Of a DNA stretch of 64,000 nucleotides, positions 1 through 64,000 are shown piece by piece (positions within the stretch are counted from its first letter, which is position 1; the number at the start of each line of letters is the position of its first letter). The stretch is from Pseudomonas sp. PDM15. GTDB taxonomy: Bacteria > Pseudomonadota > Gammaproteobacteria > Pseudomonadales > Pseudomonadaceae. The notes below the pieces were generated by a model, which searched no databases, was not told where the DNA came from, and saw nothing but the letters and a program-made list of their open reading frames with translations. The DNA lies in assembly GCF_014851565.1 (NCBI RefSeq), contig NZ_JACVAA010000003.1, positions 186,001 through 250,000 of the forward strand, in the 5' to 3' direction. The position numbers and the translations under genes are program-made.

Positions 1-453
1 GAGGGCGAGGGCTACCGCATCGCCCTGAGCAACCTGGAAGGCGGGCGCATCGGCATCGCCGCGCAGTCGGTGGGCATGGCCCGTGCCGCGTTCGAGGCAG
101 CGCGTGACTACGCCCATGAGCGGCAAACCTTCGGCAAACCGATCATCGAACACCAGGCCGTGGCCTTCCGCCTGGCCGATATGGCCACGCAGATCGCCGT
201 GGCGCGGCAGATGGTGCATCACGCCGCCAGCCTGCGCGAATCCGGCCAGCCGTGCCTGACCGAGGCCTCGATGGCCAAGTTGTTCGCCTCGGAGATGGCC
301 GAGAAGGTCTGCTCGGCGGCCATCCAGACCCTGGGCGGCTACGGCTACCTGAAGGACTTTCCGGTGGAGCGCATCTACCGCGATGTGCGGGTGTGCCAGA
401 TCTACGAAGGCACCAGCGATGTGCAGCGCATGGTGATCGCGCGCAGCTTGTAA
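1..453 (+). CDS. Acyl-CoA dehydrogenase, C-terminal part (5' end outside window)
   Basis: The frame is open from base 1, so the gene begins upstream of the window. The visible 150 residues are the C-terminal helical domain of an acyl-CoA dehydrogenase, the FAD enzyme that introduces the alpha-beta double bond into acyl-CoA thioesters. The end carries the family signature [12 protein letters not shown] followed by [14 protein letters not shown], where the Glu of YEGTS sits at the usual catalytic-base position. Another family member lies at 1628-2857 beyond a LysR gene, so both may belong to one fatty-acid or branched-chain acyl-CoA catabolic locus; the substrate cannot be told. Confidence 0.93.
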
Positions 454-537
454 CGACTACTCCCCTTTGCGCTGGGCAGACTCGTTCCGCCTCCGACCAG
501 CTGGCCGGTTCCCTCGAAGGCGCCGTTTATTCGTGAA

Positions 538-565
538 GAAGGGGCCATTCGGCCCCTTCGTTTTT
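538..565 (+). terminator. Rho-independent terminator after acyl-CoA dehydrogenase gene
   Basis: A perfect 9-bp stem (GAAGGGGCC / GGCCCCTTC) with an ATTC loop is followed by GTTTTT. It lies 85 bp after the stop of the first gene and its T-run touches the stop codon of the convergent LysR gene. Confidence 0.85.
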
Positions 566-1494
566 CAGGCCTGTTCGGCGGCCTTCTTCTCCTGGACACC
601 GATCTGCTGGGCCAGCTCGATCAGCTGCTCGCGCATCCAGCGGTTGGCGGGGTCCTGGTCGGTGCTCTCGTGCCAGTAAAGGTGGGTTTCCAGGGCCGGC
701 ACGTCGCTCACCGGCAGCTCCACGTAATGCAGATTGTGGCGACGGGCGAAGCGCTCCGGCACGGTCATCGCCATGTCGGTGTTGTGCAGCACGGTGGAAG
801 CCATCAGGTAATGCTGCGAGCGCAGGGCGACCTTGCGTTGCAGGCCCATCTTGCCCAGCGACAGGTCGATGTAGCCGAGGCCGCTGCGGCGGCTGGAGAT
901 CTGGATATGGGTCAGCGACAGGTATTCGTCCAGGCTGATCTTGTCCTTGGCCAGCGCATGGCCGGGGCGCAGGGCGCAGACGTAGCGGTCTTCCATCAGC
1001 TTGACGTGGCGCACCTGCGGGTCGGTGTTGAGTACCGCGTCCACGGCGAAGTCCAGGCGGCCGGCGGCCAGTTCCTTGGTGGTCTCGCGGCGCTTGGACT
1101 GGAAGCTCTCGATCTGCACCGCCGGGGCCAGGCGGCGCAGGCGCTGGAACAGCGCAGGCAGCAGGATCTGCTCGGAGAGGTCGGTCATGCTGATGCGGTA
1201 GGTCTTGTTCGCCTGCTTGGCGTCGAAGGTGCGGCTTTCCTGCACCGATACGCGCAGCAGCTGCAGCGCGTTGCGCACCGGACCGATGATGTTCTGCGCC
1301 ATCGGCGTGGGCACCATGCCCTGGGCGGTACGCACGAACAGCGGGTCGTTGAAGGTCTCGCGCAGGCGGGCCAGGGCGTTGGAAACGGCGGGCTGGGTGA
1401 TGCCGACGATCTGCCCGGCGCGGGTCAGGTTGGCCTCGGTATAGATGGCATCGAAGACGATGAAGAGGTTGAGGTCTACCTTGTTCAAGTTCAT
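565..1494 (-). CDS. LysR-family transcriptional regulator
   Basis: A 309-residue protein of normal LysR length. Residues 1-65 form the winged helix-turn-helix (VDLNLFIVFDAIY, GITQPAVSNALARLR), followed by the periplasmic-binding-protein-like effector domain. The N-terminus resembles the NodD/LeuO-type branch of LysR proteins. The gene is divergent from the acyl-CoA dehydrogenase at 1628 with about 130 bp between the two starts, the standard arrangement for a LysR regulator and its target; control of that gene is an inference and the effector is unknown. Confidence 0.92.
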   Translation of the reverse strand: MNLNKVDLNLFIVFDAIYTEANLTRAGQIVGITQPAVSNALARLRETFNDPLFVRTAQGMVPTPMAQNIIGPVRNALQLLRVSVQESRTFDAKQANKTYRISMTDLSEQILLPALFQRLRRLAPAVQIESFQSKRRETTKELAAGRLDFAVDAVLNTDPQVRHVKLMEDRYVCALRPGHALAKDKISLDEYLSLTHIQISSRRSGLGYIDLSLGKMGLQRKVALRSQHYLMASTVLHNTDMAMTVPERFARRHNLHYVELPVSDVPALETHLYWHESTDQDPANRWMREQLIELAQQIGVQEKKAAEQA

Positions 1495-1627
1495 GGTCTC
1501 TCTCCGCGGGATCGAGCCTCATCATATATTGCTTATGAATGTTGATAAGGCAGGAAAATAGCTTAGATAAATCGTGGGTGCTGTTCTAGCATCATTTCCA
1601 CATCGAAGCCAACCACAAGGTGTCCCC

Positions 1628-2857
1628 ATGGATTTCGCCTACTCCCCCAAGGTCCAGGAACTGCGTGAGCGCGTCACCGCGTTCATGGAAGCCCACGTCT
1701 ACCCGAACGAAGCCGTGTTCGAGCAACAGGTCAACGAAGGCGACCGCTGGCAGCCGACCGTGATCATGGAAGAGCTCAAGGCCAAGGCTAAGGCCGAGGG
1801 ACTGTGGAACCTGTTCCTGCCGGAGTCCGAGTACGGCGCCGGCCTGACCAACATGGAATACGCGCCGCTGGCCGAGATCATGGGCCGTTCGCTGATGGGC
1901 TCCGAGCCGTTCAACTGCTCCGCGCCGGACACCGGCAACATGGAGACCCTGGTGCGCTACGCCACCGAGGCGCAGAAGAAGCAGTGGCTGGAGCCGCTGC
2001 TGGCCGGCGAAATCCGTTCCGCCTTCGCCATGACCGAACCGGGCGTGGCTTCCTCTGACGCCACCAACATGCAGGCCAACGCCGTGCGTGATGGCGACGA
2101 GTGGGTGATCAACGGCCGCAAGTGGTGGACTTCCGGCGCCTGCGACCCGCGCTGCAAGATCATGATCTTCATGGGCCTGACCAACCCGGACGCGCCGCGC
2201 CACCAGCAGCACTCGATGATCCTGGTGCCGAGCGACACCCCCGGCGTGAAGATCCTCCGCCCGCTGCCGGTGTTCGGCTACGACGATGCTCCGCACGGCC
2301 ATGCCGAAGTGGTGTTCGAGAACGTGCGCGTGCCGTATGAGAACGTGCTGCTCGGCGAGGGGCGCGGCTTCGAGATCGCCCAGGGTCGCCTCGGCCCAGG
2401 CCGGATCCACCACTGCATGCGCTCCATCGGCATGGCCGAGCGTGCGCTGGAACTGATGTGCAAGCGCGCCGTCAGCCGCACCGCCTTCGGCAAGCCGCTG
2501 GCCCGCCTGGGTGGCAACATCGATCACATCGCCAACTCGCGCATCGAGATCAACCAGGCCCGCCTGTTGACCCTCAACGCCGCGTACATGATGGACACCG
2601 TGGGCAACAAGGTGGCGCAGAGCGAGATCGCCCAGATCAAGGTGGTGGCGCCCAACGTCGCCCTCAACGTGATCGACCGTGCCATCCAGATCCACGGCGG
2701 CGCCGGTGTTTCCAACGACACCCCGCTGGCCTACTTCTACGCCATGCAGCGCACCCTGCGCCTGGCCGACGGCCCGGACGAAGTGCACCGCGCCGCCATC
2801 GGCAAGTTCGAAGTGGGCAAGTACGTGCCGCGTGAGGCGATGAAAGCCAGCCGCTGA
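1628..2857 (+). CDS. Acyl-CoA dehydrogenase family protein
   Basis: A 409-residue FAD-dependent acyl-CoA dehydrogenase. The frame is open from 1574, but the start [12 protein letters not shown] at 1628 has an AAGG Shine-Dalgarno 7-8 bases upstream and matches family N-termini. Visible signatures are [16 protein letters not shown] (FAD/substrate loop), [17 protein letters not shown] and [16 protein letters not shown] near the C-terminus. The ending [16 protein letters not shown] places it nearer the ACAD10/11-like branch than the classical short-chain enzymes. It is transcribed away from the LysR gene and followed by a terminator. The substrate is not determinable. Confidence 0.94.
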
Positions 2858-2878
2858 TTGGTAGCTGCTGCAATGCAC

Positions 2879-2908
2879 AAGGCCCGCGTAAAGCGGGCCT
2901 TGTCTTTT
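2879..2908 (+). terminator. Rho-independent terminator after acyl-CoA dehydrogenase
   Basis: A perfect 9-bp stem AAGGCCCGC / GCGGGCCTT with a 5-base loop, followed by GTCTTTT. It lies 21 bp after the stop codon. Confidence 0.85.
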
Positions 2909-2924
2909 GTGCGTGGTGTAGTGC

Positions 2925-3110
2925 CTACGGCTGCTCCTGGTTACCGTCGTCGCGCAGCTGTTGGCGCAACCAGCTGAAGCGCTGGTGCAGCTGGGCGGCG
3001 AAGGTGCGCGCCGCCAGTTCCTCATGGAAGGTCAGGGTCCTGCGCCCCAGGCATACCAGCCACAGGGTGCGGCCTTTGCTTTCACGCAGCTCGATTCGCA
3101 CATCAGGCAT
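2925..3110 (-). CDS. Small conserved-type hypothetical protein
   Basis: A 61-residue basic protein with no signal peptide or membrane segment (N-terminus MPDVRIELRESKGRTLWLVC, then a helical stretch with QLHQRFSWLRQQ). Its start overlaps the end of the upstream TerC-family gene by 8 bp, so the two are almost certainly co-transcribed and translationally coupled. I do not recognise its function. Confidence 0.7.
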   Translation of the reverse strand: MPDVRIELRESKGRTLWLVCLGRRTLTFHEELAARTFAAQLHQRFSWLRQQLRDDGNQEQP

Positions 3111-4095
3111 CAGGCCCGGTCTCCTGGTTGCGGGTCTTCAGCAACGACAGCAGCACACCGCCGGCCAACAGGCCAAAGGTTACGCCGAGCGAGAGCAGGG
3201 CGGGAATCTTGCCGATAAAGCCGTGCAGGAAGATCTTGCCACCGATGAAGATCAGTACCAGCGCCAGGGCGTATTTGAGGTAGACGAAGCGGTGCATCAG
3301 CGCCGCCAGGGCGAAGTACAGCGAGCGCAGGCCGAGGATGGCGAAGATGTTCGAGGTGTAGACGATGAACGGGTCCTGGGTGATGGCGAACACCGCCGGC
3401 ACGCTGTCCACGGCGAACACCAGGTCGGCCAGCTCGATCAGCACCAGGGCGAGGAACAGCGGTGTGGCGTAGAGCAGGTGCTGGCTGGCGCCCTCCGGGC
3501 GCTTGCGGATGAAGAAATGGCCGGCGTGCAACTCGTCGGTGACCCGCATATGCCGACGAAGGAAACGCAGCATGGGGTTCTGCGACAGGTCGGGATGCTG
3601 CTCCTCGCGGCTGAACATCATCTTCACCCCGGTGAACAGCAGGAAGGCGCCGAAGATGTAGAGGATCCAGTCGAACTCCTTCACCAGCGCCGTGCCCAGG
3701 CCGATCATGATCGCCCGCAGCACGATCACCCCGATGATCCCCCAGAACAGCACCCGGTGCTGGTAGCGCCGGGGGATGCCGAAGAAGCCGAAGATCATCG
3801 CCATGACGAACACGTTGTCCATCGACAGCGATTGCTCGACCAGGAAACCGGTGTAGAACTCCAGCGCGCTCTGCGCGCCCAGCTCGTGCCAGACCCAGAG
3901 GCCGAACAGTACGCCGACGCTGAAGTAGCCGCTGTACAGCAGCAGGCTCTCGCGCATCTCGATCTCGTGCTGGTCGCGATGGAGGATGCCCAGGTCCAGC
4001 ACCAGCAGGGCGACGACGATGCCGAGGAAGCTCAGCCACAGCCAGGTGGCGGTGCCGAGCAAGGGGGTATTGAGGAATTCGAGTAGCTGGCCCAT
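3103..4095 (-). CDS. TerC/Alx-family integral membrane protein
   Basis: A 330-residue polytopic protein of the TerC family, with about nine hydrophobic segments and the conserved acidic membrane motifs FYTGFLVEQSLSMDNVFVMAMIF and ADLVFAVDSVPAVFAIT. Relatives such as E. coli Alx export manganese from the cytoplasm and are induced by Mn or alkaline pH through an RNA element; others were first named for tellurite resistance. The start has an unusually strong GGAGGGG Shine-Dalgarno that can pair with an upstream anti-sequence (see leader at 4096-4176). A 61-residue downstream gene overlaps its stop. Family membership is certain; the metal is inferred. Confidence 0.93.
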   Translation of the reverse strand: MGQLLEFLNTPLLGTATWLWLSFLGIVVALLVLDLGILHRDQHEIEMRESLLLYSGYFSVGVLFGLWVWHELGAQSALEFYTGFLVEQSLSMDNVFVMAMIFGFFGIPRRYQHRVLFWGIIGVIVLRAIMIGLGTALVKEFDWILYIFGAFLLFTGVKMMFSREEQHPDLSQNPMLRFLRRHMRVTDELHAGHFFIRKRPEGASQHLLYATPLFLALVLIELADLVFAVDSVPAVFAITQDPFIVYTSNIFAILGLRSLYFALAALMHRFVYLKYALALVLIFIGGKIFLHGFIGKIPALLSLGVTFGLLAGGVLLSLLKTRNQETGPDA

Positions 4096-4176
4096 CGGCC
4101 CCTCCGTCGCTGTCAGTCAGACAGTGACTCCGACATCGCGGCGAGGGTTCGCCGCCAGAGGGGCCCGGCGTCACTG
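4096..4176 (-). promoter_or_regulatory. Structured leader that can hide the TerC Shine-Dalgarno
   Basis: Read on the minus strand, the leader contains three perfect pairings. CAGTGAC (4176-4170) pairs with GTCACTG (4128-4122). TCGCCGC-type 7-bp arms at 4138-4144 and 4149-4155 close a GGGT loop. GGCCCCTC (4165-4158) pairs with GAGGGGCC (4104-4097), which contains the Shine-Dalgarno. The outer stem encloses the anti-Shine-Dalgarno while the Shine-Dalgarno lies outside it, so the two pairings form either a pseudoknot or mutually exclusive folds. This is the usual logic of a translational riboswitch. I did not recognise the yybP-ykoY Mn-riboswitch consensus. Confidence 0.5.
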
Positions 4177-4261
4177 AAGGCTGCGCGTGCAGCCGTCAGG
4201 AACAAGGCTAGAGCGGGTGGCGTGGTCCGGCAAATCGCCGAACGTTACAGGCGGTTGCGGC

Positions 4262-5626
4262 CTAGTAGACCCAGACCTCGACGCGGCGGTTCTTCAGGCG
4301 CCCGTCGTCAGCGCTGTTGGCCGCCACCGGCATCTGCTCGCCGAGGCCGGTGATCTCGCGGAAGATCACGCCGCCCTTGGACAGGTCGCGGCGCACGGCC
4401 ATGGCGCGCAGCTTGGACAGCAGGGCGGCGCGCTGCGGGTCGCTCTTGGCGTCGCCGAAGCCGACCAGTACCACCTTCTGGCGTAGCTTGTCGTTGGCCT
4501 TGAGGTAGTCCAGCAGTCGGGCGATGTCGCGTTGCGCCTTGTTGTCCAGCTCGGCGCTGCCTTCCTGGAAGCGGAAGTTGACCGACAGGCGCTGGGCCTC
4601 GTCAGCCAGCTTGCGGTAGTCCGCCGGCATCTGCGCCGAGGCCTCGACCTTAACCGCCTGCACGGTCTGGGGGATGAAGCCGGTCTTGGCCACGATGGCC
4701 TGGCCGGCCGGGCTGTGGGCGAACTGCACCAGCGACTGCACCCACTCGTTGGTGGTGCCGGGCGGGTTGTACAGGAACAGCCGGCGCGACAGCGGATAGT
4801 CCTCGGTGGCGATCAGCGTGGTGCTCGGCAGCATCGGCTGCGATTCACCGTCGGCTATCGCCAGCGGTTTGCTCTGCCGCACGTAGGGCAGGCCGATGAA
4901 GCCAATGCCGCCGGGATCCTGGCTGACGCCGTCGGACAGCTGGTCGCTGGACTCGAAGCGCTTGGCCGCGCCACCCAGGCTCTTGCCGTGGGCGGCCAGG
5001 ACCAGCTCCTTGAAGGTATCGAAGGTGCCCGACTTGTCGTCGCGGGCGTAGAGCTGGATCGCCCCGGGGTTGCCACCCAATGCGCTCCAGTCCTTGATCT
5101 CGCCGGCGAACACGGCCGCCAGCTGTTCGGTGGTCAGGGCGCTGACCGGGTTGCCCGGATGGACGATGATGGCCAGGCCATCGATGGCGATCACCTGTTC
5201 GGCGTTGCCGCCGCGCATATCGCCCAGGGGTTGCAAAGCCGTGGCCTCGGCATCCTTGATCGGCCGCGAGGAGGCGGCCAGGTCGGCGCTGCCTTCCTGC
5301 AGGGCGACGAAGCCGGTGCCCGAACCGTGGGCCGCCACGTTCACCTGCAGGGTACGGCCCAGTTTGTCCTCGGCCAACACGCGCTGCTCGTTTTCCGCGC
5401 CTTTTTCGATGCGTACGTTGGCAAAGCCCTGGCTCTCGTACAGGCCGCTGACCAGTGCCGGGCCAAGCTTGGCGCCGATGGTGTTGGAGCCCTGGATGCG
5501 CATCAGGGTGGTGCCGTCGGCGGCGAAGACCGACCAGGGCAGGGCGTAGCAGATGAAGCCGAGGAACAGCCATGCGTAGACATGGCCGAGGTTGTGCCGA
5601 TCACTGACTGGCAGGGCGCGCGACAT
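4262..5626 (-). CDS. PstS-like phosphate-binding domain fused to OmpA peptidoglycan-binding domain
   Basis: A 454-residue exported protein with an N-terminal hydrophobic signal segment (about residues 17-36, ending SVFAA). Residues about 40-320 are a PstS-type periplasmic binding domain (IQGSNTIG, AAHGSGTGFVALQ, DDKSGTFDTFKEL, DPGGIGFIGLPYV). Residues about 340-454 are an OmpA-like domain (NFRFQEGSAELDN, VVLVGFGDAKSDP, RLKNRRVEVWV). Ordinary PstS lacks the OmpA part, so the protein probably binds phosphate while anchored to peptidoglycan. No pst transporter genes adjoin it. A well-formed Pho box at 5681-5698 indicates PhoB control under phosphate starvation. Confidence 0.9.
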   Translation of the reverse strand: MSRALPVSDRHNLGHVYAWLFLGFICYALPWSVFAADGTTLMRIQGSNTIGAKLGPALVSGLYESQGFANVRIEKGAENEQRVLAEDKLGRTLQVNVAAHGSGTGFVALQEGSADLAASSRPIKDAEATALQPLGDMRGGNAEQVIAIDGLAIIVHPGNPVSALTTEQLAAVFAGEIKDWSALGGNPGAIQLYARDDKSGTFDTFKELVLAAHGKSLGGAAKRFESSDQLSDGVSQDPGGIGFIGLPYVRQSKPLAIADGESQPMLPSTTLIATEDYPLSRRLFLYNPPGTTNEWVQSLVQFAHSPAGQAIVAKTGFIPQTVQAVKVEASAQMPADYRKLADEAQRLSVNFRFQEGSAELDNKAQRDIARLLDYLKANDKLRQKVVLVGFGDAKSDPQRAALLSKLRAMAVRRDLSKGGVIFREITGLGEQMPVAANSADDGRLKNRRVEVWVY

Positions 5627-5664
5627 GTAGCAGACACCTTCTAGGGGGCTGGGAAAGTGCGCGC

Positions 5665-5698
5665 AGAATAAGTCGGTTAAGTTGCAGTCAGGTTACAG
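5665..5698 (-). promoter_or_regulatory. Pho box and -10 element of the phosphate-binding/OmpA gene
   Basis: On the minus strand CTGTAAC (5698-5692), a 4-base spacer CTGA and CTGCAAC (5687-5681) form two 7-bp half-sites at 11-bp periodicity, the PhoB box layout. Ten bases further on is TATTCT (5670-5665), a good -10, which places the second half-site where a -35 would lie. The start codon is about 40 bp downstream. Confidence 0.8.
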
Positions 5699-5727
5699 TG
5701 CGCCGCTCTGGCATGCGGGCTAGGCAT

Positions 5728-5752
5728 AAAAAAGGCCACCTTGCGGGTGGCC
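5728..5752 (-). terminator. Rho-independent terminator after xthA
   Basis: On the minus strand AGGCCACC / GGTGGCCT form a stem with a short loop, followed by a run of six T residues (A-run at 5728-5733 on the plus strand). It lies about 20 bp after the xthA stop codon. Confidence 0.85.
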
Positions 5753-5770
5753 TGGTTCGGGCTCTGCGGA

Positions 5771-6583
5771 TCAGCTCAGCTCCAGCCAGATCGGCGCGTG
5801 GTCCGAGGGCTTTTCCATGCCGCGCAGGTCGTAATCGATGCCACCATCCTTGAAGCGCGCCTGCAGGGCGGCGGTGGCCAGGATCACGTCGATGCGCAGG
5901 CCGCGCTTGGGTTCGTCCTCGAAGCCGCGGCTGCGGTAGTCGAACCAGCTGAAGCGATCATTCACCGCCGGGTTGAGGTGGCGGAAGCTGTCCGTCAGGC
6001 CCCAGCCCTTGAGGGTGGCCAGCCACTCGCGCTCTTCCGGCAGGAAGCTGCACTTGCCGGTCTTCAGCCAGCGCAGGCGATTGGGCTCGCCGATGCCGAT
6101 GTCGATGTCTTCCGGGGAGATATTGATGTCGCCCATCACCACCAGCGCCTGGCTCGGGTCGAAGCGCTCCACCAGCAGTTGCTGCAGGTCGGTATAGAAG
6201 CGCTGCTTGGCCGGGAATTTCACCGGATGGTCGCGGCTCTCGCCCTGGGGGAAGTAGCCGTTCATCACCGTCACCGGGTTGCCGTGCTGGTCGGTGAAGG
6301 TGCCATAGATGAAGCGGCGCTGGGATTCCTCGCCATCGTTGGGGAAGCCCTTGTGCAGCTCCAGCGGCGCCTGGCGCGAGAGCAGGGCGACGCCGTAGTG
6401 GCCCTTCTGGCCGTGGTAGTGCACGTGGTAGCCGAGCTGGCGGATCTCCGCTTCGGGGAACTGGTCGTCGGAGACCTTGGTTTCCTGCAGGCCGATCACG
6501 TCCGGCTGGTGTTTCTCGATCAGCGCCTGCAGCTGGTGCGGGCGGGCGCGCAGGCCGTTGATATTGAAGGAAACGATCTTCAT
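5771..6583 (-). CDS. xthA: Exodeoxyribonuclease III
   Basis: A 270-residue member of the exonuclease III/AP-endonuclease family, normal length. It hydrolyses the phosphodiester 5' to abasic sites and removes 3' blocking groups in base-excision repair. Catalytic motifs are all present: NINGLRAR at 8-14, LQETK with metal-binding Glu34, the Tyr motif [18 protein letters not shown], and PSDHAP with the terminal Asp261-His262 pair. It stands alone with its own terminator. Confidence 0.96.
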
Positions 6584-6730
6584 GGAGGGCTACCGGCAGG
6601 GAAAACCGCGATGCTAGCCCAGCTCCCGCGCGGCGGCCAGCGTCTGGCGAGGGTGGGGCGGCGGTGCTACCTTGGCTGGCGACCCGTCGGATGCATAACA
6701 ACAAGAAACTCCCAACAAGAGGTCAGCCTG

Positions 6731-7372
6731 ATGCCCCACCGTACCGCCGAAGTCCGCCTGCTCGATCATGGCTACAGCCGCGAGGCCCGCTCGTTGCTGT
6801 ATCACGCCTACCGCCACGACCCGACCTTCGCCTACCTGTTCGAAAGTGAGCGCCCAGGCTTCGACCAGCGCGTGCGCGCCACGGTGCGCGAGCTGGTGCA
6901 GCAGCATTTCGCCGAAGATCTGCCGGCCATCGGCCTGCTCATCGAGGAACGCCTGGTGGGCATCGCGCTGATCGCGCCGCCGATCCGCCGGCTGGGCATC
7001 ACCGAGAGCTGGGGCTGGCGCCTGCGCATGCTGATGACCACCGGCTTCCGCTGCACCAAGCGCTATCTGGAATACCACGATGCAGTGCTCGCCTGCCTGC
7101 CGCCGGGGCCGTACCACGTGCTGCCGCTGCTTGGCGTGCACCCGCAGTTCCAGGGGCAGAAGCTCGGCGAGCAACTGCTCGCTGCGCTGCATGAATGGTG
7201 CGCCGAGGATGCCGGCTCGCAAGGCGTGGTGCTGGATACCGGCAACCCCCACTACTTGGAGTTCTACAAGCGCCAGGGCTACGAAGAAATCGGCGAAGTC
7301 GCGGTCGGGCCGATCCGCGAGCATGTATTCTTCCACCCCAATCCGCAGCCCGCGCAGCAGGCTGCCGGCTGA
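6731..7372 (+). CDS. GNAT-family N-acetyltransferase
   Basis: A 213-residue protein; the frame is open far upstream but MPHRTAEVRLLDHGYS at 6731 follows an AAGAGG ribosome site. The acetyl-CoA-binding motif A is visible as LLGVHPQFQGQKLGEQLLAAL, followed by VVLDTGNPHYLEFYKRQGYEEIGE, the typical GNAT beta4-alpha4-beta5 end. The target molecule is unknown. It is divergent from xthA. Its stop codon lies in a 10-bp perfect stem-loop. Confidence 0.85.
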   Translation: MPHRTAEVRLLDHGYSREARSLLYHAYRHDPTFAYLFESERPGFDQRVRATVRELVQQHFAEDLPAIGLLIEERLVGIALIAPPIRRLGITESWGWRLRMLMTTGFRCTKRYLEYHDAVLACLPPGPYHVLPLLGVHPQFQGQKLGEQLLAALHEWCAEDAGSQGVVLDTGNPHYLEFYKRQGYEEIGEVAVGPIREHVFFHPNPQPAQQAAG

Positions 7373-7395
7373 CACAGCGACCATTGCTGTGTCAG
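7369..7395. other. Perfect stem-loop over the GNAT stop codon
   Basis: CTGACACAGC / GCTGTGTCAG form a perfect 10-bp stem with a 7-base loop. There is no T-run, so this is not a canonical terminator. A second hairpin (GGCGCCC / GGGCGCC) follows at about 7413-7435 ahead of tpx. Confidence 0.5.
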
Positions 7396-7471
7396 TACCG
7401 GGCGGTCACACTGGCGCCCGTCTCCCCGCTGGGCGCCGAGACCCCGGCACAACACAAAGAAGGAACTCGCA

Positions 7472-7972
7472 ATGGCACAAGTAACCCTCAAGGGCAATCC
7501 GATCCAGGTCGAAGGCCAGCTGCCGCAGGCCGGCCAGCAGGCGCCGGCGTTCAAGCTGGTGGCCAAGGATCTGTCCGATGTCAGCCTCGCCAGCCTGGCC
7601 GGCAAGCGCAAGGTGCTGAACATCTTCCCGAGCGTGGACACCCCGACCTGCGCCACTTCGGTACGCAAGTTCAACGCCGAGGCCAGCAAGCTGGCGAATA
7701 CCGTGGTGCTGTGCATCTCCGCCGACCTGCCGTTCGCCCAGGCGCGCTTCTGCGGTGCCGAAGGCCTGGAGAACGTGATCAACCTGTCCACCATGCGCGG
7801 CGCCGAGTTCCTCAAGGACTACGGCGTGGCCATCGCCAACGGCCCGCTGGCCGGCGTCTCCGCCCGCGCCGTGGTGGTGCTAGACGAGCAGGACAAGGTG
7901 CTGCACAGCGAGCTGGTCGGCGAGATCGCCGATGAGCCCAACTACGCCGCCGCGATCGCCGTCCTGAAGTAA
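7472..7972 (+). CDS. tpx: Thiol peroxidase (Tpx)
   Basis: A 166-residue atypical 2-Cys peroxiredoxin that reduces organic and hydrogen peroxides using thioredoxin. The peroxidatic Cys60 lies in [12 protein letters not shown] and the resolving Cys94 in ARFCGAEGL; the 34-residue spacing matches Tpx. The ATG at 7472 follows AAGAAGGA. The gene is monocistronic with a strong terminator. Confidence 0.97.
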
Positions 7973-7986
7973 TTTCCGTGTGTCAC

Positions 7987-8020
7987 ACAACGGCCTGCCA
8001 TCTGCAGGCCGTTGTCGTTT
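7987..8020 (+). terminator. Rho-independent terminator after tpx
   Basis: A perfect 12-bp stem ACAACGGCCTGC / GCAGGCCGTTGT with a 5-base loop, followed by CGTTT, 15 bp after the tpx stop. Confidence 0.85.
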
Positions 8021-8133
8021 CTAAATTTCCAACTTCTTGTTACGTCTAAGAAGGGTAAAAAGGCGGTAAAGACCCTTTGCCTGGCTGCTGGGAGTACTTA
8101 TCGTTCACCCTCCCCAGGATAGTGATCTCGCAA

Positions 8134-9336
8134 ATGCCCGAATCCCGCCGTTTCCCCAGACTCTCTCGCCCCTGGCTGATCGCCCTGGCCGTACTGCTCG
8201 GCGTCGTGCTGGTGTGGTGGCTGCTGCCCGGCAAGCCGGAACAGAAGAAGGAGGGCAACAGCCCCTGGGAAGGCCCGGTGCCGGTGCGCCTGACCGAGGT
8301 TGGTAGCGGCGACTTCCATATTGAGCTCAAGGCCCTGGGCACCGTCACGGCGCTGAACACCGTCAATGTGCGCTCGCGGGTGGACGGCGAGCTGGTCAAG
8401 GTGTTCTTCGAGGAGGGTCAGTTGGTCAAGGCCGGCGACCTGCTGGCGCAGATCGACCCGCGCCCGTACCAGGTGGCGCTGCAACAGGCCGAAGGCACCC
8501 TGGCGCAGAACCAGGCGCAGCTGAAGAACGCCGAGATCGACCTGGCGCGCTACCAGGGCCTGTACGCCGAGGACAGCATTGCCAAGCAGACCCTGGATAC
8601 CCAGCAGGCGCTGGTCGGCCAGTACAAAGGCACGGTGAAGAGCAACCAGGCCGCTGTGGCCGATGCCCGCCTCAACCTCGACTTCACTCGGATTCGCGCG
8701 CCGATCGCCGGCCGCCTCGGGCTGCGCCAGGTGGACCTCGGCAATCTGGTGCGCAGCAGCGACACCACGCCGCTGGTGGTGATCACCCAGGTCGAGCCGA
8801 TCGCCGTCAACTTCACCCTGCCCGAGAAAGACCTGCCGCCAGTGCTGGCCAAGGTACGCAGCAACCAGAAGCTGCTGGTACAAGCCTGGGACCGTGGCGA
8901 GCAGCAGCTGCTGGCCGAGGGCGAGCTGCACAGCCTGGACAACCAGATCGACGTGGCTACCGGCACCGTCAAGCTCAAGGGCCGTTTCAGCAACGCCGGC
9001 GAGCAGCTGTTCCCCAACCAGTTCGTCAACGTGCGCCTGCGCGTGGAAACCCGCCAGCAGGCCACGCTGATCCCGTCCGCCGCCGTGCAGTTCGGTGCGC
9101 GCGGCACCTTCGTCTTCGTCCTCGGCGCCGATGACAAGGTGCAGCTGCGTGATATCAAGGTCGCTGCCAGCGACGGCGCCACCAGCCTGATCGATTCCGG
9201 CGTCAAGGTCGGCGAACGTCTGGTGCTGGAAGGCACCGACAAGCTCAAGGAAGGCAGCCAGGTGCAGGTGATCGGCAACGAGCCGGGCGCCCTGGCACAG
9301 CCGCAAGGCAAGGCCGCACAGAAGCAGGGCGCATGA
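8134..9336 (+). CDS. muxA: RND efflux periplasmic adaptor MuxA
   Basis: A 400-residue membrane-fusion protein linking inner-membrane pump and outer-membrane channel. An N-terminal anchor ([17 protein letters not shown]) precedes the lipoyl half-motif [34 protein letters not shown], a coiled-coil hairpin (about residues 105-180), the second lipoyl half ([19 protein letters not shown]) and beta-barrel. The open frame begins at 8077, but [10 protein letters not shown] at 8134 gives the usual short cytoplasmic lead. Followed by two RND pumps and one channel, the arrangement that defines MuxABC-OpmB/MdtABC. The stop overlaps muxB by 4 bp. Confidence 0.94.
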
Positions 9337-12300
9337 ACGTTTCACGTCTGTTCATCCTGCGTCCGGTCGCCACCACGCTGTTGATGGTGGCGATCTTCCT
9401 CACCGGCCTGATCGCCTACCGCCTGTTGCCGGTCTCCGCGCTGCCGGAGGTGGATTACCCGACCATCCGCGTGCTCACCCTTTATCCGGGCGCCAGCCCG
9501 CAGGTGATGACCAGAGCGGTGACTGCGCCGCTGGAGCGCCAGTTCGGCCAGATGCCGGGCCTGAAGCAGATGTCCTCGACCAGCTCGGGCGGCGCCTCGG
9601 TGATCACTTTGCGCTTCACCCTGGACGTCAACCTGGACGTGGCCGAGCAGGAAGTACAGGCGGCCATCAACGCCGCCACCAACCTGCTGCCCGACGACCT
9701 GCCGGCGCCGCCGGTGTACAACAAGGTCAACCCGGCGGATACCCCGGTGCTGACCCTGGCGATCCGCTCCAATACCTTGCCGCTGACCCAGGTGCACGAC
9801 CTGATCGATACGCGCATGGCGCAGAAGATCGCCCAGATCAGTGGCGTCGGCCTGGTCAGCCTGGCCGGCGGCCAGCGCCCGGCAGTGCGCATCAAGGTCG
9901 ATCCCGAGGCCCTGGCCAGCCATGGCCTGAACCTGGCCGACGTGCGCGAGCTGATCGCCGCGCAGAACGTCAATCAGCCCAAGGGCAACTTCGACGGCCC
10001 GACCCGCGTCTCCCAGCTGGACGCCAACGACCAGCTCAAGTCCGCCGATGAATACCAGGACCTGATCCTCAAGTACGAGAACGGCGCGGCACTGCGGCTG
10101 CGCGACGTGGCCAAGGTGGTGGACGGCGCGGAGAACGACCGCCTGGCCGCCTGGGCCGACCGCAATGAGACCGTGCTGCTGACCATCCAGCGCCAGCCGG
10201 GTGCCAACGTTATCGAGGTGGTGGATCGCATCCAGCGCCTGCTGCCGCAGATCACCGCATCGCTGCCGGCCAGCCTGGAAGTGCAGGTGCTCACCGACCG
10301 TACCCAGACCATCCGCGCAGCGGTCAAGGACGTGCAGTTCGAGCTGGTGCTGGCCATCGGCCTAGTGGTGCTGGTGACCTTCCTGTTCCTGCGCAAGGTT
10401 TCGGCCACCATCATCCCGTCCATCGCCGTGCCGCTGTCGCTGATCGGCACCTTCGGCGTGATGTACCTGGCCGGATTCTCGATCAACAACTTGACGCTGA
10501 TGGCTCTGACCATCGCCACCGGCTTCGTGGTGGACGATGCCATCGTCATGCTGGAGAACATCGCCCGCCATCTGGAAGAGGGCGAGACACCGTTCAACGC
10601 CGCGCTCAAGGGCGCCAAACAGATTGGCTTCACCCTGATCTCGCTGACCTTCTCGCTGATCGCCGTACTGATTCCGCTGCTGTTCATGGCGGATGTAGTA
10701 GGGCGGCTGTTCCGCGAATTCGCCATCACCCTGGCGGTGGCCATCCTGATTTCCCTGGTGGTGTCGCTGACCCTGACGCCGATGATGTGCGCGCGCCTGC
10801 TCAAGGCGGAGAAGGAAGAGAAGCAGGGGCGTTTTTACCGCTCGGCGGGTGCCTTTATCGATGGTCTGATCGCGCGCTATGCCGTGGGCCTGACGTGGAC
10901 CCTGCGCCATCAGGGCCTGACCCTGCTGGTGGCCATCGGCACCCTGGCACTTACCGTGGTGCTGTACCTGGCCGTGCCCAAGGGCTTCTTCCCGGTGCAG
11001 GACACCGGGGTGATACAGGGTATCTCCGAGGCACCGCAGTCGATCTCCTTCAAGGCAATGAGCGAGCGCCAGCAGCGCCTGGCCAGCGTGATACTGCAGG
11101 ACCCGGATGTATCGAGCCTGTCGTCCTACATTGGCGTCGACGGCGACAACCCGACCCTCAACAGCGGTCGCCTGCTGATCAATCTCAAGCCGCACCGCGA
11201 GCGTGACGCCACCGCCAGCGAGGTGATCGAGCGCCTGCGCCCCGAGCTGGCCAAGGTGCCGGGCATCGCCCTGTACCTGCAGCCGGTGCAGGACCTGACC
11301 ATCGAGGACCGGGTCAGCCGTACCCAGTTCCAGTTCAGCCTGGAGTCGCCTGATGGCAAGCTGCTGGATGAGTGGACGCCCAGGCTGACCGCCGCCCTGA
11401 GCGAGCAGCCGCAGCTGCGCGACATCGCCAGCGACCTGCAGAACCAGGGCCTGCAGGTGTTCCTCAATATCGACCGCGACGCCGCTTCGCGCCTGGGCGT
11501 GAGCGTCGGCAACATCGACGATGCGCTGTACGACGCCTTCGGCCAGCGGCAGATCTCCACCATCTTCACCCAGGCCAGCCAGTATCGCGTGGTGCTGGAG
11601 AGCATGGGCGCCGGCGAGCTGGGCCCGCAGGCACTGCAACGCATCCATGTGGCCACCGCCAGCGGCGGACAGGTGCCGCTGGCCTCGCTGGCGCGGGTCG
11701 AGGAGCGTTCGGCCAGCCTGCTGGTCAACCATATCGGCCAGTTCCCGGCTGTCACCGTGTCCTTCAACCTGGCGCCGGGTGTGTCGCTGGGCGAGGCGGT
11801 CGAGGTGATCGAGCGGGTGGAGCAGGAGATCGGCCTGCCGGCCGGCATCCAGACCCAGTTCCAGGGCGCCTCGGAGGCGTTCCGCGCCTCGCTGTCGAGC
11901 ACGCTGCTGCTGATCCTGGCGGCCATCGTCACCATGTACATCGTGCTCGGCGTGCTTTACGAGAGCTACATCCACCCGATCACCATCCTCTCGACGCTGC
12001 CGTCGGCGGGTGTCGGCGCGCTGCTGGCGCTGCTGCTGACCGGAAACGACCTGGGCCTGATCGCCATCATCGGCATCATCCTGCTGATCGGCATCGTCAA
12101 GAAGAACGCGATCATGATGATCGACTTCGCCCTGGAGGCCGAACGCAACCAGGGCATGGCGCCCCAGGATGCGATCTACCAGGCCGCGCTGCTGCGCTTC
12201 CGGCCGATCCTGATGACCACCCTGGCCGCGCTGTTCGGCGCCATCCCGCTGATGCTGGCCTCGGGCTCCGGCGCCGAGCTGCGCCAGCCGCTGGGCCTGG

Positions 12301-12431
12301 TGATGGTCGGCGGCCTGCTGCTCAGCCAGGTGCTGACCCTGTTCACCACCCCGGTGATCTACCTGGCGTTCGACCGCATGTCGCGGCGTCTGCTCGGCCG
12401 TAGCGCCTCGGGAGTGGCGCTGGCGCCATGA
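9333..12431 (+). CDS. muxB: RND multidrug efflux pump MuxB
   Basis: A 1032-residue inner-membrane proton/drug antiporter of the HAE1 RND family with the expected 12 membrane segments and two large periplasmic loops. The proton-relay aspartates are Asp401-Asp402 in TM4 ([13 protein letters not shown]). Other landmarks are [18 protein letters not shown] and the TM11-12 region [17 protein letters not shown]. It pairs with MuxC, encoded directly downstream with a 4-bp overlap; in known MdtBC/MuxBC systems the two pumps form a heterotrimer. Confidence 0.96.
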
Positions 12432-15400
12432 ACCTTTCAGCGCCCTTTATCCGCCGGCCGGTAGCGACGCTGCTGCTGAGCCTGGCGATCATCCTCGCCG
12501 GGCTGGTCAGCTTCCGCCTGTTGTCGGTGGCGCCGCTGCCGAACATGGATTTCCCGGCCATCGTCATCAGCGCCACTCTGCCGGGCGCAAGCCCGCAGAC
12601 CATGGCCTCCAGCGTCGCCACGCCGCTGGAGCGGGCGCTGGGCAGCATCGCCGGCATCAGCGAGATGACCAGCCGCAGCGCCCAGGGCAACACGCGGATC
12701 ATCATCCTGTTCGAGATCGGGCGGAACGTGGACGCCGCCGCCCGCGAGGTACAGGCGGCGATCAACGCCTCGCGCAACCTGCTGCCCAGCGGTATGCGCA
12801 GCATGCCGACCTACGAGAAGTTCAACCCGTCGCAGGCGCCGATCATGGTGCTGTCGCTGACCTCGCCGCAGCTGGACAAGAGCCAGCTGTACGACCTGGC
12901 CTCCACCGTGATCGCGCAGAAGCTGTCGCAGGTGCAGGGTGTGGGCAAGATCGAGATCGGCGGCAGTTCGCTGCCGGCCGTGCGCGTGCAGCTGGAGCCG
13001 CGCCTGCTCGACCAGTACGGCGTGGCGCTGGACGAGGTGCGCACCGCCATCGCCGAGGCCAACCGCGACCGGCCCAAGGGCGACCTGGCCGATGCCGACC
13101 GCCACTGGCAGATCCAGGCCAACGACCAGCTGCACAAGGCGGCCGAGTACCAGAGCCTGATCATCCGCTACCAGAATAACGCCCCGGTACGCCTGAGCGA
13201 CGTGGCCAAGGTCGGCGACTCGGTGGAGAACCGCTACAACTCCGGCTTCTACAACGACGAGAAGGCCGTGCTGCTGGTGGTCAACCGCCAGCCGGGGGCC
13301 AACATCATCGAGACCATCGAGGACATCCGCGCCGAGCTGCCGGCCCTGGAGGCGGTGATGCCGGCGAGCGCCACGCTTGCAGTGGCGATGGACCGCTCGC
13401 CGGTGATCCGCGCCAGCCTGCACGAGGCCGAGCGCACGTTGCTGATCGCCGTGGGCCTGGTGATCCTGGTGGTGTTCCTGTTTCTCGGCCGCTGGCGCGC
13501 CTCGCTGATCCCGGCGCTGGCGGTGCCGGTGTCGCTGGTCGGTACCTTCGCGGTGATGTACCTGCTGGACTTCTCGCTGAACAATCTGTCGCTGATGGCG
13601 CTGATCATCTGCACCGGCCTGGTGGTGGACGACGCCATCGTCGTGCTGGAGAACATCTCGCGGCATATCGAGGCCGGCGAGAAGCCCATGGCCGCGGCCT
13701 TCAAGGGCGCGGAGGAGGTGGGCTTCACCCTGCTGTCAATGAACCTGTCGCTGGTGGCGGTGTTCCTCTCCATCCTGTTCATGGGCGGCATCGTCGGCAG
13801 CCTGTTCGGCGAGTTCGCCGTGACCCTGACGGCGGCCATCCTCATCTCCCTGGCCGTGTCCCTGACCCTCACGCCGATGCTCTGCGCCCGTTGGCTCAGG
13901 GCCGAGGAAGAGGAGCACGAACCGAGCCGCCTGCAGCAGTTCGGTGCACGGGTGCAGGAGCGCGTGCTGGCCTTCTACGGGCGCAGCCTGGAGTGGGCCC
14001 TGGCGCATTCGCGGCTGACCCTGTTCATCCTGCTGCTGACCATCTTCGGCAATTTCTACCTGTTCGCCACGGTGCCGAAGAACCTGATGCCCGAGCAGGA
14101 CACCGGCCAGCTGATCGGCTTCGTGCGCGGAGACGACGGCCTGTCGTTCCAGGTCATGCAGCCGAAGATGGACGCCTTCCGCGACGGCCTGCTCAAGGAC
14201 CCGGCGATCCACAGCGTGGCCGGCTTCATTGGCGGCGAGAGCGGCATCAACAACGCCTTCCTGGTGGTGCGCCTGAAGCCCATCGCCGAGCGCGACATCT
14301 CCGCACGCGAGGTCATGGACCGCCTGCGCGACGAGCTGCCCAAGGTGCCCGGCGCGCGGCTGATGCTGATGTCCGACCAGGATCTGCAGTTCGGCGGCCG
14401 CCAGGGGCGCAGTTCGGAAAACGAATACGTGTTGCTGGCCAGCGAACTAGAACTGCTCAATCAGTGGATGCCCAAGGTACGCGATGCGTTGGCGGCCTTG
14501 CCCGAGCTGACCGATATCGACGCCAACGAAGGCGAGGGCGCCCAGCAGATCAACCTGGTGGTGGACCGCGCCACGGCCCAGCGCCTGGGCGTGGACATGG
14601 CGATGATCACCAGCGTGCTGAACAATGCTTTCAGCCAGCGGCAGATCTCCACCATCTACGAGACGCTCAACCAGTACAGCGTGGTGATGGAGATCGATCC
14701 GAAATACGCCCAGTACCCGGAAGCACTGGACCAGATCCAGGTGATCGCCGCCGATGGCCAGCGCGTGCCGCTGTCCGGCTTCGCCCGCTGGGAGCGCAGC
14801 CTGGAGGAGGACCGGGTCAACCACCAGGGCCAGTTCGCCGCCGAAAGCATCGGTTACAGCCTGGCGCCGGACGTGAGCCAGGACCAGGCCAACGCGGCGA
14901 TCCGCCAGGCCGTGGCCGAGCTCAATTTGCCGACCGAAGTGCAGGGCGTGCTTGGCGGCACCGGTGGGCAGTTCGAGAAGGAGGCCCAGGGTCAGCCGGT
15001 GATGATCCTCATCGCCCTGCTGGTGGTGTACATCGTCCTCGGCATCCTCTACGAGAGTTACATCCACCCGCTGACCATCCTCTCCACGCTGCCCTCGGCC
15101 GGGGTCGGCGCGCTGGCAGCGATCCTACTGACCGGCAGCGAGTTCAGCATGGTCTCGCTGCTCGGCCTGTTCCTGCTGATCGGCGTGGTGAAGAAGAACG
15201 CCATCCTGATGATCGACCTGGCCCTGGAGCTGGAGCGCAACGAGCACCTGAGCCCGCAGGAGTCGATCCGTCGCGCCTGCCTGCTGCGCTTCCGGCCGAT
15301 CATGATGACCACCCTGGCCGCCATGCTCGGTGCGCTGCCGCTGCTGCTCGGCCAGGCCGAGGGAGCGGAGATGCGCCAGCCGTTGGGCCTGGCCATCGTC

Positions 15401-15535
15401 GGCGGGCTGATCCTCAGCCAGTTGCTCACCCTCTACACCACCCCGGTGGTCTACCTGTACCTCGACCGTCTGCGCCATCGGGTCAACCGCTGGCGTGGCG
15501 TGCGCACTGACGCCGCCCTGGAAACTCCGCTATGA
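12428..15535 (+). CDS. muxC: RND multidrug efflux pump MuxC
   Basis: A 1035-residue RND pump homologous to MuxB, with [19 protein letters not shown], the TM4 aspartate pair in [13 protein letters not shown] and the C-terminal [17 protein letters not shown] segment. It overlaps muxB and opmB by 4 bp each, so all four genes are translationally coupled. Two RND genes in tandem after a single adaptor exclude the MexAB type and fit Mux/Mdt. Confidence 0.96.
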
Positions 15536-16983
15536 AGTCCACATTGCCCTGCATTTCCCTCCTGCTCGCTGCTCTGGCCATGGCTGGTTGTGCCGTCGGC
15601 CCGGATTATCTGCGCCCGGATAGCGCGCCCTCGGCCGAGTTCAAGCAGGCCGCCGGCTGGAAATCCGCCGCGCCGGCCGACACTGAGCTGCGTGGCGACT
15701 GGTGGAAGCTGTACGGCGACGCCGAGCTGGACGGCCTGATCGAGCGGCTCAATGCCAATAACCAGAACCTCGCCAGCGCCGAGGCTCAGTATCGCCAGGC
15801 ACAGGCCCTGGTGCGTGGCGCGCGTGCCGGCTTCTTCCCGACAGTCGGCCTGAACACCGGCGTGACCCGCGCCGGCCAGGGTGGCGGCGACAGCACCATC
15901 GGCACCAGCGGCGGGGTCAGCGTCAGTGGTGCCAATGCTTCCACCGTCTCGAAGACCTATGAGGCCAGCCTCGGCGTGAGCTGGGAGCTGGACCTGTGGG
16001 GCAAGCTGCGCCGCCAGCTGGAATCGGAGAACGCCGGCCTCGCCGCCAGCGAGGCCGACCTGGCCGCCGTACGCCTCAGCCAGCAGTCGGAACTGGTGCA
16101 GAACTACCTGCAACTGCGGGTGCTGGACCAGCAGCAGCGCCTGCTGAACGAGACCGTCGCCGCCTACAAGCAGGCCTTCCGCATCGCCGAGAACCAGTAC
16201 AAGGCCGGTATCGTGCCCAAATCCGACGTGACCCAGGCGCTGACCCAGCTCAAGGGCACCGAGGCCGAGGCGGTGGACCTGGAGTACCAGCGCGCCCAGC
16301 TGGAGCACGCCATTGCCGTGCTGATCGGTGTGGCGCCGTCCGAGTTCGAACTGGCGGTGCGTGAGGATGTGCCGGCGCTGCCGAGCGTGCCGGTGAGCCT
16401 GCCTTCGACCCTGCTGGAGCGCCGCCCTGACGTGGCCGCCGCCGAGCGCCGGGTGATGGCCGCCAACGCCGAGATCGGCGTGGCCGAGGCTGCCTACTAT
16501 CCGGAGCTGAGCCTGTCCGCCACCGGCGGCTACCGCAGCGGCGGCCTGGACAACTGGATCAGCTCGCCCAATCGCTTCTGGTCCATCGGCCCGGCCTTCG
16601 CCCTCAACCTGTTCGATGGCGGCCTGATCCGCTCCCGCGTCGAGCAGGCCGAGGCCAGCTACGACCAGACCGTGGCCGATTACCGGCAGACGGTGCTGGG
16701 CAGCTTCCGCGAAGTGGAGGATTACCTGGTGCAGCTGGCCGTGCTGGAGCGCGAGGCCGTGGTGCAGCAGGAGGCGCTGGACGCCGCCCGCGAATCGCTG
16801 CGGCTGATACTCAACCAGTACCGCGCCGGTACCGTCGAGTTCACCGACGTGGTCACGGTGCAGACCACTGCGCTGTCCAACGAGCGCACCCGCCTGACTC
16901 TGCAGGGCAGCCGCCTGACCGCCAGCGTTCAGCTGGTGGCGGCGCTGGGTGGCGGCTGGCAGGGACTGCCGGTAGAAGAGTAG
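15532..16983 (+). CDS. opmB: Outer-membrane efflux channel OpmB
   Basis: A 483-residue TolC-type outer-membrane lipoprotein of the NodT/OprM family. The signal peptide ends in the lipobox LAMAGC with the acylated cysteine at residue 20, followed by AVGPDYLRPD. Two outer-membrane-efflux repeats follow (ELDLWGKLRRQLESENA; FALNLFDGGLIRSRVEQAEA), each forming coiled-coil and barrel strands. As the last gene of the operon it supplies the exit duct for MuxABC. Confidence 0.95.
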   Translation: MKSTLPCISLLLAALAMAGCAVGPDYLRPDSAPSAEFKQAAGWKSAAPADTELRGDWWKLYGDAELDGLIERLNANNQNLASAEAQYRQAQALVRGARAGFFPTVGLNTGVTRAGQGGGDSTIGTSGGVSVSGANASTVSKTYEASLGVSWELDLWGKLRRQLESENAGLAASEADLAAVRLSQQSELVQNYLQLRVLDQQQRLLNETVAAYKQAFRIAENQYKAGIVPKSDVTQALTQLKGTEAEAVDLEYQRAQLEHAIAVLIGVAPSEFELAVREDVPALPSVPVSLPSTLLERRPDVAAAERRVMAANAEIGVAEAAYYPELSLSATGGYRSGGLDNWISSPNRFWSIGPAFALNLFDGGLIRSRVEQAEASYDQTVADYRQTVLGSFREVEDYLVQLAVLEREAVVQQEALDAARESLRLILNQYRAGTVEFTDVVTVQTTALSNERTRLTLQGSRLTASVQLVAALGGGWQGLPVEE

Positions 16984-16990
16984 GGAGCTT

Positions 16991-17042
16991 GTGGGAGCGG
17001 CCTTGGCCGCGATATGAGCCGGCCAACAGCCATCGCGGCCAA
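16991..17042. repeat. REP-like palindrome
   Basis: GTGGGAGCGGCCTTGGCCGCGAT at the left and an inverted TTGGCCGCGAT (17042-17032) at the right flank a short spacer. The GTGGGAGCGG...CGCGA pattern is typical of Pseudomonas repetitive extragenic palindromes. It lies between convergent opmB and the next gene. Confidence 0.65.
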
Positions 17043-17074
17043 TCTGAGTGCCGCCCAGATGCGCCCGCAGCGCT

Positions 17075-17524
17075 CTAGGGCTGGATTGTCGCCTCGATGC
17101 GCACGATCTTCGGCTCGCCGTCGATCAGGCGCAGACTGACGGTTTCCTGCATGCCGGTGCTCATCTCGTGGCCCTGCATGCTCAGGGTTTCCTTGGTGGT
17201 GTCCTTGACCGTGGCGCTCTGGCCGTCCTGGGCGATCTCGATCGACTCGATAACCACTTCCATGCGGTAGCTGTCCAGGCCGGACCAGCCCTGCTTGAGC
17301 AGCTGGCGGTACTTGTCCGCGTCGAGCTCGATGCTGCCCTTGGCGGCGGTGATGTGGATGCGCACGTCCTCGCTCATGTGCGACAGGGTGGCGTCGATAT
17401 CGCGCTTCGAAGCGTCGGCCGCTATCTGGTCGTACAGGTTGCGGATGCTGTTTTCGGTCAGCGCCGGATCGGCGTGGACCAGCGGGGCGAACAGGCAGAG
17501 TAGGGACAGCACGAGCTTTTTCAT
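17075..17524 (-). CDS. Exported NTF2/SnoaL-like protein
   Basis: A 149-residue exported protein. The start at 17524 is chosen because it gives the signal peptide MKKLVLSLLCLFAPLVHA and has AAGGAAGG upstream; the open frame extends 16 codons further. The mature part (NSIRNLYDQIAADASKRDIDATLSHMSEDV...) resembles a nuclear-transport-factor-2/DUF4440-like fold, a cup that often binds small ligands. No catalytic residues can be assigned. Confidence 0.75.
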   Translation of the reverse strand: MKKLVLSLLCLFAPLVHADPALTENSIRNLYDQIAADASKRDIDATLSHMSEDVRIHITAAKGSIELDADKYRQLLKQGWSGLDSYRMEVVIESIEIAQDGQSATVKDTTKETLSMQGHEMSTGMQETVSLRLIDGEPKIVRIEATIQP

Positions 17525-17611
17525 CGACCTTCCTTGTGGTGCACGGATATGGATGGCCGATGCTAGCGGCATCGCGCCGGCAAAAGGAACCCCGCCGTTG
17601 CAAGCTGTGGA

Positions 17612-18271
17612 TCAGTCCCGGTCCGGCGCGCCCAGCGGGAAGAACGTCCGGTACGGCCGCGCCTCATCCACGGCGCGGGCGAAGGACGGTCGCTGTAGCA
17701 GGCGCTGACGATAGGCACGTACCGCGGGGAAGGCCGGGCCGATCGGCTGGGTCCAGTCGGCATAGAACAGGAAGGGCGCCGCCGCGCAATCGGCCAGGCT
17801 GAAGACTTCGCCGGCCGCCCAGGTGCGGCCCTGCAGGCGCTGCTCCAGCCAGGCGTAGGCGGTGTCCAGCATGCGCCGTGCTTCGGTCACGCCATAGGCA
17901 TCGCGATCATCCGGTGCGCGCAGGGCATCGAACACACACTTCTGCTGCGGGGTGGAGATGTAGTTGTCGAACACCCGGTCCATGAAACGTATTTCCAGCG
18001 CTTGCTGGGGATCGTCCGGAATCAGCCGCACCGGCCCCGGATGGTTCAGCTGCAGGTGCTCGATGATGATGCTCGACTCCGCCACCATCTGGCCTGCATC
18101 GACCAGCAGCGGGAAACGGCGCATGGGCCACAGCTCGGCCAGCCGCTGAATATGCTGCGGCTGCTCCGGCGCCAGCAGGCGGTACTCGAAGGCAATGTCG
18201 TTCTCATAAAGGGCGATCAGCACCTTCTGACAGTAGGAGGAGAAGGGGTGGGCGTAGAGTTCCAGGGCCAT
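17612..18271 (-). CDS. Glutathione S-transferase family protein
   Basis: A 219-residue protein. The start at 18271 (MALELYAHPFSSYCQKV) is preferred over 18286 because a GGAG lies 9 bases upstream. The N-terminal thioredoxin fold contains the active-site region HPFSSYCQK, the cis-Pro loop MRRFPLLVD and the glutathione gamma-Glu site AESSIIIEHL. An all-helical domain follows (FSLADCAAAPFLFYADW). Substrate unknown. Confidence 0.88.
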   Translation of the reverse strand: MALELYAHPFSSYCQKVLIALYENDIAFEYRLLAPEQPQHIQRLAELWPMRRFPLLVDAGQMVAESSIIIEHLQLNHPGPVRLIPDDPQQALEIRFMDRVFDNYISTPQQKCVFDALRAPDDRDAYGVTEARRMLDTAYAWLEQRLQGRTWAAGEVFSLADCAAAPFLFYADWTQPIGPAFPAVRAYRQRLLQRPSFARAVDEARPYRTFFPLGAPDRD

Positions 18272-18321
18272 GCGGTGAGTCTCCATCGAGGTGGGTTAGT
18301 CCTGGTCGAACGGCGAGCGCC

Positions 18322-19224
18322 TCAATCGACAGGCTGCCGGTCTTCCTGCGCGGTCTCTTCCGCCAACCAGTTGAGTAATGCCTTGATCGCCGGCTGGCGC
18401 TCGCGACCCGGCACGCACAGCGCCAGGTAGCGCGCGCCGGGCAGGCTGATATCGGCACGGTAGGGCCGGAGCAGGCCGCTGGCCAGGCTGTCGGAGACCA
18501 GCACCGAGCTGGCCAGCACCAGGCCCTGGCCGGCGATGGCCGCCTGCAGGGCGTAGTGTTCGTCGGGATAGTCGCGGCGCATGGCGCCGGCAACCCAGGG
18601 CTCGTTGGCCTCGGCTGCCCAGGTTTCCCAGGCCGGCAGGCCGGACAGTGGCGCCTCCCAGCCCACGCCGATCAGTTCCGGCCGCTGCGCTGGCAGGCGC
18701 TCCAGCAACTGCGGCGCGGCATAGGCAGCGAAGCGCTCCTCCATCAGCGCTTGCTGGAACAGTTGCGGGTAATCACCCAGGCCGCAGCGGATGGCCAAGT
18801 CGATGCTGGCGTCACGCTGCAGGTCGACCAGCTCGTTGCTGGTCTCGATGCGTACGCGGATGCCCGGATGGCGCCGATAAAAGCGGCCGAGGCGGGGAAT
18901 CAGCCAGAGCGCGGCGAAGGCCGGCATGGTGCTCAGGCTCAGGCTGTGCTCGCCGGCCTGGGGGCGCAGTGCTTCCAGGCTGCGGTCGATCTCCAGCAGG
19001 GCGCCGTGCAGACTACGCCGCAAGCGCTCGCCGGCCTCGGTCAGGCGTACGCCGCGGCCCAGGCGTTCGAACAGCAGACTGCCGAGCCATTGCTCCAGGC
19101 CACGGATCTGATGCGACACGGCGGTGGGCGTGACATTCAGCTCCAGCGCCGCGGCGCGAAAGCTGGCCAGGCGCGCGGCGGATTCGAAGGTGCGCAGGGC
19201 GTTGAGAGGCAGGCGGGCGAACAT
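18322..19224 (-). CDS. LysR-family regulator, GcvA-like
   Basis: A 300-residue LysR protein. The helix-turn-helix region LNALRTFESAARLASFRAAALELNVTPTAVSHQIRGLE is of the GcvA/AmpR type, followed by an effector domain. It is divergent from a PACE-family transporter gene (19354), with 129 bp between the starts. In Acinetobacter a LysR protein (AceR) activates the divergent PACE gene aceI, so regulation of the neighbour is likely but inferred. Confidence 0.9.
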   Translation of the reverse strand: MFARLPLNALRTFESAARLASFRAAALELNVTPTAVSHQIRGLEQWLGSLLFERLGRGVRLTEAGERLRRSLHGALLEIDRSLEALRPQAGEHSLSLSTMPAFAALWLIPRLGRFYRRHPGIRVRIETSNELVDLQRDASIDLAIRCGLGDYPQLFQQALMEERFAAYAAPQLLERLPAQRPELIGVGWEAPLSGLPAWETWAAEANEPWVAGAMRRDYPDEHYALQAAIAGQGLVLASSVLVSDSLASGLLRPYRADISLPGARYLALCVPGRERQPAIKALLNWLAEETAQEDRQPVD

Positions 19225-19353
19225 GGGCGGCTCGTCGATAGGTGAGTTGTATTCATCCTGGCAAACTATAGGTCATTTGTTCCGTTGGCCGCACCTCCAT
19301 AGATTCATGGCCACGACGTGCCGCCCATGGCACGGCAAAGGGTGAGGTGAACT

Positions 19354-19788
19354 ATGCAAGGCGCAAAACGCAAGGTGGTCCAGGCGCTGCTCTACGAGCT
19401 AATCGGCGCGTTGTTCGTGTCGCCGGTGATTGCCTACGCCTTCGACGAGAGCATGGTCTACTCCGGCACCCTGGCCATGCTGCTGTCCCTGGTGGCGCTG
19501 AGCTGGAACATGCTGTTCAACGGCCTGTTCGAGTACTGGGAGGCCAGGCAGAAGCGGCGTACTCGCACCCTGGGGCGGCGTCTGCTGCATTCGCTGGGTT
19601 TCGAGGGCGGCCTGGCGCTGATGCTGGTGCCGCTGATGGCCTGGTGGCTGGATATTTCCTGGCTGCAGGCGCTGGTGGCCGATCTGGGGCTGCTGCTGTT
19701 TTTCTTCTTCTATGCCTTCGCGTTCCAGTGGGCCTTCGATCTGCTGTTCGGCGTGCCCACTTCCGCGGTCGAGGTTTGCCAGGGATGA
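19354..19788 (+). CDS. PACE-family multidrug efflux transporter
   Basis: A 144-residue inner-membrane protein with four hydrophobic segments arranged as two tandem bacterial transmembrane pair domains. The conserved Glu15 in the first helix (VVQALLYELIGAL), essential in AceI, is present at exactly that position, and ALSWNMLFNGLFEYWE and FAFQWAFDLLFG match the family's repeated motif. PACE proteins export biocides such as chlorhexidine, and short-chain diamines, by proton exchange. Its LysR neighbour probably controls it. Confidence 0.92.
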   Translation: MQGAKRKVVQALLYELIGALFVSPVIAYAFDESMVYSGTLAMLLSLVALSWNMLFNGLFEYWEARQKRRTRTLGRRLLHSLGFEGGLALMLVPLMAWWLDISWLQALVADLGLLLFFFFYAFAFQWAFDLLFGVPTSAVEVCQG

Positions 19789-19927
19789 GCTGACCGCGTG
19801 CTCCAAATGGCTGCCGGCAAGCTGTCGGCGGGTTGGCAGACGAGTTGACCGGTTGGACCGGTTCGCTGGACGTGCCGCTGTGCTGGGCTAGGGTAAAGAG
19901 GACAGCTAGCGGCAACTGGACGCCTCT

Positions 19928-20404
19928 ATGGACAGATTTACTGTGCTGCCTTTCCGGCTAGCGGGGCAGCATCTGGCGGTACCTCTGGAAAACGTGATCC
20001 GGGTGATCCCGGCATTGCAATGCACGCCGCTGCCGGGCGCGCCGCAGACCGTTCTCGGCCTGGCCAATGTGCGTGGGCAGATTGTCCCGGTAGTGGACCT
20101 GGCACGGCGCTTCGCCTGGCCGGCGGCGCCTCTCGCGCTATGGCAGCCGTTTCTCTGGCTGCGCAGTCGCACTCGCGAACTGCTGGTACCGGTCGATGGC
20201 GTGGAGACGGCGGCCCAGTGCTCCGCCACGGATGTGGTTGATTCCGCGCAGCCCCGAGTGCCTAGCGAGATGGTGCGCGGCGTGTTGCGTACCGAGGAGG
20301 GCATGCTGCTGATCCAGGACGTCGAGCAACTACTGAGCGACGCTGACGAGCTTGAACTGCAACGCGCGCTGGATGCCAACGGAGCGGACGATGCGCCAGG
20401 CTGA
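19928..20404 (+). CDS. CheW-like coupling protein (first of chemosensory operon)
   Basis: A 158-residue CheW-domain protein (FTVLPFRLAGQHLAVPLENVIRVI, VLGLANVRGQIVPVVDLARRF). CheW proteins connect the chemoreceptor to the CheA kinase. It opens a seven-gene operon resembling Wsp, with the next start overlapping it by 14 bp. It corresponds to WspB by position relative to the CheR gene. The 139 bp upstream contain a direct repeat GACCGGTT (twice) but no promoter I can assign firmly. Confidence 0.88.
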   Translation: MDRFTVLPFRLAGQHLAVPLENVIRVIPALQCTPLPGAPQTVLGLANVRGQIVPVVDLARRFAWPAAPLALWQPFLWLRSRTRELLVPVDGVETAAQCSATDVVDSAQPRVPSEMVRGVLRTEEGMLLIQDVEQLLSDADELELQRALDANGADDAPG

Positions 20405-21878
20405 GCCGACCTGTTCGCCGCGGCTGCTGGAGGTGCTGGCGAGCAAGGTGCACCAGCATCTGGGCATGGACTTCGGCGGGCCACGGCGGGCCGAGCTGCT
20501 GCGGCGCCTGCGCCAGCTGGCCGTGGAACAGGGGCGTGATCCGGCTACCTGGCTGGAGAGCCTGGCCTTCGCGGACTGGGACGATGCGCAGATCCAGGCC
20601 CTGATTCCCGCCTTCAGTGTCGGCGAAACCTACTTCCGGCGCGATGCCGAGGCCCTCGACTGGCTGGCCCGCCACCACCTGGCGCCGCTGCTGCAGCGCC
20701 GGCGCGCTGCCGGCCAGCGCTATCTGCGGGTGTGGAGCGCGGCCTGCTGCACCGGCGAGGAGGCCTACAGCCTGCTGTTCCTGCTCGACGGGCTGCTGGG
20801 CGCCGAGGCAGCGAGCTGGACGCTGGAATTGCTGGCCAGCGACATCAACGCCGGTTTCCTCGCCCGTGCCGAGCAGGGGCGCTACGGGCAGAACGCCTTT
20901 CGGCGCAACGAGGAGGCGTTCCGCACCCACTATTTCCAGGCCGACGAGCGCAGCTGGCGGGTACGCCCCGAATGGCGCGGCCGCATTCACTTCCTGCGCC
21001 ACAACCTGGCCGACAAGGCGTTGCCCAATCCCGGTCGGGGACTGGCCGGGATCGATCTGATCCTCTGTCGCAATGTGCTGATGTACTTCTCCACCGAACA
21101 TGCCACGGCCGCGCTGCGTCGCCTGCTGGCCTGCCTGAGCGACGACGGCATCCTGGTGCTCAGCGCCGTGGAGGCGGGCCTCGCCACCCAGGCCGGCCTG
21201 AACGGCTTCTGGGCCGGCAGCAACTACGCGCTGGCAGCGGATGCGGCCGCGCGGACCTCGCCGCCACCGCTAGCGAGAACACAGCCCATTCAGGCCCCCG
21301 TGGTGGAGTTCAAGTTCGTGCCACCGGCGCCTCCCGAACCTGTCGCCAGTGCGCCGGCGCAGGTCGAGCCCGACACCCTGTGGCGCGATGCCGAGGCGGC
21401 GTTGGCCCAGGGCCGCATGGATCGGGCACGGGAACTGCTGGATGGCTACCTGGCCCGCCCCGGTCTGGCCCTGGCCAGGCGCTATGACGCCTGCCTGCTG
21501 ATGGCACGCAGCTGGGCCGATCAACAGCGCAGCGGCGAGGCCAGGGAATGGTTGCAACGCGCCCTCGATCTGGATGCCGCAGCGCTGCCTGCCTATTGGC
21601 TGCAGGCGCTGTTGGCCCGCCAGGAGGGTGACGTGACGGCGGCCCTGCAGGCCCTGCACAAGGCGCTCTACCTGGACCCTGACTGCTCGATGCTGCACTT
21701 CCAGCAGGGGCTGCTGCTGCGCGAGGCAGGCCGCCGCCAGCCCGGCGACAAGGCCCTGCGGGTCTGTTTGGGACTGCTGCAGTCCTGGGCCGCCGACGCA
21801 CAGGTGCCGCTCGGCGACGGCCTCAGCGCCGGCCAGCTGCGTCGGCTCTGCGAACAATTGCTGGAGGGCCGCGCATGA
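20391..21878 (+). CDS. CheR-type methyltransferase with C-terminal TPR repeats (WspC-like)
   Basis: A 495-residue protein. The start at 20391 has GGAG 6 bases upstream. Residues about 10-270 are a CheR domain that methylates receptor glutamates with S-adenosylmethionine: SVGETYFRRD, the SAM site VWSAACCTGEEAYS and CRNVLMYFS. After a proline-rich linker (about 285-325), residues about 325-470 form TPR-like helices. CheR plus TPR is the architecture of WspC, where the TPR part contacts other components. The stop overlaps the next CheW gene (ATGA). Confidence 0.92.
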   Translation: MRQAEPTCSPRLLEVLASKVHQHLGMDFGGPRRAELLRRLRQLAVEQGRDPATWLESLAFADWDDAQIQALIPAFSVGETYFRRDAEALDWLARHHLAPLLQRRRAAGQRYLRVWSAACCTGEEAYSLLFLLDGLLGAEAASWTLELLASDINAGFLARAEQGRYGQNAFRRNEEAFRTHYFQADERSWRVRPEWRGRIHFLRHNLADKALPNPGRGLAGIDLILCRNVLMYFSTEHATAALRRLLACLSDDGILVLSAVEAGLATQAGLNGFWAGSNYALAADAAARTSPPPLARTQPIQAPVVEFKFVPPAPPEPVASAPAQVEPDTLWRDAEAALAQGRMDRARELLDGYLARPGLALARRYDACLLMARSWADQQRSGEAREWLQRALDLDAAALPAYWLQALLARQEGDVTAALQALHKALYLDPDCSMLHFQQGLLLREAGRRQPGDKALRVCLGLLQSWAADAQVPLGDGLSAGQLRRLCEQLLEGRA

Positions 21879-22483
21879 ACGAGACGAGCAACGTCGAGGA
21901 GCGCTGGGCGCAGTTGCGCGAGCGCCTCGCGGAGTTCGAACGGCGCATCGACCAGGAATTCTCCCCCGACCCCGGCGAGCACCAGGAGCGCCTGCAGCAA
22001 CGCACCCGCGAATGGGCGCGCAACGTCGAGGAAACTCGGCCGGACAGCCTGATCGAGCTGCTCAGCTTTACCCTCGGCGAAGAGCTCTACGCGATCGAGA
22101 CCCTGCATGTCGGCGCCGTGCTGCCGCTGCCGCACTTCACCCCGCTGCCGGGTACGCCACCCTTCGTGCTGGGCATCGTCAATGTGCGCGGGCACATCGT
22201 CTCGGTGCTGGACCTGCGGGTGTTCTTCGAACTGCCGATCGAGGGCCTCTCCGACAAGAACTACCTGGTGGTGCTGCGCAACCAGGACATGGAATTCGGC
22301 CTGCTGGCCGATCGCATCCGCGGTATCGAGCAGATCCCGCGCGACAGCCTGCAGGCGGGCCTGGCCAACCTGACGGGCATCCGCGCGAACTACCTGCTGG
22401 GAGTTACCGCGGAGCAGACCACGGTGCTGGATGGCACACGCCTGCTCGGTGACCCGAACCTACGCGTCCACGCCGACGACTAA
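21875..22483 (+). CDS. CheW-like coupling protein with N-terminal extension (WspD-like)
   Basis: A 202-residue protein. A charged helical extension of about 55 residues precedes the CheW domain ([38 protein letters not shown]). Wsp systems have two CheW proteins, WspB and the extended WspD, and this matches the latter. It overlaps the CheR gene by 4 bp and ends 20 bp before the receptor gene. Confidence 0.9.
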
Positions 22484-22503
22484 CGACCAAGCAAGGAGGA
22501 TTC

Positions 22504-24132
22504 ATGCTGGCAAACCTGTTGAACCTGCGTATCGGTAGCAAGCTGATGCTGGCATTCGCGGTGCTGATCCTGGGTTTCGCATTGCTGCTGTTCACCACGC
22601 TGGAGCAGTTCGTCGCCTTGCAGAAAAGCGAGGAGGAACAGTTCGCCCGACGCTATGCGCGGGTGACCGACGTCAAGGACCTGCTGATCAGCATCAACCT
22701 GCAGCGGGTGGAGATGCTCAGCGCCCTCGGCGGCGATGCCCAGGTGCTGGAGGAAAGCATTCGCGCCGGCAGCGAGCTGAATGATCGTCGCCTGGAACGC
22801 CTGCAGACCGCCGTGCAGGGTGACGAGGTGACCATCGAGCTGCTCAAGCAGATGCAAAGCCTGCGCGCCGGTTATGTGCGCAGCCGCGACAACGAACTGC
22901 TGCCGCTGCTGCAGGCTGGCAAGCTGGACGAAGTGCGGGCGTTGGTCGCCGGCCCGCAGCGGCAACGAGTGGAGCGCCTGCACGACCTGGCCGAACAACT
23001 GGTGGCACGCACCAATCAGCGCATTGCCGAGAGCACCATCCAGTCGCAACAGGCGCTGGAGGACCTGCGCAGCAGCATCTTCCAGGCCGGCCTGGCCCTG
23101 GTGCTGGGCGGCGCGCTGCTGGCCTGGCTGCTCAGCCGGCACATCGCCCAGCCGCTGGCGCGCCTGACCAACCTGGCCGAGCAGATCGGCCGTGGCGAAA
23201 TTCCCCGCGAACTGCCCGGGCACACGCGCCAGGACGAGGTCGGCCGTCTCAGCCACGCGTTCTTCAACATGAGCCAGTACCTGCGCGAACTGGTCCAGGA
23301 GCTCGACGAGAGCATCTCGGTGGTGGCCAGCGCCAGCGAGGAAATTATCGCGGTGACCACCCAGGTGGCGGCCAGCACCCAGGAAACCGCCACGGCGATC
23401 AGCGAGATCGCCACCACGGTGGAGGAGGTCAAGCAGACGGCGGTGCTCGCCGGCAACAAGTCGCAGTCGGTCAGCGAGAGCACCGAGCGTACCCGCCAGG
23501 TGGTGCAGAGCGGCCGCCAGTCGGTGGAAGAAAACCTGCGCGGCATGGGCCTGATCCGCGAGCAGATGCAGGCGGTGGCCGAGAGCATCATGCGCCTGGG
23601 CGAGCAGAGCCAGACCATCGGCGAGATAGTCGCCTCGGTCAACGACCTGGCCGAACAATCCAACCTGCTCGGCGTGAATGCCTCGATCGAGGCGGTCAAG
23701 GCCGGCGAGGCGGGCAAGGGGTTCTCGGTGGTGGCGCAGGAGGTCAAGACCCTCGCTGAACAGTCCAAACAGGCCACCGCCCAGGTGCGTGGCATCCTCG
23801 GCGACATCCAGAAGGCCATGACCAAGGCGGTGATTCTCGCCGAGGAGGGCAGCAAGTCGGTGGAGGGCGGCTACCAGCGTGCCCAGGTCAGTGGCGAGGC
23901 GATCCGCACCCTGGGCAGCAGCGTGGAAGAATCCAGCGAGATCGCCCTGCAGATCGCCGCCACCAGCCAGCAGCAGATGATCGGCATGGACCAGATCGGC
24001 AGCGCCATGGAGAACATCCGCCAGGCCAGCCAGGACAATGTGGCCGGTGCGCGGCAGGTGGACATGGCGGCGCGCAATCTGCATCAGCTCGGCCTCAAGC
24101 TCAAGGGCCTGGCGGCCCGGTTCAAGCTGTGA
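22504..24132 (+). CDS. Methyl-accepting chemotaxis protein (WspA-like)
   Basis: A 542-residue receptor with AGGAGG just upstream. TM1 is at about residues 12-32, then an about 150-residue four-helix-bundle sensor domain, TM2 at about 195-215, a HAMP domain ([19 protein letters not shown]), and a signalling domain whose hairpin tip reads [28 protein letters not shown]. WspA is normally the first gene of a wsp operon; here it is fourth. WspA responds to surface contact; the stimulus here is unknown. Confidence 0.93.
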
Positions 24133-24139
24133 GGCACCC

Positions 24140-26338
24140 GTGAGCTTCGACCGCGACGCACTCCGGCAGCGGCTGCAGGCGAGCTTCCGCGCCGAGGCGG
24201 CCGAGCGTCTGGCAATCCTCGCCGACACCCTGGCCAACTGGCGCGAGGGTGGCGCCAGCGAGCAGGGCATCGAGTCGCTGTTTCGCGAGGTGCACAGCAT
24301 CAAGGGAGCATCGCGAGCCGCCGGGATCGGCGAGATCGAGCGAATCTGCCACGCCTGGGAGAGCCTGCTCGGCGCCGTGCGCCACGCCCATATCGAGCTG
24401 ACGCCGGAACGGGTAGAGCTGTGCCGCCTGACCCTCAAATTGGTGCAGCGCCTGCACGCCGGTCAGGAGGTGGATGGCAACGAGCTGGCGCAGATGATCG
24501 ACAGCCTCAACGACAGCACCCTGGGTCAGGAGGTGGAGCTGCCGGTGCTGGAAGCACCCAGTGCCGAGCTGCCGCAGGACCCGACCACCGTGCGCGTGGC
24601 CACCGAGCGCCTGGACGCGCTGCTGTTCCACAGCGAGGTGCTGCTGCAGCACAAGTTGGAGGCCCAGGCCCACGCGCGCAGCCTGCAGGAGCACGCGCTG
24701 GCCTTCGAGCCGCAGCGGACCAAACGCATGCTCGGCTCCGGTGCGCTCAAGCAGCTGCGCGAGAGCCTCGATGAGCTGCCCAGTAGCGCCCAGGAAGGCC
24801 TCAAGAGCGTGCTCGATTATCTCGACTGGAGCCTGTCGCAGCTCGACCGCCTGCATTTCGGGGCCGCGCGCCTGGCCAAGTCTGGAGCGCAGATGGCCCT
24901 GGGACTGGCCCAGTTGTCCGACGCGCTGACCGGCGAGATGCAGGGCGCGCTGTTGCTGTCTGGCAGCAGTCTGCTCGAAGGCGTGCCGGCCATGGTCCAG
25001 GACATCGCCAGCCAGGCCGGCAAACGCGCGGAGCTGCAGGTACGCGGCGAAAGCCTGCAGATCGACAAGCGCATCCTCGACGAGCTGCGCATCGTCCTCA
25101 CCCACCTGCTGCGCAACGCCATCGACCACGGCCTGGAAACCCCGGAGCAGCGCACCGGCCAGGGCAAGAATCCGGTAGGAAAACTGCTAGTGGAACTGGC
25201 CCAGGAGTCGGCGGACCGCTTCGAACTGCGGGTCAGCGACGACGGTGCGGGCATCGATCCCGCCGGGCTGAAGGCAAAGGCCATGGCTGCCGGACTGCTC
25301 AGCGCGGAGCAGGCACAGGCCCTGGGCGAGCGCGAGGCGTTGGGGTTGATCTTCCTCTCCGGGCTGTCCACCAGCGGCATGATCACCGACATTTCCGGCC
25401 GCGGCCTAGGCATGGCCATCGTCCAGGACACGGTGGAGCGTCTCGGTGGGCGCATCGAACTGGAGTCCACGCGCAGTGCCGGCACCTGTTTCCACCTGCA
25501 CCTGCCGCTGAGCCTGTCGACCTTCCGCGCGGTGATCGTGCGCAACGCCGAGCGGGTGTTCGCGGTGCCGGCCCTGGCGGTGGAACGCTGCCTGCGCCTG
25601 CCGGCGAGTGCCATCCGTACCCTGGAGAATCGCCCGTCGGTGGCCTTCGAAGGCGAGGTGCTGCCGCTCTGGCCGCTGGCCGATGTGCTCGGCCTGGCGC
25701 AGCCGCCGATCATCGCCAGCGAGCTGACTCTGCTGCTGCTCAAGGTGCGCGGCGAGCGCTTCGTGCTGCTGGTGGAGGAGCTGCTGGGCGACCAGGAAAT
25801 CATCGTCAAGAACCTCGGCCGCCAGCTGCAGCGGGTGCGCAACCTGATGGGCGCCACCGTGCTAGGCGATGGCCAACTGGTGCCCATCCTGCATCCCGCC
25901 GATCTCTATCGCAGCGCATTGGAGTCGCAGGACTCCAGCCTCAGCCAGCAGGCGCAGCCGCGCCGCAGCGAGGTAGTGCAGCGCCTGCTGATCGCCGAGG
26001 ACTCGTTTACTTCGCGGGGGCTGCTCAAGGCGATTCTGGAGGCGGCGGGTTACCGGGTGACCACCGCCAACGATGGCCTGGAGGCCTGGAATGCCTTGAA
26101 GCAGGGACAGTTCGACCTGCTGGTGTCCGACGTGGAAATGCCGCGTCTGGATGGCTTCACCCTGACCAGCCGCATTCGCGCCGACCGCACCCTGGCGGAT
26201 CTGCCGGTGGTGCTGGTGACCGCCCTGCATTCTGCCGAGGACCGCGCACGCGGTCTGGAGGCGGGGGCCAATGCCTATCTGGCCAAGAGCGGTTTCGAGC
26301 AGGACAACCTGCTGGAAGCCATTCGCCGGCTCATCTGA
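24140..26338 (+). CDS. Hybrid CheA histidine kinase with receiver domain (WspE-like)
   Basis: A 732-residue kinase starting at a GTG 7 bases after the receptor stop; the open frame upstream overlaps the receptor gene and is spurious. Domains: HPt with phospho-acceptor His52 (FREVHSIKGASRAAG), dimerisation helices, an ATPase domain (HLLRNAIDHGLETPEQR; DDGAGIDPAGL; SGRGLGMAIVQDTV), a CheW-like domain, and a C-terminal receiver with Asp664 (VSDVEMPRLDGFTL). HPt-kinase-CheW-REC is the WspE arrangement. It should phosphorylate its own receiver, the CheB gene product and the receiver of the output protein. Confidence 0.94.
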   Translation: MSFDRDALRQRLQASFRAEAAERLAILADTLANWREGGASEQGIESLFREVHSIKGASRAAGIGEIERICHAWESLLGAVRHAHIELTPERVELCRLTLKLVQRLHAGQEVDGNELAQMIDSLNDSTLGQEVELPVLEAPSAELPQDPTTVRVATERLDALLFHSEVLLQHKLEAQAHARSLQEHALAFEPQRTKRMLGSGALKQLRESLDELPSSAQEGLKSVLDYLDWSLSQLDRLHFGAARLAKSGAQMALGLAQLSDALTGEMQGALLLSGSSLLEGVPAMVQDIASQAGKRAELQVRGESLQIDKRILDELRIVLTHLLRNAIDHGLETPEQRTGQGKNPVGKLLVELAQESADRFELRVSDDGAGIDPAGLKAKAMAAGLLSAEQAQALGEREALGLIFLSGLSTSGMITDISGRGLGMAIVQDTVERLGGRIELESTRSAGTCFHLHLPLSLSTFRAVIVRNAERVFAVPALAVERCLRLPASAIRTLENRPSVAFEGEVLPLWPLADVLGLAQPPIIASELTLLLLKVRGERFVLLVEELLGDQEIIVKNLGRQLQRVRNLMGATVLGDGQLVPILHPADLYRSALESQDSSLSQQAQPRRSEVVQRLLIAEDSFTSRGLLKAILEAAGYRVTTANDGLEAWNALKQGQFDLLVSDVEMPRLDGFTLTSRIRADRTLADLPVVLVTALHSAEDRARGLEAGANAYLAKSGFEQDNLLEAIRRLI

Positions 26339-26350
26339 GGGGGGACGGGA

Positions 26351-27418
26351 ATGCGTGTGCTGGTAGTGGACGATTCACCGGTGAGCCGCATGCTGCTGCG
26401 TGCCGTGCTCGAGGGGGAGGGCTATGAGGTACGCGAGGCCAGCACCGGTAGCGAGGCTTTGCAGGCGCTACTCGGCGGGTTCACCCCGGACATCGTCACC
26501 ATGGACGTGCACATGCCGGGCATGGATGGCTACGAGACCACTGAGCGCATTCTCGAGCACTACGCCTTGCCGGTGGTGATTCTCTCCGCCAGCGTCAACC
26601 ACCAGGCCTCGGTCACGGCCATGCGCGCCCTCGAAGCCGGCGCCCTGGCGGTACTGGAGAAGCCGGCGGGGCCGACCGCCAGCGACTTCGAGGAGCGCAT
26701 TGATGAGCTGCTGCGCACCCTGCGCAGCATGGTCCAGGTGAAAATCGTGCGGCGTAAGCGCCGACCCAGTGCGGCGAGCGCTGTCGATACTCCGCCGCTG
26801 GTGGCGCAGACGGCGGCGTGCGCACCGTTGCTGGTGGCGATCTCCGCATCGGCGGGTGGCCCGATGGCGATCAAGGCTTTCCTGCAATCCCTGGTGCCAC
26901 CACAGCCCTGGGCCATGGTGCTGGTCCAGCACATCGCGCCAGGCTTTTTGCCGAGCTTCCGCGACTGGCTGGCGACGCTGACGCCGCTACCGATAGTGAT
27001 CGCCGAGGGTGGCCAGCGCCTGACTCCTGGCGCATTGCACCTGGCGCCGGACGGTCATCATCTGGGCTTTGCCGCCAATCGCAGCGTGGTTCTCGACGAT
27101 GCCCCGCCGGAAGAACACGTGCGCCCGGCCGCCAACTACCTGTTCCGCTCGGTTGCCCGTCACTTCGGCAAGCAGGCGATCGGCATCCAGATGTCCGGCA
27201 TGGGCCGCGACGGCGCCCAAGGCCTGGCCGATATGTGCCAGGCCGGCGCCCTGACTCTGGTGCAGGAACCGAGTACGGCGGTGATCGACTCCATGCCCAA
27301 GGCGGCCATCGGTCTGCAGGCAGCCCGTCAGGTGCTGCCGCCCGAAGGCATCGCAGAACTGCTCAACGCAATAGCCGCCCACATGGCCGCAGTAAACGGA
27401 AGTAACGGGAGGGAATGA
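26351..27418 (+). CDS. CheB-type methylesterase response regulator (WspF-like)
   Basis: A 355-residue protein: a receiver (VDDSPVSRML, Asp52 in TMDVHMPGMDG) and a C-terminal methylesterase domain. The catalytic triad is visible as Ser167 (ISASAGGP), His194 (VQHIAPGF) and Asp287 (SGMGRDGAQG). It removes receptor methyl groups and so resets signalling; loss of WspF locks Wsp on. Its stop overlaps a possible ATG of the next gene, but the better start of that gene is 6 bases further on. Confidence 0.93.
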   Translation: MRVLVVDDSPVSRMLLRAVLEGEGYEVREASTGSEALQALLGGFTPDIVTMDVHMPGMDGYETTERILEHYALPVVILSASVNHQASVTAMRALEAGALAVLEKPAGPTASDFEERIDELLRTLRSMVQVKIVRRKRRPSAASAVDTPPLVAQTAACAPLLVAISASAGGPMAIKAFLQSLVPPQPWAMVLVQHIAPGFLPSFRDWLATLTPLPIVIAEGGQRLTPGALHLAPDGHHLGFAANRSVVLDDAPPEEHVRPAANYLFRSVARHFGKQAIGIQMSGMGRDGAQGLADMCQAGALTLVQEPSTAVIDSMPKAAIGLQAARQVLPPEGIAELLNAIAAHMAAVNGSNGRE

Positions 27419-27420
27419 CC

Positions 27421-30400
27421 ATGTATGCCGACGCCGACATCTTGGTGGTGGAAGACAGCCACACCCAGGCCACCGAACTGCAGTACATGCTCGAAGCCGT
27501 TGGCTGCAAGGTGCGGGTGGCGAGCAATGGCCGCGAGGCGCTGGAGATGGTGGCGGTGCGCAAGCCGACCATCGTCATCAGCGACATCGTCATGCCGGAA
27601 ATGGACGGCTATGAGCTGTGCCGTCAGCTGAAGAGTTCGGCGCTGACCCAGAGCATCCCGATCATCCTGGTCACTGCACTGGCGGACGCCCGCGATGTAG
27701 TCCATGGCCTGGCGTCGGGAGCCGACAACTTCATCGTCAAGCCCTTTGACGAAAAATACCTGATGTCGCGCATCCGCTACTTTCTGGTCAACCTGGAGCT
27801 GCGCAGCCACGAGCGGGTGCAGATGGGCGTCGAGGTCGTGCTGGAGGGCGAGCGGCACTTCATCACCGCCAGCCGCCAGCAGATCCTCGACCTGCTGATC
27901 TCCACCTACGAGCAGGGCGTACGCCTGAACAACGAGCTTCAGGCCAAACACGACGAGCTGGCCCGTACCAACTCGCTGCTCAATTGCCTGTTCCACTTCA
28001 CCAGCGGCCTGACTGATGCCAAGAGCGAGCGCAACGTCATCGACGCTGCGCTGCGGCGCATCCTGGAGTTCCCCGATGCGGTCGGCGCCTGGCTGCTGCT
28101 GGCCGACGCCAACGAGCCGCACGAGCCGGCCCATGTGGCTGGCGCCCGCGCGCGTGGGCCGAACTATTCGAAGCATGATCTCGATAAATGCGCCCGCAAC
28201 TGCCCGTGCCGGCATGCCTGGGTCAGCGACAAGCTGTCCCGGCCGAGCAACATCAGTGACTGCCCGGCGTTGATCGACAAGCCCGGCGACTCCATCCACG
28301 CCAGCATCCCGCTGCAGATGGGCAGCGAGATCATCGGCATGCTCAACGTGGTACAGCGCGATGCGCAGCCCTGGTCGGAAGAGTCGCTCAGCGCCCTGGC
28401 CTCGATCGGCCGCCAGCTGGCCATGGCCCTGGGCCGCGCGCGCCTGTTCGAAAGCATGGAGCAACTGGTGGAGCAGCGCACCGAGGCGCTGACCAAGAGC
28501 GAGGAGCTGTTGCGCAAGGTACTGGACAGCCTGCCGGTGGGGGTGTTCGTCACCGACCAGCAAGGCCGCCTGATCATGAGCAATCCGGAAAGCAGCCTGA
28601 TCTGGGGCGGCGCCCACCCGAGCGGGGCGGAGGGTTACGGCCACTATCGCGGTTGGTGGGCGGAAACCGGCGAACGCATCACCGAGACGGACTGGTCGAT
28701 GATGCGCGCCGTGCAGCACGGTCGGGTGTCGCGCAACGAGGTGGTTGACATCGAGACCTTCAAGGGCGAGCGCAAGACCATCCTCAACTCGGCGGTGCCA
28801 TTTCGCGATGCCAGCCAGGTGATCCAGGGCGCCATCGTGGTGATCCAGGACATCACCGAACAGCGCCGCCGTGACCTGGACATTCGCATCCGCACCCGCG
28901 CGGTCGAGGCCAGCGTCAACGCGGTGATCATCACCGATGCCGAACATCCGGATCAGCCCATCGTCTACGCCAATCCGGCCTTCGAGCGCATCACCGGCTA
29001 TGCGGTCGAGGATGTCCTGGGGCGCAACTGTCGTTTTCTGCAAGGCGACGAGCGCAATCAGGCCGGGCTGGACAACATTCGCCGCGCCCTGGTGGCGAAG
29101 GAGGAGGGTGCAGCCCTGCTGCGCAACTACCGCAAGGACGGCTCGGAATTCTGGAACGACCTGCGGGTGGCGCCGGTGGTCAACGATCGCGGCAAGGTCA
29201 GCCATTTCGTCGGCATCCTGCATGACGTCACCGAGAGCAAGCGCTATCAGGAGGAGCTGGAACACCAGGCCAACCACGACAGCCTCACCGGCCTGCCCAA
29301 TCGCAACCTGCTCAATGACCGTATCGGCCAGGCCATCGCCTTCGCCAGCCGCGGCAGCGGCCAGTTCACCCTGGCGTTCATGGATGTCGACCAGTTCAAG
29401 GTGGTCAACGACAGTCTGGGCCACAGCGCCGGCGACCAGCTGCTGATCGAGATTGCCGCGCGGCTGCGTGCCAGTGTGCGTGACATCGACACAGTGGCGC
29501 GGCTGGGGGGCGACGAGTTCATCATTCTGGTGGCCGACACCGTCCAGCTCAGCGAGCAGGTCGCCCTGCTGGAGCATATCAAGGACACCATCGCCAGCCC
29601 GATGATGCTGGATGGTCAGGAAGTGGCGGTCAGCTGCAGCATCGGTTTCTGCTGCTTCCCCAGCGACGGGCGCGATGCCGGCACCCTGCTGCGCAACGCC
29701 GACACTGCCATGTACCAGGCCAAGCACCAGGGGCGTAACCGCATCTGCGCCTTCATGCCGGCGATGAACGAGCAGGTGCAGGCGCGCTTGGCCATGGAAC
29801 AGCAGACTCGCCACGCCCTGCAGAACCAGGAATTCATCGTTTTCTACCAGCCGCAGCTGGACCTGCAGAGCGGCCGTCTGTGCGGTTTCGAGGCGCTGGT
29901 GCGCTGGAATCGCGGTGGCACCATCGTCTCGCCGGGCGAGTTCATTCCGCTGGCCGAGGAAACCGGCTGGATCGTCGATATCGACTTCTACGTGTTCGAG
30001 ATGGTATGCAAGCAGCTGGCGATCTGGCGCGAGAGCTTCAGCCAGGACCTCAGCGTGGCGGTGAACTTCTCCGCCATCAGTTTCGCCGACGAGAACTTCA
30101 TCGAACGCATCCTCAGCGTGCTGAGGAACCAGAGCATTCCCTCGCGTTGGATCAAGATCGAACTGACCGAGACCATCCTCACCAGCGACGCCGACGTGGT
30201 GCAGCGCAAGATGCAGCATCTGTGCGAGCAGGGCGTGCGCTTCTCCATCGACGATTTCGGTACCGGCTACTCGTCGCTGGGTTACCTCAAGCGCTTCCCG
30301 TTCAGCCAGCTGAAGATCGACCGCAGCTTCATCACCGACATTCTCACCGAACCGGACAGCGCCTCGCTGGCCCGCTCGATGATCTCCATCGGCCACAACC

Positions 30401-30999
30401 TGGGGATAAAGGTGATCGCCGAAGGGGTGGAGCAGTCGGAGCAGATGAGCTTCCTGCGCGCCGCCGGCTGCGACGAGATGCAGGGCTACTTCTACTCACC
30501 GCCGCTGCCGCCGCTGGCCTGCATGCAGTTCCTGCAGAGCGGCGCGCCGCTGAGCCTGCCGACCAATATCCTCGATGGCACCGAGCGTTATCTGCTGATC
30601 GTCGATGGCAGCACCGAGAGCCACGACGCCCTGCGCCGCCTTCTGCGTCTGGAAAGCTACAAGCTGCTCAGCGCCAGCGACGGCGCCGCCGCGCTCAACC
30701 TGATGGCGCAATACCCGGTGGACGTGGTGCTGACCGACCTGAGCCTAGTCGACATGCACGGGGTGGAATTCCTGCGCAAGGTCCGCAGCATCTACCCGGA
30801 CGCCATCCGCCTGGCCCTAAGCGACGCCGCTCGGGTCGGCAGCATCCTAAAGGCGGTCAACGAGGGCGTGATCTACCGCTTCATCACCACCCCATGGGAG
30901 CCGGAAGACCTGCGCAACCAGCTGCGCGAGGCCTTCCAGCAACGCGAACTGCACCGCGAGAACCGCCGCCTGCGCGAGCAGGTTGGCATGGCGCGCTGA
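27421..30999 (+). CDS. Multi-sensor c-di-GMP enzyme: REC-GAF-PAS-LOV-GGDEF-EAL-REC
   Basis: A 1192-residue cytoplasmic protein. The ATG at 27421 has GGGAGGG about 7 bases upstream; the ATG at 27415 would be too close. Domains: canonical receiver (Glu11, Asp12, Asp55, Thr85, Lys107); GAF (about 188-345); PAS (about 365-480); LOV-type PAS (about 490-605) with Cys537 in GRNCRFLQG, Asn569 and Asn579 but Leu600 where LOV proteins have Gln; GGDEF with intact GGDEF (696-700); EAL with intact EAL (824-826) and DDFGTGYSSL; a final receiver-like domain with Asp1106, but Gly1063 and Thr1157 replacing an acidic residue and the conserved Lys. It takes the WspR position and probably converts kinase and possibly light input into c-di-GMP change. 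Confidence 0.9.
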   Translation: MYADADILVVEDSHTQATELQYMLEAVGCKVRVASNGREALEMVAVRKPTIVISDIVMPEMDGYELCRQLKSSALTQSIPIILVTALADARDVVHGLASGADNFIVKPFDEKYLMSRIRYFLVNLELRSHERVQMGVEVVLEGERHFITASRQQILDLLISTYEQGVRLNNELQAKHDELARTNSLLNCLFHFTSGLTDAKSERNVIDAALRRILEFPDAVGAWLLLADANEPHEPAHVAGARARGPNYSKHDLDKCARNCPCRHAWVSDKLSRPSNISDCPALIDKPGDSIHASIPLQMGSEIIGMLNVVQRDAQPWSEESLSALASIGRQLAMALGRARLFESMEQLVEQRTEALTKSEELLRKVLDSLPVGVFVTDQQGRLIMSNPESSLIWGGAHPSGAEGYGHYRGWWAETGERITETDWSMMRAVQHGRVSRNEVVDIETFKGERKTILNSAVPFRDASQVIQGAIVVIQDITEQRRRDLDIRIRTRAVEASVNAVIITDAEHPDQPIVYANPAFERITGYAVEDVLGRNCRFLQGDERNQAGLDNIRRALVAKEEGAALLRNYRKDGSEFWNDLRVAPVVNDRGKVSHFVGILHDVTESKRYQEELEHQANHDSLTGLPNRNLLNDRIGQAIAFASRGSGQFTLAFMDVDQFKVVNDSLGHSAGDQLLIEIAARLRASVRDIDTVARLGGDEFIILVADTVQLSEQVALLEHIKDTIASPMMLDGQEVAVSCSIGFCCFPSDGRDAGTLLRNADTAMYQAKHQGRNRICAFMPAMNEQVQARLAMEQQTRHALQNQEFIVFYQPQLDLQSGRLCGFEALVRWNRGGTIVSPGEFIPLAEETGWIVDIDFYVFEMVCKQLAIWRESFSQDLSVAVNFSAISFADENFIERILSVLRNQSIPSRWIKIELTETILTSDADVVQRKMQHLCEQGVRFSIDDFGTGYSSLGYLKRFPFSQLKIDRSFITDILTEPDSASLARSMISIGHNLGIKVIAEGVEQSEQMSFLRAAGCDEMQGYFYSPPLPPLACMQFLQSGAPLSLPTNILDGTERYLLIVDGSTESHDALRRLLRLESYKLLSASDGAAALNLMAQYPVDVVLTDLSLVDMHGVEFLRKVRSIYPDAIRLALSDAARVGSILKAVNEGVIYRFITTPWEPEDLRNQLREAFQQRELHRENRRLREQVGMAR

Positions 31000-31000
31000 G

Positions 31001-32347
31001 TCAGCGTCGATATAGTCGCTCGTAGCAATCCAGCAGCGGCTGGGTCGACAGGCCGTGCAACAGGATGCTCAGGGCCACCACGCTGAGCACCAGGTCGCTG
31101 GCCTCGCTGGCGGCCAGTGGGGACAGGTCGTGGTTGATGGCGTAGCTGAGGTAGTACAGGCTGCCGATGCCGCGGATGCCGAACCAGCCGACGAACAGGC
31201 GATGGCCGAGTGGCAATTGGCGCTCGCGGATCAGCAACACGGCCATGGCCGGGCGTACCAGGCAGAACAGGGCGAGCGCCAGGGGCAGGGCGCGCCAGTC
31301 CCAGTGGTAGATCAGCAGGGCGCCGAGCAGGGTCACCAGGAGGATTTCCAGAATGCGCTCGAGCAGCCCGCCGAAGGAGAGGATGTCGGCCATCAGCGCG
31401 CCGGCGGCGATCTGCGGGTGCTCTTCCGGATCGGCGCCGAACTCCACCAGCACATTGGCTTGGCCTTCCTCGCGCGGCGCCGGATTGACGTTCTTTTCTT
31501 CTGCGGGATCATCGGTGTGGCTGCTGGTCTCCACCTCGGCATGGCGCAGGCCCAGGCCGGCGGCGAAGGTGGCGAGAAAGCCCCAGGCACCGATGAACTC
31601 TGCGCAGGCGTAGGAGAGAGAGATCAGCGCCAGTGCGAGGAAGTCGTTGGCAGTCACCACCGTATCGGTGTGTCGTGCGCGCAGGTAGATCACCAGGCGC
31701 CCGGTGCCGCGGCCGAGTGCATAACCTAGCAGCAGGCCGGCGGGGACGGCCCACACCACGTCACTGAGCAGCCAGCGCATTACCTCATCAAGCTGCGGTA
31801 GCGCTTGCCCTTGGGCGATCAGCAGCAGCGCGAGCACCACGAAGGGAAAGGCGATGCCGTCATTGAGCCCGGCCTCGCCGGAGATCGCGTAACGCAGGCG
31901 GTCGACATCGCCGGCATGGCTGACCTGCACCAGGCTGGCCAGTACCGGATCGGTGGGCGAGAGGATGGCCGCCACCAGCAGCGCCAGGCCCCAGTCCAGG
32001 CCGAGGCCGAAGTGGCCGACCAGGGTCAGGCCGAGGATGGTGCCGACCAACACCGGCCCCGCCAGTAGCCAGGCCGCGCGCCATTCCGGCGAACGCAGCG
32101 GCAGGCGCAGCTTGAGCCCGCCGATGAACAGCGAGACCAGTACCGCGGCCCCGGCCAGATGTTCCAGCCAACCACTGATAGGGCCGAGGCCCTGCTGCCA
32201 GAGTTTTAGGCCGAGAGGGCCGATGGCCAGGCCGAAGGTCAGGTACAGCACCGAGGATGAGATCGGCAGCAGGCGCAGGTAGGCGGACGCCAGCGCCAGG
32301 ATCAACAGCAGGGTGCCAAGTACCAGCAGCCAAAGGCTGAAGCTCAT
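31001..32347 (-). CDS. CPA1-type cation/proton antiporter
   Basis: A 448-residue membrane protein with about 12 segments of the Na+/H+ exchanger superfamily. The start MSFSLWLL at 32347 has GGAG 6 bases upstream. The core motif ILSPTDPVLASLVQV contains the transport aspartate, and ISGEAGLNDGIAFPFV matches the second conserved acidic segment. An acidic loop of about 50 residues (around 270-320) interrupts the later half. Its stop lies 1 bp from the convergent c-di-GMP gene. The ion is not identifiable. Confidence 0.9.
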   Translation of the reverse strand: MSFSLWLLVLGTLLLILALASAYLRLLPISSSVLYLTFGLAIGPLGLKLWQQGLGPISGWLEHLAGAAVLVSLFIGGLKLRLPLRSPEWRAAWLLAGPVLVGTILGLTLVGHFGLGLDWGLALLVAAILSPTDPVLASLVQVSHAGDVDRLRYAISGEAGLNDGIAFPFVVLALLLIAQGQALPQLDEVMRWLLSDVVWAVPAGLLLGYALGRGTGRLVIYLRARHTDTVVTANDFLALALISLSYACAEFIGAWGFLATFAAGLGLRHAEVETSSHTDDPAEEKNVNPAPREEGQANVLVEFGADPEEHPQIAAGALMADILSFGGLLERILEILLVTLLGALLIYHWDWRALPLALALFCLVRPAMAVLLIRERQLPLGHRLFVGWFGIRGIGSLYYLSYAINHDLSPLAASEASDLVLSVVALSILLHGLSTQPLLDCYERLYRR

Positions 32348-32622
32348 GGCGTTCTCCGTTGGCACGGTGCGGGGCAGGGCGAAGGATGCATCGGAAGACC
32401 GCCTGGTAGGTTATTCAGTTGAGACGGGGCTGCGGGCTGCGGGGTTCAAGGCGCTTTTCCGGTTGGCTGGGCTGCGGATCGATACGTCATCGGCTGCTGG
32501 CCCATGCCGTGAGTGGCCAGGACATCGGGATGCCGATCCCGATCCGGCGGCTCGGCGATTGCCTGAACTTGTACCGTCGCGCTCGGCTCCATCTAGCAGG
32601 GTCCGAGCCGGCGGAGTGGCGG

Positions 32623-34311
32623 ATGGAAGCGAACGACGTGTGGTACGACAGCGCGGTGTCCTATCAGCTGGATGTCGCCACCTTTCATGACTCCAATGGC
32701 GATGGCATCGGCGATTTCCCCGGCCTCACCGCGCGCCTGGACTACTTGCGCCAGCTGGGCATCAACAGCCTGCTGCTGATGCCGTTCCATCCGTCATCGG
32801 AGCGCGACGACGGCTATGACGTGATCGACCACTACGGCATCGACCCCCACCTGGGCAGCTTCGGTGACTTCAGCGCCTTCATCGACGAGGCCCGGGCGCG
32901 TGGCATTCGGGTGCTCCTCGATCTGGTGGTCAACCATACCTCCAGCCAGCATCCCTGGTTCCAGGCCTCGCGCCACCCCGGCTCGCCGTTTCGCGACTAC
33001 TACGTGTGGGTGGAGGAGCCGGACGACGCGCAGGCCGACCAGGTGATGTTTCCCGACCAGTACGACAGCGTGTGGACCTACGACGAGCAGGCCGGCGCCT
33101 ACTACTTCCATCGCTTCCACGACTTCGAGCCGTCGCTGAACCACAGCAACCCCAAGGTGCGCCAGGAGGTGATGCGCATCCTCAGCTTCTGGCTGGCCCT
33201 GGGCGTGGACGGCTTCCGGGTGGACGCCGCGCCCTACCTGATCCTGCCCAAGGGGCCGGCACAACACTTCAGCGACCCACATGAGTACCTGCGCCAGCTG
33301 CGCCGCCACGCCAGCCGCTATGGCCACGGCGCGCTGCTGGTGGGCGAGGCCAATGTGGCGCCCGAGGAACTGGGGCAGTTCTTCGGCAATGGCGACGGGT
33401 TGAATCAGCTGTTCAACTTCATCGGCGCCGAGCGCATCTTCCTGGCCTTGGCCCGCGAGGACGGCACGCCGATTCGTGAGCTGGAATCGCTGCTGCCACC
33501 CTTGCCGCCCAGCGCCCAGTGGATGAACTTCCTGCGCCATCACGACGAGCTGAACCTGGCCATGCTGGACGAGGCGACGCGCGAGGAGCTGCTCGACGCG
33601 ATCGCCCCACAGGAGCATATGCGCATCTATGGACGCGGCGCGCGCCGACGCCTGGCGCCGCTGCTGAGCGACCCGCGGCGGGTGCGCCTGGCGCTGAGCG
33701 TGTTGTTCAGCCGCAGCGGCGCGCCGCTGCTGTACTACGGCGACGAGCTGGGCATGGGCGACAAGCTGGAGCTGCCGGATCGCTTCCCAGTACGTACGCC
33801 GATGCAGTGGTCGGCTGAGCGTAACGGCGGTTTCTCCAGCGCCGATCCGCAACGCCTGATCCGGCCGATGATCGACGACGGCGAATATGGTTATGCGCGG
33901 GTCAACGCCACCGAACAGTGGTTGGATCCGCAGTCCCAGCTCAACGCCACGCGGACGCTGATCGAGACACGGCGCTCCTGTCCGGAGTTCGGCCTGGGGC
34001 GCCACGAATTCATCGAGTGCGATGGCGGGCCGGCCGTACTCGCCGAGAGCTATTTCCTCGATCGCGGCCGGGTGGTCTGTGTGCACAACCTGGCACGCAG
34101 CGCCTGCACGGTGCGCATACGCCACCCGGAGCTGGCCGACCGCGACTGCTACGAGCTGATCTCGCGCCAGGTGGCGCGGGCCGATGCCATCGGGGCACTG
34201 GAACTGCAGCTGGCGCCCTACGGCTACACCTGGTGGCGAGTCGGTTCGATCTTCTCTCCGGCCGAGAACGGCGCCAGCGTGGCTAGCGCAATTGCGGAAG
34301 CACCGAGCTAG
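32623..34311 (+). CDS. GH13 alpha-amylase/trehalose synthase-like enzyme
   Basis: A 562-residue glycoside hydrolase family 13 protein. The frame is open from 32419, but MEANDVWYDSAVSYQLDVATF at 32623 has GGAG 6 bases upstream and matches trehalose-synthase N-termini. The (beta/alpha)8 barrel shows DLVVNHTSSQHPWF, catalytic Asp in VDGFRVDAAPYL, Glu in LLVGEANV and Asp in LRHHDELNLAML. It is shorter than TreS-maltokinase fusions. Its 3' end overlaps the convergent LLM gene by 29 bp. The 275 bp before the start hold nothing I can assign. Whether it makes trehalose or hydrolyses glucans is uncertain. Confidence 0.88.
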   Translation: MEANDVWYDSAVSYQLDVATFHDSNGDGIGDFPGLTARLDYLRQLGINSLLLMPFHPSSERDDGYDVIDHYGIDPHLGSFGDFSAFIDEARARGIRVLLDLVVNHTSSQHPWFQASRHPGSPFRDYYVWVEEPDDAQADQVMFPDQYDSVWTYDEQAGAYYFHRFHDFEPSLNHSNPKVRQEVMRILSFWLALGVDGFRVDAAPYLILPKGPAQHFSDPHEYLRQLRRHASRYGHGALLVGEANVAPEELGQFFGNGDGLNQLFNFIGAERIFLALAREDGTPIRELESLLPPLPPSAQWMNFLRHHDELNLAMLDEATREELLDAIAPQEHMRIYGRGARRRLAPLLSDPRRVRLALSVLFSRSGAPLLYYGDELGMGDKLELPDRFPVRTPMQWSAERNGGFSSADPQRLIRPMIDDGEYGYARVNATEQWLDPQSQLNATRTLIETRRSCPEFGLGRHEFIECDGGPAVLAESYFLDRGRVVCVHNLARSACTVRIRHPELADRDCYELISRQVARADAIGALELQLAPYGYTWWRVGSIFSPAENGASVASAIAEAPS

Positions 34312-35242
34312 CGAAAGCCTCGATGAAGCGCTGCTGGTGGCGGTTGACGTTGTGCAGGTAGATGCGCTCGAAACCCTGCTGCAGATCGGCTTGCAGCCAG
34401 GCGGCGTGTTGCGCCAGGTCGCTGCCGATGCGCACCTGCTCGAGCAGATCCTCGGGGCGCACCGTGCTGGCCGCCGCCTCGAACTCCTCGACGCTCTTCA
34501 GATCCTGCGTCAGCGGGCCGGGCAGCACGTTGGTGCGCCATTGCTGATGGGCCCCGGCGAGGGCTTCGGCTTCGCTCTCGGCGTAGGACAGCTTGGCCTG
34601 CAGCAGCAGGGGTTTGCCGGCGCCACCGCCGTCACGGAAGGCATCGATGATGCGTTGCTGCTGCTCCGGCGTGCTGCTGACCGTGATCATGCCGTCCGCC
34701 CAGCTCCCGGCCCAGCGCGCGGTCTGCTCCGACAGCACCGCCGCGTACAGCGCGGGCGGGCGTGACGGCAGGCTATACAGCCGCGCCCGCTCCACCTTGA
34801 TCAAGCCATCGCGCGACACTTCCTCGCCGGCCCACAGGGCGCGGATGATCGCCACCGCCTCGGCCAGACGGGCATTGCGTTCCGCCTTGGGTGGCCAGCG
34901 CTCGCCGGTGATCGACTCGTTGATCGCTTCGCCGCTGCCCACTGCCAGCCAGAAGCGCCCCGGGTACATCTGCGCCAGGGTCGCGGTGGCCTGGGCGATC
35001 AGCGCCGGGTGATAGCGAAAGCACGGCGTATTGACCACGCCCAGGTCGAAGGCGGTGCCCTGCAGTGCCGCGCCCAGCCAGGACCAGGCGAAGCCGCTTT
35101 CGCCCTGGCTTTCGCTCCACGGATGGAAGTGGTCCGAGCACATGCCGGCGGCGAAGCCGGCGCGCTCGGCCTGTTGCATCAGCTGCAGCAGTTCGCCGGG
35201 CGGAAACTGTTCGTGGGAGGCGTGATAGCCGATCACTGGCAT
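34283..35242 (-). CDS. LLM-class FMN-dependent oxidoreductase
   Basis: A 319-residue luciferase-like monooxygenase-family protein (IGYHASHEQFPP, CSDHFHPWSESQGESGFAWSWLGA, GRFWLAVGSGEAINESITG). It resembles the probable non-F420 flavin group (TIGR03885), which by recollection often lies beside trehalose-synthase-like GH13 genes, as here. The gene converges on the GH13 gene with a 29-bp overlap. Substrate unknown. Confidence 0.85.
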   Translation of the reverse strand: MPVIGYHASHEQFPPGELLQLMQQAERAGFAAGMCSDHFHPWSESQGESGFAWSWLGAALQGTAFDLGVVNTPCFRYHPALIAQATATLAQMYPGRFWLAVGSGEAINESITGERWPPKAERNARLAEAVAIIRALWAGEEVSRDGLIKVERARLYSLPSRPPALYAAVLSEQTARWAGSWADGMITVSSTPEQQQRIIDAFRDGGGAGKPLLLQAKLSYAESEAEALAGAHQQWRTNVLPGPLTQDLKSVEEFEAAASTVRPEDLLEQVRIGSDLAQHAAWLQADLQQGFERIYLHNVNRHQQRFIEAFASSVLPQLR

Positions 35243-35252
35243 GGGGCGTACC

Positions 35253-35399
35253 TCAGCTAGGAGTGGTCAGGCCCGCAGCGCTCATCAGCAGGCGCAGCAG
35301 CCAGGCCAGCAGCGCCAGGCTCAGCACGCTGCCGGTCCACAGCGCCACCAGCCAGGCCAGGCGGCGCCACAACGTGGGTTCAGTGGTAGCCCTGGTCAT
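35253..35399 (-). CDS. DUF2474 small membrane protein of the CIO oxidase operon
   Basis: A 48-residue protein: a short basic N-terminus (MTRATTEPTLWRRLAW), then a single hydrophobic helix (LVALWTGSVLSLALLAWLLRLLM). DUF2474 proteins are typically encoded directly after cioB/cydB and may be small oxidase subunits comparable to CydX. The start overlaps the cioB stop by 20 bp. Confidence 0.8.
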   Translation of the reverse strand: MTRATTEPTLWRRLAWLVALWTGSVLSLALLAWLLRLLMSAAGLTTPS

Positions 35400-36387
35400 G
35401 AGTCACCTTGCCGCGGAACACGTAGTAGCTCCACGCCGTGTAGCCGAGGATGAAGGGAATGATCAGTAGTGCGCCGACCAGGGCGAAACCCTGGCTCTGC
35501 GGCGGCGCGGCGGCGTCCCAGAAAGTGATCGAAGGCGGCACTATGTGCGGCCACAGGCTGATGCCCAGGCCGGCGTAGCCGAGGAAGATCAGCACCAGGG
35601 TCAGCACGAACGGCTTGGCGTTGTCGTAGTTGGCCACCGAGCGCAGCAGTTGCTGGAAGGTCAGCAACACCAGCAGCGGCACCGGCAGGAACCAGAACAG
35701 GTTGGGCAAGCTGAACCAGCGCTTGGCGATGGCCTCATGGGCCAGCGGCGTCCACAGGCTGACGATGCCGATCACTACCAGCAGCACCAGGGCCAGCGGG
35801 CGCGCCAGGTCGTGCATGCGCTCCTGCAGCGGGCCTTCGGTGCGCATGATCAGCCAGGTGCAGCCGAGCAGGCAGTAGGCGACCACCAGGCCCAGGCCGC
35901 AGAAGATGGGGAAGGGCGCCAGCCAGTCCAGCGAGCCGCCGGCGAACTGTCCGTCATGCACCGGCAGGCCTTCGATAAAGGCGCCGAGCACCACGCCCTG
36001 GGAAAAGGTGGCGACCAGCGAGCCGCCGATGAAGGCCTTGTCCCACACATGGCGCCAGTGTTCGGAGGCCTTGAAGCGGAACTCGAAGGCCACGCCGCGG
36101 AAGATCAGCCCGATTAGCATGAAGATCAGCGGCAGGTACACGGCCGACAGCACCACCGCATAAGCCAGCGGAAAGGCGCAGAACAGGCCGGCGCCGCCGA
36201 GCACCAGCCAGGTCTCGTTGCCGTCCCAGATCGGCGCCACCGTGTTCATCATCACGTCGCGGTCGCCGCGGTCGCGGAAGAATGGGTAGAGCATGCCGAT
36301 GCCCAGGTCGAAGCCATCCATCACCACATACATCATCACGCTGAAGGCGATGATCAGGGCCCAGATCAGCGACAGTTCGATGCCCAT
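35380..36387 (-). CDS. cioB: Cyanide-insensitive bd-type quinol oxidase subunit II
   Basis: A 335-residue inner-membrane protein with eight or nine segments and the CydB/CioB N-terminus MGIELSLIWALIIAFSVMMYVVMDGFDLGIGML. Landmarks are PIWDGNETWLVLGGAGLFCAFPLAY and the tail ILGYTAWSYYVFRGKV. It is the structural partner of CioA, 3 bp downstream of that gene. The complex oxidises ubiquinol and reduces oxygen to water without proton pumping. Confidence 0.95.
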   Translation of the reverse strand: MGIELSLIWALIIAFSVMMYVVMDGFDLGIGMLYPFFRDRGDRDVMMNTVAPIWDGNETWLVLGGAGLFCAFPLAYAVVLSAVYLPLIFMLIGLIFRGVAFEFRFKASEHWRHVWDKAFIGGSLVATFSQGVVLGAFIEGLPVHDGQFAGGSLDWLAPFPIFCGLGLVVAYCLLGCTWLIMRTEGPLQERMHDLARPLALVLLVVIGIVSLWTPLAHEAIAKRWFSLPNLFWFLPVPLLVLLTFQQLLRSVANYDNAKPFVLTLVLIFLGYAGLGISLWPHIVPPSITFWDAAAPPQSQGFALVGALLIIPFILGYTAWSYYVFRGKVTHDQGYH

Positions 36388-36390
36388 GGC

Positions 36391-37794
36391 TCAGCCCTCG
36401 TCCACTCGTTCTTCCGGCGCCGACAGCGGTCGTGCCGGGGTGCGCGGCCGTCCGGCGCCACCGTCGTTGGTCTCGCGGCCCTCGTGGGGCACCGGCCCCT
36501 TGCGTACCAGGCGCAGCACATAGACCAAGCCCACGCCGAAGACGAAGAAGTACACCACCACGAAGGTCACCAGACTAATGCTCATCTGCGTGGCGCTGTG
36601 CAGCGAGACCGCGTCGCGGGTGCGCATCAGGCCATAAATTACCCAGGGCTGGCGGCCGATCTCGGTGGTGAACCAGCCGGCGAGTATCGCGATGAGGCCG
36701 CTGGGGCCCATGAGCAGGGCCAGGCGCAGGAAAGCCCGAGACTGGTACAGACGGTCGCGCCAGCGCAGCCACAGGCTCCACAGGCCGGTGAGAATCATCA
36801 GCAGGCCGAGGCCGACCATGATGCGGAAGGTCCAGAACACGATGGTGGCGTTGGGCCGATCCTCGGGCGGGAAATCCTTCAGCGCCGGAATCGGCTCGGT
36901 CAGGCTGTGGTTGAGGATCAGGCTGCCGAGCACCGGTATCTCCACGGCGAAGCGGGTTTCCTCGCGCTGCATGTCCGGCCAGCCGAACAGAATCAGCGGG
37001 GTAGGGCCTGGCTCGTCGTTGTTCCAGTGGCCCTCGATGGCGGCGATCTTCGCCGGTTGGTGCTTGAGCGTGTTGAGACCGTGGGCGTCGCCGATCAGCG
37101 CCTGCAGCGGCGCTACCAGCAGGGCCATCCACATGGCCATCGACAGCATCTTGCGCACGCCGGGATTGTCGTTGCCGCGCAGCAGATGCCAGGCCGCCGA
37201 GGCACCGACGAAGAACGCCGTGGCGAGGAAGGCGGCCACCGCCATGTGCGTCAGGCGGTAGGGGAAGGACGGGTTGAAGATCACCGCCAACCAGTCCACC
37301 GGGATCACCCGGCCATCGACGATCTCATAGCCCTGGGGCGTGTGCATCCAGCTGTTGGAGGCGAGTATCCAGAAGGTCGAGATCAGCGTGCCGATGGCCA
37401 CCATCACCGTGGCGAAGAAGTGCAGGCGCGGGCCGACGCGGTTCCAGCCGAACAGCATGACGCCCAGGAAGCCGGCCTCGAGGAAGAAGGCGGTGAGCAC
37501 CTCGTAGGTCAGCAGCGGCCCGGTAACGCTGCCGGCGAAGGTAGAGAAGCGGCTCCAGTTGGTGCCGAACTGATAGGCCATGACCAGCCCGGAGACCACG
37601 CCCATGCCGAAGTTGACGGCGAAGATCTTCAGCCAGAAATGGTAGAGGTCGCGATAGACCTCCTTCTTGGTCTTCAGCCAGAGCGCCTCGAGCACGGCCA
37701 GGTAGCTCGCCAGGCCGATGGTGATGGCCGGAAACAGAATGTGGAAGGAGATGGTGAAGGCGAACTGGATACGCGCCAGGTCCAGGGCTTCCAT
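36391..37794 (-). CDS. cioA: Cyanide-insensitive bd-type quinol oxidase subunit I
   Basis: A 467-residue protein carrying the haem ligands: His18 (FTISFHILFPA), His183 (PYRLTHMAV) and a Met in FRIMVGLG. Glu98 and Glu106 of the proton path are present (TYEVLTAFFLEAGF). The quinol loop (GDAHGLNTLKHQPAKIAAIEGHW) is short, the hallmark of CIO rather than E. coli CydA. The genes run DUF4142-cioA-cioB-DUF2474. CIO supports respiration at low oxygen or in cyanide. No ANR-type box was recognised upstream. Confidence 0.95.
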   Translation of the reverse strand: MEALDLARIQFAFTISFHILFPAITIGLASYLAVLEALWLKTKKEVYRDLYHFWLKIFAVNFGMGVVSGLVMAYQFGTNWSRFSTFAGSVTGPLLTYEVLTAFFLEAGFLGVMLFGWNRVGPRLHFFATVMVAIGTLISTFWILASNSWMHTPQGYEIVDGRVIPVDWLAVIFNPSFPYRLTHMAVAAFLATAFFVGASAAWHLLRGNDNPGVRKMLSMAMWMALLVAPLQALIGDAHGLNTLKHQPAKIAAIEGHWNNDEPGPTPLILFGWPDMQREETRFAVEIPVLGSLILNHSLTEPIPALKDFPPEDRPNATIVFWTFRIMVGLGLLMILTGLWSLWLRWRDRLYQSRAFLRLALLMGPSGLIAILAGWFTTEIGRQPWVIYGLMRTRDAVSLHSATQMSISLVTFVVVYFFVFGVGLVYVLRLVRKGPVPHEGRETNDGGAGRPRTPARPLSAPEERVDEG

Positions 37795-37807
37795 GTCGGT
37801 CTCGCGG

Positions 37808-38311
37808 TCAGGACAGCGGGTGCGCGCGGGTCAGCATGCGCGCCGTCTGCAGGTGATGCTTGAGCACCGGCAACTTGGCGCGGGCGAAGGCCTGCAGCTC
37901 GGCGTCGCCCTGTTCGGCCGCCTGGTTGAACAGGGCGACGCTGTTCTCGTAGCTGCGCGCCTGCAGGTCAGCGTAGAGGGCGTCGAAGTTGTCGCCACTC
38001 AGTTGCTGCAGCTGCGGCTTGCTGCGCTTCAGCAGCTCGGCATCGGCCGGCAGGTTGACCTGGCGTGCGCGCGCGAAGGTCTGCAGGTCGGCGTTTTCAC
38101 GCGGATGGTGGTCGATCACCTGCTGGGCGAAGTCCTTCACATCGGCCGACTGGCTGCGGCGCAACGCCAACTGGGCGGCCTCGGTCTCGGCGATGCGGGC
38201 GACCACGGCCTGCTCGACGAAGGTCTGGGTATCGACGGTGGGCGCTGCCAGCAGCGGTGTGGTGGCGAACAGCAGCCATAGACCGGCGCTGCGCAGGATG
38301 TTTCTGGCCAT
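37808..38311 (-). CDS. DUF4142-family exported protein
   Basis: A 167-residue protein with a signal peptide (LRSAGLWLLFATTPLLAAP) and a helical domain of the ferritin-like DUF4142 type (FVEQAVVARIAETEAAQLALRRS, VKDFAQQVIDHH). Its stop is 13 bp before cioA, which places it first in the oxidase operon. Function unknown; the association suggests an envelope or redox-stress role. Confidence 0.82.
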   Translation of the reverse strand: MARNILRSAGLWLLFATTPLLAAPTVDTQTFVEQAVVARIAETEAAQLALRRSQSADVKDFAQQVIDHHPRENADLQTFARARQVNLPADAELLKRSKPQLQQLSGDNFDALYADLQARSYENSVALFNQAAEQGDAELQAFARAKLPVLKHHLQTARMLTRAHPLS

Positions 38312-38388
38312 GGCGAGCCTCCGAAGCCGTTGCAGAATCTAGGTGTGTGACGAGGGCGGCGGGGCAGGGTTCAAGTTTTCTCCCCGGC

Positions 38389-39159
38389 TCAGGAGTAGAT
38401 CGCCAGGTGGTGCGGGTAGTCCCCGACCCGTGCGCCCATCACCATCTCGCTGATCCAGCTGGTGAGGATCGAGGTATAGGCACGCTGGTCGCTGTCGTTG
38501 CTCAGCGAATGGTCGGCGCCATCGACGATGCGGTGGGTCAGCGAGTGCGCCTTGACGAAGGCGGCGCGATAGCTCATCAGCGTGGTGTGCGGCACGAAAT
38601 CGTCATGCTCGGACTCCACCAGCAGCACGTCGCCCTCGAACTCCGAGCAGGCGGAAAGGGCGCGGTTGCCCTGGGGCGGCACGAAAGTGCGCCGGTATTC
38701 GGCCAGGCGCTCGCGATCGAGCTGGTGCTTGGGCGCGTCCCATTCCTCGTCCCAGTACAGGGCCGGCACGCGCAGAGCCAGCCATTTGACCGGACGCAGG
38801 GTGCTGAGGATGGCCGAGAGGTAGCCACCGTAGCTGGTGCCGATCACCGCGATGGCTTCGGTATCGGTGGAGGGATGACTGGCCAGGCGGTCGTAGGCGG
38901 CGACTATGTCCGCCAGGTTCTGCTCGCGGGTCACGCTTTGCTTGCGCGACTGGGTGCGCTCATGGCCGCGCAGGTCGAAGGTCAGGCACACGCAACCAAG
39001 CCCGGCAATGCCCTTGGCACGGGCTAGGTCGCGCTGCTGGCTGCCGCCCCAGCCGTGGACGAAGAGAATTCCGGGGACCTTGGCCTGCGGCGAAACCATG
39101 GTCCCGGCTATCGTTTCGTCTTCCACCACAATCTCCACTTTTTCGCTATGCGACGTCAT
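38389..39159 (-). CDS. Alpha/beta-hydrolase
   Basis: A 256-residue serine hydrolase. The oxyanion region is LFVHGWGGSQQRD, the nucleophile elbow GTSYGGYLSA, and the later acid and base lie near SEHDDFVPH and DGADHSLSND. It resembles dienelactone-hydrolase/peptidase-S9-like cytoplasmic hydrolases. Its start overlaps the end of the DUF3182 gene by 14 bp, so the two are co-transcribed. Substrate unknown. Confidence 0.87.
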   Translation of the reverse strand: MTSHSEKVEIVVEDETIAGTMVSPQAKVPGILFVHGWGGSQQRDLARAKGIAGLGCVCLTFDLRGHERTQSRKQSVTREQNLADIVAAYDRLASHPSTDTEAIAVIGTSYGGYLSAILSTLRPVKWLALRVPALYWDEEWDAPKHQLDRERLAEYRRTFVPPQGNRALSACSEFEGDVLLVESEHDDFVPHTTLMSYRAAFVKAHSLTHRIVDGADHSLSNDSDQRAYTSILTSWISEMVMGARVGDYPHHLAIYS

Positions 39160-40240
39160 GCGGCTCCACCTTGACGTATTTGCTCAATCTGCCGACTTCC
39201 GGCTCCTCGCCGCTGTAGAGCTGCTGGGCATCGTCCGGCGGCTCGCTCTCGCCGTAGCACTCGAAGGTCGAGGCTCGCACGCTGCGCAATGTCGGGTCGG
39301 CGGCGAAGGCCTCCAGGGCGAAGATCTCCGCCGCACTGGCACCGCCGATGCGCCAGGACTGTTCCAGCACGCCTGAGCGTGGCTTGCCCAGGCTGTCGAT
39401 ACCCTGGGCCACATCGTAATTACGCCGCGAGGCGGACAAGCCGAAGGCGGCGAAGGCGGCATGCTCGTACACATGCGCCTGGGACACGGCCAGGCGGATC
39501 GCCTCGGGCATGTCCAGGCGCATCAGTTCGGCGTAGTCGCCGCGCACTATGGTCAGGTCCGAGCCACCGTAGACCTCCACGCCCGTGTTGTCGCGGGTCA
39601 GGCGCTGGCTGCCGTAGTAGCTGGCGGTGATGCCGGCGACCAGCACCTGGCCGACGCTGAAGGTCACCACGTCACTGAGGTTCTCCTCCAGCACCAGGCC
39701 CCAGGTGGCGACTTCGGCGGCGTCCTGCTCGGCCAGCAGCTCGGCCAGGCGCTGGCGATCATGGATCACTTCCTGGCCACGTCCGGCCTTGCCCAGCACC
39801 GGCTTGAGACGCACCGTGCCGTGCTGCAGCAGCTGTTCGCCGGCGCGCTGGGCATCCGCCAGGTCGAATACCGTGCGTCCACCGAGAATGGAATTGGCCG
39901 CCTGTTTGGAAAACTCGTGGGACCAGCCCGGCGGCACATGGCTGGGCTGCGCCGGCAACGGATGGCTGATGGCCTTGGTGGCCATGAACGGTTGCGCCAC
40001 CACGCCACCGAAGAAGTCGTCGAGGCCGTGGATGCCCAGCTCCTGGCAACGTTCGGTGCCGATCAGCGTGTCGCTGGGAATCAGGTAGTAATTGCCGCTC
40101 GCGTGCTCCGCGGGATCACGGTCGCCGAGGAAGCGCGTGCCGAGCAGGGCGGCAATCTTGCGTCCCAGCACCTGATGTACGGCGCGTTCATGCTGGCTGA
40201 CGCCGCACTCGCTTGGTAACAGCAGGACTCCATCCTTCAT
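39146..40240 (-). CDS. DUF3182-family protein, ATP-grasp-like
   Basis: A 364-residue protein starting at MKDGVLLLPSECGV (ATG at 40240, 2 bases after the upstream gene's stop; an in-frame ATG at 40258 is an alternative). Segments such as GTVRLKPVLGKAGRGQEVI, WGLVLEENLSDVVTFSVGQV and YEHAAFAAFGL suggest an ATP-grasp-type fold. DUF3182 proteins occur in Pseudomonas and related genera beside alpha/beta-hydrolases. Function unknown. Confidence 0.78.
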   Translation of the reverse strand: MKDGVLLLPSECGVSQHERAVHQVLGRKIAALLGTRFLGDRDPAEHASGNYYLIPSDTLIGTERCQELGIHGLDDFFGGVVAQPFMATKAISHPLPAQPSHVPPGWSHEFSKQAANSILGGRTVFDLADAQRAGEQLLQHGTVRLKPVLGKAGRGQEVIHDRQRLAELLAEQDAAEVATWGLVLEENLSDVVTFSVGQVLVAGITASYYGSQRLTRDNTGVEVYGGSDLTIVRGDYAELMRLDMPEAIRLAVSQAHVYEHAAFAAFGLSASRRNYDVAQGIDSLGKPRSGVLEQSWRIGGASAAEIFALEAFAADPTLRSVRASTFECYGESEPPDDAQQLYSGEEPEVGRLSKYVKVEPHDVA

Positions 40241-40242
40241 GC

Positions 40243-40671
40243 TCAGCGATCCTGCCATGCGCCACCGCCTCGCTCGCAATCCTTTCTGGCCTGGCTGCGA
40301 TCGTTCAGGCCGTAGTAGTAGGTCACCACCTTGGCGTTATCCGGCACATTGAGCTCATTGGGCGGCGGGTTGCTGCTGCTCGACCGGTGGTTGGCCAGGG
40401 TTTCCTGGGTGATCGCGGCGGTACAGCTGGCCTTGTGATCGTCCGCGCACTCGGCGACCTTTTCCTTCTTGGTGCCCAGGGTTTCCTGGCTCTCGTTGCT
40501 GCACGACCAGTTGATCGTGCCCTCGGGCATGCCCTGGAACTCGTAGCAGCTCTCGGTCTCCACCGCCTCGACGCCGGGGCTGGCAGACCGGCTGAGGATG
40601 TGACAACCCTCGGCCATGGCCAGCGAGCCAAACAGGCTGCCGACCAGCAACACAGCGGTCTTGGCGATCAT
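40243..40671 (-). CDS. Cysteine-containing exported hypothetical protein
   Basis: A 142-residue protein with a signal peptide (MIAKTAVLLVGSLFGSLAMAE). The mature chain has six cysteines (AEGCHIL, ESCYEF, WSCSNE, AECADDHKASC, KDCERGG), suggesting periplasmic disulfides. It heads a three-gene unit with the DUF3182 and hydrolase genes. Upstream GGAGG at good spacing supports the start. I do not recognise a family. Confidence 0.72.
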   Translation of the reverse strand: MIAKTAVLLVGSLFGSLAMAEGCHILSRSASPGVEAVETESCYEFQGMPEGTINWSCSNESQETLGTKKEKVAECADDHKASCTAAITQETLANHRSSSSNPPPNELNVPDNAKVVTYYYGLNDRSQARKDCERGGGAWQDR

Positions 40672-40818
40672 CTGCTACCTCCGGGTGATTCGTGGGACCT
40701 ATGCCTTCTGAACCGGTCAACGACACGGGAGTTCAGACTTTCTCCCTGCAAGAAAGGTGGAACTAAGCGGGCCCGCGCGAACCCTTATCTGGAGTAATCC
40801 TGAGGAGGGAACGCCGTC

Positions 40819-41148
40819 ATGAAGAGAGATTGGGAGCTGATCAAGGCGCTGATGCTGGAGATCGAGAGTCGCGAGCAGGGCCGCTACTTCGTCCCCGAGC
40901 CCTTTGCCGGCCACGACCTTGAATCGGTGAAATACCACCTGCACCTGCTGGATCAGGCCGGTCTGGTCGAGTGTGAGCTGGACGAGCCGTGGGACGGCGT
41001 GCCGGTGCTGATCGGGCGCAACCTGACGCTGCTCGGCCACGACCTGCTGGACAGCCTGCGCGACGACGAAGTAGCGCGTCCACGCCCGGCACCGCTGCTG
41101 GCGCACATGAGCGGTGTGGCGCGAGAAACACTGCGGCGCATCGCCTGA
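40819..41148 (+). CDS. DUF2513-family protein
   Basis: A 109-residue protein beginning MKRDWELIKALMLEIESR, the DUF2513 signature, with a predicted winged-helix-like fold (YHLHLLDQAGLVECEL). A GAGGAGGG ribosome site lies upstream. It ends 10 bp before glgP and is probably co-transcribed with it; a regulatory role is possible but not shown. Confidence 0.8.
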   Translation: MKRDWELIKALMLEIESREQGRYFVPEPFAGHDLESVKYHLHLLDQAGLVECELDEPWDGVPVLIGRNLTLLGHDLLDSLRDDEVARPRPAPLLAHMSGVARETLRRIA

Positions 41149-41158
41149 GGAGGTTGCC

Positions 41159-43600
41159 ATGGCAGGGGAAGCGGAGGTTCTCGAGTTCAAGCAGAACATC
41201 CTCGCCAAGCTCAAGTACGCGGTCGGCAAGGACCCGGGCAACGCCTTCGACCACGACTGGTTCGAGGCCATCGCCCTGGCTGCCCGCGACCATGTGATCG
41301 ATCGCTGGGAAGAAGCCTCGGCCCAGCTCGACCGACGCGGGCAGAAGCGCATCTACTACCTGTCGCTGGAATTCCTCATCGGCCGCCTGCTGATCGACAA
41401 CCTGAGCAACCTGGGTCTGCTCGATGTCGCTCGCCAGGCCCTGGCCGAACTCAATGTGGACCTGGAGCGCATCCGCCAGGTCGAACCCGACGCGGCGCTC
41501 GGCAATGGCGGCCTCGGTCGTCTGGCCGCCTGTTTCATGGAGAGCCTGGCCACCCTCGGCCTGGCCGCCCATGGTTATGGCATCCGCTACGAGCACGGCC
41601 TGTTCCGCCAGGTGGTCGCCGATGGCTGGCAGCTGGAGCAGACCGAAACCTGGCTGGACTTCGGTAACCCCTGGGAATTCGAACGCCCGGAAGTCAGCTA
41701 CAGCATCGGTTTCGGCGGCAGCGTGCACAGCTTGGCGGAGGAGGGTGAGCTGCCCCGGCATGTCTGGCAACCCACCGAGACCATTCGCGCCATCGCTTAC
41801 GACACCCCGGTGATCGGCTGGCGCCGCAACGCGGTGAATACCCTGCGCCTGTGGCGCGCGCGCGCCGAGGAAGACCTGCAGCTTGACCGCTTTAACGCCG
41901 GCGACCATATCGGTGCGGTGGTGGATGTAGTGCGCGCCGAAAGCATCTCGCGGGTGCTGTATCCAGCCGACAGCACCGAGGCCGGGCAGGAGCTGCGTCT
42001 GCGCCAGGAGTTCTTCTTTGTCTCCGCCTCGCTGCAGGACCTGTTGCAGCGCCACCTGCGCGAGCAGGGCGATATCCGCAGCCTACCGCAGCACGCGGCG
42101 ATCCAGCTCAACGACACCCACCCGGCCATCGCCGTGGCCGAGCTGATGCACCTGCTGGTGGATGTGCATCAGCTCAGTTGGTACGACGCCTGGCAGCTGA
42201 CGGTGGCGACCCTGTCCTACACCAACCACACGCTGCTGCCCGAGGCGCTGGAGTCCTGGCCAGTCTCGCTGATGGAGCGCCTGCTGCCGCGTCACATGCA
42301 GATCATCTACCTGATCAACTCGTATCACATCGACTCGCTGCGGGCTCAGGACATCCACGATTTCACGCTGTTGCGCTCGGTGTCGCTGATCGAGGAAGAC
42401 CATGGCCGGCGGGTACGCATGGGCAACCTGGCATTCCTCGGTGCGCACAGCGTCAACGGTGTGTCGGCGTTGCACACCGAGCTGATGCGCAAGACGGTAT
42501 TCCGCGATTTGCACGGCCTGTACCCGACGCGAATCAACAACAAGACCAATGGCGTGACCTTCCGCCGCTGGTTGTTCCAGGTGAACCCGCAACTCACCGA
42601 GCTGCTGGTGGAGACCCTTGGGCCAGAAGTACTGGATTCGCCGGAGACCGTGCTGCGTGGTCTGGAAAAGCACGCCGACAAGAAGACCATGCACAAGCGC
42701 TTCGCCACCCTGCGCCAGCAGAACAAGGCAGCCCTGGCCGCGCTGGTGCAGGAGCGCCTGGGCGTGACCCTGGACACCAGCGCGCTGTTCGATGTGCAGG
42801 TCAAGCGTATCCACGAGTACAAGCGCCAGCTGCTCAACCTGATCCACACCGTGGCCCTGTACCAGGCGATCCGCAATGACCCGACCACCGACTGGGTGCC
42901 GCGGGTGAAGATCTTCGCCGGCAAGGCGGCGGCCAGCTATCACCAGGCCAAGCTGACCATCAAGCTGGCCAACGACATCAGCCGCACGGTCAACGACGAC
43001 CCCACGGTGCGCGGCCTGCTCAAGGTGGTGTTCATCCCCAACTACAACGTCAGCCTGGCCGAGACCATCATTCCGGCGGCGGACCTGTCCGAGCAGATCT
43101 CCACCGCCGGGCTGGAGGCCTCCGGCACCAGTAACATGAAGTTCGCCCTCAACGGCGCGCTGACCATCGGCACCCTGGACGGGGCCAACGTGGAGATGAG
43201 CGAGCAGGTGGGCAACGACAACATGTTCATCTTCGGCATGACCGCGCAGCAGGTGGAACTGCGCAAACAGGCCGGCGAGCTGAACATGACCAGCGTCATC
43301 GCCGGCTCTGATCGCCTGAGCGCCGCGCTGGAGGCGATTCGCGGCGGCGTGTTCTCGCCGGACGACCCGACGCGCTACGTGGGCCTGATCGACGCCCTGG
43401 TGCACGACGACCGCTTCATGGTCTGCGCCGACTTCGACGACTACTGGGCGACTCAACGCCGGGTCGACGAACTCTGGCAAGACCCGGCCCGCTGGTGGCG
43501 CGCGGCGGTGCTCAATACGGCTCGAATGGGCTGGTTCTCTTCGGATCGGACCATTCGCGAGTACGCCAAGGAGATTTGGGGAGCGCCGGCTGTGGGGTGA
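41159..43600 (+). CDS. glgP: Glycogen/starch/alpha-glucan phosphorylase
   Basis: An 813-residue phosphorylase that releases glucose-1-phosphate from glycogen with pyridoxal phosphate. The ATG at 41159 follows GAGGAGG. Visible landmarks are YYLSLEFLIGRLL, ALGNGGLGRLAACFMES and the pyridoxal-binding lysine in EASGTSNMKFALNGALTIGTLDGANVEM. The length is normal for the family. katE follows about 2.4 kb downstream beyond the first cassette cluster; in P. aeruginosa glgP, katE, Ku and ligD also lie close together. Confidence 0.96.
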   Translation: MAGEAEVLEFKQNILAKLKYAVGKDPGNAFDHDWFEAIALAARDHVIDRWEEASAQLDRRGQKRIYYLSLEFLIGRLLIDNLSNLGLLDVARQALAELNVDLERIRQVEPDAALGNGGLGRLAACFMESLATLGLAAHGYGIRYEHGLFRQVVADGWQLEQTETWLDFGNPWEFERPEVSYSIGFGGSVHSLAEEGELPRHVWQPTETIRAIAYDTPVIGWRRNAVNTLRLWRARAEEDLQLDRFNAGDHIGAVVDVVRAESISRVLYPADSTEAGQELRLRQEFFFVSASLQDLLQRHLREQGDIRSLPQHAAIQLNDTHPAIAVAELMHLLVDVHQLSWYDAWQLTVATLSYTNHTLLPEALESWPVSLMERLLPRHMQIIYLINSYHIDSLRAQDIHDFTLLRSVSLIEEDHGRRVRMGNLAFLGAHSVNGVSALHTELMRKTVFRDLHGLYPTRINNKTNGVTFRRWLFQVNPQLTELLVETLGPEVLDSPETVLRGLEKHADKKTMHKRFATLRQQNKAALAALVQERLGVTLDTSALFDVQVKRIHEYKRQLLNLIHTVALYQAIRNDPTTDWVPRVKIFAGKAAASYHQAKLTIKLANDISRTVNDDPTVRGLLKVVFIPNYNVSLAETIIPAADLSEQISTAGLEASGTSNMKFALNGALTIGTLDGANVEMSEQVGNDNMFIFGMTAQQVELRKQAGELNMTSVIAGSDRLSAALEAIRGGVFSPDDPTRYVGLIDALVHDDRFMVCADFDDYWATQRRVDELWQDPARWWRAAVLNTARMGWFSSDRTIREYAKEIWGAPAVG

Positions 43601-43687
43601 CGGGGTTCAGTGGCGAGCCAGGGACATCGTTGGGCCTGCCGCTGGGTTAGGGAGCAGGCTTTGGTCAATCCCACTGAGCAAAGAGAG

Positions 43688-43712
43688 CGGCTTGAGCCGC
43701 TTGTTAGGTATG
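43688..43712 (-). other. Truncated attC site at the left end of the cassette cluster
   Basis: On the plus strand GAGCGGCTTGAGCCGCTTGTTAGG matches the GAACGACTTGAGCC...TTGTTAGG end of the intact attC sites at 58-61 kb. The other half is not recognisable towards glgP. It abuts the stop of the gene at 43716. Confidence 0.6.
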
Positions 43713-43715
43713 GCT

Positions 43716-44036
43716 CTATACGCCTCTGATGATTGGCTCATTGCTAAAGCCGCCTTTCAAAAAAGATACGTTGATAATTGTTGAGCAACGCATACACATT
43801 GAACCTGTGAAATTTGAGTATTCCTTGGTTCCTAATTGTTGATATGAACCTAAGGTTCTTTCATCGTCGGCCTGGTCATCTGCGTCGTTATACCAATAGC
43901 ATTCGTTAAGCTGGAGAAAGCCCCGATCGTTGCCGTTCAGGAGTTCCTCCACCTTCTGTTCATCGGCTAAGCCACGATAGGTTCTAACTTTGTATTCTGA
44001 AATTTGAACTTCTACTTCTATCCAGATAATTTGCAA
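43716..44036 (-). CDS. Hypothetical cassette protein
   Basis: A 106-residue acidic, soluble protein with no known motif (ELLNGNDRGFLQLNECYWYNDADDQ; MCMRC near the end). The only start giving the full frame is a TTG at 44036; no internal ATG gives a reasonable protein, so the start is unsure. Base composition is clearly AT-richer than glgP, and the gene is followed by an attC remnant, as expected for an integron cassette gene. Confidence 0.55.
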   Translation of the reverse strand: MQIIWIEVEVQISEYKVRTYRGLADEQKVEELLNGNDRGFLQLNECYWYNDADDQADDERTLGSYQQLGTKEYSNFTGSMCMRCSTIINVSFLKGGFSNEPIIRGV

Positions 44037-44107
44037 TGCCAGTAGTTATTAACTTGCCTACACCTGAGTCAAGCTGCACCGCGAAGCGGCATCGGTTTGG
44101 TCGATTA
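44037..44107 (-). other. Possible degenerate attC between cassette genes
   Basis: Read on the minus strand, ATCCAAC at the end of the upstream gene (matching the RYYYAAC core) and GTTAATA near the next start flank a hairpin GCCGCTTCGCGGT. The length of about 70 bp and position fit an attC, but internal similarity to the others is low. Confidence 0.4.
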
Positions 44108-44575
44108 GTTGGATCCGACTGGAATCTCGCCTTCCCAAGACCAAGCGCGGTACGACGAAGGCCCGCCGTGAAGCTTGTGAATGAGCTTTGCATAGCTTGG
44201 GTTTGTCTTGCCGATGGAGGCCAGCGGACCGAATCCATAACTTGCTACTCGACCGTCGTAACCATTTTCGACGCTGGCACAAAGACGCCCAGACAAGAAG
44301 CCTTGAATTTGATCGACGGCCTCGTCCGCAATTTTTGAGTCGAAAACGGATGGCGGAAGTGGACTGTGGCAAACGCAGTGCGAGTGGAAGACCTTGGAGT
44401 ACACCGTGATTTCATTCGCTGCCACGATAGTCGCACGAAGAAAGCCGACGTCTTCGCATGGCGAGGGGATGTCCAGCAGCAGCTGGCCGGACTCCGAACG
44501 GGTAATCGAATGGGGGGGAAGCTCTATTTCGGCGAGGCGCTGGAGAAATAGCGCTTCTAACGATTGCTCGGACAC
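44105..44575 (-). CDS. Hypothetical cassette protein
   Basis: A 156-residue protein with no recognised domain (N-terminus MSEQSLEALFLQRLAEIELPP). It starts at GTG with AGGAAGG six bases upstream, directly after the attC at 44597-44674. The stop TAA overlaps the next attC core, a typical cassette arrangement. Function unknown. Confidence 0.65.
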   Translation of the reverse strand: MSEQSLEALFLQRLAEIELPPHSITRSESGQLLLDIPSPCEDVGFLRATIVAANEITVYSKVFHSHCVCHSPLPPSVFDSKIADEAVDQIQGFLSGRLCASVENGYDGRVASYGFGPLASIGKTNPSYAKLIHKLHGGPSSYRAWSWEGEIPVGSN

Positions 44576-44596
44576 TTTGCGCCTTCCTGAGGAAGC

Positions 44597-44674
44597 AACG
44601 TTGGTAAAGGGGCGGCCGCAAGCGTAGCTTGTGCCCCGGAGTGAGAGCAGCGAACGACTTGAGCCAAGTGTTAT
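44597..44674 (-). other. attC recombination site (left cluster)
   Basis: The plus-strand text contains TAAAGGGGCGGCC, CCCCGGAGTGAG, GCGAACGACTTGAGCCAA and TGTTATG, following the same order and spacing as the intact attC sites at 59-61 kb. The outer cores have drifted (ACGTTGG / TGTTATG). Confidence 0.8.
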
Positions 44675-44695
44675 GTTGAACTCGACAGAAGATAT

Positions 44696-45229
44696 TTATA
44701 AGTATGTTGCAATAACAAAGTCATGGTGTTCAACAAAAAATGTAATTGCGCCTTGGTCTTCCTCGTCTCTGTGCTCAATGCAGACAGAGTTCTGGCTTAT
44801 TAGACGATTCCACGGCCCCTCTTCATCTTCTGTGCTGCTGATCAAGCCATAGTACTCAATTAGATTCCAGTTTATATTTTTAATGGTTTCAGAATTGCCT
44901 GGGGGAAGTTTGCTGTAAATTTTCTCGTTAAAAATTTTTTGAATAAATTCAAAATCCACGGTCGTTTTTTGGGAGGGTTGCCCTTGTTGCTTTTCTTGAG
45001 GCATGTGCTCGTCAACTATGGATTCTAAGGTTCTTCCATTCTTTTCAATGAGGGCTGCGCCAAAAGATCTTGCATGATGCCCGATGACGCATCTTAATGC
45101 ATTCAGAAAGCCATCCAATTCTAAGGCGTGAATCTCTGGCTTTAGTATTTCCAGCTTCAGGTTTCTCATGTGCTTGGATTGAAGTGTAGTTATAAATAGA
45201 AGCCAGCTGATGTATGGCGAATTGCTCAA
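44696..45229 (-). CDS. Hypothetical cassette protein, possibly 5'-truncated
   Basis: The frame encodes 177 residues from a TTG at 45229 with no visible ribosome site; an internal ATG at 45169 gives 157 residues (MRNLKLEILKPEIHALELDG). The chain is soluble and acidic, without a known domain. An attC follows its stop, but no attC core precedes it, so the left cluster may have lost its upstream end by rearrangement. The 205 bp between 45230 and 45434 contain no gene I can support. Confidence 0.55.
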   Translation of the reverse strand: MSNSPYISWLLFITTLQSKHMRNLKLEILKPEIHALELDGFLNALRCVIGHHARSFGAALIEKNGRTLESIVDEHMPQEKQQGQPSQKTTVDFEFIQKIFNEKIYSKLPPGNSETIKNINWNLIEYYGLISSTEDEEGPWNRLISQNSVCIEHRDEEDQGAITFFVEHHDFVIATYL

Positions 45230-45434
45230 TCGGATTAAAATTATTTATAAGGCTCGGTAGCAAGCTCTAAATAGCGGCTTTCACAAAGTAAGACACCAAT
45301 CTGTAAGTCTTTTTGCCAACTGGCCGTGGCCGCAGGGTAGCTTGCTACACAGTCTTGAGACAATGGTCGGCAGAGGTGTTGATCTGCTGATGAGTACTCC
45401 AAATCTGATTATTAACGCCAATCCAACAAGTCCT

Positions 45435-45821
45435 TCAAATAAACCCAGGCTGATGACGCTCGGCCACATAGTCCAGCGGCAGCGCCGCGGCCTTGATGAA
45501 GAAGGATGCCAGTTCGGTTTCCACCAGGGTCTGGTTGATCGATTCTAGCGGCGCCTCCAGGCGCTGGACTTCCGGGCCGTAGCTCTTTTCGTGAAGCACC
45601 AGGTTGCGCCCGGTCAGGGCACCAATGCGATAGACGCAGGGCACCCCGTCGCTCGGACGCTTGAGGGTCAGGCGCAGTTCGGGGTGTTCGTCGTTGCGCA
45701 GTTGCGTGTGCGCCTCCAGGCCATTGGCGTGGGCGTAGCGGGCGGCTTCCTCGAAGTGCAGCGCGGCGCAATCGACCAGGGCCACCAGCAGGGCGTCGCG
45801 GAAGGTTTCTTCGTTGTTCAT
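45435..45821 (-). CDS. Hypothetical protein
   Basis: A 128-residue soluble protein (NEETFRDALLVALVDCAALHFEEAARYAHANGL). GC content returns to chromosome-like values here. It is divergent from katE. No family recognised. Confidence 0.65.
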   Translation of the reverse strand: MNNEETFRDALLVALVDCAALHFEEAARYAHANGLEAHTQLRNDEHPELRLTLKRPSDGVPCVYRIGALTGRNLVLHEKSYGPEVQRLEAPLESINQTLVETELASFFIKAAALPLDYVAERHQPGFI

Positions 45822-45993
45822 CTATCGCTACCTCGGCTGTCGGACATTGGCTGTTCGACCGGGCGGCGTGCGGCGAGTGCCGGGCTTTTTCAGCGCAGCG
45901 GCGTGGTGAAAATCGCTAGAACCTCTGCGGAGCGACCCTCTCATAGCTAGAAGGCGCCGTTCACGGCGCAACCGTAGCCATGAGGAGAACGAC

Positions 45994-48126
45994 ATGTCAG
46001 AGAAGAAGAGCCCGAGCGAGGCGGCGGGCACCCACACTCTCGATCGCGGCAACAGCAACGCCAAGTTGGACCAGCTGGAGCGCTGGCGCGAAGACGCCAG
46101 TGGCGAGGCCCTGACCTCCAATACCGGGGTCAAGGTAGCCGACAACCAGAACACGCTGAAGGCCGGCGAGCGGGGGCCCTCGCTGCTGGAAGACTTCCTG
46201 ATGCGCGAGAAGATCACCCACTTCGACCACGAGCGCATTCCCGAGCGGGTAGTGCATGCGCGTGGTTCAGCGGCACACGGCTACTTCCAGGTCTATGAGC
46301 CGCTGAGCGACCTGACCTGCGCCGACTTCCTCAACCATCCGGAAAAGAAGACCCCGGTGTTCGTGCGCTTCTCCACCGTGCAGGGCCCGCGTGGCTCCGC
46401 GGACACGGTACGCGACGTGCGCGGCTTCGCCACCAAGTTCTATACCGACGAGGGCAACTTCGACCTGGTCGGCAACAACATGCCGGTGTTCTTCATCCAG
46501 GATGCGATCAAGTTTCCCGACTTCGTCCATGCCGTGAAGCCCGAGCCGCACAACGAGATACCTACCGGCGCCTCGGCCCATGACACCTTCTGGGACTTCG
46601 TCTCGCTGCAGCCGGAGTCGGCGCACATGGTGCTGTGGGCCATGTCGGACCGCGGCATTCCGGTGGCCTACCGGGCCATGCAGGGCTTCGGCGTACACAC
46701 TTTCCGCCTGGTCAACGCCGAGGGCCGCAGCGTGTTCGTCAAGTTCCACTGGCGGCCGGTGTCCGGCGTCTATTCGCTGGTCTGGGACGAGGCGCAGAAG
46801 CTGGCGGGCAAGGACCCCGACTTCAACCGCCGGCAGCTGTGGGAGGACATCGAGAGCGGCGACTATCCCGAATGGGAGCTGGGCCTGCAGGTGATCCCCG
46901 AGGAGGACGAGCACAAGTTCGACTTCGACCTGCTCGATCCGACCAAACTGGTGCCCGAGGAACTGGTACCGGTGCGTGTGGTGGGCAAGATGGTGCTCAA
47001 CCGCAACCCGGATAACTTCTTCGCCGAGACCGAGCAGGCTGCGTTCCACATCGGCCATGTGGTGCCGGGCATCGACTTCAGCAACGATCCGCTGCTGCAG
47101 GGCCGGCTGTTCTCCTATACCGACACCCAGCTGCTGCGTCTGGGCGGGCCCAACTTCAACGAGATCCCGATCAACCGGCCGCTGTGCCCGTTCCACAACA
47201 ACAACCGCGATGCTCCGCACCGGCAGACCATCAACAAGGGCAGGGCGGCCTACGAGCCCAACTCGATCGATGGTGGCTGGCCCAAGGAAACCCCGCCGGC
47301 GGCCAGTGGCGGCGGTTTCGCCTCCTACCCGGAGCCCATGAGCGGAGTGAAACTGCGCAAGCGTGCCGACTCGTTCGGTGATCACTTTTCCCAGGCCCGG
47401 CTGTTCTGGAACAGCATGGCGCCCCATGAGAAGGAACACATCATTGCCGCCTACAGCTTCGAGCTGGGCAAGGTGGAGCGTCGCGAAATCCGCGAGCGCC
47501 AGGTCAACGAAATCCTCGCCAATATCGACCCGACGCTGGCCACGCGAGTGGCGCAGAACCTCGGCCTGCCCGCGCCGGCCGGCAGCACCGTGGCCCCGGT
47601 GAAAACGACGCTGAAGGAGTCGCCGGCGCTGAGCCAGGCCAATCTGCTGTCGGGCAATGTCCGCTCGCGCAAGGTCGCCATCCTGGTGGCTGACGGCGCC
47701 AACGCCGATGACATCAGCCATATCATCGGTGTGCTCAACAGCGAAGGCGCCACCGCCAAGGTGATCGGCCCCAGCTCGGCGCCAGTGAAGACCAGCGATG
47801 GCAACACCCTGGTACCCGACGCCACCCTGGACGGGCTGCCCTCGATCGCGTTCGATGCGGTGTTTGTGCCCGGCGGCGCCGAGGCGGCCAAGGCGCTGCT
47901 GGCCAACGGCGCGGCACTGCACTACTTGCTGGAGGCCTACAAGCACCTCAAGGCCATCGCCTTGTGCGGCGAGGCGGCGGACCTGATGGCAGAGCTGCGG
48001 CTGGAGGCGGATGAGGGGCTGCTGAGCGCGGCCAAGGCAGAGGATCTGTGCGCCGATCTGGTCAAGGCCATGGCCCAGCACCGGGTGTGGGCGCGCGAAC
48101 CGAAGGCCAAGGCGATTCCCGCCTGA
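45994..48126 (+). CDS. katE: Large-subunit catalase HPII
   Basis: A 710-residue clade-2 catalase that dismutates hydrogen peroxide. Catalytic His88 ([14 protein letters not shown]), Asn161 ([14 protein letters not shown]) and the haem-ligand Tyr375 ([18 protein letters not shown]) are present. From about residue 560 a flavodoxin/DJ-1-like C-terminal domain follows ([31 protein letters not shown]), which distinguishes HPII from small catalases. HPII enzymes are usually RpoS-dependent stationary-phase proteins. Confidence 0.97.
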
Positions 48127-48136
48127 TGTGCTGTGT

Positions 48137-48164
48137 GGCACTCCGGCCTACGGGCCGGGGTGCC
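48137..48164 (+). terminator. Stem-loop after katE with UNCG-type tetraloop
   Basis: GGCACTCCGGCC / GGCCGGGGTGCC form 12 pairs (one G-U) closing a TACG loop, 11 bp after the katE stop. The T-tract is poor (TCTACTCTC), so it may be a weak terminator or an mRNA-stabilising hairpin. Confidence 0.55.
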
Positions 48165-48175
48165 TCTACTCTCAA

Positions 48176-48409
48176 CTAGCGATGGGCGAAGTGGTGCGCC
48201 GCGCGATAGGCCGGGCTCAGCACCGGGCGCGGCAGCTTCGGTCGTGGCGCCTTGCGCCGGGTGGGAATTGCCGCCGGCGGCGGCATGACGGCGCGGGGCC
48301 GGCTGTAGGCGGAATGGCGGCGGGCGATGCGCAGCATGCCCCAGAGCATGGCTGCGGCGACCAGGAACCAGGCCGAGATCATCAGCAGAATGATGCTTGC
48401 GGGTCCCAT
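48176..48409 (-). CDS. Small single-pass membrane protein
   Basis: A 77-residue protein: an N-terminal membrane helix (ASIILLMISAWFLVAAAMLWGML) and a basic, proline-rich cytoplasmic tail. Its ATG overlaps the stop of the upstream dehydrogenase-like gene by 1 bp, indicating coupled translation. Function unknown. Confidence 0.68.
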   Translation of the reverse strand: MGPASIILLMISAWFLVAAAMLWGMLRIARRHSAYSRPRAVMPPPAAIPTRRKAPRPKLPRPVLSPAYRAAHHFAHR

Positions 48410-49017
48410 CAGCTATCTCCTTCGACGATGCGCACGCGCTCATGCACGTGCAGCGACACGGTCATTTCATCCAGTAGCCCGGCGGCGAAGCGGCGCAGGG
48501 GCAGGGCGCGGTCACCGGGCTGCACGAAGTCGGCGAACTGTAGGGTCTCGCCCGTCGGCGCCGGTGCCTCGACCAGGGTCCAGGCAATCGGGCTGGCCAG
48601 CAGGCGCTCCTGCAGATGGCTCACAGGCGCAGAGGGCTGCTGCGGGCTCTCGTCCAGCCAGGCGAAGTCGTCCACCACCAGCAGGCGCTTCACACCGGCT
48701 GTTTCCAGGCCATCCAGCATGGCGAGCAGGGCGCGGAACAGCAGAGGGAAATCGTCCCGGGCAGTGCCCGGCAACTGCTCGCCGAGCAGGCAGATGACCG
48801 CATCCATGCCGGCCACGCTGTGGCTGACGGAAAGCGCGTCGGACAGGTCGCCCCCTTTGGTACGCAGGCCTGGAATCGAGGGCAGGGCATTGAGCTGGTC
48901 GACGATGGCCATCGCCTCGTACTGGCGGTGCAACGCCTCGACCAGCACCGCGCTGCCCAGGCTGCTGCGGGCGCCGTAGAGCGCCAGCTTGTAGGCAGGA
49001 GTCTCCAGGTTTTTCAT
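48409..49017 (-). CDS. Atypical NAD(P)-binding protein (SDR-like)
   Basis: A 202-residue Rossmann-fold protein. The nucleotide-binding turn is LALYGARSSLGSAVLVEAL, with AVICLLG and KRLLVVDDFAWL as further strands, resembling NAD(P)H-binding atypical short-chain dehydrogenases. No YxxxK catalytic motif is evident, so it may bind cofactor without acting as a typical dehydrogenase. Middle gene of a three-gene minus-strand unit. Confidence 0.75.
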   Translation of the reverse strand: MKNLETPAYKLALYGARSSLGSAVLVEALHRQYEAMAIVDQLNALPSIPGLRTKGGDLSDALSVSHSVAGMDAVICLLGEQLPGTARDDFPLLFRALLAMLDGLETAGVKRLLVVDDFAWLDESPQQPSAPVSHLQERLLASPIAWTLVEAPAPTGETLQFADFVQPGDRALPLRRFAAGLLDEMTVSLHVHERVRIVEGDS

Positions 49018-49020
49018 GGC

Positions 49021-49242
49021 TCAGGGCTGCAGGTGGTGGCCAGGGGAGGCGGCGGTCTTCTCCTTGTCGATACGGCTGGCCTGCACATCGGTGATCGCCC
49101 CAGGCCGGGCCTCGCTATGCAGGGCCTGCAGATAGAACAGCGCCTGTTCCGGCGTCAGCGTCTCGCTGTCGGCCTGCACCGTGACGGATTGCGGCTGGTT
49201 ATCGAGGATGAAACTGACCAGGAAATCGTACTTCTTCGCCAT
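49021..49242 (-). CDS. Small hypothetical protein
   Basis: A 73-residue protein from MAKKYDFLVSFILDNQPQSV; this start has GGGAG 7 bases upstream, while the open frame extends 17 codons further. No domain recognised. It begins the unit that continues with the NAD(P)-binding gene 3 bp downstream. Confidence 0.65.
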   Translation of the reverse strand: MAKKYDFLVSFILDNQPQSVTVQADSETLTPEQALFYLQALHSEARPGAITDVQASRIDKEKTAASPGHHLQP

Positions 49243-49396
49243 GGTTGAACTCCCGTGCTGCGTGGCCTGGCGGCCTCCTGACTGATAGACCACGGGGTGG
49301 CCAAAAGGAGTTCAGGTATTTGTTGATAAAACCTTCGGCGATTGTCTGCGGTCGACAGGTTATCGGGTACCCGACGGTGGGCCGCAGGAGGAACAG

Positions 49397-49531
49397 ATGA
49401 CTTTCATGTGTTTGATCAGTGGCTGTAACTGGATCAATGGCAACACCACTCTGATGGGCAAGGAGACTCTGCTGTGCCAGTGCTGTAGCCGATGCGGCAG
49501 TTTCCGTTACCTGCCCGGAGAGAATCACTGA
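49397..49531 (+). CDS. Cysteine-rich small protein
   Basis: A 44-residue ORF with a strong AGGAGG six bases upstream. Six cysteines occur, four of them in CQCCSRCG, in a layout (an early Cys, GCNW, then a clustered CxxC-type motif, ending FRYLPG) recalling the short Pseudomonas Cys-rich family annotated as PSPA7_2676-like. It may bind zinc. It lies 54 bp before the Ku gene on the same strand. Confidence 0.65.
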   Translation: MTFMCLISGCNWINGNTTLMGKETLLCQCCSRCGSFRYLPGENH

Positions 49532-49585
49532 AACTTTGTCCGACCACGACGGGTCGGCCCATAACACTCCCAGGATGCGACTGTC

Positions 49586-50461
49586 ATGGCTCGAGCTATC
49601 TGGAAAGGCGCTATCAGTTTCGGTCTGGTGCATATCCCGGTGGCACTGGTTTCAGCCACGTCGTCCCAGGGCGTCGACTTCGACTGGCTGGACAAACGCA
49701 GCATGGAACCGGTCGGTTACAAGCGGGTGAACAAGGTCACCGGCAAGGAAGTGACCAAGGAACACATCGTCAAGGGCGTGGCGTACGAGAAGGGCCGTTA
49801 CGTGGTGCTCAGCGAGGAGGAGATCCGCGCCGCTCACCCGGAGTCGACCCAGACCATCGATATCTTCGCCTTCGTCGATAGCCCGCAGATCCCGCTGCAG
49901 AACATCGACACACCCTATTACCTGACTCCCGACCGCCGTGGTGAAAAGGTCTATGCGCTGCTGCGCGAGGCCCTGGCCAGCACCGATAAGGTGGCCCTGG
50001 CCCACGTGGTGTTGCACACCCGCCAGCACCTGGCGGCGCTGATGGCACTGGAATCGGCCCTGGTGCTGGTGAAGCTGCGCTGGCCGAGCGAGGTGCGTGG
50101 CCTGGAATCGCTGGAGCTGGGCTCCGCGGTGACCAGCCCGAAGCTGGTGAAAAGCGAACTGGACATGGCCAAGCGGCTGATCAAGGACATGAGCGCCGAT
50201 TGGCAGCCAGAGGATTACCACGACAGCTTCCAGGATCGGATCATGGAACTGGTGGAGCAGAAGGCCAAGGCCGGCAAGATCGAGGAGGTTGAGCGCGTGG
50301 ACGGCCAGGAAGAGCGGCGCAGCGCCGATGTCATCGACCTTACCGAATTGCTCAAGCGCAGCCTCGGCGGCAAGGCAGAGAGCAAACCATCGAAGCCCAA
50401 GGCGAAGCCGAAGGCGGCCAGCACGACCCCACGCAAGACCGCCAAGACGGCACGCAAATAA
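49586..50461 (+). CDS. ku: Non-homologous end-joining protein Ku
   Basis: A 291-residue bacterial Ku. The N-terminus MARAIWKGAISFGLVHIPVALVSATS and YEKGRYVVLSEEEI are family hallmarks, followed by the beta-barrel that encircles DNA ends. The C-terminus is a lysine/alanine-rich tail of about 35 residues, probably DNA-binding. It is 15 bp upstream of ligD and works with it in double-strand-break repair. Confidence 0.96.
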   Translation: MARAIWKGAISFGLVHIPVALVSATSSQGVDFDWLDKRSMEPVGYKRVNKVTGKEVTKEHIVKGVAYEKGRYVVLSEEEIRAAHPESTQTIDIFAFVDSPQIPLQNIDTPYYLTPDRRGEKVYALLREALASTDKVALAHVVLHTRQHLAALMALESALVLVKLRWPSEVRGLESLELGSAVTSPKLVKSELDMAKRLIKDMSADWQPEDYHDSFQDRIMELVEQKAKAGKIEEVERVDGQEERRSADVIDLTELLKRSLGGKAESKPSKPKAKPKAASTTPRKTAKTARK

Positions 50462-50476
50462 GCCAGGAAAACCGAC

Positions 50477-53029
50477 ATGGCCAGGGCGCAGAGCGAATAC
50501 AACCGCAAACGCAATTTCGAGCAGACCAGCGAGCCCCGCGAAGAGCCGCGCAAGCGCACCCGCAAGGCCGGCGCCCTGCGTTTCGTGATCCAGAAGCACG
50601 ATGCCCGGCGCCTGCACTATGACTTCCGTCTGGAACTGGGCGGTACCCTGAAGAGCTGGGCGGTGCCCAAGGGGCCGAGCCTGGATCCACGCGACAAACG
50701 CCTGGCGGTGCACGTGGAAGACCACCCTTTGGACTATGCCAGCTTCGAGGGCAGCATTCCCGAGGGTAACTACGGCGCCGGCGACGTGATCGTCTGGGAC
50801 CATGGCATCTGGCAGCCCCATGGCGACCCGGCGGCGGGCTACGCAGCCGGCAAGCTCAAGTTCACCCTGGTCGGCGAGAAGCTGGCCGGCGACTGGACCC
50901 TGGTGCGTACCCATCTGCGTGGCAGCAGTGACAAGCAGCAGTGGTTGCTGATCAAGGAGAGTGACGACACCGCACGTTCGGCCGACGAGTACGACGTGGT
51001 CGAGGCGCAGCCGCAGAGCGTGATCAGCGGCGGGCTGGTCGGCGGGCCGAGCAAGAAGGCGGTGCGCAAGGCGGCGGAAAGCAAGAAGGTCAAGCCCAAA
51101 GCCAAGGCTGCCAGCGCCGATTTTCCGGCCAGCCTGGCGCCGCAGCTGGCCACCCTGATGGAGCGGCCTCCAGAGGGCGACTGGCTGTACGAGGTGAAGT
51201 TCGACGGCTACCGCATTCTCGCCCGCATCACTGATGGCGAGGTGCGCCTGTTCACCCGCAACGGCCACGACTGGACGGCGCGCCTGCCGCTGCAGGCCGA
51301 AGCCCTGGCCAAGTTGGGGCTGCGCGATACCTGGCTGGATGGTGAAGTGGTGGTGATGAACGACCAGGGCCTGCCGGACTTCCAGCTGCTGCAGAACGCC
51401 TTCGACATCGGTCGCAGCCACGACATCCTTTACTACCTGTTCGACGCGCCCTTCATCAATGGCGAGGACCTGCGCGAGACGCCGCTGGAGCAGCGCCGCG
51501 ACCAGCTCAAACAGCTGCTGGGCAACCCGCGGCGTTCGCCCTTGCGTTTCTCGGCGGCGTTCAGCGCGCGCCATGAGGACATCATCGAAAGCGCCTGCGC
51601 CATGTCCCTGGAAGGCGTGATCGGCAAGCGCGCCGGCAGCCGCTACGTGTCACGCCGCAGCCCGGACTGGATCAAGCTCAAGTGCCGCCTGCGCCAGGAG
51701 TTCGTCATTGTCGGCCATACCAAGCCGCAGGGCAGCCGGAGCGGCTTCGGTGCATTGCTGCTGGCGGTCAACGAGGACGACGGTCTGCGCTACGCCGGGC
51801 GAGTCGGCAGCGGCTTCGGCGAGGTGGCGTTGAAGGAGCTGCATCAGCAACTGCAGAAATTGGCGCGCAGCGATTCGCCACTGGCGCACAAGCTCACTTC
51901 CGCGCAGACCCGCGGAGTCAGCTGGGTCGAGCCACAGCTGGTCGGCGAGGCGGAGTTCGCCGAGTGGACACGCGAAGGCATCGTGCGCCAGGCCACCTTC
52001 GTCGCCCTGCGCAGCGATAAACCGGCCAGCCAGATCGTACGCGAGCGTCCGCGCCCACCGGAGCAGCTCGGCGCCAAGGCCAAGCCCGTCAAGCCAAGCA
52101 AATCTGCGAGTGGCAAGGGCGCCAAGCCGGTGGTGGCCGAGGTGCCGATCAGCAATCCGCAGCGGGTGATCGACCCGGACAGCGGCACCACCAAGCTGGA
52201 CCTGGCGCTGTTCTACGAAGTGATCGCCCAGTGGCTGCTGCCGTACCTGGACAATCGTCCGGTATCGCTGGTGCGAGCGCCGGACGGCGTGGGCGGCGAG
52301 CAGTTCTTCCAGAAGCACGCCGAGCGCCTGGCCATTCCCAACATCAAACACCTGGACCCGAGTCTGGACCCCGGCCACGCCAGGCTGATGGAAATCGACA
52401 GCCTGCCGGCGCTGGTTGGTGCTGTGCAGATGGGCACCATCGAGCTGCACACCTGGGGTGCCACCAGTGATCGCATCGAGACACCGGACCACTTTGTCCT
52501 TGATCTCGACCCGGACCCCGCGCTGCCCTGGCGCAGCATGCTCGAAGCCACTCGCCTGACCCTAGCCGTGCTCGATGAGCTGCATCTGGACGCCTACCTG
52601 AAAACCAGCGGCGGCAAGGGCATCCACATCATCGTGCCGCTGGCCCGGCGCGCCGACTGGGATACGGTCAAGGGCTTCGCCAAGGCCGTCGCCCAGTTCA
52701 TGACCCGCCAGCTGCCGGAGCGCTTCACCGCCACCTCCGGGCCGAAGAACCGGGTCGGCAAGATCTTCATCGACTACCTGCGCAACGGCCGCGGCGCCAG
52801 CACCGTGGCCGCCTACTCGGTACGTGCCCGGCCCGGGCTACCGGTATCCGTACCGATCAGCCGCGACGAGCTGGACGGCCTGCGCAGCGCCCAGCAATGG
52901 ACCATTGCCAACCTGCAGGAACGTCTCGACGGCCTGCGGGACAACCCCTGGAGCGGCTATGCCAACCGCCAACGCCTGACCCGCGCCATGTGGGACCGGC
53001 TCGGCGCCACACCGCCCGCAAGTGAATGA
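50477..53029 (+). CDS. ligD: Multifunctional ATP-dependent DNA ligase LigD
   Basis: An 850-residue NHEJ enzyme in the Pseudomonas order: phosphoesterase domain (residues about 35-190; IQKHDARRLHYDFRLELGG, HVEDHPLDYASFEG), ligase domain with nucleotidyl-transfer Lys241 in YEVKFDGYRIL and EGVIGKRAGSRYV, then the primase-polymerase domain (about 550-850) with metal-binding DLDPDP and KTSGGKGIHI. Together with Ku it trims, fills and seals DNA ends. Confidence 0.96.
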   Translation: MARAQSEYNRKRNFEQTSEPREEPRKRTRKAGALRFVIQKHDARRLHYDFRLELGGTLKSWAVPKGPSLDPRDKRLAVHVEDHPLDYASFEGSIPEGNYGAGDVIVWDHGIWQPHGDPAAGYAAGKLKFTLVGEKLAGDWTLVRTHLRGSSDKQQWLLIKESDDTARSADEYDVVEAQPQSVISGGLVGGPSKKAVRKAAESKKVKPKAKAASADFPASLAPQLATLMERPPEGDWLYEVKFDGYRILARITDGEVRLFTRNGHDWTARLPLQAEALAKLGLRDTWLDGEVVVMNDQGLPDFQLLQNAFDIGRSHDILYYLFDAPFINGEDLRETPLEQRRDQLKQLLGNPRRSPLRFSAAFSARHEDIIESACAMSLEGVIGKRAGSRYVSRRSPDWIKLKCRLRQEFVIVGHTKPQGSRSGFGALLLAVNEDDGLRYAGRVGSGFGEVALKELHQQLQKLARSDSPLAHKLTSAQTRGVSWVEPQLVGEAEFAEWTREGIVRQATFVALRSDKPASQIVRERPRPPEQLGAKAKPVKPSKSASGKGAKPVVAEVPISNPQRVIDPDSGTTKLDLALFYEVIAQWLLPYLDNRPVSLVRAPDGVGGEQFFQKHAERLAIPNIKHLDPSLDPGHARLMEIDSLPALVGAVQMGTIELHTWGATSDRIETPDHFVLDLDPDPALPWRSMLEATRLTLAVLDELHLDAYLKTSGGKGIHIIVPLARRADWDTVKGFAKAVAQFMTRQLPERFTATSGPKNRVGKIFIDYLRNGRGASTVAAYSVRARPGLPVSVPISRDELDGLRSAQQWTIANLQERLDGLRDNPWSGYANRQRLTRAMWDRLGATPPASE

Positions 53030-53041
53030 CGAGGAAATTCC

Positions 53042-53899
53042 ATGAGCGAGAAACAGACACTGCCAGCGCAGCACCAGGAAACCCCGCATGGCAGCGAGGC
53101 GCAGATGGACCCGCCACCGGTGTACATCGACGAGCGCTATCGCGGCGCCGGCAAGCTGGAGGGCAAGGTCGCCATCATCAGCGGTGCCGACAGCGGCATC
53201 GGCCGTGCGGTAGCCGTGCATTTCGCCGAAGAAGGTTGCGACATCGTGCTGCTGTACTTCGACCGCGATGAAGACGCCCGCCACACCCAGGCGGAGATCG
53301 AACGCCGCGGCCGCCAGGTACTACCCCTGGCCGGCGATGTGGCGGACGCCGAGTTCTGCCGCCAGGTGGTCGAGCAGGCCATCGGCAAATGGGGACACAT
53401 CGATATCCTGGTCAACAATGCCGGCGAGCAGCAGCCCCAGGATGGTCTGGAAGACATCAGCGAAGAGCAGTGGGAGCAAACCTTCCGCACCAATATCTTC
53501 GGCATCTTCCAGCTGACCAAGGCCACGCTGCCGCATCTGAAGGACGGGGCGGCGATCATCAACACCACCTCGATCACCGCTTACAAGGGGCACCCCGTGC
53601 TGCTCGACTACTCGTCGACCAAGGGCGCGATCACCACTTTCACCCGCTCGCTGGCGCTGAACCTGGCCAAGCGCGGCATTCGCGTCAACGCGGTCGCGCC
53701 GGGGCCGATCTGGACACCGCTGATCACCTCGACCTTCCCGCCGGACAAGGTCGCCACCTTCGGTTCGGACACCCCCATGCAGCGCCCCGGCCAGCCCGCC
53801 GAAGTGGCACCGGCGTTCGTTTACCTGGCCAGCAACGACTCGTCCTATGTCAGCGGCCAGGTGCTGCATGTGAACGGCGGTTCTGTGGTGAATGGCTAG
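53042..53899 (+). CDS. Short-chain dehydrogenase/reductase, YghA-like
   Basis: A 285-residue SDR with a glycine motif VAIISGADSGIGRAVAVHFA, NNAGEQ and the catalytic TSITAYKG...YSSTKGAI (Tyr/Lys). The extended N-terminus (about 40 residues, PPPVYIDERYRGAGKLEGK) is typical of the YghA group. It begins 12 bp after ligD and probably shares its transcript; substrate unknown. Confidence 0.92.
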   Translation: MSEKQTLPAQHQETPHGSEAQMDPPPVYIDERYRGAGKLEGKVAIISGADSGIGRAVAVHFAEEGCDIVLLYFDRDEDARHTQAEIERRGRQVLPLAGDVADAEFCRQVVEQAIGKWGHIDILVNNAGEQQPQDGLEDISEEQWEQTFRTNIFGIFQLTKATLPHLKDGAAIINTTSITAYKGHPVLLDYSSTKGAITTFTRSLALNLAKRGIRVNAVAPGPIWTPLITSTFPPDKVATFGSDTPMQRPGQPAEVAPAFVYLASNDSSYVSGQVLHVNGGSVVNG

Positions 53900-53918
53900 C
53901 GGCTGGCGCGTCGCAACC

Positions 53919-54437
53919 TCAGGCTGCGGCGTGCCAGTACCAGAACAGGGCGATTTCCCCAGGGGCGGCGAGGGTGCCATACAGGTGCACATCGAAGCCG
54001 CCCAGGCGGAAGCCGAAGCGCTCGTACAGCTTGCAGGCCGCCACGTTGTTGTTCTGCGTCTCCAGCATCAGGCCGGGTAAGCCGCGTCCCTTGCACCAGT
54101 CCACGGCATGGTGGAGCAGGGCGGTTGCCACGCCGGCCCGGCGCAGCTTGGCGTCGACCAGGATATTGTCGATGCGTGCATAGCCGTTCCAGGCTTCGGA
54201 TAGCGCTATCGCGCCGGCTGGCCGACCCGCGAGGCGGGCGATGAATAGTTCGCCATCGCTCTCTTCGTCATCATCGTCACCGTAGGATTTCCGATAGGGC
54301 TCCACGTCGACGATGTCGTAGCCGAAACGACCGTCGATGAAATGAGGGCGCAGCTCCTGCGTCACGTCGAAGCTGGCATCCAGGCCGGCCTCGGCCAGCT
54401 CCGACAGCGAGCCCCTGTGAATGGTGATGCCGGACAT
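53919..54437 (-). CDS. GNAT-family N-acetyltransferase
   Basis: A 172-residue acetyltransferase with acetyl-CoA motif ILVDAKLRRAGVATALLHHAVDWCKGRGLPGLML and the closing KLYERFGFRLGGFD. An acidic insertion (DDDDEESDGE) lies before the core. It resembles N-acetyltransferases of the streptothricin-acetyltransferase-like group, but antibiotic resistance cannot be claimed. Converges on the SDR gene. Confidence 0.82.
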   Translation of the reverse strand: MSGITIHRGSLSELAEAGLDASFDVTQELRPHFIDGRFGYDIVDVEPYRKSYGDDDDEESDGELFIARLAGRPAGAIALSEAWNGYARIDNILVDAKLRRAGVATALLHHAVDWCKGRGLPGLMLETQNNNVAACKLYERFGFRLGGFDVHLYGTLAAPGEIALFWYWHAAA

Positions 54438-54456
54438 CGAGAGCTCTCCTAGGTGT

Positions 54457-54969
54457 TCAGGCGCAGAGGCCCAGGCGAATCAGCAATGCGGAAACCAGTT
54501 CATCTGGCGTGCCGGAAACATCGAATGGCTCGCCCAGGCCGGCATTTGACTCACCTTCCAGAACCGCGCGCTCCTCGACCACCGTCTGCATCTCGAAGTC
54601 CTGTTCGTCGATGGCGCGGGCGCTCTGGCGTAGGCGAATCCGCCTGAGATTCTCGTCAAACGGCAGGACCAGGCGGAAGCAGCGTACATCTCCGTCGAGA
54701 TCACTCAGCGCCTGGCGCAGCGCATCGAGTTCAGCGGCCGTGTGCCATATGTGGTTGATGACGAAGTAGCGATAGCCATGGGCTAAGTGGTGCTTGACCA
54801 GCAATGCCAGCGTCGAATGCAGGTACCCCAGCTCGTCCGCGGGAGGCGGGTTCACGGCGACCACCTGATCGCCATCGAGCATCACGCTCGCGTCCAGCCG
54901 CTCCATAAGCGCCTCGGAGAGCGTCGACTTGCCGATGCCAAGGGGGCCGTTCAACACAATGATCATCAA
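54457..54969 (-). CDS. P-loop ATPase/kinase-like protein
   Basis: A 170-residue protein with a Walker A motif close to the N-terminus (VLNGPLGIGKSTLSEALMER) and the layout of small nucleotide or gluconate-kinase-like AAA proteins. It is 19 bp upstream of the GNAT gene on the same strand. Substrate unknown. Confidence 0.78.
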   Translation of the reverse strand: MMIIVLNGPLGIGKSTLSEALMERLDASVMLDGDQVVAVNPPPADELGYLHSTLALLVKHHLAHGYRYFVINHIWHTAAELDALRQALSDLDGDVRCFRLVLPFDENLRRIRLRQSARAIDEQDFEMQTVVEERAVLEGESNAGLGEPFDVSGTPDELVSALLIRLGLCA

Positions 54970-55032
54970 TCTACCCGCCTTTCGTGAAATCGCCTTGGTC
55001 GATGGCCACTCGAGCGGCCTGCTCAGGGTCCG

Positions 55033-55515
55033 TTACTGGCACTGGGCGATGGGCATGTCCGCCTTGCCGAAGGTGGCGTACACCAGATCGATCTGGTGCG
55101 CGCGCATGACATCGCTCAGCTCTGGCGTGCAAACCAACTTCTGCCAGCGTTCCTGGCGGGCTTGATTCTCGGGGGACAGTATCTGGCTGTTCAGCTTGCC
55201 GCTCAGCTGCAACTCCGAAGGCTGCGCGGCGGCAAACGAGAGATGGAAGAGCGACCAGCTCTCGCCGGCAGCAGCTGCCTGTGCCGGGTCAACGCCATTC
55301 TTGGCGCCGAGAAACTCCAGCTTCAGGTCGGCGGATTGCGCTGCGACTGCTGTACCGACGCGAGCCAGATCCGCGATGGCGGCTTGATCGGCGGGGCTGA
55401 TGCTGGAGGACGATTGCGCGCTTCCCGCCTCAGGTTGCTGATCACATCCGGCTAACGCACCGAACGCCAGGATGGAGCAGAGAAACAGGGGCTTGAATGG
55501 CTGGAGATCGATCAT
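55033..55515 (-). CDS. Putative lipoprotein (DUF3053-like)
   Basis: A 160-residue protein with a lipobox FGALAGC and acylated Cys24, followed by a low-complexity Ser/Ala linker. The body is helical (ADLARVGTAVAAQSADLKLEFLG). It resembles small lipoproteins of the DUF3053 type, but this is a weak recognition. Confidence 0.62.
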   Translation of the reverse strand: MIDLQPFKPLFLCSILAFGALAGCDQQPEAGSAQSSSSISPADQAAIADLARVGTAVAAQSADLKLEFLGAKNGVDPAQAAAAGESWSLFHLSFAAAQPSELQLSGKLNSQILSPENQARQERWQKLVCTPELSDVMRAHQIDLVYATFGKADMPIAQCQ

Positions 55516-55592
55516 GTGGGCTCTCGAGATACCGGTGAACTTTCAGGTGGCCGCGTGGCAGTTGATTGTGGAGTAATGGCGGGGCAGAGAGG

Positions 55593-56051
55593 TCAGGCGC
55601 GACGCCCCTCCAATACCCTGGCTAGCCTTTTCATCCCAATCGCGGCGCGCTTGCGCATGATTCTGCGGGCGAGTGGCAGGAGCGTGATCCTGGCGAGGAG
55701 GCGATCATTGCGGCTGAACATCCGCCACACGACCCGACATGCGCCGGCATCGATGGAGTGGAACTCGATTTCCATCCTCGGCATCAGCGGCGGCAGCTGG
55801 CCTTCCGTGACGAACAGTTTGTTCGGCTCCGCTGCAACGGCTGTGATTGCAACCTTGCGGTTGCCGCGCATGGGGATGGCGACGGTTTCAAGGTAGGTTT
55901 TCCCGGGGGCGGCATGCGCTAGCTCGTTCGCCGACTCGATGGCTAGGACACCAGGAAACCACTCGCCGAACGTCTCCAGATTGGTGATGTATTCATACGC
56001 CACACTCACCGGGCAAGCTATCTCGGCAGTGTTTTCTGTCAGTAGATACAC
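55593..56051 (-). CDS. SRPBCC-fold (START-like) protein
   Basis: A 152-residue protein of the polyketide-cyclase/SRPBCC type, which forms a hydrophobic ligand cavity: YLLTENTAEIACPVSVAYEYITNLETFGEWFPGV at the start and a long final helix. No catalytic assignment is possible. Confidence 0.75.
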   Translation of the reverse strand: MYLLTENTAEIACPVSVAYEYITNLETFGEWFPGVLAIESANELAHAAPGKTYLETVAIPMRGNRKVAITAVAAEPNKLFVTEGQLPPLMPRMEIEFHSIDAGACRVVWRMFSRNDRLLARITLLPLARRIMRKRAAIGMKRLARVLEGRRA

Positions 56052-56063
56052 GCGATGCTCCTT

Positions 56064-56468
56064 CTATCCACGGGCCGTGGTGACCGTAGAGTGGGGGCAG
56101 GGTTGTGATTGCTCAAGGGCAATAGCCGATTGCTGCCGCTTCGAAAGGCCGGAGCGTGCCTTGGCGTAAGACCAGGTGATCAGCTCCCGAAGGTAGTCGG
56201 CCGGAACCGTCTCGACATCCACGATGGTGACCCAGCGGAACCTGGCCATATAGCGGGCCGGCTTGATGCCCGGCACGTCAGTCAACTCCAGGAAGCGCTC
56301 CGCAGAGGTGCAGATACTGAAGCGCCACTGCTCCGGCTCGCTGGTCTTGAAGTACGCGAACTTTCTGCCGCCCACGTAGTAGACAAGGATGTTGCTGGGT
56401 GCGTCGTAAAGCTTCGCAGAGACACCGGGGAGTCCACGGCAGTAGTCCTTGACGGCGGCAATATCCAT
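56064..56468 (-). CDS. MmcQ/YjbR-family DNA-binding-like protein
   Basis: A 134-residue protein starting at MDIAAVKDYCRGLPGVSAKL; the frame extends nine codons to a TTG but the ATG is preferred. The pattern GGRKFAYFKT, PGIKPARYMARFRWVTI and ELITWSYAKA matches the CyaY-like MmcQ/YjbR fold. Its start is about 30 bp from the gene at 56502. Confidence 0.82.
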   Translation of the reverse strand: MDIAAVKDYCRGLPGVSAKLYDAPSNILVYYVGGRKFAYFKTSEPEQWRFSICTSAERFLELTDVPGIKPARYMARFRWVTIVDVETVPADYLRELITWSYAKARSGLSKRQQSAIALEQSQPCPHSTVTTARG

Positions 56469-56501
56469 AAAATCCGTGCCCTCTAGCGTGGCCAATCTGA
56501 A

Positions 56502-56954
56502 TCATCCGCTATGTGGCGGATTCAATTCGCAGGGAATCAGCTCGGCTCTGTGTGTTGGAGTTGCATTTCTCATAAACGGGAGAATGAACTTCCCCAAGTA
56601 ATTCGCGTTATTGGTTTCGATCTGCATGCAGGTCCTAGTATCTGGCTTTAAATTCACCTGCAGTTTAAAGCCAGGACTACCTGTCGATGAAACGGTAAAG
56701 GTACGACTTCCCGAGGGTAGCTTAAACTCAACTGTCTTGCTTATTCTCATGTAGGAGAGAAGCGTTTTGTCGTTATCGACAAGATTAAAGCCGCTCTCTC
56801 CTAGCTTTGCTTCCTTGGAGATTACGATCAACGTAGCAGTGCCGGCCTGCTCTGAGGCCCCAGTTGATGGTCCAGGCGTGCGTATGGTTTCATTTTGACA
56901 ACCGGTCATCAAAACAACACCGAGCATTACAAGTTTTTTCAAAACATTATCCAT
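56502..56954 (-). CDS. Putative lipoprotein, DUF2846-like
   Basis: A 150-residue lipoprotein: MDNVLKKLVMLGVVLMTGC with acylated Cys19; the frame extends ten codons further upstream. The mature part (ATLIVISKEAKL, FKLPSGSRTFTVSSTG) looks like a beta-rich DUF2846-like domain. GC content drops here compared with the genes to its left, so this marks the left edge of the foreign-looking region, although no attC is visible beside it. Confidence 0.62.
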   Translation of the reverse strand: MDNVLKKLVMLGVVLMTGCQNETIRTPGPSTGASEQAGTATLIVISKEAKLGESGFNLVDNDKTLLSYMRISKTVEFKLPSGSRTFTVSSTGSPGFKLQVNLKPDTRTCMQIETNNANYLGKFILPFMRNATPTHRAELIPCELNPPHSG

Positions 56955-57028
56955 GTACTGATTGAAAGGGCTGGCAATTCTCACTGGACTGATAGTGGCG
57001 CAGCTTGAGGTATTGTCATGTTCAGCTA

Positions 57029-57421
57029 TTACTTATGGCTAATAATTTGTTTCATTTCAATCTCCGGCTTATCTGGCGACCCAAGTCTCCATTGGGGCAG
57101 CGGCGCTATGATTAGCGCAGCCCAGCCACCGATGGTAGTTATCTTGAAGGATCCTAACGGCACTATTTTTTGCTGATCTGTAATGGTCGAGGCACTATAT
57201 GTGTCTGCGCAATGCGTTGGGATTAGCCCAAATGTAAGCACAAACAGCATCGGCTCGAAGCACTGAAATCCCTCCGGATGTAAATTCTCTTGTTTGACTA
57301 GAATGGGTGCATCTGGATTAAGCATCATTTTTGCCGCGGACGCATTATCGGTCATCTCAACTTTGTAAGTCGCACAGCCGCCTATGAACGTTAGCAAAAT
57401 AGAACTGATTATTTTCTTCAT
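57029..57421 (-). CDS. Small lipoprotein
   Basis: A 130-residue lipoprotein from ATG 57421: MKKIISSILLTFIGGC with Cys16 as the lipid site. The mature chain has a hydrophobic stretch (GGWAALIIAPLPQW) and no known domain. Its start overlaps the stop of the frameshifted gene upstream by 4 bp, so the two formed one translational unit. Confidence 0.62.
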   Translation of the reverse strand: MKKIISSILLTFIGGCATYKVEMTDNASAAKMMLNPDAPILVKQENLHPEGFQCFEPMLFVLTFGLIPTHCADTYSASTITDQQKIVPLGSFKITTIGGWAALIIAPLPQWRLGSPDKPEIEMKQIISHK

Positions 57422-57653
57422 AGGGTGCTGAACTGGCCAAAAGCAGACATTAGCAGAAAGGCGAATACAATGATCCCAATGCAGCACACATATGTTTCAT
57501 TTCTAGACCCGCTCAGCCACTCATTCTTCGGGTATTTCCGAGCGTTGCCACTTTTACAAAAGGCCAGCCAATAGAGTAGAAAAATGAGCTCAGCAGTATT
57601 TCTGTTACGAGGTAGCCAAGAAGTCGTGCAGCGAAGCCGAGGATTTCTTCCAT
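57418..57653 (-). pseudogene. Frameshifted small membrane protein gene
   Basis: From ATG 57653 the reading is MEEILGFAARLLGYLVTEIL..., with a hydrophobic segment reaching GWPFVKVATLG. It then leaves frame at the AAA run (plus-strand TTT 57535-57537) and stops within nine codons. The other frame continues as KYPKNEW... with a second membrane helix (IGIIVFAFLLM) to the stop at 57418. Adding one A joins the two into a coherent two-helix protein of about 78 residues. A real mutation, a sequencing error or programmed slippage are all possible. Confidence 0.65.
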
Positions 57654-57671
57654 GTGTCACCAGCGCATAGC

Positions 57672-57720
57672 ATTTAGTTAATCGAGCGGTTTCAACCGAC
57701 CCCGAATGAGCAAGGGTTAA
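57672..57720 (-). other. Decayed attC-like site
   Basis: On the plus strand TTAGTTAATCGAGCGG, ACCGACCCCGAATGAGC and GGGTTAAA keep the order of attC elements around a GGTTTCAACC hairpin, but the site is shortened and its cores are lost. Confidence 0.4.
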
Positions 57721-57734
57721 AAATCTAGAGCATT

Positions 57735-58175
57735 TTATTGAGCGGCAGGTGAGTGGGTGCGTGAGATAGTGTAGTGCGCCCAGGCAGTTGGCATGAATAA
57801 AGCTACGCTTATTGCGTATGTTTTTATGGTTCTAGCCATGTCGTGATCAGCCGGAATTGATGGGTGGTCGTTTCCGTACACAGGGCGCAAGAAATACTCT
57901 AGCGTTATCATTACTAATATTACCCGCCACAGCTGCGAAGGAAGAATGGCTGATCGATTCACGGCGTAAAGTATATTCCCCAAAGTGGTGAGTATGTATA
58001 GAAGCACAGCTGGCAATGTATATATCAAGCTTAAATCGGCGAGTATGCTGTTTGTTGCGCACAGGGCGAGCCAGATGGCGAAAATTACTGAATACACAAG
58101 CATCCACCACTTTATTCTTGGTGCCATGCGAAGGGGCGCGACTGATGATTGCGGTGGGGTGCATGGGTTATACAT
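57735..58175 (-). CDS. Four-helix membrane protein of a cassette
   Basis: A 146-residue protein with about four hydrophobic segments (WWMLVYSVIFAIWLALCA; LIYTLPAVLLYILTTLGNILY; VILVMITLEYFL; YAISVALFMPTAWAHY). No known family. It begins just after a partly decayed attC, as a cassette gene should. Confidence 0.65.
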   Translation of the reverse strand: MYNPCTPPQSSVAPLRMAPRIKWWMLVYSVIFAIWLALCATNSILADLSLIYTLPAVLLYILTTLGNILYAVNRSAILPSQLWRVILVMITLEYFLRPVYGNDHPSIPADHDMARTIKTYAISVALFMPTAWAHYTISRTHSPAAQ

Positions 58176-58187
58176 GTCATGCCTAAA

Positions 58188-58256
58188 AAATAAGGGTGTT
58201 CGCCAATTTTGCTTAGGGTGCCCAGGTGAGCGATACGAACGATTCAGAATTGTGAT
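58188..58256 (-). other. Partly decayed attC site
   Basis: On the plus strand GCCTAAA, ATAAGGGTG, CCCAGGTGAGCG, ACGAACGATTCAGAATTGTGAT follow the attC template with substitutions and one or more short deletions; neither core is perfect. Confidence 0.6.
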
Positions 58257-58259
58257 GCG

Positions 58260-58666
58260 CTACTGGCAGTGTTGGCGTGCCTCTTCTTCTGTTTTTACCT
58301 CTGTTCCGTTGCAGTGATAGCCCGGCACGGCGCAGTGAAGATATGCCTTACCTAATTGCTTAGCTTCGTACTCACTTCCAATTACTGTGGGTGCATTTCG
58401 CCCGGCAGTTGCTTTGCAAGACTCCTTTCTTGAATCTACTTTATTTATGCATTGACTTTTGCTGATGTTGAATGACTTGGTTGAGTTGTCGCACATTTTT
58501 AGCGCGGTCTCGTGCCATAGCTCAAATAAATTTTCTTGCGGGATGGGTTGGTTCTAGATGTTGCTTATGCTGTATTGATTCGTGCCGCTCGCGCTGCCTA
58601 GATAATTATTTTGTACGCATAGTACGCCGCGGCAGATAGTACGATCAGAATGATGATTTTCTTCAT
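58260..58666 (-). pseudogene. Broken cassette gene, exported Cys-containing protein
   Basis: The ATG at 58666 has AAGGAAG upstream and gives MKKIIILIVLSAAAYYAYK, a signal or anchor segment, then stops. The sequence continues coherently in another frame as NNYLGSASG..., meets a TAG, and goes on as NQPIPQENLFELWHETALKMCDNSTK to the stop at 58260. At least one frameshift and one nonsense change separate the parts. The remaining ORF (58260-58496, 78 residues, five Cys) is probably only the tail. Confidence 0.65.
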
Positions 58667-58679
58667 GTTACTTCCTTGT

Positions 58680-58754
58680 GATAACGATTGGCTAAGGGGC
58701 GGCCAATAGCGCAATTATTGGACGTCCCGAGTGAGCGAAGCGAACGTGTTAGGC
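58680..58754 (-). other. attC recombination site
   Basis: On the minus strand GCCTAAC (58754-58748) opens the site and CGTTATC (58686-58680) closes it. The central stem is the longest variant (GGCCAATAGCGCAATTATTGG on the plus strand). It separates the broken gene from the OmpA-like cassette. Confidence 0.85.
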
Positions 58755-59308
58755 TAGTACTGAGGTTCAGCAATGAACTGGATATCGACCCGACTATTCT
58801 CGGGACTAGATGGGTCATCCTCATTCAGGAGTTCATCTGCTCCATTGCCAACAGTATCAATGTCGAAGTCAGATGAAAGGTTCAGCGCCCTGCGGACAGA
58901 GCTTGCTCGCATATAAGAGAGGCTATACTCGTCGTCGCTAGCTGTGCAATCACTTTCGATGGTGGTGTTTTTTGTAGAAGGGATATTGGAGTTGCCGCTA
59001 ATTTGTAGTGTTATTGATTCGTCACTCTCCAATGCAGATTCAATTAACTCGCCTATATTTTTTGAGATTTCACCTTCTGCTGTTTCGTTTAGACACTTAC
59101 TATAATCCTGGAAGCTTTGCCCTTTTACTCTAATAAGTGCCTTTTCTGGAACTATTTCAATGTGCAATAAGCCTTTGCTTTTGACTAATTCTGAAATGGA
59201 GGTGATGGCTTTTGCGGCGGTTGAGTTTTTTGCGGCCTCTGAGTCGGCCTGCGCGAAAGCTGGGTGCAGCAAAATGGCGATAGATAAAGCGCTGTATATT
59301 GGTTTCAT
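58754..59308 (-). CDS. Exported protein with OmpA-like C-terminal domain
   Basis: A 184-residue protein with a signal peptide (MKPIYSALSIAILLHPAFAQA). From about residue 90 it resembles an OmpA/MotB peptidoglycan-binding domain (SITLQISGNSN, LSYMRASSVRRALNL, ENSRVDIQFI), although the conserved basic pair near the end is reduced to SR. AGGA lies 6 bases before the ATG. The stop codon touches the attC core. An envelope function is likely. Confidence 0.72.
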   Translation of the reverse strand: MKPIYSALSIAILLHPAFAQADSEAAKNSTAAKAITSISELVKSKGLLHIEIVPEKALIRVKGQSFQDYSKCLNETAEGEISKNIGELIESALESDESITLQISGNSNIPSTKNTTIESDCTASDDEYSLSYMRASSVRRALNLSSDFDIDTVGNGADELLNEDDPSSPENSRVDIQFIAEPQY

Positions 59309-59349
59309 CGTGCGTCCTAGGTTGAGTTGATGTTGGGGTCGTGGTGTTA

Positions 59350-59426
59350 GCCTAACATTTGGTTAAGGGGCCGGCTTTAGCCGGTCCCGAGTGAGCGAAG
59401 CGAACGACTTGAACCATTTGTTAGGT
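59350..59426 (-). other. attC recombination site
   Basis: A 77-bp site, plus strand GCCTAAC (59350-59356) to GTTAGGT (59420-59426), with the hairpin CCGGCTTTAGCCGG. It is a near-copy of the site at 60840. Confidence 0.9.
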
Positions 59427-59954
59427 GACGCTCTTGAGTTGGTGATATTTGCTGCTGAATTGGTGCCTTGAGTCACTTTGCTTTACATGCTCGTTAATTC
59501 CGAGCAGCCAAAACTTCGAATTCTTTTTCCAGTTGCCATGTATGTAAGTGGCGAAAAATTCGTATGGATGCCCAGCAACCGATAGCCCTTCAAGAGCTTT
59601 TTTGATCATGTCGAGGTGGCGCCAGTTATACGCCCACAAGACGTCTTCTTTTGCCTCGATGTAATGATATGGTTTTGGAAGCTCTGCATAGCTCAGGCCT
59701 TCAGCTGTAAAGCTGCACTTTGTACAGGCCAAGGTGAAGGGCTTGCTCTTCCAGGATGGACTGAGGTCTCCGACAATTACTTGATTTAGGGCTGCCTCTA
59801 CATCCACTGCCTGAGCCATGTGTTTGCACTTAGGACACAAAACATGAATTTCTCTTGCTCGTTGCTTGTGGTCGTAGCGTGCGTGATTAACGTTTCCGCT
59901 GGATCTAAAGCCGTAGCGTTTTTCAACGGACTTTTTGCCACTACGAATTTCCAT
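59421..59954 (-). CDS. Zinc-ribbon cassette protein
   Basis: A 177-residue protein from MEIRSGKKSVEKRYGFRSSG, with AAAGG six bases upstream; the longer open frame to 60086 reads through an attC and is rejected. Cys40/Cys43 (LCPKCKH) and Cys77/Cys80 (ACTKCSF) form a probable four-cysteine zinc site. The later part is mixed helix (EDVLWAYNWRHLDMIKKALEGLSV). Function unknown; its stop lies within the following attC. Confidence 0.75.
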   Translation of the reverse strand: MEIRSGKKSVEKRYGFRSSGNVNHARYDHKQRAREIHVLCPKCKHMAQAVDVEAALNQVIVGDLSPSWKSKPFTLACTKCSFTAEGLSYAELPKPYHYIEAKEDVLWAYNWRHLDMIKKALEGLSVAGHPYEFFATYIHGNWKKNSKFWLLGINEHVKQSDSRHQFSSKYHQLKSVT

Positions 59955-59968
59955 GGATAACCTTTGGC

Positions 59969-60057
59969 ACCTAACGATTAAGCTAACGGGCAGGCAAAAG
60001 CGTAGCTTTTGACTGTCCAGCGAACGAAGTGGGTGGCAGTTGAGCGCATTGTTAGGC
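59969..60057 (-). other. attC recombination site
   Basis: An 89-bp site, plus strand ACCTAAC (59969-59975) to GTTAGGC (60051-60057), with a longer middle than its neighbours (GGCAGGCAAAAGCG / GCTTTTGACTGTCC). Confidence 0.88.
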
Positions 60058-60465
60058 TTAACCCTTTGAGTCGTCGAATACTTCAAGCTCTATCTTTTTG
60101 CGAACCCATGATTTCACCCTGCCAACACTTATACTTGAATTATCTTCAAAAGCAATTTCTGTTCCGTCAGGATCTATTTCGTCATAAATAGGCAGCAAAC
60201 TGGATAGGCCTTCAAATACCCAACGTCCTTTTCTTCCTTTGCCATCTGACCAGTCGCTTTTGTTGTCAATTCCTAAGTTGCCGTATTCGACGGCTTTATA
60301 GGCTTTCTCACGATCTTCTGCTTTGAAGATCACTGTGTTTGCAAATGCGCGGCAGCGACGCTTATCGTTTGATTTGTCTTCATCATCAAATTCAAAGCGC
60401 TCTATTAATGTGGCTACCCACCAACCGTATGGACTTATATTTCTTGTTGGGATGTCATTGCTCAT
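60058..60465 (-). CDS. DUF4288-like cassette protein
   Basis: A 135-residue protein. The region YGWWVATLIERFEFDDE...CRAFANTVIFKAEDREKAYKAVEYG fits DUF4288, a small domain that recurs in mobile cassettes. The TAA stop immediately adjoins the attC core. No Shine-Dalgarno is visible in the 15 bases between the preceding attC and ATG. Function unknown. Confidence 0.72.
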   Translation of the reverse strand: MSNDIPTRNISPYGWWVATLIERFEFDDEDKSNDKRRCRAFANTVIFKAEDREKAYKAVEYGNLGIDNKSDWSDGKGRKGRWVFEGLSSLLPIYDEIDPDGTEIAFEDNSSISVGRVKSWVRKKIELEVFDDSKG

Positions 60466-60473
60466 TTAAGTGG

Positions 60474-60549
60474 GCCTAACGTTCAAGTTAAGGGGCCGCG
60501 GAACGCGGTCCCAGTGAGCGAAGCGAATGGCTTGAACTTGTTGTTAGGC
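60474..60549 (-). other. attC recombination site
   Basis: A 76-bp site, plus strand GCCTAAC (60474-60480) to GTTAGGC (60543-60549), hairpin CCGCGGAACGCGG. The C-terminal codons of the cassette gene at 60483 run through almost the whole of it. Confidence 0.9.
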
Positions 60550-60830
60550 TTTTGCGGTATGTTAGTAAAGAATCTCTCTGCAAGAGCTGGACACACGCGG
60601 GCCTGACCAAAATTCACAGGCGTGAGCATAAAGTCCCTATGTACCAGTTTCCGTCCAAGCCTTTTCTCTGCGCATGAGAGGCAAAGCATTCCGTCAATTC
60701 TTGGATTTATTGACTTCCAGACCTTTAGCTTGAGCATGTAATACTCTTGGCTTGCGTCTGTGTCTTTGGAGCAGTCAAGGCAAAGCCAGCGCTCTTGGCC
60801 TTGGGCGATTTTCTCTGCGTCAGTGAGCAT
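60483..60830 (-). CDS. Four-cysteine (zinc-finger-like) cassette protein reading into attC
   Basis: A 115-residue protein from MLTDAEKIAQGQERWLCLDC. Cys17/Cys20 and Cys50/Cys53 (MLCLSCAEKR) form a probable zinc site. The last about 22 residues (PNNKFKPFASLTGT...) are translated from attC sequence and the stop lies inside the site, so the tail depends on which attC follows. Function unknown. Confidence 0.7.
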   Translation of the reverse strand: MLTDAEKIAQGQERWLCLDCSKDTDASQEYYMLKLKVWKSINPRIDGMLCLSCAEKRLGRKLVHRDFMLTPVNFGQARVCPALAERFFTNIPQKPNNKFKPFASLTGTAFRGPLT

Positions 60831-60839
60831 TCAGCTTTG

Positions 60840-60915
60840 GCCTAACGTTTGGCTAAGGGGCCGGCTTCGCCGGTCCCGAGTGAGCGGAGCGAACGACTTG
60901 AGCCAATTGTTAGAT
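60840..60915 (-). other. attC recombination site
   Basis: A 76-bp site, plus strand GCCTAAC (60840-60846) to GTTAGAT (60909-60915), hairpin CCGGCTTCGCCGG. The type example of the array. Confidence 0.92.
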
Positions 60916-61149
60916 TGCCCAGCCGTACGCTGCAAGTGAGGCAAGCGCTGCGCTTTACCGGCGGTGCGCACGGCGTGTCGGTTTTGGCCCGGACAGTTAT
61001 TTGTGATGTGCACATGCTTTGAACGCAACTCCTTTGCTGGCCACAAATAACGGCCTCTACTGCCAGGCGACCATTCGATTCAGGAACACCGCGACGGTGC
61101 GGTGATTGTGTTTCCTGGCTCGGTGCTGAAGAACCAATATTGCCCTTGC
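60916..61149. other. Cassette without a convincing protein gene
   Basis: A 234-bp unit between two intact attC sites. The only long frame runs into attC and has no start signal; a 26-codon TTG ORF after AAGGG on the minus strand is weak. Strong secondary structure is present: the inverted repeat GTTATTTGTG (60996-61005) / CACAAATAAC (61042-61051), and a double stem CAGGAA-CACCGC (61081-61092) / GCGGTG (61099-61104) and TTCCTG (61112-61117). It may encode an RNA or a promoter. Confidence 0.6.
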
Positions 61150-61225
61150 GCCTAACGATTAAGCTAAGGGGCCGGCTTCGCCGGTCCCAGCGAACGGAGT
61201 GAGCGCTTTGAGCGCATTGTTAGGT
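61150..61225 (-). other. attC recombination site (first of the array)
   Basis: A 76-bp site, plus strand GCCTAAC (61150-61156) to GTTAGGT (61219-61225), hairpin CCGGCTTCGCCGG. It belongs to the first cassette from the right end. Confidence 0.9.
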
Positions 61226-61510
61226 GCTCTCACTGGCAATTGCCTGCTCAAGCTGCTCTACACAAGCCTTAACCTCAGGGTAAGACTCTACCCATAGACT
61301 GCCAAGATATTGCTTAACGCTCCTCGGTCCGAGGAGCTGCTTGATGCTGTGAGTATTAATAGCCTGCAGAAGATCATGCGCAAGCTCCAAAACGACTTCG
61401 CTATGGGAAGAATTGGGTTGCCCGTACTCGACGTTGTACATCCAAACCCGGTTTATCTCTTTGATTAGTTTCCCTGCAGCTTTGGAGCTTGCACTGCGGT
61501 CTCTGGGCAT
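61220..61510 (-). CDS. Hypothetical protein of the first cassette
   Basis: A 96-residue helical protein (MPRDRSASSKAAGKLIKEINRVWMYNVEYGQPN, then SEVVLELAHDLLQAI). The ATG at 61510 is taken; a GTG at 61519 is an alternative because AAAGG directly touches the ATG. The stop TAA overlaps the attC core. The start is 8 bases from the GTTAGGT boundary, so translation signals come from the cassette edge. Function unknown. Confidence 0.65.
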   Translation of the reverse strand: MPRDRSASSKAAGKLIKEINRVWMYNVEYGQPNSSHSEVVLELAHDLLQAINTHSIKQLLGPRSVKQYLGSLWVESYPEVKACVEQLEQAIASEST

Positions 61511-61517
61511 CCTTTGC

Positions 61518-61580
61518 ACCTAACTATAAGTAGACGACACAAGTGGCGTAATATTTTCCGCCATATGTGTCGCATAACAT
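61518..61580 (-). promoter_or_regulatory. attI-like junction with possible array promoter
   Basis: On the minus strand ATGTTATGC precedes a near-perfect inverted repeat CGACACATATGGCG (61572-61559) / CGCCACTTGTGTCG (61548-61535), which ends at the GTTAGGT core (61524-61518). The last element and the upstream GTTATGC share orientation, as in attI rather than attC. TTACGC and TATAGT are separated by 17 bases just before the core and could form a weak promoter firing into the first cassette. Confidence 0.45.
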
Positions 61581-61646
61581 TCCTTGTCGTCCGCTAAGTC
61601 CTTGTTTGGCCTGAAGAGCGCATCAGCAAATGCGCCATAGGAGGAA

Positions 61647-61725
61647 GGCAAAAGCGACAGGGGTTCGCAAACTCCGGCTGCTCCATCAGGAGCAGCGATT
61701 CGTTTGCGACCCTATGCGATTTGCC
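61647..61725. repeat. About 80-bp nested imperfect palindrome
   Basis: An inner perfect stem GCTGCTCC / GGAGCAGC with an ATCA loop (61677-61696) is nested in CGCAAAC / GTTTGCG (61666-61708) and in an outer imperfect arm GGCAAAAGCGACAGGGG / CCCTATGCGATTTGCC. It lies about 36 bp downstream of the ybhN-like stop and about 65 bp from the cassette-array end. It may be a terminator-type hairpin, a REP-like element or a recombination landmark. Confidence 0.6.
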
Positions 61726-61760
61726 TTGAGGCTGTCTATCCGTTGGGACGTATAGAAAGG

Positions 61761-62741
61761 TCAGGCGCCTTCGGTTTTCAGGCGGCCGGCCTGTTCCGAC
61801 TTTTGCCTGAGCTTCTTGGCCCGCTTCTCCAGCACCAGATAAACCACCACGGCCACCAGCAGCGGCAGCAGCAGGTAGATGGCGCGGTAGCCGATCAAGG
61901 CGGCGAGGACTGCGCCCTTGGAGGCCTGGCCTTGCAGCATGGCGATGAATACCGCCTCCAGCACGCCGAGGCCGGCGGGGATATGGGTGATGACGCCGGC
62001 GATGCTGCTGACCAGCATGATGCCGAGCACGGTGGGGTAGTCCACGCCGTCGGGCATCAGCAGGAACACCAGCAGGCTGGACAGCGACCAGTTGCACATG
62101 GACATGCCGGCCTGGGCCAGCGCCAGGCGCAGGGGGGGCAGGGTGACCTCGTGATCGCGCCAGGTCCAGGAGCGGCGACGGGCGAAGCGACAGGCCAGCA
62201 GGTAGCTGGCGGCGACCAGCAGCAGGGTGACGCCGATCATCTGCAGCGCGGTGGTACCGATCTCCCATTGTTCCGGCAGGCGCACCAGGCGCAGGGCAAA
62301 CACGCCACCGGCGAGGATCAGGTAGCCCAACCAGTTGGTGATCAGGCTGAAGGTGAGGATGCGGGTCACCATGGCCACGCCCAGTCCCAGGCGCGAGTAG
62401 AGGCGGTAGCGCAGGGCGATGGCGCCGACCCAGGAGCTGAGATTGAGGTTGAACGCATAGCAGACGAAGGTCAGCGGCAATATCTGCCGTGCCGGCAGGT
62501 GGTGGCCGGTATAGATGCGCCCGAGCAGGTCATAGCTGGCGAACAGCAGGAAACTGGCGGTGGTGATCGCCACGCAGGCGGCCAGGGTTGGCCGGTCGAA
62601 GCTGCGCAGGGCCTGGACCACCTCGCTCCATTCCAGGTTTTTCACCAGCATGAATAGCAGCACAGGCACCATGATGAAGAACAGTGCCGTGAGCAGGCGC
62701 TTTCCCCAGCGAATCCAGGGGTTGGGATGTGGCTTGCTCAT
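61761..62741 (-). CDS. ybhN: YbhN-like lysylphosphatidylglycerol-synthase-type membrane protein
   Basis: A 326-residue polytopic protein of the UPF0104/LPG-synthase transmembrane family, about eight hydrophobic segments with NLNLSSWVGAIALRYRLYSRLGLG and THIPAGLGVLEAVFIAML. Its start overlaps the clsB stop by 4 bp. In E. coli the same order ybhP-clsB-ybhN occurs, and YbhN-type proteins are thought to act in phospholipid transport or remodelling. Confidence 0.92.
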   Translation of the reverse strand: MSKPHPNPWIRWGKRLLTALFFIMVPVLLFMLVKNLEWSEVVQALRSFDRPTLAACVAITTASFLLFASYDLLGRIYTGHHLPARQILPLTFVCYAFNLNLSSWVGAIALRYRLYSRLGLGVAMVTRILTFSLITNWLGYLILAGGVFALRLVRLPEQWEIGTTALQMIGVTLLLVAASYLLACRFARRRSWTWRDHEVTLPPLRLALAQAGMSMCNWSLSSLLVFLLMPDGVDYPTVLGIMLVSSIAGVITHIPAGLGVLEAVFIAMLQGQASKGAVLAALIGYRAIYLLLPLLVAVVVYLVLEKRAKKLRQKSEQAGRLKTEGA

Positions 62742-63949
62742 GGCAGCTTGCCCTGGCTGCAGAGGGCGTCATGCGTCTCGTCGGGCTCTGGGCGCAGCGA
62801 TTTCAGGCGCGGCGAATGGCCGGGGAACTTGGACGCGATGGCCGGGAACAGCCGGGTGAAGTGGAAGCACAGGAAGATCAGCGGAGCACGCCACCAGTAA
62901 CCGCGGATCGCGCGCTCCAGGCTGATGCGCTTGCAGTGCTCGCTGATCAGGGTTTGCAGGTGTTCGTGGAGCTGCTGGTTGAAGCGGGCGTCGCGGATGA
63001 ACAGGTTGGCTTCCAGATTCAGCGCCAGGCTCAGCGGGTCGAGGTTGCTGGAGCCCACGGTGGCCCATTCGCGATCGGCCAGGGCGACCTTGCCGTGCAG
63101 CGGGCGCTGGCAGTATTCGTGGATTTCCACGCCGTCGCGCAGCAGGTAGTTGTACAGCATGCGCGAGAAGCCGCGAGCCCAGGGCATGTCCGGCTGGCCC
63201 TGGAGGATCAGGGTCACCCGCACGCCGCGGCGGGCGGCGTTGCGCAGTTCGCGCAGCAGACGATAGCCGGGGAAGAAATAGGCGTTGGCCACCACCAGGC
63301 GGTAGTTGGCCGAGCGAATGGCCAGCAGATACTGGGTTTCGATGTCCCGGCTGTGAGCGTCGTTGTCGCGCACCGTCAGCAGCATGCGGGCGTCGCCGGC
63401 GAGGCGGGTGACCGGGCGTACCTGGCTGGGCTCGTCGAGGGCAGGGCGCATCACCCGCAGACTGGCGGCATGCAGGTCGGCGACGATCGGGCCGACGACT
63501 TCCACCGCGTAGTCCTGCTTGGCCATCGGGCCGAAGTCGCCAAGGTGGTCGGCCGAATAGTTGATGCCACCGACGAAGGCACGCTCGCCGTCGATCACCA
63601 CCACCTTGCGGTGCAGGCGGCGGAACAGGTTGGTACGCATGCCCAGCCGGCGCGGGCTGGGGTCGAATACATGGATATTGACCCCGGCGCTGGTCATGGC
63701 GGTGACGAACTCGCGGCTGAGGTCGGCGGTGCCGTAGCCGTCCACCGTCAGTTCGACGCGCACGCCACGCTGGGCAGCATCGATCAGCACCTGCTGCAGC
63801 TCGTTGCCAACCTTGTCCTCGAAGATGATGAAGGTCTCGATCAGTACTTCGCGCTTTGCCGCGCGAATGCATTCGAAGACTCGCGGGTAATACTCCTCGC
63901 CATTGATCAGCAGCTGGACCTGATTTCCTTCGCGCCAGTTGTAATTCAT
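62738..63949 (-). CDS. clsB: Cardiolipin synthase B
   Basis: A 403-residue phospholipase-D-superfamily enzyme making cardiolipin from phosphatidylglycerol. Two HKD motifs are present: HRKVVVIDGERAFVGGINYS and HGKVALADREWATVGSSN. It overlaps ybhN and the upstream gene by 4 bp at either end, giving a tightly coupled membrane-lipid operon. Confidence 0.95.
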   Translation of the reverse strand: MNYNWREGNQVQLLINGEEYYPRVFECIRAAKREVLIETFIIFEDKVGNELQQVLIDAAQRGVRVELTVDGYGTADLSREFVTAMTSAGVNIHVFDPSPRRLGMRTNLFRRLHRKVVVIDGERAFVGGINYSADHLGDFGPMAKQDYAVEVVGPIVADLHAASLRVMRPALDEPSQVRPVTRLAGDARMLLTVRDNDAHSRDIETQYLLAIRSANYRLVVANAYFFPGYRLLRELRNAARRGVRVTLILQGQPDMPWARGFSRMLYNYLLRDGVEIHEYCQRPLHGKVALADREWATVGSSNLDPLSLALNLEANLFIRDARFNQQLHEHLQTLISEHCKRISLERAIRGYWWRAPLIFLCFHFTRLFPAIASKFPGHSPRLKSLRPEPDETHDALCSQGKLP

Positions 63950-64000
63950 AGGTGAATCTCCACAGCCAAGGGGGCATGGTCGGAAAGGTGGGACCAGGGT
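63946..64000 (-). CDS. ybhP: YbhP-like endonuclease/exonuclease/phosphatase family protein, C-terminal end only
   Basis: The last 17 codons before the window edge read WSHLSDHAPLAVEIHL then TGA. SDHAPL is the terminal catalytic motif of the endonuclease/exonuclease/phosphatase fold. The TGA overlaps the clsB ATG (ATGA). The rest lies outside the window. Confidence 0.75.
   Translation of the reverse strand, partial: PWSHLSDHAPLAVEIHL

Follow-up and report, generated by a model that had tools for sequence, protein, structure and literature searches.

The seven-gene chemosensory operon of Pseudomonas sp. PDM15, found from open reading frames and Pfam matches at 19928-30999 on the + strand of the window (the whole stretch of 64,000 nucleotides analysed here), probably encodes an alternative-function (ACF) chemosensory pathway of a lineage distinct from Wsp, which would control a multi-input c-di-GMP enzyme; we put the probability of this reading at about 70%. 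According to PMC3447774, ACF pathways are recognised by a multidomain response regulator as output, and by Pfam such a protein stands at the end of this operon. The fusion of CheR to TPR, predominant in ACF clusters, is likewise present, as recognised through sub-threshold TPR matches. Judged by the predicted domains, the usual effector in this type of pathway is a hybrid histidine kinase (HK), and in the PDM15 branch it is a GAF-PAS-LOV-GGDEF-EAL-REC protein.

The genes, all on the + strand, encode in order CheW, CheR-TPR, a second CheW, the chemoreceptor (MCP), CheA-REC, CheB and the output protein, so that both the Wsp-like component set and the fourth place of the receptor, as described in an earlier sequence-only reading, are borne out. 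The first CheW (158 aa, 19928..20404; PF01584, 1.1e-24) has orthologues which are also first in their operons. It is followed by the CheR methyltransferase fused to TPR (20373..21878; PF01739, 3.6e-35), in which three TPR models match within residues 413-445, each under its own Pfam cut-off, and for which the start is uncertain between TTG 20352, ATG 20373 and ATG 20391. The second CheW (202 aa, 21875..22483; PF01584, 1.8e-28) precedes the chemoreceptor (542 aa, 22504..24132), which comprises a 4HB-type sensor, HAMP and the MCP signalling domain (PF12729, PF00672, PF00015). CheA (732 aa, 24140..26338) consists of Hpt, HATPase, CheW and REC domains (PF01627, PF02518, PF01584, PF00072); its longest reading frame opens at ATG 24038, but GTG 24140 is the likelier start, since most orthologous frames have 732 aa. 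CheB (355 aa, 26351..27418) combines REC with the methylesterase (PF00072, PF01339). A low-information scan for promoter-like and terminator-like sites returned none of either, compared with shuffle means of 0.8 and 4.6.

The output protein (27415..30999, +) is arranged as REC-hairpin/coil-GAF-PAS-LOV-GGDEF-EAL-REC on the evidence of Pfam and residue conservation, one GAF model falling under its own cut-off; these domains had been named correctly before, the length being 1194 aa and not 1192. In an alignment of 31 rows, representing 30 distinct loci, the GGDEF and EAL motifs are each conserved in 30 rows and both are intact in PDM15, which agrees with the earlier view of an output having both domains together with additional sensors. 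Further GGDEF/EAL positions, which we take to be catalytic, are invariant in 19 rows. The losses among orthologues affect the I-site in L022 and L023, the GGDEF motif in L015 (SGDEF) and the EAL motif in L032 (ESL). The LOV domain (about residues 486-612, 28870..29250, +), delimited by alignment and by comparison with solved LOV chains, is a probable blue-light sensor, with the reactive cysteine (Cys539 in PDM15) of the motif NCR(F)LQ in all 31 rows. The active-site glutamine of LOV domains, long considered essential, is present in the five solved chains for which an alignment is shown, and its position is occupied by leucine (Leu602 in PDM15) in 31 of 31 rows.

This leucine would suit the explanation that LOV and GGDEF are inactive regulatory remnants and the output simply a phosphodiesterase, as would the closest NCBIfam model, the phosphodiesterase DibA (514.6 bits, far under the cut-off of 980), and the degenerate GGDEF in the output of the related operon L158. 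We consider this explanation unlikely, if deserving of serious attention, given the LOV cysteine in every aligned row, the GGDEF motif in all rows but one and the signalling by a Gln-less LOV-GGDEF fragment described in PMC9098866, according to which LOV proteins devoid of this glutamine are still able to signal.

Residues 1-190 of the output (27415..27984, +), comprising the receiver and the start of a beta-hairpin/coiled coil, were delimited by phmmer, alignment, predicted structure and CheB adjacency. By phmmer and alignment approximately these residues match the REC-HK hybrids of related operons, unlike WspR, and the linker alone as a query returned no WspR match at E up to 1. The structure prediction places the hairpin at 137-152 and a helix at 154-202 with a mean pLDDT of 79, but of only 56-71 across residues 121-170. 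The module lies directly behind CheB in 21 of 33 loci and is fused to CheB in another six (27/33 together, a count made without control receivers), the other six having neither CheB directly upstream nor a fusion; beyond the sister lineage, the linker occurs also in the hybrids of L145-L147. Because the module matches the hybrids and not WspR, and because of this adjacency or fusion to CheB, the receiver module seems to have been retained while the effector was exchanged. The effectors observed behind the module comprise a hybrid kinase, a GAF-kinase, GAF-GAF-GGDEF-EAL and GAF-PAS-LOV-GGDEF-EAL.

It could, in principle, be supposed that the phosphate goes to CheB and to CheA's own receiver (or another regulator), whereas the GGDEF-EAL protein is controlled mainly by light or redox state and uses its receiver only for localisation or dimerisation. 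CheA's own receiver, which looks intact by eye, could be the main phosphate target, and GAF, PAS and LOV supply the output with separate inputs; yet every one of the 31 rows retains the Asp, Thr and Lys of the output's N-terminal receiver, and the module adjoins CheB or is fused to it in 27 of 33 loci, such that we regard this supposition as improbable.

The lineage of the pathway was derived from trees of its components, which were based on quick searches, contain some long branches and leave out WspH and the named betaproteobacterial Wsp systems. In the CheA tree (61 rows: 19 in the clade containing the window, 9 from HK-type operons and 11 from Wsp) the window clade, itself supported at 100, and the HK-type operons, at 94, are sisters under a joint branch of 99, and the Wsp rows stand apart from it. 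In AU tests, a clade uniting the window with Wsp was rejected for CheA (lnL difference 215, p 1.6e-10), MCP (p 2.6e-5) and CheR (p 1e-4), and only marginally for CheB (p 0.04). The MCP signalling domain also groups with those of the HK-type operons, apart from the Wsp receptors (joint support 99); the corresponding branches of CheB (89.5) and CheR (89.9) fall short of the mark of 95 used by the tree tool, and these two trees do not firmly support the grouping. The window CheA is 31-35% identical to Wsp CheA, and its nearest relatives belong to receptor-fourth operons, most of them ending in a REC-histidine-kinase hybrid. This order is found in five of the nine HK-type loci, namely those with the whole operon in view, in L157 and L158, and, outside the sister lineage, in the more distant L145 and L150. 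Since these operons have the same order, a receptor in fourth place need not betray a rearranged Wsp, and derivation of the order by moving WspA was rejected as a necessary origin.

The sequence-only reading had proposed that a Wsp-type pathway was rewired, and had named in advance the CheA and MCP phylogenies as a means of refuting it; both went against Wsp. Under that proposal a true Wsp system would have had its receptor gene relocated and a multi-sensor GGDEF-EAL protein put in place of WspR; the shared component set (CheR-TPR, two CheWs and CheA-REC in both) speaks for it, yet it is very improbable in view of the CheA, MCP and CheR trees (CheB being marginal), the separate Wsp-type CheA in 6 of 15 carrier genomes and the resemblance of the output receiver and linker to other hybrids and not to WspR.

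The operon can be compared with described systems and with related operons. Wsp of Pseudomonas (WspA-F, WspR) has the same component make-up and likewise a c-di-GMP enzyme as output, but differs in its CheA branch, in its output (the REC-GGDEF protein WspR, or WspH, the PDM15 protein having been compared with WspR) and in its receptor, which is first in 14 Wsp loci, the wspA-wspF synteny being a criterion for Wsp in PMC8552884. Cluster 2 of Halomonas, as described in PMC5907407, resembles Wsp and also includes a c-di-GMP enzyme, but has the order MCP-CheB-CheR-CheA-CheY-DGC-CheW and an Hpt-REC-REC-GGDEF output; the CheAs of its look-alikes L095 and L151 fall on another branch of the CheA tree. 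CfcR (Rup4959) of P. putida, compared by description only (PMC4951495, in part), is a REC-PAS-GGDEF-EAL response regulator with reported diguanylate cyclase activity, but an orphan, for which CfcA is the proposed kinase and GAF or LOV are not named. The HK-output operons (L135, L137, L138, L139, L141, L157) share gene order, CheA/MCP lineage and the receiver-hairpin-coil module with PDM15, but a histidine kinase, in most cases with a further REC or Hpt, takes the effector's place. Operon L158 (Gammaproteobacterium, G746) has the same order and module with a REC-GAF-GAF-GGDEF-EAL output, differing in the absence of LOV and of the terminal REC; its CheA groups with those of the HK operons (a union with the window clade is opposed at p 0.04), and a c-di-GMP effector may have arisen there a second time. 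The sequence-only reading knew of no described Wsp-type system with this output. Of this operon the literature searched (including PMC3447774, PMC8552884, PMC5907407, PMC8846402 and PMC4951495, with few subscription papers and without supplements such as Table S2 of PMC3447774) gives no account; two ACF clusters ending in REC+GGDEF+EAL had already been counted in PMC3447774.

The operon is found in further genomes, of Pseudomonas, Stutzerimonas and Chitinimonas, with identical gene order and a varying number of receptor genes, and this recurrence argues that the arrangement is not due to chance. Mutual exclusion with Wsp is ruled out, WspE being present as a separate gene in the six carriers mentioned above. 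The PDM15 genome also contains an unlinked CHASE3 receptor, the signalling domain of which is similar to that of the operon receptor; it is full-length in three carriers versus 0 of 133 non-carriers, although, the three being of one genus, common descent alone may explain the sharing.

The sequences themselves show the genes and their order, the lineage, the shared receiver module, the intact catalytic motifs and the LOV cysteine, whereas phosphotransfer, the direction of control, the light response, the role of the unlinked receptor and the phenotype are inferred. The 4HB receptor, the two CheWs and CheA would form an array, possibly joined in PDM15 by the CHASE3 receptor and adapted through methylation by CheR and CheB. 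Phosphate from CheA would reach three targets: the output's N-terminal receiver, CheB, and CheA's own receiver, which probably serves as a sink. Through the hairpin/coiled coil the state of the output receiver would be relayed to the GGDEF-EAL pair, and GAF/PAS signals as well as blue light acting on LOV would also help to set the balance of this pair. The end effect would be a change in c-di-GMP, with a phosphodiesterase-dominant switch being slightly the likelier, by our guess of about 55:45. More tentatively, and as a plausible idea short of a probable one, the receiver-hairpin-coil could serve a set of chemosensory kinases as a portable 'plug', kept beside or fused to CheB while effectors are exchanged, such that in Pseudomonas a single c-di-GMP enzyme would receive input from both a chemoreceptor array and a blue-light sensor.

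If true, this assignment would give Pseudomonas a second chemosensory route to c-di-GMP that is distinct from Wsp and in some cells exists alongside it. It would also provide a natural series of swapped effectors behind one conserved receiver module, making the selection of the output protein by CheA directly testable, and, with a functional LOV domain, one enzyme would combine the receptor signal with blue light.

The reading of 19928-30999 as a seven-gene chemosensory operon with a GGDEF-EAL output, made from the sequence alone, was borne out when the seven open reading frames were translated and scanned with Pfam. On the forward strand they encode a CheW (19928-20404), a CheR with weak TPR hits (ending at 21878), a second CheW (21875-22483), an MCP with a 4HB sensor and HAMP (22504-24132), a CheA with Hpt, HATPase, CheW and REC domains (ending at 26338), a CheB (26351-27418) and an output protein of 1194 residues (27415-30999), composed of REC, GAF, PAS, a second PAS of LOV type, GGDEF, EAL and REC. 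Adjacent genes overlap or lie at most 20 bases apart, and GTG 24140 is the probable start of CheA, as it gives the length that most orthologous ORFs have. The operon is preceded by a BTP-family (chlorhexidine efflux) gene (19354-19788, forward strand) and followed, on the opposite strand, by one of the Na/H-exchanger family (31001-32365).

The sequence-only reading had also assigned these genes to Wsp, and here the kind of system, a chemosensory operon with a c-di-GMP enzyme last, stands, but the lineage proves wrong. In the family sample, CheA searches (E <= 1e-85) matched 40 of 148 genomes, with orthologues of the window CheA at 64-81% identity and a second group at 31-34%. Fifteen loci of this second group were fetched, of which 14 have the Wsp arrangement of MCP first, then CheR, CheA, CheB and REC-GGDEF (single-sequence models mostly failed to detect their two CheWs; in one such locus, L093, all were detected with better models), the remaining one, L095, being like Halomonas cluster 2, which is described in the cited part of PMC5907407. 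Among the 15 genomes carrying the output protein, six hold a Wsp-type CheA beside this operon (65-69% identity to the L093 CheA); the other nine, including the window's genome, hold only the operon CheA and non-Wsp CheAs (E <= 1e-60).

The trees, which are quick searches to which a long-branch warning applies, point the same way. In a CheA tree of 61 rows (19 from this operon, the window included, 11 of the 14 Wsp loci, nine of HK type, 18 others and four outgroup rows) this operon forms a single clade (support 100), sister (joint support 99) to operons of the HK type, which, where complete, share its receptor-fourth order and end in a REC-histidine-kinase hybrid; Wsp falls elsewhere, and forcing the window operon and Wsp CheAs together costs 215 log units (p 1.6e-10). 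On a subset of loci, the MCP (53 rows), CheB (43) and CheR (39) trees gave p values against the Wsp grouping of 2.6e-5, 0.04 and 1e-4, and joint support for the window operon with the HK type of 99, 89.5 and 89.9, the last two being below the mark of 95, so that CheB and CheR neither show nor reject the grouping with the HK type. A second CheA tree rooted on Wsp, from which eight outgroup or long-branch rows were dropped (L002, L003, L004, L141, L143, L145, L148 and L152) and to which L157-L159 were added, again placed the window operon with the HK type (99) and the added loci on the HK side. A clade of the window operon with Wsp is rejected by the CheA, MCP and CheR trees, CheB reaching only p 0.04.

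The HK-type operons came from the phylum sample, where the CheA search (E <= 1e-85) matched 54 of 398 genomes. Nine of these CheAs scored 395-445 bits at 40-43% identity, in most cases with an alignment restricted to the C-terminal ~590 residues; Wsp-type CheAs scored at most 328 bits. Among twenty regions fetched, the complete order CheW, CheR-TPR, CheW, MCP, CheA-REC, CheB and REC-HATPase hybrid is found in L135, L137, L138, L139 and L141, the CheA of L136 lies in an overlong frame, and L133, L134 and L140 end at a contig edge, the kinase part of the output being visible in L140, starting in L133 (by eye) and outside the visible part of L134. Pfam found HisKA and HATPase in all six hybrids examined and an extra REC or Hpt in five (not L135). 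The receptor-fourth order recurs in L150 and L145, which have CheAs from more distant parts of the tree, and is therefore wider than the window and HK lineage.

Output residues 1-200 match the N-termini of the hybrids across the receiver and the following stretch. Residues 128-200 alone match hybrids at E 3e-14 to 3e-3, including L145-L147 outside the sister group, and WspR is absent among the matches to this linker (E <= 1). AlphaFold models the module as a receiver, a beta-hairpin (137-152) and a long helix (154-202), with a mean pLDDT of 79 and block means of 56-71 over residues 121-170. Searches with residues 1-200 matched 4 of 274 class-sample genomes (E <= 1e-30) and 24 of 398 phylum-sample genomes (54 matches, E <= 1e-32), the window included in each. 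The surroundings of the module were inspected at 33 loci, comprising 29 of the 53 phylum matches outside the window and four class-sample matches; three of the 33 have window-type outputs. CheB lies directly upstream in 21, in the same open frame in six and in neither position in six, a count confined to receivers of this module. Among the last six is L181, which is the hybrid encoded at the L145 operon's other end; the single frames (L166, L168, L177, L179, L183 and L184) are probable fusions of CheB and module. Judged by their domains, the outputs of L157 (REC-GAF-HK-REC-REC) and L158 (REC-GAF-GAF-GGDEF-EAL), both in complete operons of the same order, are intermediates in architecture. The L158 output (L158:5388-8369), with an intact-looking EAL and a degenerate GGDEF motif, is probably a phosphodiesterase or c-di-GMP binder. 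We read the shared module with its differing effectors as an exchange of the effector behind a conserved receiver.

In the output alignment (31 rows, 30 distinct, L106 being the L024 locus; restricted to loci of 9 kb or more) Asp, Thr and Lys of the N-terminal receiver are conserved in every row. The GGDEF motif is intact in 30 rows (SGDEF in L015), with the I-site Arg lost in L022 and L023, and the EAL motif likewise in 30 (ESL in L032), with further EAL residues conserved; the net activity would lean slightly towards phosphodiesterase. Asp and Lys positions vary in the C-terminal receiver, probably a pseudo-receiver. The reactive LOV cysteine (Cys539) is kept in 31 of 31 rows, and every row has Leu (Leu602 in the window) where five aligned solved LOV chains have Gln. 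Gln-less LOV proteins are still able to signal: the cited part of PMC9098866 reports ~350 of them in nature, mostly with Leu or Ile at this position, and a LOV-GGDEF fragment that is repressed by light. The GAF domain has a C-x-C ... C pattern (Cys263, Cys265 and Cys283, invariant in 19 rows; residues 259-283, window 28189-28263), which inspection by eye also shows in the L157 and L158 GAF domains and which is a possible metal or redox ligand.

Used as a query against named genomes, the window CheA found 35 relatives, 26 of them close (L009-L034, 46-97% identity), in Pseudomonas or Pseudomonadales hosts, with two Stutzerimonas and four Chitinimonas loci. Wherever the contig is long enough, operon and output architecture are unchanged, except that the receptor gene is missing from L011, L012 and L014 and doubled in tandem in L015, L026 and L104. 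The L104 pair has nearly identical signalling parts and differing sensor parts. In three Chitinimonas loci the operon is immediately preceded by a receptor gene of opposite orientation (L029:3907-5661, L030:3651-5375, L032:3790-5550), which groups with the operon-receptor class on a long branch, and two loci have nearby another LOV/PAS-GGDEF-EAL-REC gene (L025:17032-20235, L107:1-2277), possibly a paralogue of the output. The output protein itself occurs in 15 of 148 family-sample genomes, the window's own counted (E <= 1e-200), and in 2 of 299 phylum-sample genomes, namely that of the window and another from the same genus.

The window's genome further encodes an unlinked 653-residue receptor with CHASE3 and HAMP by Pfam (L194:520-2481; G000:C11:809872-811830), whose signalling part is 51% identical to that of the operon receptor, against 27-33% for the other listed non-operon receptors. 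It is also present in G014 and G102, the genomes matching L014 and L011, whose receptor-less operons it may serve instead. A family-sample search with it (E <= 1e-75) matched 15 of 15 carriers and none of 133 other genomes, although in 12 carriers the match is the operon's own receptor and hence not independent evidence; the full-length form occurs in three genomes (the window's own, G014 and G102), each a carrier from the window's genus, whereas the 133 non-carriers, which include 16 listed in that genus, lack it. This occurrence suggests that the unlinked receptor may feed the operon's pathway.

Literature searches on the operon found no description of it. In the cited parts of the sources, CheR-TPR genes are mostly in clusters with multidomain regulators, ~40% of which have a histidine kinase module and some 20 a GGDEF, with two cases of a receiver fused to GGDEF and EAL (PMC3447774); 794 Wsp clusters each have a wspR or wspH homologue (PMC8552884); chemosensory systems that modulate c-di-GMP belong to the ACF and type-IV-pilus classes (PMC8846402); and CfcR, a REC-PAS-GGDEF-EAL protein, has cyclase activity (PMC4951495). 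By its gene content and trees, the operon is chemosensory, with a predicted c-di-GMP enzyme last and a lineage that is not Wsp. With a probability of about 0.7, slightly lowered because the receptor co-occurrence is mostly trivial and the CheB and CheR joint support is below the mark, it would represent an ACF pathway in which CheA would phosphorylate the N-terminal receiver of the output, the effector having been exchanged behind this conserved module.
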